From NCBI GenBank assembly GCA_038043445.1, contig JBBTBY010000026.1:1-33906 (forward strand): a DNA stretch of 33,906 nucleotides, read 5' to 3'. The notes below the pieces were generated by a model, which saw only the letters and a program-made list of their open reading frames with translations, did no database searches and had not been told where the DNA came from. Source of the stretch: Spirochaetota bacterium. GTDB lineage: Bacteria; Spirochaetota; Brachyspiria; Brachyspirales; JACRPF01. Below, in pieces: positions 1-33,906 of this stretch. The position numbers were made by a program, and so were the translations under genes. Within the stretch, counting starts at the first letter, position 1. Each line of letters starts with the position of its first letter.

Positions 1-573
1 ATACTCCTCGTTCAATCGGGCTCCATCCTCACTCCCCGCGTTTATCGTCACCTCATTCCCGGAAACCGAAGTGACACGTCCGAAATATTTTATCTTCGTC
101 CCCTTATCGCCTTCCTCCATCATAATGCCGGTAAGCTTTTCGATAAGACGCCTGAGCGCTTCATTTACCTGCTTGAAATTATCCGTCGATTCCTGCCCCG
201 ACTTTTCAATCTTCGAAGTCTCGATATTCACCATATTCGCCGAAACGAAATACTTATCGCCGATATTCATCACCGCGCCGTATATCATATATTCGACATT
301 GAGCACCTTGCCGATCTTCACCGCGCAGGCGGTTTCGGTGCAGCCGGTCTGCTGGAATTGCTGCTCGCGGAGTATATTCTCCATGTTCGCGCGATCGAGC
401 ACGTCGAATGCGCGGGATGAGACGAGCGCGGACGCGAAAAGCTCGGTGACCGCTTCGCTTTCCATCTGCGAAACACCTTTGGCGGTGAACGCAAGCACCG
501 CAACACGCGGTTTTTTTTCGGCTGCGCAGAGAACGGCGGCGAGGAGGGTGAAGATGAGAAGGCGTTGTATCAT
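1..573 (-). CDS. LpoB/CsgG-like exported envelope protein (3' end outside window)
   Basis: The reading frame begins at ATG 573 and stays open for 191 codons to the window edge, so the C terminus is missing. The N terminus (MIQRLLIFTLLAAVLCAAEKK) is a signal peptide; the Cys at residue 17 gives only a poor lipobox, so type I cleavage after CAA is as likely. Residues 22-115 (RVAVLAF, then DVLDRANMENILREQQFQQ and YMIYGAVMNIG) follow the alpha/beta pattern of the LpoB/CsgG/FlgT superfamily, whose members sit in the periplasm or outer membrane and assist secretion or cell-wall synthases. Residues after about 165 (YFGRVTSVSGNEVTINAG) look like the start of a FlgT-C-like beta domain. An AGGGG ribosome site lies 6 nt before the ATG. 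A related N-terminal pattern recurs in the gene at 12870. Family call fairly good; exact role unknown. Confidence 0.72.
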   Translation of the reverse strand, partial: MIQRLLIFTLLAAVLCAAEKKPRVAVLAFTAKGVSQMESEAVTELFASALVSSRAFDVLDRANMENILREQQFQQTGCTETACAVKIGKVLNVEYMIYGAVMNIGDKYFVSANMVNIETSKIEKSGQESTDNFKQVNEALRRLIEKLTGIMMEEGDKGTKIKYFGRVTSVSGNEVTINAGSEDGARLNEEY

Positions 574-600
574 GAAAAACCCCTGATATTGATAGAGGCG

Positions 601-628
601 ATTATACCGCGGAAGGTTCAATTGTCAA
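601..628 (-). promoter_or_regulatory. Sigma70-type promoter for the LpoB-like gene
   Basis: On the minus strand TTGACA (623-628) and TATAAT (601-606) are separated by 16 bp. Both hexamers match consensus exactly. Predicted transcription start is near 594, leaving a leader of about 21 nt that carries the AGGGG ribosome site. Confidence 0.8.
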
Positions 629-660
629 ATTGATTCACGATAACGTTGAAATTACAGAGA

Positions 661-682
661 GCACGGGGTCTTGACCCCGTGC
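661..682. repeat. 22-nt palindrome
   Basis: GCACGGGGTC and GACCCCGTGC form a 10-bp perfect stem around a 2-nt centre. It lies between two minus-strand genes and beside the larger inverted repeat at 706-916, with which it shares the GGGG...CCCC style. On the minus strand it is followed by TCTCTGTAATTT, a poor U-tract, so terminator function is uncertain. Confidence 0.75.
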
Positions 683-705
683 TTGCATATCCCGGATATT
701 CGAAC

Positions 706-916
706 ACGGGGCTGAAGCCCAATGCCGTTAAGTTAAGACTGATAAGCGTTTGTCCGTCAGATTGTTAACGTTCCCTTCGACTCCGCTCAGGGAACGACAT
801 CATATGTTCATGCAATAACAGACAAATTCGCTTCCCGAGCGGAGCCGAGGGATGCGATGAGGAACGCAGAATTGAATCTGTTCCCTTAACGTAACAGCAT
901 TGGGCTGAAGCCCCGT
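706..916. repeat. Nested inverted-repeat (MITE-like) intergenic element, about 211 bp
   Basis: The outer arms 706-737 and 885-916 are reverse complements at 28 of 32 positions; each includes the GGGCTGAAGCCC core. Inside them a second pair of arms, around 769-796 and 830-876, shares a CCCT-CGGCTCCGCTC-GGGAA pattern in opposite orientation. No convincing coding frame lies inside. The organisation resembles miniature inverted-repeat or REP-type dispersed elements. Together with the palindrome at 661 it fills most of the 475-bp gap 574-1048; I see no gene there. Confidence 0.7.
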
Positions 917-1048
917 CCACCCTCTCATGCTTTGTTCTCTATTTTTGCGAAATCCTTATCATCCGTGCTCATACGGCAATGCCTTCACGGACGATCTCGC
1001 GTCGGAACGGGACTTCGGCGTATTTCCGGCTGTTCCACTCATTGCGGG

Positions 1049-3424
1049 CTACGACCGCAGCGTTATCCCGAACTTCTTTTCGAGCATGGCGAGCGCGCCC
1101 TTCTCTATCGCCTCGGCTTCCGGCGCGGTAAGCGTTTTATCCGGATGATTATACACCACGGCTACCGCCACCGAGCGCTTGCCCGCGGGTACCTGGTCGC
1201 CTTCATACACGTCGACAACGCTTACATCGCGTATCTGTGTATCGAACGCGCGTATCGCATCGATGACGGAGGAAAACGGTGTTGTCCTGTCGAGCACGAG
1301 CGCGAGATCGCGGTACACGGGCGGGAATTTCCAAAGTTCGTTGAAGCCTGTCCTGCCTTCCATGCCAAGGAGCGCGAGGGCGTCGATCTCGAAATAAAAA
1401 ACACGTTCTTTGATATCGAATACTTTCCGTATCGTCGGGGTGACCTCGCCCGCAACGCCGATATCTTTGCCGGCGGCGTTTACCCGCGCGCACACCGTGG
1501 GTACGAAACGAGGATCTGCTGACGGCGTAAGGCCGTATCCCGGGCGTTTCAGATATTTCACGATGATGCTTTCAAGTATGCCGGTCGCATCGAAAAAGTC
1601 GTACATGCGTTCAGCATTGTTCCATTTCTTTTCATCGGTAGTGCCGATGAAAAGAGCGGCGAGCATCTTTCGCTCCGAGTACCCGTCGCCGTCTTTAGTG
1701 AAGACCGAACCGAGCTCGAAATACGCGCCGCCTGTTTTCCCGCGGCTTCGATTGTGAAGCGCCGTGCGCATCATGCCGGCGAAAAGTCCCGGGCGCAATA
1801 TGTCATGCTCATTGCTGAGCGGGCTTATGACGGGAATGAATCGCGATGCATCCGTTCCGATGCGGCTTTCGAGGGAGGAGTCCGTCATGGAATAGTGCAC
1901 GGTCTGCGTAAGGCCGCATGAAGCCGCGTATGAAGAGAGCGCGAGCATGGCATGATAATCGTTCTCCACCTTCTGCGATGCGATGCGCGGCATGGCCGAA
2001 GGGATATCGTTGTAGCCGACGAGGCGCGCTATCTCCTCTACAAGGTCGATCTCCGCCGTGAGGTCGGGCCGGTACACGGGTATCTCTATCTTAAGCGAGT
2101 TCTCGCCGATATTCGCCATCATGAAACCCATGCGTTTGAACACCGCATGCACGTCCGAGCGCGAGAGTTCCACGCCCAGATGCTTCTGCACAAGGTCGCA
2201 GTTAAAAACGATGGTCCTTGGTTCGAACGGTGAGGGATAGATGTCCTTCGCCGTGCTCGCTATCTCGCCGCCGGCCGTTTCTATGATGAGCTCGACAGCG
2301 CGATTGAGCGCCATGACGGTGGTTTCCGGATTGATGCCGCGTTCGAAACGGTAGGATGCATCGCTTTTCAATCCGATCATCTTGCTCCCTTTTCGCACGG
2401 TAACAGGATCGAAGAAGGCGCTTTCAAGGAGTATGTCCTTCGTATTGTTGTCGATCTCGGAATTGGCGCCGCCCATGATGCCCGCTGCCGCGATCGGCTT
2501 TTTCCCGTCGCAGATGAGGAGAATGTCCTCGGAGAGCGTGTGCGTTGATCCGTCGATGACCGTTATCGTTTCGCCCTTCTTCGCCCGGCGCACGATTATC
2601 TTCTTCTCCTCTATCTTCGTAAGATCGAACGCATGCAGGGGCTGACCGTATTCGAGCATGATGTAATTCGTCACATCGACGACATTATTGATCGAGCGCA
2701 GTCCCGCGCGCTCCAGGCGTTCGGCCATCCATCGCGGCGAGGGACCGATGCGCACACCGGTTATCATGCGTGCAGAATAGCGCGGACAGCCCGTGGTGTC
2801 TTCGATGGAAATATCGACATTGCCCGTCCTGTGCTCGAACGCTTTCGTTTCCGGCATCACGAAACGCCGGTCGAATACGGATGCTGCCTCGCGCGCCATG
2901 CCGGCGACGGAAAGGAGATCGCCGCGGTTGGGGGTTATCTCGAATTCGAACACGTAATCGCCGCCGCCGAGCACCGACTGTATCGCGTCGCCCGGTTCCA
3001 CCGGCGCATCGATGAGCCATATCCCGTCCGATGTTTCCTCAAGACCGAGCTCGGCTTTGCTGCATATCATCCCGCTGCTCTCGACGCCGCGCAGTTTCGC
3101 CTTCTTTATCACAAGGCCGTTGGGGAACACGGTGCCCACGGTGGCCACCGGTACGAGCGCTTCCGCCTTTACGTTCGGCGCACCGCAGACGATGCTCTTC
3201 ACACCGAGCCTGCCGAGATCGACGGAACAGACGGAAAGCTTATCCGCATTGGGGTGTTTCTCGAATGAGACGATGCGCCCGATGATAACGCCGGGAATAT
3301 CGGCGCCGATGCGGGTAAGCGAGCTCACCTCGGCCCCGGAAAGCGTGAGCCGTTCGGAGAGCATCTCCGGCGTGATGTTCTCGAGGTCGACATATTCCTT
3401 GAGCCAGGAAAGCGGTATCTTCAT
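1049..3424 (-). CDS. pheT: Phenylalanine--tRNA ligase beta subunit
   Basis: A 791-residue protein of normal length for bacterial PheT, the beta chain of the (alpha-beta)2 enzyme that charges tRNA-Phe in the cytosol. It starts MKIPLSWLKEYVDL, typical of the family. A tRNA-binding (OB-fold) domain spans about residues 40-150 (GRIVSFEKHPNADKLSVC), the B3/B4 editing region about 210-380 (PNRGDLLSVAGMARE), B5 about 405-475, and a C-terminal FDX-ACB anticodon-binding domain about 695-790 (KFPPVYRDLALVLD). The start at 3424 is chosen over an in-frame upstream extension because a GAGG ribosome site precedes it and the family begins there. It lies 19 nt after hisD. The partner pheS, commonly adjacent, is absent from the window and must be elsewhere. 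Confidence 0.96.
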   Translation of the reverse strand: MKIPLSWLKEYVDLENITPEMLSERLTLSGAEVSSLTRIGADIPGVIIGRIVSFEKHPNADKLSVCSVDLGRLGVKSIVCGAPNVKAEALVPVATVGTVFPNGLVIKKAKLRGVESSGMICSKAELGLEETSDGIWLIDAPVEPGDAIQSVLGGGDYVFEFEITPNRGDLLSVAGMAREAASVFDRRFVMPETKAFEHRTGNVDISIEDTTGCPRYSARMITGVRIGPSPRWMAERLERAGLRSINNVVDVTNYIMLEYGQPLHAFDLTKIEEKKIIVRRAKKGETITVIDGSTHTLSEDILLICDGKKPIAAAGIMGGANSEIDNNTKDILLESAFFDPVTVRKGSKMIGLKSDASYRFERGINPETTVMALNRAVELIIETAGGEIASTAKDIYPSPFEPRTIVFNCDLVQKHLGVELSRSDVHAVFKRMGFMMANIGENSLKIEIPVYRPDLTAEIDLVEEIARLVGYNDIPSAMPRIASQKVENDYHAMLALSSYAASCGLTQTVHYSMTDSSLESRIGTDASRFIPVISPLSNEHDILRPGLFAGMMRTALHNRSRGKTGGAYFELGSVFTKDGDGYSERKMLAALFIGTTDEKKWNNAERMYDFFDATGILESIIVKYLKRPGYGLTPSADPRFVPTVCARVNAAGKDIGVAGEVTPTIRKVFDIKERVFYFEIDALALLGMEGRTGFNELWKFPPVYRDLALVLDRTTPFSSVIDAIRAFDTQIRDVSVVDVYEGDQVPAGKRSVAVAVVYNHPDKTLTAPEAEAIEKGALAMLEKKFGITLRS

Positions 3425-3443
3425 TGGTGCATCCTCGTGCCTG

Positions 3444-4709
3444 TTATCGGCTCTGCCGCTCTCGCACTGCATCCGCGTGCGCTGAAAGGCCTTCATATTC
3501 CGCGAGTGCGATGACATCCTCGCCGGCGGTCGTGATATATCGTTTGCTCGCGCGGATAACGTTCACCCGCCGATAGAAATCGTATACGCCGAGCGGCGAT
3601 GAAAAGCGGCTTGCCCCCCAGGTGGGGAGCACATGGTTCGTCCCGATGAGATAATCCCCCAGCGCTTCCGGCGTGTTCTCACCGAGAAAAAGCGCGCCTG
3701 CGTTCTTCACCGAGCCTATGACCTCGGCGTCGGAGAGGCGCGTTATCACTTCGAGGTGTTCGGGGCCGTATTTATTGGCGGCGGCGAACGCACGTTCGAG
3801 CGATTCCACAAGTATCGACTTGCCGTTCTTTTGTATCGAGGCTTCGGCGATGGCGCGTCGTTTCGATGCGCTCACGTACGCCGGGAGCTTCTCGTTCACC
3901 GCGCGTATGAGCTCGCGCGATGTCGTTACCAGTATCGACGATGCGTCCTCATCGTGTTCCGCCTGCGAAATAAGATCACGTGCGATGCAGCCTGCATCAG
4001 CGCTGTCGTCGGCTATTATCATTATCTCCGAGGGCCCGGCGAGCATATCGACGGCGCAGTAGCCGTACACGAGCTTTTTCGCGAGCGTGACATAGACATT
4101 GCCCGGACCGACGATCTTGTCCACGGGCACGAGGTCCTTGCCGCCGAACGCCGCATACGCGATGCCCTGCGCACCGCCCGCTTTCACTATCCGTGCCGCA
4201 CCGAGGAGCTGTGCGAGATAGCATATCTCCTCGCGCACGGCGCCGTTCCTGTCCGGCGGGGTGACGATGGTGATGTCGGGCACACCGGCTATCATCGCCG
4301 GTATCACGGTCATGAGCAATGTCGAGGGATAGAACGCCTTGCCGCCGGGGACGTATACCGCCACGCGGTCGAGCGGCACGATGCTCTGCCCGAGCATGAC
4401 ATCAGCGCCGGCTGTAAAGAACGAACGCTCGCGCTCAAGGATATGGAATTTCTCGATGTTCGATTTTGCGGTCAGTACCGCTTTAAGGACGCGCGCATCC
4501 GCGAATTTCGCGCATGATTCAAGCTCGCTTTTCGGGACGATGAGCGATATATCCGCTGCTGCGGGCGAATCGAATTCGCGGACATAGCGCTTTACGGCTT
4601 CCTCGCCGCTCTTCCGTACATCCTCGACGATACCGCTTACCGTGCGGAGTATCTTTTCATCGAAAGTGACGGCGCGAGTAAGTGATACTTCCGACGCCTC
4701 GGTGAGCAT
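3444..4709 (-). CDS. hisD: Histidinol dehydrogenase
   Basis: A 421-residue protein matching HisD, the zinc enzyme that carries out the last two NAD-dependent oxidations of L-histidinol to L-histidine. Signature stretches in order: YVPGGKAFYPSTLLM (about 125-140), AGPSEIMIIADDSADA (about 225-240), QAEHDEDASS (about 247-257, with the zinc-ligand region), GPEHLEVIT and GDYLIGTNHVLPT (carrying the catalytic Glu-His region in its usual context). The start codon overlaps the stop of the upstream TPR gene by one base (TGATG), indicating translational coupling. No other his genes are visible, so hisD is separated from the rest of the pathway and instead joined to pheT. Confidence 0.96.
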   Translation of the reverse strand: MLTEASEVSLTRAVTFDEKILRTVSGIVEDVRKSGEEAVKRYVREFDSPAAADISLIVPKSELESCAKFADARVLKAVLTAKSNIEKFHILERERSFFTAGADVMLGQSIVPLDRVAVYVPGGKAFYPSTLLMTVIPAMIAGVPDITIVTPPDRNGAVREEICYLAQLLGAARIVKAGGAQGIAYAAFGGKDLVPVDKIVGPGNVYVTLAKKLVYGYCAVDMLAGPSEIMIIADDSADAGCIARDLISQAEHDEDASSILVTTSRELIRAVNEKLPAYVSASKRRAIAEASIQKNGKSILVESLERAFAAANKYGPEHLEVITRLSDAEVIGSVKNAGALFLGENTPEALGDYLIGTNHVLPTWGASRFSSPLGVYDFYRRVNVIRASKRYITTAGEDVIALAEYEGLSAHADAVRERQSR

Positions 4710-5401
4710 CAGATGACCCTGGCTTCAAGGAGGGACACGCGCTCGGCCATTCTTTTCTTGTACACGCTGTCCGGGTTCGCCTTGAGGAAGTCTTTGAGAA
4801 GGGTTATCGCCTTCTCGCGGCGATTGAGCTTACGCTCCACCATGGACATCGTCATGACGACTTCGCCGGCAAGGTATGACTTCGGCCAAGCCTTCATGAA
4901 TTTCGACCCATAATTGAGCGCGTCATCGTAATTGCTGCCCTCGATGGATATGAGGATAAGATCGTACATCGCCTGCGGGGCGAGATAGAACGAGCGATGA
5001 GTGCTGACCGCCGTAAGCTGCTTGACCGCCTCGGTCTGGTTCTTCATGTAGTAGAACGAGTTGCCGAGGAAATACTTCGCACGGAGCGAGAGCGGTGTTC
5101 CGCTCGCTTTCTTTTCCGCATCCTGAAGCGACGTGACCGCATCGTTCAGCATCTGGTTCATTTCAAGGACATTGCCGGCGCGGCGCGACTGCAGGAAGAG
5201 CGAGAAACCCCGCTCATAGACCTCGTTCGCTTTCACCATGCGGCCCTGCTGTACGAAGGAATATCCGATGATGATGATGATGGCGGTCACCGCCGCCAGG
5301 GCGCCGAGGCCTATGGCAACGCGGTATTTCGTGAGTACTTCGATAAGTACGGCCCGCATTCGCTCATTGGTCATTGCCGGTTTTTTTTCCTGCTCGTTCA
5401 T
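4709..5401 (-). CDS. Membrane-anchored TPR-like protein
   Basis: A 230-residue protein with a short charged cytoplasmic N terminus, one transmembrane segment (about residues 28-50, GLGALAAVTAIIIIIGYSFV) and a helical repeat domain of tetratricopeptide type (about 60-225). Repeat-like stretches are AKYFLGNSFYYMKNQTEAVK, YDLILISIEGSNYDDALNYG and KLNRREKAITLLKDFLKANP. The layout, one anchor followed by periplasmic TPRs, resembles YfgM-type proteins, which act around the Sec translocon and envelope chaperones, but this is a structural resemblance only. An AAGGG site precedes the ATG. It is the first gene of an operon with hisD and pheT, whose function does not obviously connect to it. Confidence 0.75.
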   Translation of the reverse strand: MNEQEKKPAMTNERMRAVLIEVLTKYRVAIGLGALAAVTAIIIIIGYSFVQQGRMVKANEVYERGFSLFLQSRRAGNVLEMNQMLNDAVTSLQDAEKKASGTPLSLRAKYFLGNSFYYMKNQTEAVKQLTAVSTHRSFYLAPQAMYDLILISIEGSNYDDALNYGSKFMKAWPKSYLAGEVVMTMSMVERKLNRREKAITLLKDFLKANPDSVYKKRMAERVSLLEARVI

Positions 5402-5452
5402 GGTATGCCCTTTTTCGGAAAATATGCTCGATACGTACGGTATGAAAGATGG

Positions 5453-5481
5453 ATAGTACAGGAAAAATCGTCAAAATGCAA
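5453..5481 (-). promoter_or_regulatory. Promoter of the TPR-hisD-pheT operon
   Basis: On the minus strand TTGCAT (5476-5481) and TACTAT (5453-5458) are spaced 17 bp. Predicted start is near 5446, about 45 nt before the ATG at 5401. It sits in the 98-bp gap after the pseudouridine synthase gene. Confidence 0.6.
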
Positions 5482-5499
5482 TACAAGGAAAGATCGGTT

Positions 5500-6210
5500 T
5501 CAGCCCTGAAAAGACGCCTTTTCCGCGTCCGAGAGCGGCCGCATCGCCCCGGGTAGAAGCTTCCCGAGCACGACCGTGCCGATGGCGACACGCACGAGAT
5601 CGGTCACATGATGACCGAGGGCATCGCAGACGATGCGTATCTCCCGGCGTTTGCCCTCGTTCATGAGCACGCGGAGCACGGAACGCTCATCGTCCGCTGT
5701 CAGTACCTCGCATCCGCGGAAGCGATAGGATACGCCCTCATGGATGATGCCCTTGCGCGCACGGGCGAAGTCCTCCGCACGGACAAGCCCTTTCACCGTA
5801 ACACGATATTCCTTTATTATCTCGAATGACGGATGCGTGATGCGGTGTGCGAACGCGCCGTCATTGGTGAGTATCATGAGCCCGCGCGAGTTGAAATCCA
5901 ATCGTCCTGCGTAGAAGATACGGTACGGCATATCGTCGACATAATCGGCGATGGAACGCTTGCCGCGGAGTTTCGCCATCGTGCTCATGACATTCATCGG
6001 TTTGTGGAAGGCGAAGTAGACCATCGCTTCGTTCGCTATCGCCTTGCCGTCAAAGGAAACGATATCGGTCGTGCGTATGCGCGTCCCAAGCTCGGTGACG
6101 ACAGCCCCGTTCACGGTAACGCGTCCCTCCGCGATGAGCTTCTCGCAGGAGCGCCGTGAGCCGATGCCCGCGCGCGAGAGTATCACCTGAAGCCGTATGC
6201 CGGGATTCAT
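5500..6210 (-). CDS. RsuA/RluB-family pseudouridine synthase
   Basis: A 236-residue protein of the RsuA/RluB/RluE/RluF family, which isomerises specific uridines to pseudouridine in ribosomal RNA. An S4 RNA-binding domain occupies residues 5-55 (RLQVILSRAGIGSRRSCEKL). The catalytic motif is GRLDFNSRGLMILTNDG (about 101-117), the Asp being the nucleophile. KEYRVTVKG and NEGKRREIRIVCDALGH are further family signatures. Its ATG overlaps the stop of the preceding pseudouridine synthase by 4 bp (ATGA), so the two are translationally coupled; a GGGGTG ribosome site lies inside the upstream gene. The target nucleotide (RluB-like 23S versus RsuA-like 16S) cannot be settled from sequence alone. Confidence 0.92.
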   Translation of the reverse strand: MNPGIRLQVILSRAGIGSRRSCEKLIAEGRVTVNGAVVTELGTRIRTTDIVSFDGKAIANEAMVYFAFHKPMNVMSTMAKLRGKRSIADYVDDMPYRIFYAGRLDFNSRGLMILTNDGAFAHRITHPSFEIIKEYRVTVKGLVRAEDFARARKGIIHEGVSYRFRGCEVLTADDERSVLRVLMNEGKRREIRIVCDALGHHVTDLVRVAIGTVVLGKLLPGAMRPLSDAEKASFQG

Positions 6211-7085
6211 CCGTCACCCCAGAACATTTCCGGCGGCACAGCGCAGAGCATGATTCGTCTGTCGCTCTCCGGGTGATGCGTCTCAACGATGAGCGAATGG
6301 AGGAGCATGGTCGTATTCTCCCGTCCTCCGTAGAGCGCATCGCCGACTATCGGATATCCGCGCGATGCCAATTGCACGCGCAGCTGATGCCGCACGCCGG
6401 TGATCAATCGCAGGAGCACATAGCATTCATCCATTGTATCAGGGCATCGGGCAAGCAGCGTGAGTTCCGCGCGCGCGCGCAGTCCGCGTACATCGCCGAC
6501 GCGCATTTTCTCTTTCTCACCCGAGCGCTCCTTCACGAGCACATCTTCCATGAGCATATGCCCCGGCGGTGTGCCGGCCACTCGCGCAAGGTAGTATTTT
6601 TCCGTGCGTTCTGATCGATATGTCGTGCTGAGCGTTCCGAACGCCTGATCGCTCTTTGCCGCGAGCACAAGCCCCGTCGTTTCATGATCGAGCCTGTTGA
6701 CGCTCCCCGCATTGAGCACGCCGCCCGCCTCGGGCGTTTTCCCGCAATGCGCGGCAACGGCGTTCATGAGCGTGTCCGTGTCGTCATGCCGAAGCGGCAC
6801 CGTATGCATGAAGGGGGGTTTATTCACCGCGATGATGCTTTCATCCTCGAAAACGATGGAAAGCGAAATGGCAGGATTCGCCGTTATCCCGGCACCGTCA
6901 GTGATATCGACGGAAAGAACACCGCCTTCCGATATCCGCTCGCTTTTTTTTATGCGATGGCCGTCGTATCGGACGCGCCCCTCGGTGAAAAGCGCTTCAA
7001 GCTCGGTGCGCGAATACTGCGGAAGCCCTTCTTTAAGGACCGTGAGCGCCCGCGCGGTTGTCTTTGCGGTCACTTCACTTGCCAT
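6207..7085 (-). CDS. RluA/RluD-family pseudouridine synthase
   Basis: A protein of 292 residues if started at ATG 7085. It carries an N-terminal S4-like region (SRTELEALFTEGRVRYDGHR) and a RluA-type catalytic domain with NRLDHETTGLVL (active-site Asp) and the signature HQLRVQLASRGYPIVGDALYGG. Family members modify 23S rRNA and/or tRNA. The residue before RLD is Asn where the family usually has His. An in-frame TTG at 7142 would add 19 residues, but it has no ribosome site and those residues have no family match. The ATG lies inside the last codons of the 72-aa gene, and the 3' end overlaps the RluB-like gene by 4 bp, so three genes form one coupled unit. Confidence 0.9.
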   Translation of the reverse strand: MASEVTAKTTARALTVLKEGLPQYSRTELEALFTEGRVRYDGHRIKKSERISEGGVLSVDITDGAGITANPAISLSIVFEDESIIAVNKPPFMHTVPLRHDDTDTLMNAVAAHCGKTPEAGGVLNAGSVNRLDHETTGLVLAAKSDQAFGTLSTTYRSERTEKYYLARVAGTPPGHMLMEDVLVKERSGEKEKMRVGDVRGLRARAELTLLARCPDTMDECYVLLRLITGVRHQLRVQLASRGYPIVGDALYGGRENTTMLLHSLIVETHHPESDRRIMLCAVPPEMFWGDG

Positions 7086-7293
7086 CGAGCGACCGGAGTG
7101 CTTCGAGATAGCAGGCCTCAAAATCGCCGTCGCCGCGTTCAAAATCCGTCACCGATCGGGAGATGCTCCGATTGAGCACGCGTATCATGGCTCGCGCTAT
7201 GGCCATGGTGTCCGCGGAACCGGTACAGCGCTGCTTTATCGCCCGATCGAGCGTGATGATGTTCACGCGGCGGAATACGGTATCATCGTCCAT
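7075..7293 (-). CDS. Small hypothetical protein, 72 aa
   Basis: A 72-residue soluble, mostly helical protein (MDDDTVFRRVNIITLDRAIK...CYLEALRSLDGK) with no family I recognise. It is supported as a gene by a strong AGAGGA ribosome site 7 nt before its ATG and by the 11-bp overlap of its 3' end with the downstream pseudouridine synthase, which has no good ribosome site of its own and probably depends on translation of this gene. An in-frame upstream extension runs through dispersed repeat sequence and is rejected. Confidence 0.6.
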   Translation of the reverse strand: MDDDTVFRRVNIITLDRAIKQRCTGSADTMAIARAMIRVLNRSISRSVTDFERGDGDFEACYLEALRSLDGK

Positions 7294-7353
7294 TGCTGTT
7301 CCTCTTGTAAGTATTACGAGCATGGATATATAGTATGCCGAGGGAAGAGGAAT

Positions 7354-7435
7354 TAACCACGGATGAACACAGATGAACACGGATAGAGGAATAATGTAAA
7401 GAAGGGAAAGGGAAAACCACGGAGCGCACCGAGGG
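7354..7435. repeat. Dispersed CCACGGA-type repeat debris
   Basis: AACCACGGATGAACACAGAT followed by GAACACGGAT, and about 60 bp later AACCACGGAGCGCACCGAGG. These phrases belong to a widespread class of intergenic repeats; a related phrase (AACCACTGAGGGCACAGAG) occurs at about 10970. The 283-bp gap 7294-7576 contains these, the hairpin at 7460-7506, and no gene. Confidence 0.55.
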
Positions 7436-7440
7436 GGATA

Positions 7441-7506
7441 AGAAGAAAAAGGAAGCGCTCCCCTCTCCGGTTGTTGGTGAGCCTGTCGAATCATCCGGGA
7501 GAGGGG
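7441..7506 (-). terminator. Hairpin with T-rich tail downstream of trpS
   Basis: Read on the minus strand, CCCCTCTCC (7498-7506) pairs with GGAGAGGGG (7460-7468) across a loop of about 29 nt that contains a GACAGGCTCACC phrase; a T-rich stretch (TTCCTTTTTCTTCTT) follows nine bases later. It could end the murC-murB-trpS transcript, but the sequence is also typical of a dispersed repeat, so terminator function is only likely. Confidence 0.4.
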
Positions 7507-7576
7507 CTGGGGGTGAGGTCTGCGCATCAAAAATGAATGTATCGGCCTCAGCCATTACATGCTCCGTCATCATTCC

Positions 7577-8569
7577 CTACGGGCGATGGAGCGCCGAGAT
7601 CCCCAATAGCGAGCGCACTTCATCGAGCGTCTTTTCCGATATCTCCGCGGCACGCTTCCTGCCGGTCTCGAGCACGTCCGAAATGTAATCGGGTTTCTTT
7701 GAGTACTCGGCTATCCGTTCGCGGACGGGCGCGAGCGCCGCGTTCATATGCTTCGCGAGTATCTTCTTGCAGTCTACGCAGCCGATGCCGGCAGATCGGC
7801 ATTGCTTCGCGCATTCCTCGCGTTCCGCGTCCGGTGTAAAGAATTTATGAAGGCTGTAGACATTGCAGACGTCGGGGTTGCCCGAGTCCGTACGCCGCTT
7901 GCGGTTCACGTCGGTGACCGCGGCGAGGAGAAGCTTTTCCGTCTCCTCCGGCGTTGCGCGGAGCGGTATGTGATTATTGAGCGACTTGCTCATCTTCCGC
8001 TCGCCGTCAAGGCCGATGATGCGCTTTGCCTCGGAGAGTATCGTCCTTGGCTCCTTGAAGTACTCGCCGAAACGCGCGTTGAATTTCCGCACTATCATGC
8101 GCGTGAGTTCGAGATGCTGTACCTGGTCTTCGCCCACCGGCACCGCATCGGGATGATAGAGGAGGATATCCGCCGCCATGAGTACGGGATAATCGAAAAG
8201 TCCGACATTGATCTCCTCATGCTGCGCGGACTTGTCCTTGAACTGCGTCATGCGCTCAAGCTCGGCCATGGGTGTGACCGTGTTGAATATCCAGGTGAGT
8301 TCGGTGTGCGCGCGCACTTCCGACTGCACGTAGATGATGCACTTCTCAGGGTCAAGTCCTGAAGCGAGATATTCCACCGCGGCGGCGTGAATTCGCGAGC
8401 GCATCGCCTTCGGGTCGTAGGGTATCGTTATCGCGTGATAGTCGACGATGAAGAAGAAACCGAAATAATCATCGAGGAGCGATACCCAGTTCTTTATCGC
8501 GCCCAGATAATTGCCGATGTGAAGGTCCCCCGTCGGCTGTATGCCGCTTAACATTATCTTCTGTGCCAT
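7577..8569 (-). CDS. trpS: Tryptophan--tRNA ligase
   Basis: A 330-residue class I aminoacyl-tRNA synthetase of normal TrpRS length. It begins MAQKIMLSGIQPTGDLHIGN, with the HIGN nucleotide-binding motif at residues 17-20 and the KMSKS loop in GERKMSKSLNNHIPL (about 214-228). VGEDQVQHLELTR (about 146-158) is the usual TrpRS signature. It charges tRNA-Trp with tryptophan in the cytosol. An AAGGA ribosome site lies 6 nt before the ATG. The gene starts 15 nt after the murB-like gene and is the last member of the murC-murB-trpS unit, so its expression is tied to cell-wall genes. Confidence 0.97.
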   Translation of the reverse strand: MAQKIMLSGIQPTGDLHIGNYLGAIKNWVSLLDDYFGFFFIVDYHAITIPYDPKAMRSRIHAAAVEYLASGLDPEKCIIYVQSEVRAHTELTWIFNTVTPMAELERMTQFKDKSAQHEEINVGLFDYPVLMAADILLYHPDAVPVGEDQVQHLELTRMIVRKFNARFGEYFKEPRTILSEAKRIIGLDGERKMSKSLNNHIPLRATPEETEKLLLAAVTDVNRKRRTDSGNPDVCNVYSLHKFFTPDAEREECAKQCRSAGIGCVDCKKILAKHMNAALAPVRERIAEYSKKPDYISDVLETGRKRAAEISEKTLDEVRSLLGISALHRP

Positions 8570-8584
8570 ATCCGTTCCTTCCGG

Positions 8585-9496
8585 CTATACGCCGAATTCG
8601 CCGAGCAGAAGCAGATTGAGATTGAGCTCGGCATTGTAATGCTGATAGACGAGTTTCTGTGTTTCCACGATGAGCCGGTACACATCATCGGCGGTGGCCG
8701 TGCCGCTCGAAACGATGTAATTGGGGAATTGCTTATACCACTTCGCGCCGTTGATGACGAGGTTCGCCGCGCCGACACGCTCGATCATCTTGTACGCCTT
8801 GTTCCCCGGCGGGTCCTTGAAGATGAGCCCGCTCGAACGCGACGACGGCTGCAGAATGCCCCGGATATATCGATACTTTTCCGTCGTGGTCTGAATATTA
8901 TCCTCGGTGGACGCCTCAAGCTGCATCGTCACGCCGATGACCACCGAGCCCCCGAGGTCGCTCTCTCGTTCACCGAAGCGTATCTCGGACGTCATGCGCT
9001 CCTCGATAGTGCCGTCGGGGGCTATCGAGCGCACGCGGGTGATGATATCCGAGAACGATATGCCGAAGCAGGTGGCGTTCTTCGCCGTTGCGCCGCCCAC
9101 CGTACCCGGGAGCGTGCTCGCGAATTCGAGACCGGAAAGTTTCTCCATGCGCGCCCTGCGAGAGAGCACTTCCATGCCCACGCCGCCGCCCGCCGTGCAC
9201 GTATCGCCGGAAAAGCTCATCTCGGTGAACGCGCCCTTCAAGCGAAGCGCTACGCCCTGGAAACCGCGCTCCGATAACAGGATGTTCGTCGCATCGCCGA
9301 GTATCACCGAGGGGATGGACTCAGCACGGAGTATCTCATGCACGGCGAGAAGGTCTTCCTCCGTTGAAACGGTAAGGAGCCTGTCGATGACACCGCCTAC
9401 GCGCAAGGGCGTCATGCTCTTTAATGGAAAGCTTTCCTTCAGTTCCAGACCGCGCTTTTCCGCATAGACGGATAATTGTTTATAGCCCTGATACAA
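8585..9496 (-). CDS. murB: Divergent MurB homologue (UDP-N-acetylenolpyruvoylglucosamine reductase family)
   Basis: A 303-residue protein if started at TTG 9496, which has a GGGAG site 6 nt upstream and overlaps murC by 17 bp. The FAD-binding part is recognisable: MTPLRVGG (28-35), LGDATNILLSERGFQGV (66-82; usually GGGSN) and LPGTVGGA (129-136). The family reduces the enolpyruvyl ether made by MurA, giving UDP-MurNAc, the substrate of MurC. Odd: at the expected positions of the proton-donating Ser, the Tyr of YRxS and the C-terminal Glu, I read Leu224 (SSGLIFKDP), Glu176 (FGERESDL) and Asn294 (LNLNLLLLGE). Context next to murC supports MurB, but the active site looks altered, so it may be inactive or use different chemistry. 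Residue equivalences are by eye. Confidence 0.8.
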   Translation of the reverse strand: MYQGYKQLSVYAEKRGLELKESFPLKSMTPLRVGGVIDRLLTVSTEEDLLAVHEILRAESIPSVILGDATNILLSERGFQGVALRLKGAFTEMSFSGDTCTAGGGVGMEVLSRRARMEKLSGLEFASTLPGTVGGATAKNATCFGISFSDIITRVRSIAPDGTIEERMTSEIRFGERESDLGGSVVIGVTMQLEASTEDNIQTTTEKYRYIRGILQPSSRSSGLIFKDPPGNKAYKMIERVGAANLVINGAKWYKQFPNYIVSSGTATADDVYRLIVETQKLVYQHYNAELNLNLLLLGEFGV

Positions 9497-10838
9497 AACG
9501 CTCTCCCGCCTTATATATATCGCCGGCCCCGAGCGTAAGCACCGTATCGCCGTTCTTTGAGGTCTCGTGCATAGCCGACACGACATCATCGCGCGAAGCG
9601 AAACGGACCGAAACACCGTTCTTCACAAGTTCTTTATAAATGAGCTTTCCGTTCACGCCGGACATGGGCTTTTCCCCGGCGGGATAGATATCGGTCACGA
9701 TGACGCTGTCGGCTTTGCCGAACGCCTTGCCGAAATCGCGGTAAAGCGCCGCCGTCCGCGAGTAGCGATGCGGCTGGAACACGACGACAAGCCGCCCGCT
9801 CACCGCCTGCTTGAGCGCTGCAAGCGTCGCCTTTATCTCGGTGGGGTGATGGCCGTAGTCATCGAACACGCGGATATCACCGTCATGCACCAGATTAAGC
9901 CGCCGTCCGACACCGGCGAAGCCCGTAAGCGATCTGCGTATGCGGTCCGGCTTCACCTTGAGCGAGGAAGCAACACCGATGGCGGCAAGCGTGTTGAGTA
10001 TATTATGGTCGCCGAAGAGCGGGATGTGAAATTCACCGATGTCCTTTCCGAAGAGCGTTACGGAGAATTCGCAGCCTGCGCCCGAACGGCGTATCTTCGT
10101 CGCGGCAATATCGAATTCCTTGTCGAAGCCGTAGCGGTAATAACGCTTATTGACATGCGCCGCCATTTTCCTGACGGCCTTGTCCTCGAAGCAGAGGAAC
10201 GCCGAGCCGTAGAACGGCACGGAATTGACGAATTCGGTGAACGCGGCGGCGAGCGCCGTTTCGGTCTTGTAATGGTCGAGGTGGTCATTATCGATATTGG
10301 TCACCACCGCGATGACCGGCGAGAGGCGCAGGAAGGAGCCGTCGCTCTCATCCGCCTCGCAGACGAGATATCTGCCGGTGCCGAAATTCGCATTGGAATT
10401 GATATTGAAATATTTCCCGCCGATGACCGAGGTGGGCTTCAGTCCCGCGTCGGTGAGGAGATGGCTTACGAGCGATGTCGTCGTGGTCTTGCCGTGCGTG
10501 CCGGAAATGGCAATGCCGTAGCGAAGGCGCATCAATTCGGCGAGCATTTCCGAGCGGTGTATTATCACGATGCCCCGTTTTCTCGCTTCCGCTATCTCGG
10601 GATTGTCGGGGCGTATCGCCGAGGAGGTGACGACGAGCGCCACATCGGGCATGACGTTCGCCCGTGCGTGGCCTTCGAAGACATGCGCGCCTTTTCGCGC
10701 GAGCGCATCGCTCACGTCGCCGCGATGGAGGTCGCTCCCGCTCACTTTGTATCCCATCGAAAGGAGTATGCGTGCAATGCCGCTCATGCCGATGCCGCCG
10801 ATGCCGATGAAATGTATCTTCTGTTTTTCTGCGAACAT
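9480..10838 (-). CDS. murC: UDP-N-acetylmuramate--L-alanine ligase
   Basis: A 452-residue Mur ligase that adds L-alanine to UDP-MurNAc in the cytosol with ATP. Start ATG 10838 gives MFAEKQKIHFIGIGGIGMSG, with the Rossmann-like UDP-binding loop at residues 11-19; a GGAG site lies 6 nt upstream. The ATP loop is ISGTHGKTTTTSLV (about 112-125), the central domain has EADESDGSF (about 165-173) and VVTNIDNDHLDHY, and the C-terminal domain has DDYGHHPTEIKATL and VVFQPHRYSRT, all MurC signatures. It is first in the murC-murB-trpS unit. The 3' end overlaps the TTG start of the murB-like gene, suggesting coupled translation. Fifteen further codons upstream are rejected because they lack a ribosome site. 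Confidence 0.96.
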   Translation of the reverse strand: MFAEKQKIHFIGIGGIGMSGIARILLSMGYKVSGSDLHRGDVSDALARKGAHVFEGHARANVMPDVALVVTSSAIRPDNPEIAEARKRGIVIIHRSEMLAELMRLRYGIAISGTHGKTTTTSLVSHLLTDAGLKPTSVIGGKYFNINSNANFGTGRYLVCEADESDGSFLRLSPVIAVVTNIDNDHLDHYKTETALAAAFTEFVNSVPFYGSAFLCFEDKAVRKMAAHVNKRYYRYGFDKEFDIAATKIRRSGAGCEFSVTLFGKDIGEFHIPLFGDHNILNTLAAIGVASSLKVKPDRIRRSLTGFAGVGRRLNLVHDGDIRVFDDYGHHPTEIKATLAALKQAVSGRLVVVFQPHRYSRTAALYRDFGKAFGKADSVIVTDIYPAGEKPMSGVNGKLIYKELVKNGVSVRFASRDDVVSAMHETSKNGDTVLTLGAGDIYKAGERFVSGL

Positions 10839-10872
10839 GAGCGCTCCGAGTGCATGCTGATAATGTCTGCGT

Positions 10873-10900
10873 ATTATATCCAAGTAAGCTGTTTTGGCAA
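10873..10900 (-). promoter_or_regulatory. Promoter of the murC-murB-trpS unit
   Basis: On the minus strand TTGCCA (10895-10900) and TATAAT (10873-10878) are spaced 16 bp. Predicted start is near 10866, about 28 nt before the murC ATG at 10838. Confidence 0.65.
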
Positions 10901-10956
10901 GGCGACGGCACTTCGATATCGATGCACATGTGCTTGCACAAAGAGCCCCGAATTAA

Positions 10957-11110
10957 CACGTAAGAAAAGAAAACCACTGAGGGCACAGAGAACATAAGAG
11001 AATGCGATGAAAATACATGGAGGATAATGCAGAGCAGACATTGCCTTTCGGGTAAAAAAGATCAAGTCATTTTTGTTTTCTCAACCTTTTCTCCGTGACG
11101 CTCCTTACGT
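10957..11110. repeat. Inverted-repeat relic of the CCACTGAGG family
   Basis: The left part contains CACGTAA and AACCACTGAGGGCACAGAG; the right part contains TTTTCTCCGTGACGCTC and TTACGTG in the opposite sense, so the outer 7 bp are perfectly inverted and the inner arms imperfectly so. Related to the repeat phrases at 7354-7435. The 378-bp gap 10839-11216 holds the murC promoter, this relic and the promoter at 11135; I see no gene in it. Confidence 0.45.
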
Positions 11111-11134
11111 GATCTTTTGGGCTTGCACATTCAC

Positions 11135-11163
11135 TTGACCGGACCCTGCTGATATCGTATAAT
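11135..11163 (+). promoter_or_regulatory. Strong promoter of the 11217-14347 envelope operon
   Basis: TTGACC (11135-11140) and a perfect TATAAT (11158-11163) are spaced exactly 17 bp. Predicted start is near 11170, about 47 nt before the first ATG at 11217, which has a GGGGAA ribosome site. Confidence 0.78.
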
Positions 11164-11216
11164 GAATCATCGATCACGGCAGCGATGTTGCACTGCCGGT
11201 ACGAACGGGGAATGTC

Positions 11217-11807
11217 ATGCGAATTCGCGCTTCAATCATCGTCATTCTTTGCGCCCTTTCGACCATGCTGCATGCCGGGTTCGGTATCGGGGCGAAGATG
11301 CCCCTTTCGTTCGGGCTCAATCTCGCCGGTGCGCGCGGCGTATGGGTCGGTGCGGCATACGGGTGCGGCTTCACCGCGGAAGCGACCTTCGGCACCGAGG
11401 CGGGAGCGTTCGGATTGGAAGCCTATGGTCTCTTTGCCGGCGATCGCTATTTCCTCCCCGTCGATCGATACACCGCCGGGGCGTATCTCTTCGAGATAGG
11501 CATTCACTACGGCATCGATCTCAAATTCCATTTCGGCAAGAGTTACTATTTCGGTTTCGGGCCCATGCTCATGTACACGCTTCTGGGGAATACCGGCGAT
11601 GCAACCATGACATCGCCATTGCCTCCCGAATCCATCGGCCACGATTTCGGCGCCGCCGTCTTTACCGGCTATTCATTCTACGTGAACGAGAATCTCGCCT
11701 TCCCCGTTGAATTCAGGACGATAATGAATATCTCGGCAATGACCGCCGGGGCGGTGCCGTTCCTGTTCCAAGTAAGCGTCGGCGTTACCATACGCCTGGC
11801 GAAATAG
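11217..11807 (+). CDS. Putative outer-membrane beta-barrel protein
   Basis: A 196-residue exported protein. Residues 1-21 (MRIRASIIVILCALSTMLHA) form a signal peptide with an AxA-like HAG cleavage region. The rest is rich in Gly, Tyr, Phe and alternating hydrophobic residues (VWVGAAYGCGFTAEATFG, YFGFGPMLMYTLLGNTG, LFQVSVGVTIRLAK), as in small eight-strand outer-membrane barrels, and contains no helix-like stretch. I recognise no specific family. It is first in a four-gene unit of exported proteins, with a strong promoter upstream and 10 nt before the next ATG. Ends in K rather than the aromatic residue common in barrels, so the barrel assignment is probable rather than certain. Confidence 0.62.
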   Translation: MRIRASIIVILCALSTMLHAGFGIGAKMPLSFGLNLAGARGVWVGAAYGCGFTAEATFGTEAGAFGLEAYGLFAGDRYFLPVDRYTAGAYLFEIGIHYGIDLKFHFGKSYYFGFGPMLMYTLLGNTGDATMTSPLPPESIGHDFGAAVFTGYSFYVNENLAFPVEFRTIMNISAMTAGAVPFLFQVSVGVTIRLAK

Positions 11808-11817
11808 GGGGTTGTCT

Positions 11818-12840
11818 ATGAAACGATGTATGTTCATCGTAATGCTCGCGCTGGCCCTCGTCGGCATTTCATGCCTGCGTACCGACAATCCGTTCGCCCC
11901 GAACGGGACATCGCTTATGAAATATGGGCGAGGCCAATACATTTTCATGTCCACTTTTTCGAACGTATATCGCTGGGACTTGGCGACCGGCAATAATGTG
12001 AAAGGGGTTCTTACTACCAACGGATATGAATTCATCAGCCTTAATGTACAAGTATCAAAGGACGAAAGATATTTTTATACACTTGCACAAAAAACCGCGG
12101 CTGGATATATCGATCTGTATCGCTACAATATAGATGGTACCGGTGAGGAATTGATCCTCGCCGGCAGTGCTGCTTCCACTCCGAACCTTGTGTACCCATG
12201 CCCGAACGGCGATCTCATTATAAAAGAGATTACCGGTGTCAACTCCGAGACCATCGTCATCAATCCCTACTATGCCACAAAGCGCGACCTGATAGGCAGC
12301 AATATAAACGTGAGCGTTCCGCTTGCCGGCAAAGCCGCTTTTTACTATTCCACGAACATGGTCGGGAGCGGTCCGTATACCAATACCTATACGATAAAAA
12401 AATACGACCTTGCCGCGAAAACGACGGCAACAATAGCGACGATGGTGCTTGAGTTTTCAGCACCGCCGAACCCCGTATTTTCCATCGGCCCGTCACCGGA
12501 CGGCGATAAACTCCTCATCATCACGCAGACGAACAGTGCGAATTTTCTCGCGTATATGCTCGATGTGCGATCCGGCGCAGCGCCGGCCCTCATCGGATCG
12601 ATAACGAATTCCGTTTCCATCGGCTGGTCGCCGTATGCATCCCCTTTATATATGATAATGAGCGCAGGCGGGTATGAGATAGGACGCATATCGACAGCGA
12701 ATGCCGCCCTGACGAAGACGAAAGAATTCACGCTTGCATACGTCATGATGAAATGGCCGGTTTCAGACGCATTCGGAAAGATGTATCTCGTCAATACCAA
12801 TCTCGCCGCGCTCGGTGCAGCAGAAAGCATGATCGATTGA
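11818..12840 (+). CDS. Lipoprotein, probable beta-propeller
   Basis: A 340-residue protein starting at ATG 11818 behind an AGGGG site (a TTG two codons earlier is less likely). The N terminus MKRCMFIVMLALALVGISC has a hydrophobic core and a relaxed lipobox with Cys at residue 19, suggesting a lipid-anchored periplasmic protein. The mature part shows repeated blades of about 45 residues of the WD40-like/PD40 style: YRWDLATGN, YFYTLAQK...DLYRYNIDGTGEE, FSIGPSPDGDKLLIITQ and AYMLDVRSG. TolB-like propellers bind partner proteins in the periplasm; the partner here is unknown. No catalytic residues recognised. Confidence 0.62.
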   Translation: MKRCMFIVMLALALVGISCLRTDNPFAPNGTSLMKYGRGQYIFMSTFSNVYRWDLATGNNVKGVLTTNGYEFISLNVQVSKDERYFYTLAQKTAAGYIDLYRYNIDGTGEELILAGSAASTPNLVYPCPNGDLIIKEITGVNSETIVINPYYATKRDLIGSNINVSVPLAGKAAFYYSTNMVGSGPYTNTYTIKKYDLAAKTTATIATMVLEFSAPPNPVFSIGPSPDGDKLLIITQTNSANFLAYMLDVRSGAAPALIGSITNSVSIGWSPYASPLYMIMSAGGYEIGRISTANAALTKTKEFTLAYVMMKWPVSDAFGKMYLVNTNLAALGAAESMID

Positions 12841-12869
12841 ACGATGATAACGATAGTGAGGATACGGCA

Positions 12870-13691
12870 ATGAGGATACACTTCCTTTTCGCAATACTCG
12901 CGGCCTCCGTACTATCAGCGCGAACGATCGGCTATACTTCCATCGAGCGGACGGAAGGGTTCTCCGAAGCGCAGATCGAGCAGTTGAACGAGCGCATATT
13001 CTCGCGCCTTGTCGATAGCGGTTATATGCTCACGAACATCGGCGCTTTGCCGCGTACGGCTTCCGAAAGCGAAACGGCGAAAGCGTTCGGGAAGGCATAT
13101 GCACTGGATATGCTTTTCGTACAGACATTGATACGGGGCGACACGTATGAATACTCGTACCGCCTCCTCGGGGGCAGGCTCGGCGACCTCATTGCGGAGA
13201 AAACATTCTCCTTCACCGATTTCAGGACGCAATTCCCGTCGGTGCTCTCGGAGATAAAGAAGCGGTTGTCCGTCAATCTTGATCTCGATTTCGAGATGCC
13301 GACGAAAACGACAGCGGGAAAGCTGATGTTCGATACGCCCGATACGAAGACAGCGGCAAAGCTCGTCCTGCCGGAAACGCTTTCCGCCGACGCTTTCCTC
13401 ACGCGCGACGCGGTAACGCTCAACCTTTTTCATTCGGACCGTGTCGATTCCTACGGATGGATGACCGGCGGTTTCGTCTATTCCGCCATGGCGTTCGCTT
13501 TGACGGCCATCGGCCTCGGGGTCTACTACGGGATACGAACGCAGTCGCCGAACAATGACGCGAATGAGAACAACATTCTTCTCCTTGGCGGCTTTACCGC
13601 CGGTTTGGGTGTGTTCAATCTCATCATCGCCATCCCAAGCTTTATCGCGTACAATGATACGAACCGTTCGTATCAGTTGGTGCGAAAGTGA
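12870..13691 (+). CDS. Exported protein with LpoB/FlgT-like N-terminal region and two C-terminal membrane segments
   Basis: A 273-residue protein. Start ATG 12870 is preceded by GAGG and gives a signal peptide (MRIHFLFAILAASVLSA); longer upstream frames lack one. Residues 30-135 (EAQIEQLNERIFSRLVDSG, AKAFGKAYALDMLFVQTLIR) have the pattern of LpoB/CsgG-type domains that detect or organise envelope partners, comparable to the protein at 1-573. Two hydrophobic helices follow at about 197-221 and 236-260, joined by an Asn/Asp-rich loop. This resembles uncharacterised spirochaete envelope proteins in layout. Its 3' end overlaps the next gene by 4 bp if that gene starts at GTG. Function unknown. 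Confidence 0.62.
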   Translation: MRIHFLFAILAASVLSARTIGYTSIERTEGFSEAQIEQLNERIFSRLVDSGYMLTNIGALPRTASESETAKAFGKAYALDMLFVQTLIRGDTYEYSYRLLGGRLGDLIAEKTFSFTDFRTQFPSVLSEIKKRLSVNLDLDFEMPTKTTAGKLMFDTPDTKTAAKLVLPETLSADAFLTRDAVTLNLFHSDRVDSYGWMTGGFVYSAMAFALTAIGLGVYYGIRTQSPNNDANENNILLLGGFTAGLGVFNLIIAIPSFIAYNDTNRSYQLVRK

Positions 13692-14347
13692 GCCGCCCGA
13701 TGACACGATACGGCGCTCTCATCCTCGTTCTCCTCGCGGTGTTCGGCTGCGTTACGCCGCCGCGTCTTACCGTCGATGACAGCGGCTTTCTCGCCCGCGG
13801 TACCGTCATCGCCGTTGTGCCGGCTACCGATAATCTGAAAGCGATACTCGCCGCCGATCAGCTCCGCAATTATCTCGTCGTCAACGGCGAATGGAGGCTG
13901 CTCACCAAGACCGTGAGCGAAAAGACCTGCTATGACCGGGAATTCATCATATCCCCCGCAAGCATTGAGACATCCGACGCGTTCACGAACAACACCTTCA
14001 ATGCCGAAGCCGAAATATCAAAGCTCACGTCAGTAAAAGAGGTGCGGTATATCATCACCGTACGCCCGCTATCGGTGACGACCACGTATACGAGGAACAC
14101 GGACAGCCGCGGGCGCTCGACAACAACGGAAACGCTCGCTATCGAGTTCGATGTAAGCATACTCGCATCGCCCTCGGGCACGTCAGTATCGAAGATAAAG
14201 TTGAGCGGGAACGCGACAACGTTCTTCTCCGGCGGCGGCAATCTCTTCCTGAGCGACAAGAATAAAGCGAGCATAGTGGCGATCGACCGTTTCATCCAGA
14301 ACTATGCGCGCCAGGCGGTCGACCTGCAGCGCAATGCTTCCCGCTAA
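13688..14347 (+). CDS. Putative lipoprotein
   Basis: A 219-residue protein from GTG 13688 (GTGA overlap with the previous gene) or 215 from ATG 13700; neither has a strong ribosome site, so coupling is likely. The N terminus (MTRYGALILVLLAVFGC) is a lipoprotein signal with the Cys in AVFGC. The mature part, VIAVVPATDNLKAILAADQL ... VKEVRYIITVRPLSVTTTYT, has alternating strands and a variable Thr/Ser/Arg-rich loop (NTDSRGRSTTTET). The repeated occurrence of a conserved strand-helix-strand pattern suggests another member of the CsgG/LpoB-like group, but weakly. Last gene of the operon; it ends 6 bp from the converging oxidoreductase gene and no terminator hairpin is visible between them. Confidence 0.6.
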   Translation: MSRPMTRYGALILVLLAVFGCVTPPRLTVDDSGFLARGTVIAVVPATDNLKAILAADQLRNYLVVNGEWRLLTKTVSEKTCYDREFIISPASIETSDAFTNNTFNAEAEISKLTSVKEVRYIITVRPLSVTTTYTRNTDSRGRSTTTETLAIEFDVSILASPSGTSVSKIKLSGNATTFFSGGGNLFLSDKNKASIVAIDRFIQNYARQAVDLQRNASR

Positions 14348-14353
14348 CAACGA

Positions 14354-15367
14354 TCAGCGCAGGAATCCCTTCGCGTCGGTGAGATCGATGGTGCTCATCG
14401 CATCGGCGCTTTCTCGCGCCCGAAGCGCTATCGCCGTCGCGTAGAATCCGTCGGCCGCGGATGCTGTCGTATCCCGCTTCCCCTCGGCCATTGCGATGAC
14501 ATCGTCGAATATCTCCCGCGGCGGCGACTGTAATGCTATTTCGCGTTCGCCGGCCGTATCGATACAATAGAGCTTTTCGCCGCGTATCTCGAGAACACCC
14601 TTCGTGCCCGCAATGCGCAGGCGGTCGTCGCCGTGCGACGGCGCATCCTTCGGGCGCAGATAATCCGCCGTTATCGTGACGAACGCCCCTTCATCGGTGG
14701 TGAACTGCATGACGGCGGCGCTCTCAAGCGCCCCGTGTCCGGCATTGCCAACCGTCGTGTGGCGGGCCGTGACGGATGCATAGTTCACACCGGCGACATA
14801 TCGCACGAAGTCGACGGCATGTATCGCCACCCACGGTATCGTACCGCCGTAGGACGCTCGCTCGCGGTAGAACGCCGCGCGCTCACCGAGCTTATACGAT
14901 TTCTGCGCCCCTATGAGTATCGGCGTTCCGACGGCGCCCGTACGTACACGTTCACGCGCGGTGAAGTATGCATTGCTGAAGCGCATGTCGAACATGGGAT
15001 ATATCGGCGTGTGTTCACGCTTCGACAGCTCGAACAGTGATACGAGATCGTCCCATTCGAGGGCGAATGGTTTCTCCAGGAACACCGGGATGTGCTCGCG
15101 GACGCATGTCATGGCTGTTCCGGCGATATGCGAGAATTCCGGATTGACGACGGCGATATCGATACGCTCACACGAAAGACATTCCCCCATCGATGGATAC
15201 CGTTTCGCGTCGGGGTAGGACTTCGCCAAGCGTTCCGCATCCGCCCCATCTGCGATGAGTGCCGACACGCGCATGCGCGCGGCGTTCTCCGGGGACACGC
15301 TCTTGACATAGTGGCAATGCCCGCTCGCACCGACGATCGCTACCCTGAGCATCTTTGTATCCTGCAT
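14354..15367 (-). CDS. Gfo/Idh/MocA-family oxidoreductase
   Basis: A 337-residue NAD(P)-dependent oxidoreductase of the Gfo/Idh/MocA family. The N-terminal Rossmann fold has MLRVAIVGASGHCH (residues 6-19). EKPFALEWDD carries the family's EKP motif with the catalytic Lys, and IHAVDFVRYVAG holds the HxxD-type active-site region. Substrates in the family are mostly sugars, inositols or sugar nucleotides; this one cannot be predicted. The start at 15367 has an excellent GGAGGA site 7 nt upstream, located in the end of the preceding lipoprotein gene, from which it is separated by one base, so the two are co-transcribed. Converges with the operon ending at 14347. Confidence 0.88.
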   Translation of the reverse strand: MQDTKMLRVAIVGASGHCHYVKSVSPENAARMRVSALIADGADAERLAKSYPDAKRYPSMGECLSCERIDIAVVNPEFSHIAGTAMTCVREHIPVFLEKPFALEWDDLVSLFELSKREHTPIYPMFDMRFSNAYFTARERVRTGAVGTPILIGAQKSYKLGERAAFYRERASYGGTIPWVAIHAVDFVRYVAGVNYASVTARHTTVGNAGHGALESAAVMQFTTDEGAFVTITADYLRPKDAPSHGDDRLRIAGTKGVLEIRGEKLYCIDTAGEREIALQSPPREIFDDVIAMAEGKRDTTASAADGFYATAIALRARESADAMSTIDLTDAKGFLR

Positions 15368-15368
15368 A

Positions 15369-16220
15369 TCACTTTCCTCCGAGGGAACCGGCAAAGCGAT
15401 AGGGCACCGCCTGTTCCCCCTCTGCTGTCCTATAGATGAAAACAGCATCGATGACATAGGCGACGCTTTTGCGTGATACGACAGCGGAGAACGCATCGGT
15501 CGCTACGCGCATATATACCGGGAGCGACAGATCGAATTCGGAGCGTTCTTCTTTCGGTGAGACATTGGACAGGGACGCGCTTGAGATCAATGTCCCGTTG
15601 AGCGTACAGGTATAGGTTATGGCGACGAGCGTTCCCGCGGCCGGGTCGTTCTCGACGGTGAGGCGTGCGGCAAGGTTCACGCGCCCGGCGATGGGATTGA
15701 TCTCGCCGATGCCGAGCTTGGAGATCCCGACACGCGGTATGATGACGGTGATCGTGTGTTCGAACGGAAGCGCCTGCGCCCGTTTGCCCTTGCCGATGAG
15801 CGCGCTCCCGCGGACGGTGAGGAGCATCTTCCCCTGCGAGACCGCGCTCGCTGTCGCGTTCGCGATGCGCGACATATCGAGCAGCGCCGAGACGGGAATG
15901 AGCGTGGTCGAAAGCGCTCCGATGAACGTGTTCGTCGTGACGTTCGCCGAGACGAGGAGCGCTCCGGACCCGTCGCTCACATCGGCAGTGAGCGTGGTGA
16001 GCGGTACTTCCACATCGTAGCGGTTGTTGATGGATAGCATGAGGTCGGCCGTCATTGCCGTCCCGGCAACGGAACGTATCACGAACGATGCGACGGATAT
16101 CTGCGGTGCGTTCTCCATGAGATAATCGCGTGACGGGATACATGACACGGTGGTCAGCACTGCAAGCGCGATGATCGGAATGCATCGTCGATGCAGGTGG
16201 ATCTTTTGGTGAATGAACAT
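15369..16220 (-). CDS. Lipoprotein with LEA14/WHy-like domain
   Basis: A 283-residue protein. The N terminus (residues 1-27, ending VLTTVSC) is a lipoprotein signal with Cys27. Residues 40-150 (PQISVASFVIRS...ADLMLSINNRYDVEVPLTTL) and about 165-275 (VGISKLGIGEINPIAGRVNL...) look like two copies of the LEA14/water-stress (WHy) beta-sandwich fold, in which a mid-strand 'NPxxVxIPL'-like motif is typical. Such proteins sit on the outer or inner membrane facing the periplasm; function is unclear. Start ATG 16220 lacks a ribosome site, and a promoter -10 (TATAGT) lies only six bases upstream, so the transcript is predicted to begin at the ATG itself. Confidence 0.65.
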   Translation of the reverse strand: MFIHQKIHLHRRCIPIIALAVLTTVSCIPSRDYLMENAPQISVASFVIRSVAGTAMTADLMLSINNRYDVEVPLTTLTADVSDGSGALLVSANVTTNTFIGALSTTLIPVSALLDMSRIANATASAVSQGKMLLTVRGSALIGKGKRAQALPFEHTITVIIPRVGISKLGIGEINPIAGRVNLAARLTVENDPAAGTLVAITYTCTLNGTLISSASLSNVSPKEERSEFDLSLPVYMRVATDAFSAVVSRKSVAYVIDAVFIYRTAEGEQAVPYRFAGSLGGK

Positions 16221-16226
16221 GATGCG

Positions 16227-16254
16227 ACTATATCACACGGGGGCACGGTTGCAA
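16227..16254 (-). promoter_or_regulatory. Leaderless-type promoter of the LEA14-like lipoprotein gene
   Basis: On the minus strand TTGCAA (16249-16254) and TATAGT (16227-16232) are spaced 16 bp. Only six bases separate the -10 from the ATG at 16220, so +1 should be the A of ATG. Confidence 0.6.
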
Positions 16255-16269
16255 GGCGGGCTTTTTTAT

Positions 16270-16303
16270 CCAGCAGGAGGGGTCACGTGACCCCTCCTGC
16301 TGG
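16270..16303. repeat. 34-nt perfect palindrome
   Basis: Seventeen bases starting CCAGCAGGAGG are followed directly by their exact reverse complement. It lies 14 bp beyond the Nramp gene stop and 16 bp before the next promoter. On the transcribed minus strand it is followed by ATAAAAAAG, an A-tract rather than a U-tract, so it is not a textbook terminator; it may still form a strong hairpin or be a dispersed palindrome. Confidence 0.85.
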
Positions 16304-16317
16304 AGCGCAGAAAATTC

Positions 16318-17601
16318 TCAATGTACGGTGAACGACCGAATGATATCGATAAGCAAAAGCACGTTCAGCACCGTAACGACGGACGCCACTGCGCCGAGCA
16401 TGATTTTCGTTGAGAGACGGTTCGCGTACACGCCCATCACCTTGCGGGACGAGGTGAGCGCGATGAGGAGGAATATCGTGTAGGGGAGCTGTACGCTGAG
16501 TACTATCTGCGAGACGACGAGACCGCGGAAGGGGTCGCCGATGAAGAATATGACGATAAGCGCACCGATGATGGTCGCGAGGACGCCGACACGCGAATGC
16601 TTGTCCTTGATGTCGTACGGCTCGCCGAATATCCCGGCGAAAATGCTCCCGCCCGCCATGCCGGCCGTGATGCTCGATGCGACGCCGGCGAAAAGGAGCG
16701 CGATGGCGAAGATGATGGCGGCAGCGGGGCCGAGCATGGGTTCGAGCATCGCCTTCGCCTGCGCAAGCTCGGTGACGACGATATGGTTCTTGAAGAAAAC
16801 ACCCGCCGCGACGATTATCATCGCGCTGTTGATGCAGAACCCGACCAGCATCGAGAAAAGCGTATCGGTGAATTCGAACCTGAGCCGGTGCTGTATCGTC
16901 TTTTTCCCTTTGGTATGCCATTCGCGGCTCTGTATTATCTCAGAATGAAGGAAGATATTGTGCGGCATGACCACAGCGCCGAGCACGCTCATGATGATGG
17001 CGATGGACCCTAAGGGGATCTGCGGCAGTACCCATCCGACCGCTGCCGCATGCCAGTCCGGGCGCACGAAGATTATCTCGATGAGGAATGAGAAGCCGAT
17101 GAGCGATACGAAACCGATGATGACGCGTTCGATGCGCTTATATGAACTCGTGAAGATGAACACAAGTATGAGCCCGGCGGTGAGCACGGCCCCGATCTTG
17201 AGCGGGAGATGAAAAAGCATCTGCAATGCGATGGCACCGCCGAGCACTTCCGCCAACGCCGTTGAAATGGATGCGAGCACGGCACTCCCGAGGATCGTCC
17301 GAGAAACGACCGGAGGGAGATGTTTTGTCGCCACTTCCGAGAGACAGAGCCCCGTCGCGATACCCAGATGCGCCGCGTTATGCTGGAGGAGTATCAGCAT
17401 GAGCGTCGAAAGCGTGACCATCCAGAGGAGGGTATATCCGTACTGCGAACCGGCCGCCACGTTCGCAGCCCAGTTGCCCGGATCGATGAAGCCGACCGTG
17501 ACCAAAAGCCCCGGTCCGATATACTTGAGAACGGCGAACGCTGCGTGCCGGGTACGTTCCGGAATAAGGAAAAAGTCGCGGACCACCCCGATGAATTTCA
17601 T
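16318..17601 (-). CDS. mntH: Nramp-family divalent metal transporter (MntH-like)
   Basis: A 427-residue polytopic membrane protein with about 11 transmembrane helices, the usual number for Nramp. It has the helix-1 metal-binding motif DPGN in VGFIDPGNWAANVAAG (about 37-53) and the helix-6 motif MPHN in GAVVMPHNIFLHSE (about 210-224), whose Met and the Asp/Asn of DPGN coordinate Mn2+ or Fe2+. The family imports divalent metal together with protons. No ribosome-site problem: it starts 2 nt after the DUF2127 gene (stop TAG), so translation is coupled. No metal-responsive operator is evident immediately upstream; regulation probably acts at the promoter of the first gene (18833-18861). MntH versus a broader Nramp paralogue cannot be separated. 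Confidence 0.92.
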   Translation of the reverse strand: MKFIGVVRDFFLIPERTRHAAFAVLKYIGPGLLVTVGFIDPGNWAANVAAGSQYGYTLLWMVTLSTLMLILLQHNAAHLGIATGLCLSEVATKHLPPVVSRTILGSAVLASISTALAEVLGGAIALQMLFHLPLKIGAVLTAGLILVFIFTSSYKRIERVIIGFVSLIGFSFLIEIIFVRPDWHAAAVGWVLPQIPLGSIAIIMSVLGAVVMPHNIFLHSEIIQSREWHTKGKKTIQHRLRFEFTDTLFSMLVGFCINSAMIIVAAGVFFKNHIVVTELAQAKAMLEPMLGPAAAIIFAIALLFAGVASSITAGMAGGSIFAGIFGEPYDIKDKHSRVGVLATIIGALIVIFFIGDPFRGLVVSQIVLSVQLPYTIFLLIALTSSRKVMGVYANRLSTKIMLGAVASVVTVLNVLLLIDIIRSFTVH

Positions 17602-17603
17602 CG

Positions 17604-18095
17604 CTATCGCCCTTTCATCCGTTCGATGTGAGCCTGATACGACTGTACGATTATCCGGTAGAGCAGGAACACGGCAAGCGTCACATTGGCGGCAAAAATG
17701 ACGAGACGCGCCATCGTAACATGTTCCGAGAGCTCATAGATCTCGATCGGTATGAACAGCGACACCGATGCCGCCGCAAGCCATTGCGCCCACATGCGCT
17801 CGCGCCATAATCCGTACGCCTCGATGAGCTTCAACACCGCATAGATGAGCGCGCTCGCGGCGATAGCCCGCAGGTTCGCACGATTGAGGTGCGTAAGCGC
17901 ATCGAGAAAAATGTTCGGGTGATGGCGCGCGGGATTGAGATGGAACGCGGAAAGGAGCTCATGGATACTTCCCTGCACATCGCCGCCGGCCAGGCGGAAC
18001 AATCCCGTTCCGGCGATGATGACCAAGAGGCCCTTTGTCGCTTCGAAGACAGCGATAGCGCGCAGCCCGGCGGTCGATCCTTTCAGTGCTGCCAT
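17604..18095 (-). CDS. DUF2127-family membrane protein
   Basis: A 163-residue protein with about four transmembrane helices: 13-35 (AIAVFEATKGLLVIIAGTGL), 77-95, 102-120 and 131-150 (LVIFAANVTLAVFLLYRII). The opening GLRAIAVFEATKGLL and the mid-protein ALIYAVLKLIEAYGLWRERMWAQWLA are typical of DUF2127 proteins, which have no established function. A GGGAG ribosome site precedes the ATG by about 9 nt. It sits between an anchored protein of unknown function and an Nramp transporter, all on one probable transcript; a link with metal uptake is conjecture. Confidence 0.8.
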   Translation of the reverse strand: MAALKGSTAGLRAIAVFEATKGLLVIIAGTGLFRLAGGDVQGSIHELLSAFHLNPARHHPNIFLDALTHLNRANLRAIAASALIYAVLKLIEAYGLWRERMWAQWLAAASVSLFIPIEIYELSEHVTMARLVIFAANVTLAVFLLYRIIVQSYQAHIERMKGR

Positions 18096-18133
18096 GGTCG
18101 CGTACTCCCCGGCGTCAGAGCGGAGGACATGCG

Positions 18134-18826
18134 CTAGAAATTCGTCATAAGGGTGAATGAATCATCGAGCTGCAGGAGCCGTATCGCTTCGTTCTTCCTG
18201 CCGAGATAGAATTCATGGATGCGGCGCACGAGCGGCATATCGGCGCGCTTGATGAAGACCGCCTTTACACCGATATTGGTCACCTCGGCAAAGGTGCGAT
18301 CCTCACGGAGCTTCTGCTCCTCGATATTGTCGGTCGGCTCGGTCACCGCAACGCGGTCGCGTACCATGCTGCGATACTCGCGCGCATAGAGCGTGCGTAT
18401 CGTGACGAAATAGGATGCGGGTACGGGCTCGAAGCAGGTGTTCGTCGCATCACCGCCGACAGCGGCAAGCGGCTCAGGTATCATAAGGTAGAAGTTCACT
18501 TCGCGCTTGCCTCGGTATGCCTTGGCCGCCACCCACGTCACGCTTCCGCGCGGCGTGAATCCCCTGAGCAGTATGACGCGCTCGGGGAGCGTGAACATCG
18601 ATGCGGTGTCCGCTTTCACGAGGGGCATGATGGAACGGTACGCAGGCATTTCCCTCAAGGTGCGTATGTATTTATCGCGGTGGAAATGGGCGACATTATT
18701 GGCGTATTGCTCAACACCGAACCCCATGACCGTGCTGATATCGAGTACGGCGGGGTTAAGCGCCACGAATACGGCGATAATGACGGCGAGAAGGACGATG
18801 ATGATCGTGAGGCATCCGCGTTTCAT
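18134..18826 (-). CDS. Membrane-anchored protein of unknown function
   Basis: A 230-residue protein beginning MKRGCLTIIIVLLAVIIAVF, one N-terminal transmembrane helix (or uncleaved signal) at residues 5-24, then a soluble domain without a family I recognise. The domain has FHRDKYIRTLREMP, RVILLRGFTPRGS and a C-terminal stretch FIKRADMPLVRRIHEFYLGR. Start ATG 18826 is set by the promoter: the in-frame TTG at 18844 lies within the -10 hexamer and cannot be used. There is no ribosome site, and the ATG coincides with the predicted transcription start, so it is probably a leaderless gene. First of three genes leading to the Nramp transporter. Confidence 0.65.
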   Translation of the reverse strand: MKRGCLTIIIVLLAVIIAVFVALNPAVLDISTVMGFGVEQYANNVAHFHRDKYIRTLREMPAYRSIMPLVKADTASMFTLPERVILLRGFTPRGSVTWVAAKAYRGKREVNFYLMIPEPLAAVGGDATNTCFEPVPASYFVTIRTLYAREYRSMVRDRVAVTEPTDNIEEQKLREDRTFAEVTNIGVKAVFIKRADMPLVRRIHEFYLGRKNEAIRLLQLDDSFTLMTNF

Positions 18827-18832
18827 GAGGTG

Positions 18833-18861
18833 ACTATACCACAATGGAAACGATGTTGCAA
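18833..18861 (-). promoter_or_regulatory. Leaderless-type promoter of the 18826-16318 unit
   Basis: On the minus strand TTGCAA (18856-18861) and TATAGT (18833-18838) are spaced 17 bp, with six bases from the -10 to the ATG at 18826. The same two hexamers and the same six-base distance occur at 16227-16254. Confidence 0.65.
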
Positions 18862-18895
18862 GCCGGCCATTACAATGAAAATTCGCATTCGATTA

Positions 18896-18924
18896 TTGCA
18901 TTTTTTACCCTGCTCTGCTAGAAT
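18896..18924 (+). promoter_or_regulatory. Promoter of argD-argF
   Basis: TTGCAT (18896-18901) and TAGAAT (18919-18924) are spaced 17 bp. Predicted start is near 18931, giving a leader of about 128 nt. It is divergent from the promoter at 18833-18861, the two -35 boxes being about 34 bp apart. An A/T-rich half-palindromic stretch at about 18875-18890 loosely resembles an arginine-repressor box, but too weakly to call. Confidence 0.7.
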
Positions 18925-18930
18925 AACGCT

Positions 18931-19058
18931 TTTCCCCCATAGCGGCTTTGCCGCTTGGTGTCAGTGAGCGCACAGCAAGTGCGCGAACATATGCTGAGCA
19001 GCGGGGGTGTGATAGGCCAGCGCTTTTCATGAGGAGATCCCGGAAAGGGACAAAAAGT
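18931..19058 (+). promoter_or_regulatory. Structured 5' leader of argD
   Basis: The leader contains CCCCC (18934-18938) that can pair with GGGGG (19003-19007), enclosing two hairpins: AGCGGC-TTT-GCCGCT (18941-18955) and GCGCAC-AGCAA-GTGCGC (18968-18984). Just before the start codon TCCC (19038-19041) can pair with GGGA (19047-19050), covering the probable ribosome site AAGGGA. It matches no riboswitch class I know; it may be a regulatory RNA or only a stable leader. Confidence 0.45.
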
Positions 19059-20234
19059 ATGGGCGATTATTCAGACAGTCAACAGTATCTCATGCACACC
19101 TATAACCGCATGCCGATGCACTTCACCGACGGGAAAGGCGCATACCTTACCGGCAGCGACGGGAAGCGCTATCTCGATTTCCTTTCCGGCATCGCCGTGA
19201 CCATACTCGGCCATCAGCATCCCGCCGCGGTGAAGGCGCTCACCAAAGCGGCGCACGGCGTGTGGCATACATCCAACCTTTTCGAGATACCCGCGCAGAT
19301 ATCGCTCGGGGAAAAGATCGCCAAACACGGGCTCGGCGGGAAAACGTTCTTCTGCAATTCCGGCACCGAAGCGAACGAGGCGGCGTTGAAGCTCGCCGTC
19401 AAACGGGGCAAAGGCATATCGCCGGAAAAGACGGGCGTCATCGCCATGATCAATTCGTTCCATGGACGCACCATCGGGTCGCTCAATCTGACCGGTCAGG
19501 AAAAATATCGAAAGGATTATCCCGCGCTTTCGAACATATCCTATGTTCCGTACAATGACATGGCCGCGCTTACCGCGCAGATGAACGAGCATACCGCGGC
19601 CGTGTTCATCGAAGTGGTGCAGGGCGAAGCGGGCGTGTACCCGGTGAGCGAGGAGTATTATCGCCTCGTCCGGTCGCTCACGAAAAAATTCAATGCGCTT
19701 ATGATCATCGATGAAGTGCAAACCGGCATGGGGCGGACGGGTACGCTCTTCGGCTATGAACGGTTTCCCGAAAAACCGGACGTATTTACGCTCGCGAAGG
19801 GGCTTGCCAACGGCTTTCCCATCGGCGCTATGCACGCAGCAAGCGCATTCTCGGATGTGTTCACGCCGGGGTCGCATGCCTCGACGTTCGGCGGCAATCC
19901 CCTTGCCGTTTCCGTCGGGAATGCCGTGTTCGATATCGTAGCCGATGAGAAATTCCTCGCACGGGTGCGCGCCGCCGGTGAAACGCTGCGCGGCGAGTTC
20001 GCGCAACGCGCAAAAAAATATCATTTCATAAAAGAGATACGGGGACAGGGGCTCATGATCGGCGTGGAACTTTCCATCTCCGCTGATGCGGTGAAGATGA
20101 AATGTTTCGGCGAGGGCCTCATCGTCAACGCCATCGCGGACAGGACGCTCCGCCTCATTCCGCCGCTCATCATCGGCGAACGCGAGATCGCGCACGCGCT
20201 CGCCGTCATCGACGGCATATTCAAACAGTACTAG
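19059..20234 (+). CDS. argD: Acetylornithine aminotransferase
   Basis: A 391-residue class III PLP-dependent aminotransferase, normal for ArgD, which converts N-acetylglutamate semialdehyde to N-acetylornithine in arginine synthesis. Signatures in order: FLSGIAVTILGHQHPAAVKA (about 37-56), FFCNSGTEANEAALKLA (about 95-111), NSFHGRTIGSLNLTGQ, the PLP-contacting IIDEVQTGMGRTG (about 215-227) and the Schiff-base lysine in FTLAKGLANGFPIGA (about 243-257). Start ATG 19059 is preferred because AAGGGA lies upstream and the family begins here; longer in-frame starts run into the leader. It is 20 nt before argF. Related omega-aminotransferases exist, but the argF neighbour supports ArgD. Confidence 0.93.
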   Translation: MGDYSDSQQYLMHTYNRMPMHFTDGKGAYLTGSDGKRYLDFLSGIAVTILGHQHPAAVKALTKAAHGVWHTSNLFEIPAQISLGEKIAKHGLGGKTFFCNSGTEANEAALKLAVKRGKGISPEKTGVIAMINSFHGRTIGSLNLTGQEKYRKDYPALSNISYVPYNDMAALTAQMNEHTAAVFIEVVQGEAGVYPVSEEYYRLVRSLTKKFNALMIIDEVQTGMGRTGTLFGYERFPEKPDVFTLAKGLANGFPIGAMHAASAFSDVFTPGSHASTFGGNPLAVSVGNAVFDIVADEKFLARVRAAGETLRGEFAQRAKKYHFIKEIRGQGLMIGVELSISADAVKMKCFGEGLIVNAIADRTLRLIPPLIIGEREIAHALAVIDGIFKQY

Positions 20235-20254
20235 CACACGCTACGGAGAAGACC

Positions 20255-21148
20255 ATGATACATCTCTCGAAGAAAGACCTCGTTTCCATTGCCGATCTTT
20301 CGCGCAATGAGCTCAACGGGCTCCTTGCGCTCGGTATGAAGTTGAAGCGCCGTGTCTGGGGAAAACCGCTCGCCGGCAAGGTGCTCGGGATGATATTCTC
20401 GAAAAGCTCCACGCGGACGCGGGTATCGTTCGAGGTCGGCATGCACAAGCTCGGCGGCCATGCGATATTCCTCTCGCAGAACGACATACAGCTCGGGCGC
20501 GGCGAATCCGTCGAGGATACCGCGCGGGTGCTTTCGCGCTTCATCGACGGCATCATGATACGGACGTTCGCGCATCATGACGTCGAGCTCCTTGCGAAGC
20601 ATGCCTCCATCCCCGTCATCAACGGACTTACCGATGACGAACATCCGTGCCAGATACTCGCCGACCTCATGACGGTGCTCGAGCATAAGAAGACGCTCGA
20701 TGTGAAGATAGCCTATGTCGGCGACGGCAACAATGTAGCCGCGTCGCTCGCGCTTGCCTGCGAAACGCTCGGTGTCACATGCACGGTATCATCGCCCAAG
20801 GGGTATGAGATGCCTGCCGCCGTACGCGTACGCACGCCGTCCGTGAAATACCATATCGATCCGCGCGATGGCGTACGGGATGCGGACGTCGTGTATACCG
20901 ACGTGTGGACATCGATGGGGCAGGAGAAGGAATACAAGAAACGCATCAACGCGTTCAAGAAATATCAGATAAACGCCTCGCTCATGTCGCTCGCCAAGCC
21001 GGACCATATCTTCCTGCACTGTCTCCCGGCGCATCGCGGCGAGGAAGTGGCTGCCGACGTCATCGATGGGCCGAACTCCGTCGTATTCGACGAAGCGGAG
21101 AACCGGATGCATGCGCAGATGGCGGTACTCCTCGCGCTCATGCGCTAG
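20255..21148 (+). CDS. argF: Ornithine carbamoyltransferase
   Basis: A 298-residue transcarbamylase making citrulline from ornithine and carbamoyl phosphate. The carbamoyl-phosphate site is SSTRTRVSFEVGMHKLGG (about 50-67), followed by HPCQILADLM (about 130-139), DVWTSMGQE (about 222-230) and the ornithine-site motif HCLPAHRGEEV (about 255-265), all standard for ornithine rather than aspartate carbamoyltransferase. A GGAG ribosome site lies 7 nt before the ATG. It follows argD closely in the same transcript. The start agrees with the family's usual LSxxDL opening (IHLSKKDLVSIADLS). Confidence 0.96.
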   Translation: MIHLSKKDLVSIADLSRNELNGLLALGMKLKRRVWGKPLAGKVLGMIFSKSSTRTRVSFEVGMHKLGGHAIFLSQNDIQLGRGESVEDTARVLSRFIDGIMIRTFAHHDVELLAKHASIPVINGLTDDEHPCQILADLMTVLEHKKTLDVKIAYVGDGNNVAASLALACETLGVTCTVSSPKGYEMPAAVRVRTPSVKYHIDPRDGVRDADVVYTDVWTSMGQEKEYKKRINAFKKYQINASLMSLAKPDHIFLHCLPAHRGEEVAADVIDGPNSVVFDEAENRMHAQMAVLLALMR

Positions 21149-21231
21149 ACGACGGATCCCTGCCGTATCATAGCGCTTCGAATTTGACGCCGGCTATCCA
21201 AAGCGTGGACCCTTTCGGCATAGTACCGACG

Positions 21232-21268
21232 TTCAATAATCATCACGGATACACCGATAATTATTGAA
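21232..21268. repeat. Inverted repeat upstream of the HD-domain gene
   Basis: TTCAATAAT (21232-21240) and ATTATTGAA (21260-21268) are exact reverse complements, and ATC/GAT and CGG/CCG pairs inside extend the symmetry. It ends 17 bp before the ATG at 21286. There is no U-tract, so it is more likely an operator or leader hairpin than the argF terminator. Confidence 0.5.
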
Positions 21269-21285
21269 AGAGATACGGTGATACC

Positions 21286-22194
21286 ATGCTTGAAAAAAGA
21301 GACCCGACCGACAGCATCATGTTCATAACCGACCCGAATGCGGTGCTCATAGAGGTGTCGGAGATATTGAGCCGCATGGGCATGGCGACGCTCATCACGG
21401 TCATGACGAGCATATTCCGCGATGTGCAGAAGATGTTCAAGGGCGAATTCGGCGCCTTCAAGCCGAGCAATACGCCGTATCACGACATCGATCATACCTT
21501 AAGCGTGTTCCTCGCCACCGCACGCATTGCGCACGGCGCTCAGGTGAACGGCGCGGGACTGGGCGAATCGGAAATGCTCCGCGCGCTCATCGCCTCGCTC
21601 CTCCACGACTCGGGGTATCTGCAGACAGTGGATGACGCCGAGGGTACGGGGGCGAAATACGGGGCGAAGCATGAGCTCAGAAGTGTGGCCAACGTCCACG
21701 AATACCTCGCCACAAAGGGATTGCCGCAGGCTGCCGTGAACGATTGCGAGATAATGGTCGCGCTGACGAAACTCTCGATAGTCCCCTCACAGCTGAAATT
21801 CCGTACGCCGGGGATAGAACGTGCCGCGCGTATCGTCGCCACCGCGGACCTCATCGCGCAGGTCGCCGATCGGCTTTATCTCGAAAAGCTCCTCCTCCTG
21901 TACAAGGAATCGGTCGATTCGGGAAAACCGATGTACGCTTCGGAACAGGACCTGATCGAGAAGACCGATCATTTCTATCACACCGTGGTGAAGAAACGGG
22001 TCAGGGACGATCTCGGCGATGTTGCGAAGCATCTTGCGGCACATTTCAAGAACCGATGGGACCTTGACCGCGATCTCTATCAATACAATATCAAGAAGAA
22101 CATCGATTATCTCAAACGGGTCATCGTCGACGGCGGCGGGAATTATCGCGATCACCTGAAGCGCGGCGGCATCGTGGAAAAACTCACGGAATAG
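21286..22194 (+). CDS. HD-domain phosphohydrolase
   Basis: A 302-residue soluble protein with an HD-type metal-dependent phosphohydrolase core. Metal ligand motifs are YHDIDHTLSV (about 65-74), LIASLLHDSGYLQ (HD pair at about 107-108), ELRSVANVHEYL and ATADLIAQVADR (C-terminal Asp), in the order H...HD...H...D. Residues 210-300 are helical (DRDLYQYNIKKNIDYLKRVI). The arrangement recalls 3',5'-cyclic nucleotide phosphodiesterase-like HD proteins, but nucleotide specificity cannot be read. The spacer from argF is 137 bp and contains an inverted repeat. The stop is 6 bp from the converging murA stop. Start ATG 21286 follows GATACGGTGATACC, a weak ribosome site. Confidence 0.78.
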   Translation: MLEKRDPTDSIMFITDPNAVLIEVSEILSRMGMATLITVMTSIFRDVQKMFKGEFGAFKPSNTPYHDIDHTLSVFLATARIAHGAQVNGAGLGESEMLRALIASLLHDSGYLQTVDDAEGTGAKYGAKHELRSVANVHEYLATKGLPQAAVNDCEIMVALTKLSIVPSQLKFRTPGIERAARIVATADLIAQVADRLYLEKLLLLYKESVDSGKPMYASEQDLIEKTDHFYHTVVKKRVRDDLGDVAKHLAAHFKNRWDLDRDLYQYNIKKNIDYLKRVIVDGGGNYRDHLKRGGIVEKLTE

Positions 22195-22200
22195 CGTCCG

Positions 22201-23472
22201 CTACAGTATCGTATCTTTTTCGCGCTTGATGTGCGCACCGAGCGAAGTGAGCTTCGCCTCGAATCCCTCATAGCCCCTGTCGATGTGATAGATGCGGTGT
22301 ACGGTCGTGGTATTGCCGGCGGCGAGCCCCGCGACGACAAGGCCCGCACCCGCGCGGAGATCGGAGGCCTGTACATCGCAGCCGATAAGCTTCCCCCCGC
22401 CGTGGATGATGGCGGTGCTCCCCTCGACGGCGATGCGCGCACCCATGCGGGAAAGTTCGGGCACATGCATGAAGCGGTCGGGGTATACGCGCTCGGTGAG
22501 CGAACTGATGCCGTTGATCGTCGATCCGAGCGTTATGAACTGCGCCTGCAGGTCGGTGGGGAACATCGGATACGGCATCGTTTCTATCGCGAAGGGTTTG
22601 AGCGTACGCTTCGCTTTTATCTCAATCTCGCGCGGCCCCATTTTCACGGTGGCGCCGATGCTGATAAGCGTATCGATAGCGCTCATGCAGTGTTCCGGAT
22701 TGCAATTCGTGAGTGCGATGCTTCCGCGTGTTGCAAGCGCCGCCGTGAGGAATGTCCCCGTTTCGATGCGGTCGGGTATGACCTCATATTCCGTACCGTG
22801 AAGTTCCTTCATGCCCTTTACCGTTATGACCGGCGTACCCGCTCCGGTGATATCTGCGCCCATGCTGATGAGCATGTTCGCAAGGTCCACGCATTCGGGT
22901 TCCATCGCCGCGCTTTCGATGACCGTTGTCCCGCGCGCGAGGGTGGCCGCCATCATGACATTGTCGGTGGCGAGCACGGATGAACCGAATTTCCCGGCAA
23001 GGACTATGCGTTTTCCCGTGAGCGATTTCGCTTTCGCATCGATGTAGCCGTGATCGATGGCTATCTTCGCGCCGAGCGCTTCAAGCCCTTTGATGTGAAG
23101 ATCGATGGGCCTCGGGCCGAACGCGCAGCCGCCGGGGAGCGAAACGCGGCAATGTTTATACCGCGCGAGGAGGGGGCCGAGCACGATGACGGATGCGCGC
23201 ATCTTCTTCACGAGCTCATACGGCGCTTCTATCTTCTTCACGTTCTTCTGGCGAATATGCATGACGTCGTGCTTGAGATCGATATCCTTGCCGAGTTTCT
23301 CAAGGAGCTTCGCGAGCACGAGCACATCGAGGAGGTTGGGCACATTGCGGAGCGTAACATCTTCTTCAGTGAGAAGCGATGCGACCATGAGCGGGAGCGA
23401 TGCGTTCTTCGAACCGGATATGGCGACCGAGCCTTTGAGCGCCGTGCCGCCGTGAATGACGTATTTGTCCAT
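22201..23472 (-). CDS. murA: UDP-N-acetylglucosamine 1-carboxyvinyltransferase
   Basis: A 423-residue enzyme of normal MurA length, which transfers enolpyruvate from PEP to UDP-GlcNAc, the committed step of peptidoglycan synthesis. MDKYVIHGGTALKGSVAISGSKNASLPLM (shown from 1-29) is the characteristic start, with the KN pair in SGSKNA. The loop with the catalytic Cys is LPGGCAFGPRPIDLH (about 111-125), so the fosfomycin-target cysteine is kept. DRIETGTFLTAA and YPMFPTDLQAQF are further signatures. It is preceded by a promoter with the -10 TATACT about 30 nt before the ATG and a weak AGG site. It is not linked to murB or murC. Confidence 0.96.
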   Translation of the reverse strand: MDKYVIHGGTALKGSVAISGSKNASLPLMVASLLTEEDVTLRNVPNLLDVLVLAKLLEKLGKDIDLKHDVMHIRQKNVKKIEAPYELVKKMRASVIVLGPLLARYKHCRVSLPGGCAFGPRPIDLHIKGLEALGAKIAIDHGYIDAKAKSLTGKRIVLAGKFGSSVLATDNVMMAATLARGTTVIESAAMEPECVDLANMLISMGADITGAGTPVITVKGMKELHGTEYEVIPDRIETGTFLTAALATRGSIALTNCNPEHCMSAIDTLISIGATVKMGPREIEIKAKRTLKPFAIETMPYPMFPTDLQAQFITLGSTINGISSLTERVYPDRFMHVPELSRMGARIAVEGSTAIIHGGGKLIGCDVQASDLRAGAGLVVAGLAAGNTTTVHRIYHIDRGYEGFEAKLTSLGAHIKREKDTIL

Positions 23473-23501
23473 GACGTGAGCCTGCCTTTATCAGGGAAAA
23501 C

Positions 23502-23530
23502 AGTATATAGCGGGGTTGGTTAAATTGCGA
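23502..23530 (-). promoter_or_regulatory. Candidate murA promoter
   Basis: On the minus strand TCGCAA (23525-23530) and TATACT (23502-23507) are spaced 17 bp. Predicted start near 23495, about 23 nt before the ATG at 23472. It lies in the 62-bp gap after the upstream membrane-protein gene. Confidence 0.5.
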
Positions 23531-23534
23531 GTGT

Positions 23535-24167
23535 TCAGCCCGGCGTGAATACCTTCGCAAGCATTCGCACATCGAACCATGAGAGGAAAAGCATCTCGGC
23601 CAGGCCCAGTGCGATGAAATAGAAGGCTGCGGCACCTATGGCGCGATGCGGCTGCTCGATCCAGAGTCCGCCCCCGCTTCCCTTCATGAGATCGCGCGCA
23701 ACGGGCTCGGTTATGCCGAGCCGCGGCAAGCCGATGATCGAGACGGCCACCGCGCCAAGATAGAGCACGATGCTTATTATCGACTGCGCCATGACGATGG
23801 GAATGGACGCGCTTTGTCCTATGGTGAACGCGATAACGCGTCCGACGATGATGGAGCCGAACGAGATGAGAAGCCCGCGGCTTTTGAACGCGATGCTGAA
23901 CGCGACAGCGAAGATCCCGTAGAAAAGGACCATCAATCCGACAGCGGGAACGACCGATGCCATATCCTTTTTATCCTGGAGAAAACCGGCCATCATGACG
24001 CCGGAATGCACGACGATGAATTCCATGACGAGTATGCCGACACCGAGGCGCACCCATCGCCCTTGTTCGTAGCGCAGGGGGTCTTTCCAGACGAGGATGA
24101 GCCGTATCCCGAGGAATATGCAGGGCAGTCCTGCGCTTACGGCGGCGATGATCTGAAGCAGCTTCAT
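23535..24167 (-). CDS. Multi-pass membrane protein of unknown function
   Basis: A 210-residue protein from ATG 24167 (MKLLQIIAAVSAGLPCIFLG) with about six hydrophobic helices: roughly 3-24, 38-60 (LGVGILVMEFIVVHSGVMM), 70-92, 98-117, 122-145 (IVMAQSIISIVLYLGAVAVS) and 178-200. A short basic loop (KDPLRYEQGRWVR) follows the first helix, and a cytoplasmic-looking loop (LPRLGITEPVARDLMKG) precedes the last. I recognise no family or catalytic motif. It has its own promoter immediately upstream and a very short or absent leader. The murA promoter follows it. Confidence 0.6.
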   Translation of the reverse strand: MKLLQIIAAVSAGLPCIFLGIRLILVWKDPLRYEQGRWVRLGVGILVMEFIVVHSGVMMAGFLQDKKDMASVVPAVGLMVLFYGIFAVAFSIAFKSRGLLISFGSIIVGRVIAFTIGQSASIPIVMAQSIISIVLYLGAVAVSIIGLPRLGITEPVARDLMKGSGGGLWIEQPHRAIGAAAFYFIALGLAEMLFLSWFDVRMLAKVFTPG

Positions 24168-24178
24168 GGGCAAAGAAG

Positions 24179-24207
24179 AGTATATGCGAACGGCCGCGTA
24201 CGGTCAA
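24179..24207 (-). promoter_or_regulatory. Promoter of the 210-aa membrane-protein gene
   Basis: On the minus strand TTGACC (24202-24207) and TATACT (24179-24184) are spaced 17 bp. The ATG at 24167 is 11 nt from the -10, so the leader would be only about 4-5 nt and no ribosome site is present. Confidence 0.65.
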
Positions 24208-24231
24208 ATGAACGCAGCGTACACGGCATGA

Positions 24232-26910
24232 CTAGAAGATGACGTTCAGGGAAAGGGTATAGCTTAGCCCGAACACTTCCTCATATTTCGCCGCGGCATC
24301 GATACGGCAGTTCATGAGGCCGATATCGAACATCACTGCGAGCCCGGCACCGACGTTGAGCATCGCGTTCACGCTGCCGATATTGTCGAGATAGGCGCCG
24401 GCGCGTACTTCAAAGAAGTCGAATATGCGGTACATGCTCCCGAACCCGATGCTGCTGTTCTCGAACGGCGAGTATCCGTAATGGAGATAAAGATAGAGGA
24501 GATTGTTCTCCACATTGATGAGATTGTAGTTCACATCGGCGCCGAACGATATCGGGAGGGGATCGCTTATCCCGCCGTAATTGTAGGGCAATCCGATATT
24601 CCTTCCGTACACGCCGAAGGCGAGCGTGTCCTTTTGTTCGTCGGTGCTGAGATAGATCATCTCCGTCACGAGCTTCTGCCACTCATAGTCCTTCATTTTG
24701 TCGGCCGTTTTCTTTTTCGCGAGCGCGACCTCGTCCGCCTTGTCAAGTGCGCTCTTCTCGACCTCCGCAGCGTACACGTCGTCGAGCTGGGCGAGCTTCT
24801 GCTTATTATCGCCGACGACCGACCGCGCGATAACGATGTCCTCAAGGGCGAGCTCGTTCTTTTTCGCATAGAGCGTTTCGATATCGGCTATCTGCCGTTT
24901 CCCCTTCCCTTCGGTCTCCGTCTTGAGCTGCTCGATGACCTCGCGCTTGGCCCGATAGATGCCGAGCAGAAGGTCGCCGAATATCACGCGTTCCTTGCTT
25001 TTGTATTCGCGCAGTCTGTCGCTTAAGCTCCCCGCATCGGCCGCGGTCATGAGGTCCAATTCCTTTTTGAGGCTTATCTTCTTCAGCTCGCGGAGCACAT
25101 CCGTCTCCCGCGCGGCGAGCGCGCTCACCTGCTGCGCAAAAATGTTCTTGAGCTCTATCTGTTTGCCGGCCGTTTCGACCGCTATCTGATCGCGATAATC
25201 GAACAGCGCCACCCGTTTCGCGAGCGATTTGATCACCTTGTCGAACAGGAGGCGTTCTACCGGCGGCATCTGGTATTTACCGAAATTCCCCATGGCACGC
25301 GATACGTTCTCGGAGAACATCCGCACACGCTCACGCTTCTGTTCGGTGACGTTCTCAAGCGGCAGTTTCAGGAACTGTCCCGCCTCCGCCTTCGCGTCCG
25401 GCTTCAGATTATTATAGCTGACGATGATCCTCGACTTCTCTTCGGTGCCGTACATCTTCCGCGCGATGGACTGATATGTCTCGTTCGTCTCAACACGGTA
25501 TTCCCGGTACCCGCGCATCTTCTCTTCCATTTCGCGCACTTTCAGCTCGCGCTCCCTGAGCGCTGCAAGATGCGCGCTGTCGGGCACTTTTATCGCATCA
25601 CCCTTCTTCACCCGCTCGGGGTTCTTCAGGGCATTGAACGCGATGAGGTACTTGACGAGATCGGCCGAGCCGTAGAATTTCTGCGCGACCGTGTTCCAGT
25701 TCTCCTTCTCGCCGAGCTCGTACGATTCCACCTTTACGCCAGTTGCATCCACCGGCGGAATGCCGGCGTCCTTGTTCGCGAGGAAATTCTCGTACTGCAC
25801 TATCAGCTGATCGACCTTGCCGAGGAGCTCCGTGTTCTTCGAATATTTCTCCAGTTTTTTCCGGTAGAAATCGATATCGACGCTGTTGTTCTCGATATCG
25901 CTCGCGGTTATCTTCGCCAGCGCCTCGCCGTTCTCCCGCACGGTATTGCTCGCGATGCCTATGAGCGATGCTATCTCGGCGGTCACGTTCGAGAGGAAGC
26001 TGCTCACATAGACCGCATCGATCTCGCGTTTCTGGTCGCGCGTGAACTCATAGAGCTTTGCCCGCGTCGCATAGACGTTCTTCACGTCCGCTTTCCGCTT
26101 CGCGTACCGGTCGTTCAGGTCCGTAAGCCCTGCCTGGCGCACGTTCTGATATTCCGCTTCCTTCGCGGTGATAGTCTCGGCCTTGAGCGTCTTGCTTTCT
26201 TTGATGCCGCGGTTCTTCGCGCGTATCTCGTCCTCGAGCAGCGCCGCCTGCACCGCACGCTCCGCTTCCACGTCCGCCTCGGTGATGAGCTGTTCGGGCA
26301 TACCGAGGTAGGGTGCCTTGAAACGCAACGTCATGTTCACATCGGCGAAGAACGTCCGCGCGGTGACATCGTCTATCGTCGATTGATAATAATTGAGGTT
26401 GACGCCGCCGGTGAACATATTGAGGAATTCAAAGAACCCGTTGCGGTTCGTCGGGTCGCTGTAGAGGTTGAGCCCATGCGAGCTGAACATGACGGGGATG
26501 CCGACCAGTATGTCGCTCGGGGTGAAATTCTGTATGACCTCGGCGCGCTCATTGCGTACGCCGAAACCGCCGTAGCCCAGGTACGTCGCATACGCACCGA
26601 AGCGCATGCCGCGGAGGAAATCGGCCTTGAGCCAGAAGAGCAGGTTCTCTGCGGCGATATCCTCGACAATGCCCTGATGGTGAAAGAATATCTCGGACTT
26701 ATCGCGTGTGCCGAATACGCTGCTGTATGTCCGGGACAGCGGGACATGCTGATCGAGGATGTCGTAGCACTTGCCCGTACCGATGACCATCGGCGCGCTG
26801 TCGTACACAAGGAGATCCGGCGAAGCGGCGAGCGGCTGAGCGGCTGTCAGCGCAGCGAACAAGGCGCCGAACGCCATCCGCAATGTTCCGTTGTATCGCA
26901 TCGTTTCCAT
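24232..26910 (-). CDS. Outer-membrane barrel protein with coiled-coil and two LysM domains inserted
   Basis: An 892-residue exported protein with signal peptide (about residues 4-29). Residues 31-200 look like the first half of a PorV/UPF0164-type outer-membrane barrel (FGAYATYLGYGGFGVRN, NFTPSDILVGIPV, FADVNMTLRFKA). Residues 205-380 are highly charged helix, probably coiled coil. Two LysM-like peptidoglycan-binding domains follow at about 394-444 (YELGEKENWNTVAQKFYG) and 471-517 (YRVETNETYQSIARKMYG), then more coiled coil to about 755. Residues 762-892 (FGVYGRNIGLPYNYGG ... YTLSLNVIF) return to barrel-like strands ending in Phe. I infer two barrel halves flanking a periplasmic wall-binding insert. 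It starts 2 nt after the giant gene, so is coupled to it; ATG 26901 is an alternative start. Exact family uncertain. Confidence 0.72.
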   Translation of the reverse strand: METMRYNGTLRMAFGALFAALTAAQPLAASPDLLVYDSAPMVIGTGKCYDILDQHVPLSRTYSSVFGTRDKSEIFFHHQGIVEDIAAENLLFWLKADFLRGMRFGAYATYLGYGGFGVRNERAEVIQNFTPSDILVGIPVMFSSHGLNLYSDPTNRNGFFEFLNMFTGGVNLNYYQSTIDDVTARTFFADVNMTLRFKAPYLGMPEQLITEADVEAERAVQAALLEDEIRAKNRGIKESKTLKAETITAKEAEYQNVRQAGLTDLNDRYAKRKADVKNVYATRAKLYEFTRDQKREIDAVYVSSFLSNVTAEIASLIGIASNTVRENGEALAKITASDIENNSVDIDFYRKKLEKYSKNTELLGKVDQLIVQYENFLANKDAGIPPVDATGVKVESYELGEKENWNTVAQKFYGSADLVKYLIAFNALKNPERVKKGDAIKVPDSAHLAALRERELKVREMEEKMRGYREYRVETNETYQSIARKMYGTEEKSRIIVSYNNLKPDAKAEAGQFLKLPLENVTEQKRERVRMFSENVSRAMGNFGKYQMPPVERLLFDKVIKSLAKRVALFDYRDQIAVETAGKQIELKNIFAQQVSALAARETDVLRELKKISLKKELDLMTAADAGSLSDRLREYKSKERVIFGDLLLGIYRAKREVIEQLKTETEGKGKRQIADIETLYAKKNELALEDIVIARSVVGDNKQKLAQLDDVYAAEVEKSALDKADEVALAKKKTADKMKDYEWQKLVTEMIYLSTDEQKDTLAFGVYGRNIGLPYNYGGISDPLPISFGADVNYNLINVENNLLYLYLHYGYSPFENSSIGFGSMYRIFDFFEVRAGAYLDNIGSVNAMLNVGAGLAVMFDIGLMNCRIDAAAKYEEVFGLSYTLSLNVIF

Positions 26911-26912
26911 AC

Positions 26913-29900
26913 CTATTTCTTCACTATCACTTTGACTTTCTTATTGTATCCATTGGGTCCGGTGATGATGCCCAGATAGAGCCCCGAGGGCGCCTTCACC
27001 CCGCCCATGGTCCCGTTCCATTCGGCGCTCTTGAACTCCGCGGTGAACGCATAATCGCCGATCTTATGCCCCATGGCGGTATAGATATGCAGCTTATAGC
27101 GCGGCAGGTCCTCGCTGCGTGTATCCTCCCTCAGGTAGACGATGAAACGTTCTCCGCGTTCCGGGTTGAAGAGCGTTTTCGTCGCAGCGCTTATCGCGTT
27201 CGCTTCCATGACGATGCCCGGCAATATCGTCGTTTCGCTCGTCGCATCCGGTGAGTAATCGTTCAGGGTGAGCGCATACTGCTGACCCTGGATATTGAGC
27301 GCCGCGAGGCCCGTCTGTTCGGATCTCCGCAGAACGAGCCGGAAACGGTCGCGTATCGTCGCATTGTCATGCATCTTCAATACGATAAGGAAGGGGCGGT
27401 CAACATTCGACAGTGCGACCGGCGTTTCAAAGAGTATCCGTATCTTATTGTCCGCTGCTATGGAGAACCCGCCGGGCACCAGACTGTCAGCGGCATCGAA
27501 CGATCCCGGGGATGTCCCGGTATCGAGATAGGTGGACACATTGCCGATGTCGTTGGTGGCCATGGCGGCGGCGAACGACGTTGCATTGCTTCCCTCGAGC
27601 GCCAGCGTGAACCCGTTGACGGAGAACACCGCATCATTATCGTTCGCGCGCATGGTAATGCGCATCGCCGCGATGCCGTTCTGCCCCTGTTTCACATACG
27701 TGGAGAGGAGCGATGACACGCTCGCGATGACGGCATTATTGTCGAGCGAGATCGGATAGACAGGATATGTCGAGAACAGCGAGGAGCGTTCGACGATGCC
27801 GCCGTTGGGGCCGCTCGCGGAAACGCGGACGATACGCAGTTCCGGCCGTGCCGCATCATTGAACGTAAGCGGGGTGAACGTGACGAAATAGCGGTCGGCG
27901 GTGGGCCGTACCGAATTCGTAATGGCGGGGAACAGTATGGTGACGACGGCATTGTCGTTCGAGATGAAGTAATTCGTTGAGATGGCGACGCCGGTCGAAT
28001 AATCGAAAGATGCCGTCGTATTGGTGTATATGCGGATGTATCCGGTGAACGGTACGTTCGTCGTGAGATTGGTGACCGTGATGCCGTACACCGTCTCGAC
28101 ATTGGCGCCTTCCGCTTCCCGGTACATATCGAACGCTGCGAGCGCGACCTGCACATTGGATATCGCCTGCACATTGCTCTGCGGATATACCTGATAGATG
28201 TACTGGTCCCAGAATTCCGCCGCAGGATCGACGACGATGATGTTGGTATACGGGAGCGGACCGTTGGTCATGCCGGTGGCGAAACCGAGCTGCGTATGCC
28301 CGTCATTGATCCTGTCCACGAACCGTATCGCGGCAGGATTCGCCCCTGCGGGTGCTATCTCAAGCCCCAAACGCTTCCCGATCATGGCGCCGACATTGTA
28401 ACCCACGAACACCGTCACCGCATTCGTCCCGGAGAGCACTATCGGGCTGTCAGCGAGGTCGAGCGTTACCCCGGCATCGTTGAAGTCGATCGCCGCGAGC
28501 GTGGTGCCGAGTTTCCCGCTGATCTTGTTTGTGGCCAGGTATACGGTGGTCGGGACATTGGCGTCCGGTGCAGCGGCATTACGTTTCACATCGACGTATC
28601 TGAGATAGTTCGTCGCATCATTGTCGTCCCCGGCGAGCGTGAACGCGATGTAGGGGTTCTTATCGCTCGATCCGTACACCGACGCGTCGATGAAGTCATT
28701 GGTCATCACGGTGACGACGACATTGTAGCTGTCGATGCGCATCACCTTCGACTGATAATCGAAGAGCGCGTTGGTGTTCTCAAAGACGTTCGTGCTGCCG
28801 GTATAGTAGAGATTGGTGATCTGGAATCCGATGCGGTCGTTCTTCGAAAGCGCTATGGTATTCGTGAGCTCGAAGACAAGATAGAATTTGTCCCCGAGGA
28901 AGGTGTTCGAGTTGTTGATCTGATCGGGCGTGCCGTCGGCGATGGTGCAGCGGATATCGAAGCTTCCCCCGGCGATGACATTGGTCCAGCCGACCAGGAT
29001 ATCCCCTGCGTCGTAGCGCGTCGATTCAAGCGATGTATTCGTGCTTTCGCGATAGAGGTATGCGATGCCGTCCACGTTCGAACTTATTGTTGACGTAAAG
29101 GTGCGCACCGCAACGCCGGTGAAGGCGTCGGCATCGTTCGTATCGTTATCGCCGTAGATGCGTATATATTCCGCCACGACCTTCTGGTTCGTGCCGAACG
29201 ATTCGGGCATATAGTTGTTCGTCGCGTCCTTCAGGTAAAAATCGAACGGATATGCCGCAAGGAGCGTGATGCGGTGATTCGATACCGACCCTGCCAGGGG
29301 AGATGCACCGGCGGCATTCGTTGCCGTCGCATTGGTCGGATAGAGCCCCCCGAGCCCGTCCGCGAAGGTAAGCGAACGTATGGCATTGGTAAGCTGCATG
29401 CCGATGGTGGCGGTGGGGGTGCCGGAGAATTTTATCTCGCACCCCACGAAGAACGTGTTCGTTCTCCCGGTCATCGGATACAGGGTCCCGAGCGAGACGA
29501 GCGCATTTTTTGTTGCATCGAAGTTCGCGAACCCGACGCTTGCGTCATTGGTGCTGTTGAACACCCCATCGCCGTCGATATCATGGAACACGCGCAATGC
29601 ACCGAGGTCGCCCATCGTCGCCGTGCCGGTGTTCGAAACGGCGATCGTAGAGAGGAAATTCGTCGCGTCGGGGTCATCGCTCAGTACGAGCACCTTCATA
29701 TTGTTGATGTATCCCGCCTGTACCGCCGGTGCATTGTTGCTCTCCATCGAGGCCGCATACACGCCCACGCGGTAATTATCCATTCTGCTCGCGATCGTCG
29801 GATTATAGCTGTTGGTGAATTTCAGGACATTGGTAACGATGGCGTTGGTGGGGCCGTCCGGGCCGATGCCGTGGATCATGGAGATGTACCCGTTCACCAG

Positions 29901-32900
29901 ATTGGTGTAGAGCCCTGCCGCGGCGCTGTTGGTCACCCGTAACGCAGCCCACAGGCGCGTCGGGTTCAACTGTACGCCGCTCAGATTGTTCTCGTTGAGT
30001 GACAGCGAGATGGGAAGGTTCGGGTTCGTGAAATTCGTTTTTGCGAGGAATTTCTCGTTCGTCTGGAAACCGTCTATCGCATTGGTCTCGCGATAGAGAT
30101 AGATCTCGCCCTGCACGTTCGAGCAGAACCCGCCGAGGCGCACATCGACATTGGTGATGCGCTGCGCGAACAGGTCCTCAAAGACATCGGCAATGAGATC
30201 GACAGAGGCGATGGGATAAATATTCGACACCGCCATCGACGCCGGTATGCCGAAATTGTTGCCGCCGTTGACGATATAGAAATCCCAGGGGTTGTTGAGG
30301 AACGATTTTATCGTGACATAATTCGTGGTCGAGGGACCGCTTGACGACCCGGCGATGTACGAATACTGCGCATAATTGTCGTCGATACCGTCCGTGAGCC
30401 CTATCGACCCGTTGGTGAGCAGAAGCCCGAAGGTGTTGCTGATGACCAATTCGCTGCCGCTCACGTCATAGCCGACGTAGAGTACCGTTTCATTGGTGCC
30501 GCTGACCGCGAGCGGGACGGAGAACGATATGCGCGTCTGCCCGTTGGTGAACGAATTGTACGAGAGCATGTTGTACGACGGATGGCTTAAGAGCTTGATG
30601 TACGGGATATGCCCGAGCGCAAAGCTCAGGTTCGACGCGTATCGGTTCGTCGTGACATCGATGTACGAGAGATAGTTGGTGCCGTCAGGATCATCGCCCG
30701 AAAGGCTTATCTTGAGATAGCGATTGTTGAACGAGGACTGCAGCGGATTGAGCGGGACCTGTTCATTCGATATGTAGTTCACCACCACGCGGCCGTTGTC
30801 GATGCGGGCAGTTCGGGAGAACGCATTGGTCAGGAGATAGAGATTGGTGAACGCCCCGAGATCGGGGCCCTGGCAGCGCATATTGGTCATCTGGAACCAG
30901 ACGGTGTTCGTTTTTGCGTCTTCAACGTTATTCGTGAGCCTGAATAGCAGATAGAACCTGTCGGGGGTATACTGATCGGAGGAAACATTCGTGAAATCGC
31001 AGTTGATCGAAAAATCAGCGCCTGCTGCAACTGCATTGCTCGCGATGAACTGATCGGCGGCGGAGAATGTGCCGTTGCCGTTCGTTTCCTTATAGAGATA
31101 GGCGTAGCCGTAGACATTCGCCTTGGATGTTATTGTCCCGACCTTGACATCGACCCCCTTGAATACCTGTATGTTCGTTTCCTCGGTATCCATGAAGATA
31201 TCGAACGAACCGGCAACGACGCCCTGATTGGAGGAGAAGCTTGCCGGCATCATGGAGTAGGTGAGCCCGTAGAGGGAGTAGTCGAACGGCCGCGAGGTAT
31301 AGGGGATGAGCCGGTTCGTCGCCGGGATATTCCCCATCGGGAACGTACCGATGATGACGGGTGCCGCGGGGGAGTGCTCGTCGCCGTACGGGTCGCCGAA
31401 GATAAGGTTGGACGCCGCGAGCACCTTGAGCGCCACCGTGCTTCCCACCGTGCCGTTGAGCTCGGTATCATATACGCCGTAAAACGTCTTTGCGGTCGTA
31501 TTGACGATCTCGAACGCCGGGAACACGGATAGCGAGTATAACTTTCCGCCGCTTATCGAGCCGGCCATGATGGACGGATCGGCGCCGACCTCAAGACCGT
31601 CATTATCCTGATCGTAAAAGAGCTTGAGATACCCTACATCGGTATTCGACGCCGTTCCGGAATTGGTGAGGACAAATCCCTGGAAATAATTGGTGGCATC
31701 GGGATCGTTGTTCGATATGACCATCCTGAACTGCAGGTTATTGAACGAGCCCTGTTTCACCCGCTCTTCGGTGGTATTGGTGTAGTAATATACGTAGAGC
31801 TGATGCGTATCGACGCGCGATATACGCAGATCGCCCGTGGTGATGGAGCCGGCATTTTCCACGAGCGTCGGTCCCGGGCCGGGGCCGGTCACCGTAATAT
31901 CGTTCACGCGGATGCGGACGGTATCCGAGTATATGGCCGAAGCGGTATTGGTTATCTGCATCGCCAGCCAATAGCGCGTGGGCGACAGCGGGTTTATCGA
32001 TTGATTCGTCTCCGGCACGGTGAACGCGTTGAAAACGTTCGTTGCTGACGTCGTCGATATGTTCAGCATTTTCACGAGCATTTCATTGGTGGTGAAATTG
32101 GTGCGCAGTCCGTTGGTATCGCGGTAGAGATACAGCTGCCCGCGGAGGTCGGTATAATTGCCCTCGAGGCATATCGTGGTCGAAAGCATCTCTTCCGTAA
32201 CACCCTCGCCGTCGCGTCGCACCTCGAAATAGCCCATCGGCACTATGTTCGATATGCCGAGCGAAACGGGGGCGGTATTGCCCGCGCTGATGACCATGAA
32301 ATCCCACGGATTGACGATGAGCGCCGGCATCACTTTGACGATCTGGTTTTTGTACGTTTCGTTCGTGAGCGTCGTCCCGTTGCTGAGCGCCTGCGATGTC
32401 GGCGTCGTTTTATCGACCCACGAACGCATGTTGGTGCCTGTGGTGTTCTCAAGCGGCGTACCCCATACCTCGAAGGAGATGACATCGAGCCCGCCGGGAT
32501 TGAACGATGCGCTTTCATTCGTATAATAGATCAAAATGCAGTTCGAACTTATGCCGGGGATTCCGTTCGTCACGAACACATTGCCGCTCTCGTTCGCGCC
32601 GAGAAGCACCGAATCGATATTGGATATCGCGCAATTGGTGAACATGTACGGTATCTCGATGGCCGCCTGCTTTATCGGCGAGGTGAAATTCGTTTTCGCC
32701 TGGATATAATACGTGAACGAATAATACGCGGCACCGATGGTTATCTGCCCGGGCTTCACGCTCCCGTACGCGCTCACCGGGCCGGAAGGCTCGCGCAGCG
32801 TCACGTTCTGCCCGCCCGTTGTCCGCTGCCACCCGCAGGTCGAGTAATTGCTCACCGCCCCCTGATTCGTTATCTTCGGATCGAACAGCGGCGCATCCAC

Positions 32901-33026
32901 CTTGGAAGAAAATGCAAATGTACCGATATTGCTGATGCCCGGGTGCATATCGGCGATCACCATGAAATTCTTGTGTTGTGTTGTGTCGTGTTCGTTGCGT
33001 TTATCATGGCGCCGAGGCGTATCCAC
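26913..33026 (-). CDS. Giant repeat surface protein, 3' (main) part, frameshifted from upstream part
   Basis: The frame is open for 2,037 codons but its possible starts (GTG 33026, ATG 32963) have no ribosome site or signal peptide, and the 5' part of the protein is in another frame (see 32957-33906). Numbering from 33026, five copies of a roughly 340-residue unit are seen: an opener NPWDF/RPFDY/NPWDFY/YPFDFY/AAEFWDQY at 239, 579, 912, 1259 and 1602, a LYLYRxTN phrase about 60 residues later, and a DDPDATNYL-like phrase at 440, 778, 1117, 1467 and 1796. It is rich in Asn and Thr. Residues about 1953-2037 resemble the FlgD Ig-like/C-terminal sorting domain (WNGTMGG, PSGLYLGI). Likely secreted and surface-exposed; substrate or partner unknown. 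Confidence 0.72.
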   Translation of the reverse strand: MDTPRRHDKRNEHDTTQHKNFMVIADMHPGISNIGTFAFSSKVDAPLFDPKITNQGAVSNYSTCGWQRTTGGQNVTLREPSGPVSAYGSVKPGQITIGAAYYSFTYYIQAKTNFTSPIKQAAIEIPYMFTNCAISNIDSVLLGANESGNVFVTNGIPGISSNCILIYYTNESASFNPGGLDVISFEVWGTPLENTTGTNMRSWVDKTTPTSQALSNGTTLTNETYKNQIVKVMPALIVNPWDFMVISAGNTAPVSLGISNIVPMGYFEVRRDGEGVTEEMLSTTICLEGNYTDLRGQLYLYRDTNGLRTNFTTNEMLVKMLNISTTSATNVFNAFTVPETNQSINPLSPTRYWLAMQITNTASAIYSDTVRIRVNDITVTGPGPGPTLVENAGSITTGDLRISRVDTHQLYVYYYTNTTEERVKQGSFNNLQFRMVISNNDPDATNYFQGFVLTNSGTASNTDVGYLKLFYDQDNDGLEVGADPSIMAGSISGGKLYSLSVFPAFEIVNTTAKTFYGVYDTELNGTVGSTVALKVLAASNLIFGDPYGDEHSPAAPVIIGTFPMGNIPATNRLIPYTSRPFDYSLYGLTYSMMPASFSSNQGVVAGSFDIFMDTEETNIQVFKGVDVKVGTITSKANVYGYAYLYKETNGNGTFSAADQFIASNAVAAGADFSINCDFTNVSSDQYTPDRFYLLFRLTNNVEDAKTNTVWFQMTNMRCQGPDLGAFTNLYLLTNAFSRTARIDNGRVVVNYISNEQVPLNPLQSSFNNRYLKISLSGDDPDGTNYLSYIDVTTNRYASNLSFALGHIPYIKLLSHPSYNMLSYNSFTNGQTRISFSVPLAVSGTNETVLYVGYDVSGSELVISNTFGLLLTNGSIGLTDGIDDNYAQYSYIAGSSSGPSTTNYVTIKSFLNNPWDFYIVNGGNNFGIPASMAVSNIYPIASVDLIADVFEDLFAQRITNVDVRLGGFCSNVQGEIYLYRETNAIDGFQTNEKFLAKTNFTNPNLPISLSLNENNLSGVQLNPTRLWAALRVTNSAAAGLYTNLVNGYISMIHGIGPDGPTNAIVTNVLKFTNSYNPTIASRMDNYRVGVYAASMESNNAPAVQAGYINNMKVLVLSDDPDATNFLSTIAVSNTGTATMGDLGALRVFHDIDGDGVFNSTNDASVGFANFDATKNALVSLGTLYPMTGRTNTFFVGCEIKFSGTPTATIGMQLTNAIRSLTFADGLGGLYPTNATATNAAGASPLAGSVSNHRITLLAAYPFDFYLKDATNNYMPESFGTNQKVVAEYIRIYGDNDTNDADAFTGVAVRTFTSTISSNVDGIAYLYRESTNTSLESTRYDAGDILVGWTNVIAGGSFDIRCTIADGTPDQINNSNTFLGDKFYLVFELTNTIALSKNDRIGFQITNLYYTGSTNVFENTNALFDYQSKVMRIDSYNVVVTVMTNDFIDASVYGSSDKNPYIAFTLAGDDNDATNYLRYVDVKRNAAAPDANVPTTVYLATNKISGKLGTTLAAIDFNDAGVTLDLADSPIVLSGTNAVTVFVGYNVGAMIGKRLGLEIAPAGANPAAIRFVDRINDGHTQLGFATGMTNGPLPYTNIIVVDPAAEFWDQYIYQVYPQSNVQAISNVQVALAAFDMYREAEGANVETVYGITVTNLTTNVPFTGYIRIYTNTTASFDYSTGVAISTNYFISNDNAVVTILFPAITNSVRPTADRYFVTFTPLTFNDAARPELRIVRVSASGPNGGIVERSSLFSTYPVYPISLDNNAVIASVSSLLSTYVKQGQNGIAAMRITMRANDNDAVFSVNGFTLALEGSNATSFAAAMATNDIGNVSTYLDTGTSPGSFDAADSLVPGGFSIAADNKIRILFETPVALSNVDRPFLIVLKMHDNATIRDRFRLVLRRSEQTGLAALNIQGQQYALTLNDYSPDATSETTILPGIVMEANAISAATKTLFNPERGERFIVYLREDTRSEDLPRYKLHIYTAMGHKIGDYAFTAEFKSAEWNGTMGGVKAPSGLYLGIITGPNGYNKKVKVIVKK

Positions 33027-33906
33027 AGCTCATTGCCGTTCGTGCGAAGTACACATTCACCGCGGTTGATATAGCGATTGCGCGTATTCGTGAAGTCGGC
33101 ATAGGAAACATTGGTGTTCGTCTCAATAAGCGTGCCGTCTTCCATGTAATCGGAAATAACATACACCTTGGATGTGTCCCATCCGTAATTGCTCCATGCG
33201 TCGGGCTTCGATATGGTGATCACATTGATGCCCGCATTCGAAGCGTAGATGCCGTTCGCAAAATTGAACTGCAGCCTTCGAAGATCGGTGGAATTCGAAC
33301 TTTGGTCCTCCGAATCGATCGATACGCTCATTGCAGATGAATCGGCGGCCGAGCGTATCATGAAGGAGCCGAACCGTGCATCACAGGACGAGTTCTTGTT
33401 GCGCACTTCCTCGTTTATCATAAAACGGATATTGTTCGTGAACGATACCGGGAAATTTCCGACAAAACAGTACTCATTCGGGTGGGCGTCATTGTTGTCG
33501 GGGTCGGGGTTGAAATAGAACGACACCGAGGACCCGTCATGCGTCGCCATGAGCGCGACATTCGTGTTCACTATAGTGCCGACCGTCACATTCACGGTAA
33601 GCGAATGGAAATTTGCAAGATTCGTTGCTGACCCGTCCGGGCGTATCGCATTCGACAGATTGAGCTTGATATCCGCGCCATTGACAAATGCCCCGAAAAA
33701 GTTATCCGGGGTGTCCCCATTCTTTGCTGAATAGAAATACATCACCCGTGTAAGGAACGCCATGTAATTGGCATTGTAGAGCGAAAGGTCGGTAAGGGCG
33801 TCTTCAACGACCCATAATCCGAAATCTGCAGCCTCAACAACGGGACTCGCCCCGTTCGCAGAAATAGTCCATCCGCGGACATCGAGCATCGCCCCGACGG
33901 GGATGG
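32957..33906 (-). CDS. Giant repeat surface protein, 5' part (start outside window; frameshifted)
   Basis: The frame enters from beyond the window edge (PVGAMLDVRGWTISANG) and runs about 316 codons to TGA at 32957-32959. The sequence (SFYFNPDPDNNDAHPNEY, MIRSAADSSAMSVSIDSED, WIRLGAMINATNTTQH) has the same Asn/Ser/Thr-rich secreted character as the next frame. It overlaps that frame by 70 bp. Removing one 5-bp unit of the repeat tract at 32973-32992 would join them as NTTQHKNFMVIADMHPG, a sensible continuation. I therefore take this as the 5' part of one gene of at least about 2,300 codons, interrupted by an indel, a phase-variable repeat, a programmed +1 shift or a sequence error. The signal peptide should lie outside the window. 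Confidence 0.68.
   Translation of the reverse strand, partial: IPVGAMLDVRGWTISANGASPVVEAADFGLWVVEDALTDLSLYNANYMAFLTRVMYFYSAKNGDTPDNFFGAFVNGADIKLNLSNAIRPDGSATNLANFHSLTVNVTVGTIVNTNVALMATHDGSSVSFYFNPDPDNNDAHPNEYCFVGNFPVSFTNNIRFMINEEVRNKNSSCDARFGSFMIRSAADSSAMSVSIDSEDQSSNSTDLRRLQFNFANGIYASNAGINVITISKPDAWSNYGWDTSKVYVISDYMEDGTLIETNTNVSYADFTNTRNRYINRGECVLRTNGNELWIRLGAMINATNTTQHNTRISW
32973..32992 (-). repeat. Pentanucleotide tandem repeat at the frameshift
   Basis: Read on the minus strand, the unit AACAC occurs four times in tandem with one variant (AACAC, GACAC, AACAC, AACAC). Because the unit is 5 bp, loss or gain of one copy changes the reading frame. It sits inside the 70-bp overlap of the two frames of the giant gene. 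Confidence 0.8.

Follow-up and report, generated by a model that had tools for sequence, protein, structure and literature searches.

A LysM-bearing insert in a predicted FadL-family barrel of Spirochaetota, and its candidate role as shuttle and wall anchor of a neighbouring giant surface protein

Can a long, wall-binding stalk be carried inside an outer membrane barrel, and what would such a protein do for the cell? The question is raised by a gene of a Spirochaetota bacterium, located at 24232-26910(-) in a 33,906 nt stretch of DNA (the window). The open reading frame (ORF) encodes 892 aa and begins with a signal-peptide-like N-terminus (residues 1-30; 26821-26910(-)), recognized from the sequence; in the second of the two structural models described below this region is a helix at residues 6-22 followed by a low-confidence stretch. 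A first-pass annotation had proposed barrel-like strands at residues 31-200 and 762-892, separated by about 560 residues of charged helix and two LysM-like domains. The architecture stands, and the boundaries have been revised: the barrel parts run from about residue 31 to 204 and from about 756 to 892, and the insert comprises about 551 residues. The window protein taken alone had no match in the PDB by phmmer, no match in a scan of the genome contigs, and LysM as its sole match in Pfam.

The two ends were identified with a profile made from 36 intact PorV-type barrels of Spirochaetota, from which a fragment of the LysM-insert family (L053) was left out. The profile matches the window protein twice (full E-value 4.5e-14), aligning residues 23-198 with profile positions 22-178 and residues 755-892 with positions 181-312. 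None of six reversed and none of 300 shuffled controls was reported at an E-value of 10 or better. Profile-profile comparison found the same seam, with values of 97.6% for the N-terminal part (E-value 3.5e-12) and 98.4% for the C-terminal part (E-value 9.5e-15). The 20 intact spirochaetal PorV-type relatives that were aligned jointly with it all span both halves, have no residues in the insert columns and carry a short turn at the seam. The profile of intact barrels also matches PorV, at an E-value of 1.1e-34.

Two AlphaFold models were made. Model 1 was given only nine sequences of the LysM-barrel family. It has a mean pLDDT of 71, with a poor N-terminal part, and aligns as one barrel to PorV (Z 14.8, 247 residues), a score shared by PelB and OmpG-type barrels. 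Model 2 was given the family plus the 20 intact relatives, so it leans on intact barrels by construction; it has a mean pLDDT of 87 and a pTM of 0.68. Here the barrel has 14 strands, six before the insert and eight after it. The N-terminal part (residues 31-204; 26299-26820(-)) contains hatch helices at 32-44 and strands 1-6 at residues 73-80, 86-93, 102-112, 132-143, 166-179 and 182-197, while strands 7-14 lie within residues 763-891 of the C-terminal part (residues 756-892; 24235-24645(-)). Model 1 was built without the intact barrels and yet agrees with model 2. The best solved match to model 2 is PorV of the type IX secretion system (T9SS) (8gl6_F; Z 28.5, rmsd 3.8 over 288 residues, model residues 22 to 892), closely followed by PorV 6h3i_F (Z 28.3). 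FadL, CymD and TodX score Z 24-26 and unrelated porins under 18. A Foldseek search with the whole model was led by the coiled-coil proteins SMC and Rad50, which are not relatives, and the structural-aligner comparison was used in its place.

Both models align with PorV and FadL from one end to the other. The supposition that the two ends are outer membrane strands is thus borne out, with predicted strands at 73-197 and 763-891 that close into one barrel rather than forming two domains. The product of the ORF is, as modeled, a single 14-stranded FadL-family barrel interrupted by an insert, and this anatomy is well supported by prediction. The NCBIfam profile PorV_fam (NF033709) gives 22.9 bits over two stretches, one of them at residues 758-813, which is below its curated cut-off of 90. 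We therefore class the protein as a FadL-family barrel whose nearest match is PorV, and not as PorV itself. In the hatch of the intact barrels N56 is invariant and P57 nearly invariant, forming the NPA motif of FadL/PorV barrels. The LysM-insert members have a conserved R-T-Y-S-like stretch in place of this motif (within 26299-26820 in the window). Given this replacement, the sequences suggest that the hatch of the LysM-insert barrels may differ from that of FadL and PorV.

The insert (residues 205-755) consists in model 2 of a helical arm, a LysM-like unit at 394-443, a helix at 445-466, a second LysM-like unit at 468-517 and a second helical arm. Arm 1 (residues 205-385; 25756-26298(-)) is 33% charged and contains helices at 211-238, 244-291, 299-356 and 360-381. 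Arm 2 (residues 521-755; 24646-25350(-)) is 36% charged, with helices at 521-543, 550-622, 626-699 and 703-753. The longest single helices have 73-74 residues, or about 11 nm at 0.15 nm per residue. Both LysM-like units are folded beta-alpha-alpha-beta in model 2. LysM domain 2 (residues 467-520; 25351-25512(-)) matches Pfam LysM at residues 471-517 with an E-value of 8.9e-4, its 19.6 bits being just below the cut-off of 20.9. LysM-like domain 1 (residues 390-447; 25570-25743(-)) is also below the Pfam cut-off and is identified by fold and alignment only. Pfam LysM was found in six of the nine family sequences (best E-value 8.3e-6). The number of LysM domains varies within the family: there are two in the window protein and in the G040 member, and one in most other members, domain 1 being absent from the paralogues in G001 and in the window's own genome. 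LysM domains are typical wall binders. Those of the insert would bind peptidoglycan, and barrel and insert together would form a strut from the outer membrane to the cell wall.

On which side of the membrane does the insert lie? The last strand of FadL/PorV-type barrels ends in the periplasm, so that the C-terminus is periplasmic, and a terminal phenylalanine is usual for such barrels; the last residue of the window protein is a phenylalanine. With a periplasmic C-terminus and eight strands after the insert, strand parity in the model assigns the insert to the turn that links strands 6 and 7 on the periplasmic side. Another family of split barrels has a coiled-coil-only insert in which LysM is not detectable (L016:14133-17663, L055:6353-9154 and L057:354-3212). 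Its seam lies at profile position 180-183, about the same as in the LysM family; this placement rests on an earlier version of the profile that contained the LysM-family fragment L053, and in L016 only the break on the N-terminal side is that precise. The coiled-coil-only barrels in L016 and L055 are preceded by two proteins with C-terminal domains (CTDs) of the kind described below, in the same order. Given the one or two LysM domains of the LysM family and this apparently related coiled-coil-only version, the stalk may have functions besides wall binding.

The LysM-insert barrel is a family with eight loci in four Spirochaetota genomes. The window protein is conserved end to end in five full-length relatives (28-53% identity), in addition to fragments from G070, and its relatives have no internal stops. 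Of the five full-length relatives, one is encoded in the window's own genome (G000), three in G001, a genome of the same family as the window's, and one in G040; G070 has two fragmented copies. The four genomes belong to distant parts of Spirochaetota, and the order of domains is constant among them. Strong full-length matches occur in only these 4 of the 392 Spirochaetota genomes sampled. Weaker matches in the 392 are mostly LysM domains alone or ordinary PorV-type barrels.

The barrel gene does not stand alone. A giant ORF (26913-33026(-)) lies directly upstream on the same strand, 2 nt away, and encodes a repeat-rich secreted protein that is the probable cognate cargo. The window's copy is broken by a frame change within 32957-33026, either a true break or an assembly error, where it meets the upstream part of the same gene in another frame (32957-33904(-)), which reaches the contig end. 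In G001 the region matching this break is open, and the protein has 3110 aa. All LysM-barrel loci share the arrangement of a same-strand secreted CTD protein directly upstream, with a gap of -112 to +11 nt in those loci whose two genes are complete. These upstream proteins are giant and repetitive, and their C-termini resemble T9SS type A sorting domains or FlgD-type Ig domains. The CTDs of two other direct partners match TIGR04183 (E-values 9e-4 and 4e-3), as do CTD proteins beside related barrels (1e-3 to 5e-7). The C-terminal 92 aa of the window cargo (26916-27191(-)), a candidate T9SS type-A-like sorting domain, had no match in NCBIfam and are linked to the neighbours' CTDs by alignment.

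In the loci read, a same-strand CTD protein lies directly upstream of 26 of 32 PorV-type barrels, versus 6 of 141 background genes. With fragments and the loci that seeded the CTD profile removed, the pairing is found for 18 of 22 barrels. Among seven barrels, barrel identities correlate with those of the partner CTDs (r 0.94, permutation p 0.0018). Part of this correlation comes from the common descent of adjacent genes; it means that the pairs stayed together and does not imply binding. Three other genomes (G041, G053 and G063) show a large expansion of paralogues, with 56-74 PorV-type barrel matches per genome, and most of their barrels that were read directly follow the gene of a secreted protein with a CTD. 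C-terminal tails of TPR-like repeats, which recall the TPR portion of PorE, occur in further barrel or neighbouring proteins of the genomes studied (L056:4295-5830, L057:5840-9370, L099:2806-4392, L102:1733-2971 and L104:550-4653).

The T9SS has been described as restricted to Bacteroidota (PMC4793230; PMC12618676). The profile of its translocon protein SprA/Sov (TIGR04189) matches large proteins, mostly of 1,850-2,300 aa, in 83 of the 392 Spirochaetota genomes. The matches often include several colinear stretches and always score below the curated cut-off of 200; colinear matches in proteins of 1,900-2,300 aa have 73-140 bits. SprA-like proteins are found in G001, G040, G041, G053 and G070. 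A copy truncated by the contig end is present in the window's genome and was found with the G001 protein as query. The candidate loci include L090:6882-13499, L091:6352-12117, L092:2174-9043 and L107:1-4407. TIGR04189 had no match in the same-order genomes G002, G017 and G018. Two profiles of the spirochaetal SprA-like proteins had no match to solved SprA, and for this reason we call these proteins candidates. The search for a PorU sortase gave matches only beyond about position 950 of the 1095-position model, in its CTD-like C-terminal region, and thus no sortase is claimed.

We propose, with a probability of roughly 0.6, that the window protein serves a type IX-like system as shuttle and anchor for one specific cargo, with its own peptidoglycan tether. 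The CTD-protein pairing in each family member, together with SprA-like proteins in the host genomes, makes such a role likelier than that of a generic strut. SprF and PorP bind and secrete cognate CTD cargo in Bacteroidota, where sprF directly adjoins its cargo gene on the downstream side and SprF/PorP genes are often so placed; for cargo that does not move, the peptidoglycan-binding PorE has been proposed as the bridge between the wall and PorP (PMC9143113; PMC12618676). On the best reading, by analogy, the window protein has an SprF/PorP-like role, and one chain would do the work of PorP plus PorE. The computations show the single barrel, its periplasmic seam by strand parity, the LysM fold, the linkage to the cargo gene and an SprA-like protein encoded by the host; that the barrel binds the CTD, docks with the translocon, holds peptidoglycan and acts as an anchor we infer. 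The giant protein encoded upstream would be exported to the periplasm, cross an SprA-like translocon by virtue of its CTD, and be received by the PorV-type barrel on its cell-surface side. The stalk would extend downward so that its LysM domains hold peptidoglycan, and the surface protein would thereby be mechanically tied to the cell wall via the barrel. Several observations weigh against this proposal: the CTD of the window cargo has no family match, the SprA-like proteins score under the curated cut-off and do not match solved SprA, a search for GldM had no hit here or in any control genome, the hatch motif differs, and the LysM count varies beside the coiled-coil-only version.

The chief alternative is a general tether between outer membrane and wall, or a porin, with a role like that of OmpM, SlpA or OmpA, to which the upstream CTD gene would be merely an old neighbour. 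OmpM and SlpA do tether the outer membrane by a barrel, a coiled coil and a wall-binding domain (PMC10628300; PMC9388160). The presence of flagellin genes also makes periplasmic flagella in the envelope probable, and with them a long tether would be favoured. We nevertheless think this explanation unlikely: a CTD protein is directly upstream in all loci, including several paralogue pairs, the divergence of the CTDs is correlated with that of the barrels, the closest fold is a T9SS shuttle and not a porin, and strong matches in only 4 of 392 sampled genomes would be odd for a general role. An alternative that we rate lower still has the barrel as an SprF-like carrier of a moving adhesin, its stalk joined to a periplasmic motor or track instead of being fixed to the wall. 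SprF carries the mobile giant adhesin SprB, which is encoded beside it (PMC9143113), the upstream proteins here are likewise giant and repetitive, and the coiled-coil-only sister family would suit a protein-protein link. Against it are the LysM domains, as typical wall binders, and the finding of no GldM-type motor component in these genomes, by a search that matched no control genome either.

Two further explanations concern the protein itself. LysM domains can bind chitin-type glycans besides peptidoglycan, and an outward-facing insert could use them to attach to host glycan or to that of other cells. This is very improbable, as the predicted six plus eight strands put the seam on the same face as the periplasmic C-terminus, and that seam is a short turn in intact relatives. 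Weak NCBIfam and Pfam matches, taken alone, would suit a protein of two independent domains, or one created by fusion or misassembly. The constant order in four genomes that are spread widely over the phylum, and the one closed barrel predicted, refute that idea for practical purposes.

How does the shuttle and anchor that we propose compare with known systems? The best structural match is PorV (PDB 6H3I, 8GL6; Z 28), also a 14-stranded FadL-family barrel with an N-terminal hatch, and the intact relatives of the window barrel match its sequence at 1e-34. PorV lacks the 551-residue LysM insert and keeps the NPA motif, and it serves all type A cargo, whereas the window barrel is apparently dedicated to the neighbouring one. 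Cargo-specific by gene pairing, and encoded directly downstream of a giant CTD surface protein, are the SprF/PorP-like shuttles (PMC12618676; PMC9143113); however, their cargo has type B CTDs and the CTDs here are type-A-like, and the wall-binding part is built into the window barrel. PorE, acting with PorP, similarly links a FadL-family shuttle to peptidoglycan (PMC9143113; PMC7192894), but is a separate lipoprotein and not a barrel insert, with a wall-binding domain that is not described as LysM.

Anchoring of outer membrane barrels by LysM or SLH domains is already known, with the anchor N-terminal. OmpM of Veillonella and SlpA of Deinococcus combine a barrel, a coiled-coil stalk and a wall-binding domain in one chain (PMC10628300; PMC9388160). 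Their stalk and SLH domain precede the barrel, which is trimeric and not of FadL type; the stalk of the window protein is inside the barrel, and Pfam gave no SLH match in it or its family. The inverse autotransporters intimin and YeeJ display a large adhesin from a barrel with a periplasmic, peptidoglycan-binding LysM (PMC5595812). Their LysM is N-terminal and the adhesin is in the same chain, whereas the window protein carries no C-terminal passenger, strand 14 ending at residue 891 in model 2. The first-pass annotation knew of no described protein with the order barrel-LysM-LysM-barrel. We likewise found no report of that order, or of a FadL-type barrel with an anchor in one of its periplasmic turns, in the open-access full-text literature, a weak negative.

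The split barrel suggests that a FadL-type barrel tolerates an insert of 550 residues in a periplasmic turn, and that the coiled-coil-only family uses the same turn. The surroundings of the barrel gene point to a T9SS-related system in Spirochaetota, contrary to the papers that confine the T9SS to Bacteroidota, and such a system may be the larger finding. The protein also bears on the means by which T9SS-type adhesins withstand mechanical load. The Bacteroidota proposal for non-mobile cargo is the PorP-PorE bridge, and a shuttle and wall anchor in a single chain would make that proposal directly testable. More tentatively, and at somewhat below even odds, a lineage of Spirochaetota may provide each giant surface protein with its own barrel as shuttle, surface anchor and wall tether, with the anchor in a periplasmic turn, so that the cargo would be bound permanently without attachment to lipid or LPS.

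Follow-up and report, generated by a model that had tools for sequence, protein, structure and literature searches.

The two genes at one end of the window, by which we mean the whole 33906-base stretch of DNA that was analysed, probably encode a giant surface protein as cargo and its dedicated shuttle and anchor in an export route of Spirochaetota resembling the type 9 secretion system (T9SS); we give this reading a probability of about 0.7. The pair is best described as a T9SS variant in a phylum where TXSScan, which found T9SS only in Bacteroidetes, detected none (PMC4793230).

In the mechanism we propose, the giant would be a secreted, stalk-like surface protein, presumably an adhesin, built of repeats of about 335 aa and ending in a C-terminal sorting domain (CTD). 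It would enter the periplasm, probably via Sec, and would cross the outer membrane through a SprA-like translocon whose gene lies at another locus of the genome. The emerging CTD would then be caught by a dedicated PorV-type barrel, the product of the next gene, whose coiled-coil/LysM arm, placed at a presumed periplasmic turn, would tie the captured giant through the outer membrane to peptidoglycan.

Gene Organization and Conservation

The window is the whole of contig C26 of the source genome (G000), which comprises 5.13 Mb in 178 contigs; among named records, the closest relatives of that genome are Spirochaetota MAGs. The left part of the window carries ordinary metabolic and cell-wall genes. 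The initial annotation had placed the giant gene and the LysM-barrel gene 2 nt apart on the minus strand, and this can be read directly from the sequence: the giant ends with ...AAATAG, followed by GT and by the ATG of the barrel gene. All features of the pair given below by window coordinates lie on the same minus strand.

The LysM barrel is carried by only 4 of the 392 Spirochaetota genomes searched, and a CTD giant stands directly upstream, on the same strand, at all eight LysM-barrel loci of these four genomes (C26 and C167 in G000, two at C16 and one at C15 in G001, one in G040 and two partial ones in G070). The conservation in relatives that had been proposed as a check of the pair was thus borne out, with no LysM barrel found apart from its giant. 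G001 (JACRPF01) is a Spirochaetota MAG of the same GTDB family as the source genome, and G040 (JAFLEE01) is a Spirochaetota MAG of a different family. When best matches were compared between G000 and G001, barrel and CTD pointed to the same partner pair, both for C26/C16a and for C167/C16b. At C167, two tandem CTD genes (L008:9992-12100, 12102-14120) precede one 1176-aa PorV-type barrel gene, and this tandem set adjoins the second LysM pair of G000.

The Giant Protein and Its Sorting Domain

The gene had been presented as that of a giant, CTD-ending repeat protein. Repeats and CTD were both recovered, the latter weak alone and strong as a family, but the ORF as given is incomplete and frame-broken. 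The 3' part (26913-33026) encodes 2037 aa in its frame, and alignment to an intact relative places the preceding part of the same protein in another frame (32957-33904). Residues 30-311 of the upstream-frame protein P0003 correspond to residues 142-425 of an intact 3110-aa homologue from G001, with 44% identity, and the giant ORF P0002, from its residue 14, takes over at residue 419 of the same homologue. Because the other frame encodes the preceding part, the GTG at 33026 is, judging from the sequence, not the true start of the giant and the gene continues further upstream; the contig end (33906) falls inside this gene, which is incomplete and runs off the contig. The frame break coincides with a (CACAA)3 tract (32971-32985), the sole perfect triple pentamer in the window, none being present in 218 kb of other source-genome sequence. 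The frameshift may reflect slippage, phase variation or equally an assembly error of the MAG, so the phase variation suggested earlier is unproven. We counted the broken frame of the giant in this assembly against our preferred explanation.

In the ORF, a unit HMM resolved five degenerate copies of a repeat of about 335 aa (27201-32312), where BLAST self-comparison had shown none, and Pfam offered no model for the repeats or for the N-terminal region. With the same HMM, the count rises to as many as seven or eight full repeats in intact homologues and is about one in shorter members of the family. A signal peptide is present in the intact relatives of the giant. The N-terminal region of the giants also contains a conserved TCGWQ motif (STCGWQ, residues ~60-67 of the window giant), and this motif ends, or nearly ends, two ORFs lying upstream of the giant in G040 (L024:14062-15909 and L024:15910-17844); it possibly marks a domain boundary.

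The CTD of the window giant (26913-27194), of T9SS/FlgD-Ig type, is supported by family alignments and a family profile. By itself it is weak, with CHU_C matched at 0.0036, which counts against our explanation. Since Por_Secre_tail (PF18962) gave no match in the source genome, a family-specific CTD profile was built. At E-values up to 0.1, the type A sorting domain model TIGR04183 matched 42 of 44 CTDs, the PorZ model 32 and the PorU model 26, against only 2 for the type B model TIGR04131 (best 0.014). Compared with the PDB, the family profile retrieved the CTDs of PorZ (5.7e-10) and PorU (2.1e-9) and the SprA-bound CTD 8glk_D (2.6e-4).

Architecture of the Barrel Protein

The next gene (24232-26910) encodes an 892-aa PorV-type outer-membrane barrel carrying a coiled-coil/LysM insertion. 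In an alignment of six family members, the protein falls into two barrel halves, N-terminal and C-terminal, separated by a long alpha-helical/LysM insertion. These were positioned on the columns of a canonical set of 16 PorV-type barrels from three genomes (G000, G001 and G040). The N-terminal half of the window protein (residues 30-210, 26281-26823; about 6 strands) is conserved in the family alignment and gave a weak colinear profile match with canonical columns 153-187, a weakness that counts against our explanation. The C-terminal half (residues 755-892, 24235-24648; about 8 strands, ending in Phe) was aligned by hhalign to columns 189-317 with a probability of 97.8 and an E-value of 7.8e-13. 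Because one half reaches column 187 and the other resumes at 189, the insertion (residues 211-744, 24679-26280; predicted coiled coil plus LysM) sits at one turn of the barrel. With about 8 strands following it and a terminal Phe, strand-parity counting by inspection suggests that this turn would be periplasmic if the C-terminus is.

It had been anticipated that the barrel would match PorV/UPF0164 profiles. The PorV side of this expectation held, the window barrel matching NF033709 (PorV/PorQ family) at 5.3e-5, below the curated cut-off, in two stretches, one of them at residues 758-813 in the strongly aligned C-terminal half; the UPF0164 side failed, with no match to PF03687 in the six LysM barrels. 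No PorP/SprF model of NCBIfam matched the window barrel. The LysM domain (residues 471-517, 25360-25500) was matched by Pfam PF01476 at 9e-4, just under the Pfam cut-off; five of the six family members have a Pfam LysM match, and the profile of the LysM-barrel family retrieved the LysM protein Kbp from the PDB at 8.9e-8. Another LysM-like stretch, at residues 396-456, has no Pfam match and we therefore claim only one LysM.

Genome-Wide Pairing of CTD and Barrel Genes

The association extends beyond the LysM barrels. In the three genomes, 29 of the 38 PorV-type barrels inspected, LysM pairs included, are immediately preceded by a CTD gene: 12/16 in G000 (with a weak case, C45), 10/14 in G001 and 7/8 of those inspected in G040. 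The gaps between the two genes are mostly of -4 to +100 nt. NF033709 has matches in all three genomes, above its cut-off in two. Searching these genomes with a profile of the six CTDs from LysM pairs brought up another 31 CTDs, 11 of them directly upstream of a PorV-type barrel, the chance expectation being well under one (an estimate for ~40 barrels scattered among ~14,000 genes). The similarities of CTDs and of barrels also covary over 27 pairs (Mantel r 0.54, p 2e-4) and in G001 alone (r 0.67, p 4e-4). The corresponding value for G000 alone was not significant (r 0.24, p 0.10) and counts against our explanation, as do the many CTD genes of G001 and G040 that lack an adjoining barrel. In its favour we counted an unpaired protein of G000 (C78, L070:4508-7267), in which a PorV-type barrel, FlgD-Ig/CTD-like, Ig-like and OmpA peptidoglycan-binding domains are fused, so that barrel, CTD-like and wall-binding parts form a single polypeptide.

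One of the 11 adjoining barrels (C75, L073:7780-8343) is a 187-aa UPF0164/PorV-like fragment following its CTD gene and may be a frame-broken barrel. The remaining further CTD genes are solo, mostly in G001, and their products there may use a general shuttle. Some neighbours of these solo genes of G001 (L118-L131) resemble carbohydrate-active or surface enzymes.

A SprA-Like Translocon in Spirochaetota

The initial annotation called for PorU/SprA-like genes to be sought elsewhere in the genome. SprA_N (PF14349) had no match in the three genomes and suggested that the translocon was absent, a view overturned by matches to TIGR04189 (SprA/Sov) and to spirochaete profiles. Of the 296 Spirochaetota genomes sampled, 82 have a TIGR04189 match, with a best E-value of 4.7e-30 and none exceeding the curated cut-off of 200 bits. 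Scored as whole proteins, the SprA-like sequences of G001 (2205 aa), G040 (2289 aa) and G074 reached 5.7e-21, 1.9e-32 and 1.1e-48, respectively. In the source genome, a profile built from the G001, G040 and G070 proteins located a homologue at C116:13-4404, unlinked to the window gene pair. It lacks its N-terminal third, cut by the contig edge, and TIGR04189 missed this genome probably because the best-conserved part is off the contig. A seven-sequence spirochaete SprA profile matched SprA of F. johnsoniae (6h3i) at 7.1e-31, the three-sequence profile having had no PDB match. Among genomes having at least three PorV-family matches, most were SprA-positive (24 vs 4, p 3e-11, a statistic that ignores relatedness), barrels being scored on up to seven candidates per genome.

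The search for a PorU-type (C25) peptidase, run without a positive control, gave no match in the three genomes, which counts against our explanation. With a SprA-like translocon encoded in the same genome, the idea that the gene pair forms a minimal exporter had to be given up. On balance, we lean towards Spirochaetota having a type 9 secretion branch of their own, comprising a translocon of the SprA family, many PorV-type shuttles each specific to its cargo, a wall anchor inside the barrel polypeptide in one lineage and possibly no PorU sortase.

SprA-like proteins of about 1900-2050 aa are present in many spirochaetes that have only one to a few PorV-type barrels (for example L108:3931-9930, L109:4494-10667 and L111:2769-8678). 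A small STAS-domain-like gene (~112-147 aa) adjoins the sprA-like gene at three of the loci read.

Alternative Explanations

FlgD Ig-like domains resemble CTDs, which itself counts against our reading, and the CTD might accordingly be a mere FlgD-like Ig fold, the adjoining barrel being an unrelated UPF0164-type porin kept by operon inertia. This would agree with the FlgD_ig matches in Pfam (30/44 CTDs) and with the match of the CTD profile to FlgD in the PDB at 1.5e-6. We consider it improbable, for the T9SS CTDs of PorZ and PorU are matched more strongly than FlgD, the pairing of CTD and barrel genes recurs at many unrelated loci and the similarities of the two partners covary.

The barrel could also be only an anchor or surface dock, with the giant crossing the outer membrane otherwise and the SprA homologue serving other cargo. 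The lack of linkage between the SprA gene and the pair, the many CTD genes without an adjacent barrel, the LysM domain, which suggests a static anchor, and the PorP-PG1035 association, known mainly as anchorage (PMC9143113), are all in keeping with such a role. It is nevertheless unlikely, given that the CTDs, as a family, match cargo of SprA-based secretion and that SprA co-occurs with multi-barrel genomes. That the barrel exports the giant by itself, with no need of a translocon, is suggested by the tight two-gene unit and its 2-nt gap, but it is highly improbable: PorV-type barrels of about 14 strands act as shuttles and not as pores in known systems, and a SprA-like translocon is encoded in the same genome. 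A role as shuttle and anchor is more likely for the barrel than one as the actual export pore. The earlier proposal that it docks, exports or anchors the giant was strengthened for docking and anchoring by the genome-wide pairing and weakened for export.

Relation to Known Systems

The closest parallels to a cargo with its own shuttle and anchor come from Bacteroidota. Type B CTD proteins there rely on SprF-like shuttles whose genes follow immediately downstream (PMC12618676), and in P. gingivalis the peptidoglycan-binding PorE makes up a single complex with the barrel PorP and the type B CTD protein PG1035 (PMC9143113). Like the PorE-PorP-PG1035 complex and the type B CTD/SprF-like pairs of F. 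johnsoniae, the window pair combines a CTD-ended surface protein with a dedicated barrel encoded directly downstream, and in each case a wall-binding part is proposed to provide the link to peptidoglycan. It differs from them in its PorV-family rather than PorP/SprF barrel, its type A-like CTD and its phylum, and in having the LysM built into the barrel protein, PorE being a separate protein. Because barrel family and CTD type differ, the window pair would work by a similar logic without being a member of these systems. With PorV and the type A CTDs of T9SS, it has in common a PorV-family barrel, CTDs matching TIGR04183 and a SprA homologue. In Bacteroidota, a single PorV handles every type A substrate, unlike the three spirochaete genomes searched, where there are many barrels, each paired with one CTD gene, and no PorU sortase match.

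A 2024 review places T9SS in the Fibrobacteres-Bacteroidetes-Chlorobi group (PMC11205867), and no report of T9SS in spirochaetes was found in the literature searched, a scope outside which most subscription journals and preprints fall. If our reading is true, the SprA-family translocon, CTD cargo and paired PorV-type shuttles of spirochaetes would widen the range of T9SS, and the pairs would constitute a natural experiment on the matching of cargo to shuttle. A shuttle with a built-in peptidoglycan anchor would also support the idea of anchoring through PorE-PorP, since their fusion in one gene implies that both functions work jointly. For uncultured spirochaetes, the model predicts how giant surface proteins would be displayed.

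The UPF0164/FadL-like barrels of Treponema are a related family from the same phylum, and one of the paired barrels has a weak UPF0164 match; to our knowledge, neither a CTD partner nor a LysM insertion has been described for them. Finally, G041, G053 and G063 each presented 61-82 PorV-family barrel candidates at first look, far above the other Spirochaetota genomes.

Follow-up and report, generated by a model that had tools for sequence, protein, structure and literature searches.

A giant exported-repeat-protein gene in a Spirochaetota genome broken at a short pentamer tract, probably by ordinary slippage

The window, a stretch of 33,906 nucleotides that makes up the entire contig C26 of a Spirochaetota genome (5.13 Mb, 178 contigs, 97% complete), carries a giant gene that is split into two frames inside a short 5-bp tandem tract. 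On sequence comparison this split is a private and recent frame break, as the homologues are unbroken and the register with one unit fewer matches that of the closest homologue, and it would most simply have arisen by the gain of one unit through slippage. On balance, we read the locus as a single long gene, encoding an exported repeat protein, whose copy here was broken recently by an ordinary and in principle reversible slippage mutation, with no dedicated switch. The ordinary slip is probably to be preferred to an evolved on/off switch, which ranks second among the explanations, with an artefact of assembly or strain mixture in third place.

Two frames of one gene and the tract in their overlap

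The upstream and downstream frames, both on the minus strand, share exactly 70 bp (Table 1), and the frame coordinates thereby confirm both this overlap and the upstream stop at 32957 as given in the initial annotation. A ribosome leaving the upstream frame for the downstream one would need a shift of -1 (or +2). The contig ends inside the giant gene and consequently roughly its first 110 codons are missing; this 5′ end was sought on the other contigs of the assembly and was not found.

Table 1. Features of the giant gene, its tandem tract and the adjoining gene in the window.
Feature	Position	Strand	Remarks
Upstream piece of giant gene	32957-33904 including stop (32960..33904, 315 codons)	minus	open at contig end
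TGA ending the upstream frame	32957..32959	minus	11 bases past tract
ATGGTGA, upstream stop overlapping possible second-frame starts (ATG 32963, GTG 32960)	32957..32963	minus	without Shine-Dalgarno-like sequence
5-bp tandem tract, 4.4 copies, 88% match	32971..32992 (22 bp)	minus	TRF, period 5
Perfect part of tract, 3.2 copies (16 bp), ACACAACACAACACAA	32971-32986	minus	sequence
Downstream frame, rest of giant protein	26913..33026, 2,037 codons	minus	follows stop at 33027-33029
Next gene, 892 aa, LysM-like segment	24232..26910	minus	starts 2 bp after giant gene

The junction is crossed in one frame by nine homologous genes from six Spirochaetota genomes, namely the host (one gene, on contig C167 of G000) and five others (three genes in G001, two in G063 and one each in G032, G040, and G070). 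Genome G001 belongs to the same family as the window genome and to a different genus, and its homologue on contig C16 is a single frame of 3,110 codons. The upstream piece has 43% identity to residues 142-425 of this 3110-aa protein, while the downstream piece has 59% identity to it over 1,819 aligned positions and reaches its last residue. Two separate genes are ruled out, as nine of the nine homologous genes are continuous across the junction; homologues that are naturally two proteins had been named in the initial annotation as a finding that would speak against its reading.

When one unit is removed from the tract, reading proceeds through ...NATNTTQHKNFMVIADMHPG... into approximately 2,018 further codons, and TNTTQHKNFMVI aligns gap-free with TNTAQSTTIKVI of the closest homologue. 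The uninterrupted junction foreseen for the deletion of one unit is therefore borne out, and the alignment of the joined protein with homologues that had been proposed as a check gives a gap-free register in the closest of them and a single gene in all. These two results, the position of the break at the tract and its recent age are what the comparison shows.

The overlap contains the sequence AACAC GACAC AACAC AACAC AAGAA. Its earlier description as four tandem AACAC-type units agrees with the copy number returned by TRF, but only 16 bp of it (3.2 units) are perfect and the fourth unit is GACAC. An exact 15-base AACACAACACAACAC does not occur in the genome, since the perfect run is ACACAACACAACACAA. 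Genome-wide counts were taken from 1.47 Mb of the host genome, sampled in stretches, in which four perfect period-5 tracts of at least 15 bp were observed against 2.75 expected under a third-order Markov model; pentamer tracts are thus not enriched in the sampled sequence and the tract by itself is unremarkable. The earlier state would have been a perfect run of 11 bp (2.2 units), and from its own codons a gene is expected to hold roughly one tract this long or longer.

The coincidence of tract and break is another matter. For a single frame break, the chance of landing in any of the four such tracts, each ~16 bp, within 1.47 Mb is about 4e-5, and tract and break are therefore almost certainly linked; the location of the break exactly inside a tandem tract indicates slippage. 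When 79 strong frames from G001 were used as queries against the 1.47 Mb of host genome, the break in the giant gene was the sole genuine frame break, which argues that the assembly is not generally full of shifts. Two further frame-break candidates, both in L111, were rejected as antisense frames lying over neighbouring intact genes. Across the two pieces, 2,352 codons in all, no further stop or shift was found, and the absence of further stops places neutral divergence since the break below ~1.7% (95% bound, taking 2.5% as the share of random substitutions that create a stop and weighting transitions twofold).

The giant protein and its genomic setting

The N-termini of the homologues are signal-peptide-like as judged by eye, and the C-terminal ~60 residues of the giant protein weakly resemble type IX sorting domains. 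The match of the C-terminus to CHU_C (E-value 0.0067) scores 17 bits and lies below the cut-off of 27, while Por_Secre_tail (E-value 0.035) is matched by the paralogue only and under its curated cut-off. With type IX cargo carrying these domains the window family shares a signal-peptide-like start in homologues, a repeat body and a weak likeness at the C-terminus; however, no match of the giant protein reaches a curated cut-off. The designation "surface protein" in the initial annotation is accordingly reasonable, although it is backed by no family at cut-off. Structure prediction of the junction region, made from a homologue, was poor (mean pLDDT 44).

Relatives of the 892-aa gene lie directly downstream of giant-gene homologues in G001 (start of C16, and C15), G040 and contig C167 of the host, and the two genes therefore form a conserved pair. 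The nearest named relative of the host is JACRPF01, a groundwater Spirochaetes MAG, and a scan of named genomes gave matches only in JACRPF01 (two loci) and JAFLEE01, with none from the window species. The viral contigs searched gave no match, and searches of the window for tRNAs and Rfam families had no hits.

Two other tandem tracts were observed elsewhere in the host genome. One is a perfect octamer tract, (TGGTAGTA)5.4, at L095:3687-3729 (G000:C27:43687-43729) in the 5′ leader of a 694-codon frame, which is a better candidate for a repeat switch in this genome than the tract of the window. The other is a perfect tetramer tract, (AAGG)8.5, at L060:4992-5025 (G000:C17:4992-5025); it precedes a small, lipoprotein-like minus-strand frame by ~225 bp.

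Ordinary slip or evolved switch

In the preferred account, replication slippage at the short AACAC tract would have added one 5-bp unit, whereupon the reading frame would run into the stop shortly past the tract. The assembled genotype would then make a truncated protein or none, and loss of a unit would restore the frame at a low rate. Two points weigh against this account: the rate of slippage could exceed what the perfect length of the tract suggests, and one assembled genome would look the same whether the mutation is real or an artefact, and whether the state is fixed or varies.

The CTTCT tract of the Neisseria opa genes is a familiar case of translational phase variation by simple sequence repeats. 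The GACGA tract of hsdM and the TCAGC tract of the hmg locus resemble it and the tract of the window in being pentamers in a coding frame, where a change of one unit breaks the frame, and the Haemophilus cases also share with the window a small number of units. In all three known systems, however, length varies between strains, and switching has been measured for hsdM, whereas the window offers an imperfect tract of one length in one genome. The initial annotation had placed the giant gene in this class, as a candidate phase-variable switch with the printed state being off and one unit fewer being on. Such a switch would have to gain and lose units often enough for cells of both states to persist side by side. 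We consider this somewhat unlikely, while noting that much of what it presupposes has stood up: there is one gene, a change of one pentamer unit, and a state with one unit fewer that fits the homologues. A non-triplet tract sits exactly at the break in a gene for an exported protein, and the remainder of the frame is undamaged. Short pentamers have precedents in Haemophilus influenzae: the (GACGA)4 tract of hsdM changes to three units at a high rate, and the TCAGC tract of an LPS-export gene fits a pattern of expression with two units and none with three (PMC2651432). In Salmonella, three-unit 6-bp repeats in mutL interconvert (PMC2955026); this triplicate, known from Salmonella and E. coli, is like the window tract in having about three units and being able to gain or lose one, but its 6-bp unit preserves the frame and conversion between alleles has been observed, while the unit in the window breaks the frame.

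The switch function itself found no support. The tract has 3.2 perfect units (2.2 in the presumed ancestral state); its printed length attains the minimum of three applied in Haemophilus, but falls short of the at least five units required of pentamers in the Neisseria phasome study (PMC5953494). The closest homologue has no comparable tract at the aligned place, the homologues available all being distant, and such tracts are not in excess genome-wide. By homology the tract sits ~400 codons into the giant gene, and the off product would therefore still be a long exported fragment, which also counts against a switch. Finally, the tract is present in one assembled copy and at one length in a single genome.

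Artefact, recoding and decay

An artefact of assembly or of strain mixture, in which the cells truly carry the shorter tract while the contig followed a minority or erroneous path, is unlikely, and less probable than a switch. Between the tract and the contig end lie ~0.9 kb, and the rest of the gene is absent from the assembly, a situation in which variants can confuse assemblers. A GeneTack survey of 1,106 genomes judged singleton frame transitions confirmed by homology to be mostly errors or recent indels, and expected unclustered breaks confirmed by BLASTp to be sequencing errors and not genuine indels (PMC3711429). The window resembles these singletons in having one break in one genome with relatives intact, but slippage is suggested by the exact position of its break within a tandem tract. 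Against an artefact, the 22-bp tract is shorter than a read or k-mer and has no long homopolymer, and the compared genes of the genome hold no other frame breaks.

Translation of both frames, either by programmed -1 frameshifting or by termination at the TGA and restart at the overlapping ATG or GTG, is very improbable. The frames overlap by 70 bp on the same strand, and restart is conceivable because the upstream stop overlaps second-frame starts (ATGGTGA, GTGA), a feature absent from the initial annotation. However, no Shine-Dalgarno-like sequence was found at the internal starts 33026 (GTG), 32963 (ATG) and 32960 (GTG), in keeping with the earlier remark that the internal starts have no ribosome site; none of the nine homologues is split; and a restarted C-terminal part would have no export signal. 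A slippery heptamer of the form X_XXY_YYZ was sought in every frame of the overlap and was not found, nor do the nine homologous genes have a conserved frame break, the mark of programmed -1 frameshifting. Programmed frameshifting is rejected on its direction, the missing motif and the unbroken homologues; the +1 event suggested previously is of the wrong direction, as the shift needed is -1 (or +2), and has no recoding motif. Least probable of all is an old pseudogene on its way out, with which the broken frame would agree, since the 2,352 codons hold no other lesion, divergence since the break is below ~1.7% and the downstream part is still 59% identical to its homologue.

As an ordinary slip, the window shows cleanly how slippage can split a long gene within an assembly of metagenome type, where the homologues reveal the single gene. 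That a free-living, uncultivated spirochaete toggles a giant exported protein by means of a very short pentamer tract deep in its gene, with an off state that would export a long N-terminal fragment and may lower expression of the partner gene 2 bp downstream, appears unlikely. If variation in tract length were found, the locus would represent a repeat-driven switch with an unusually short tract in an environmental spirochaete, outside the pathogens in which such switches are mainly studied.
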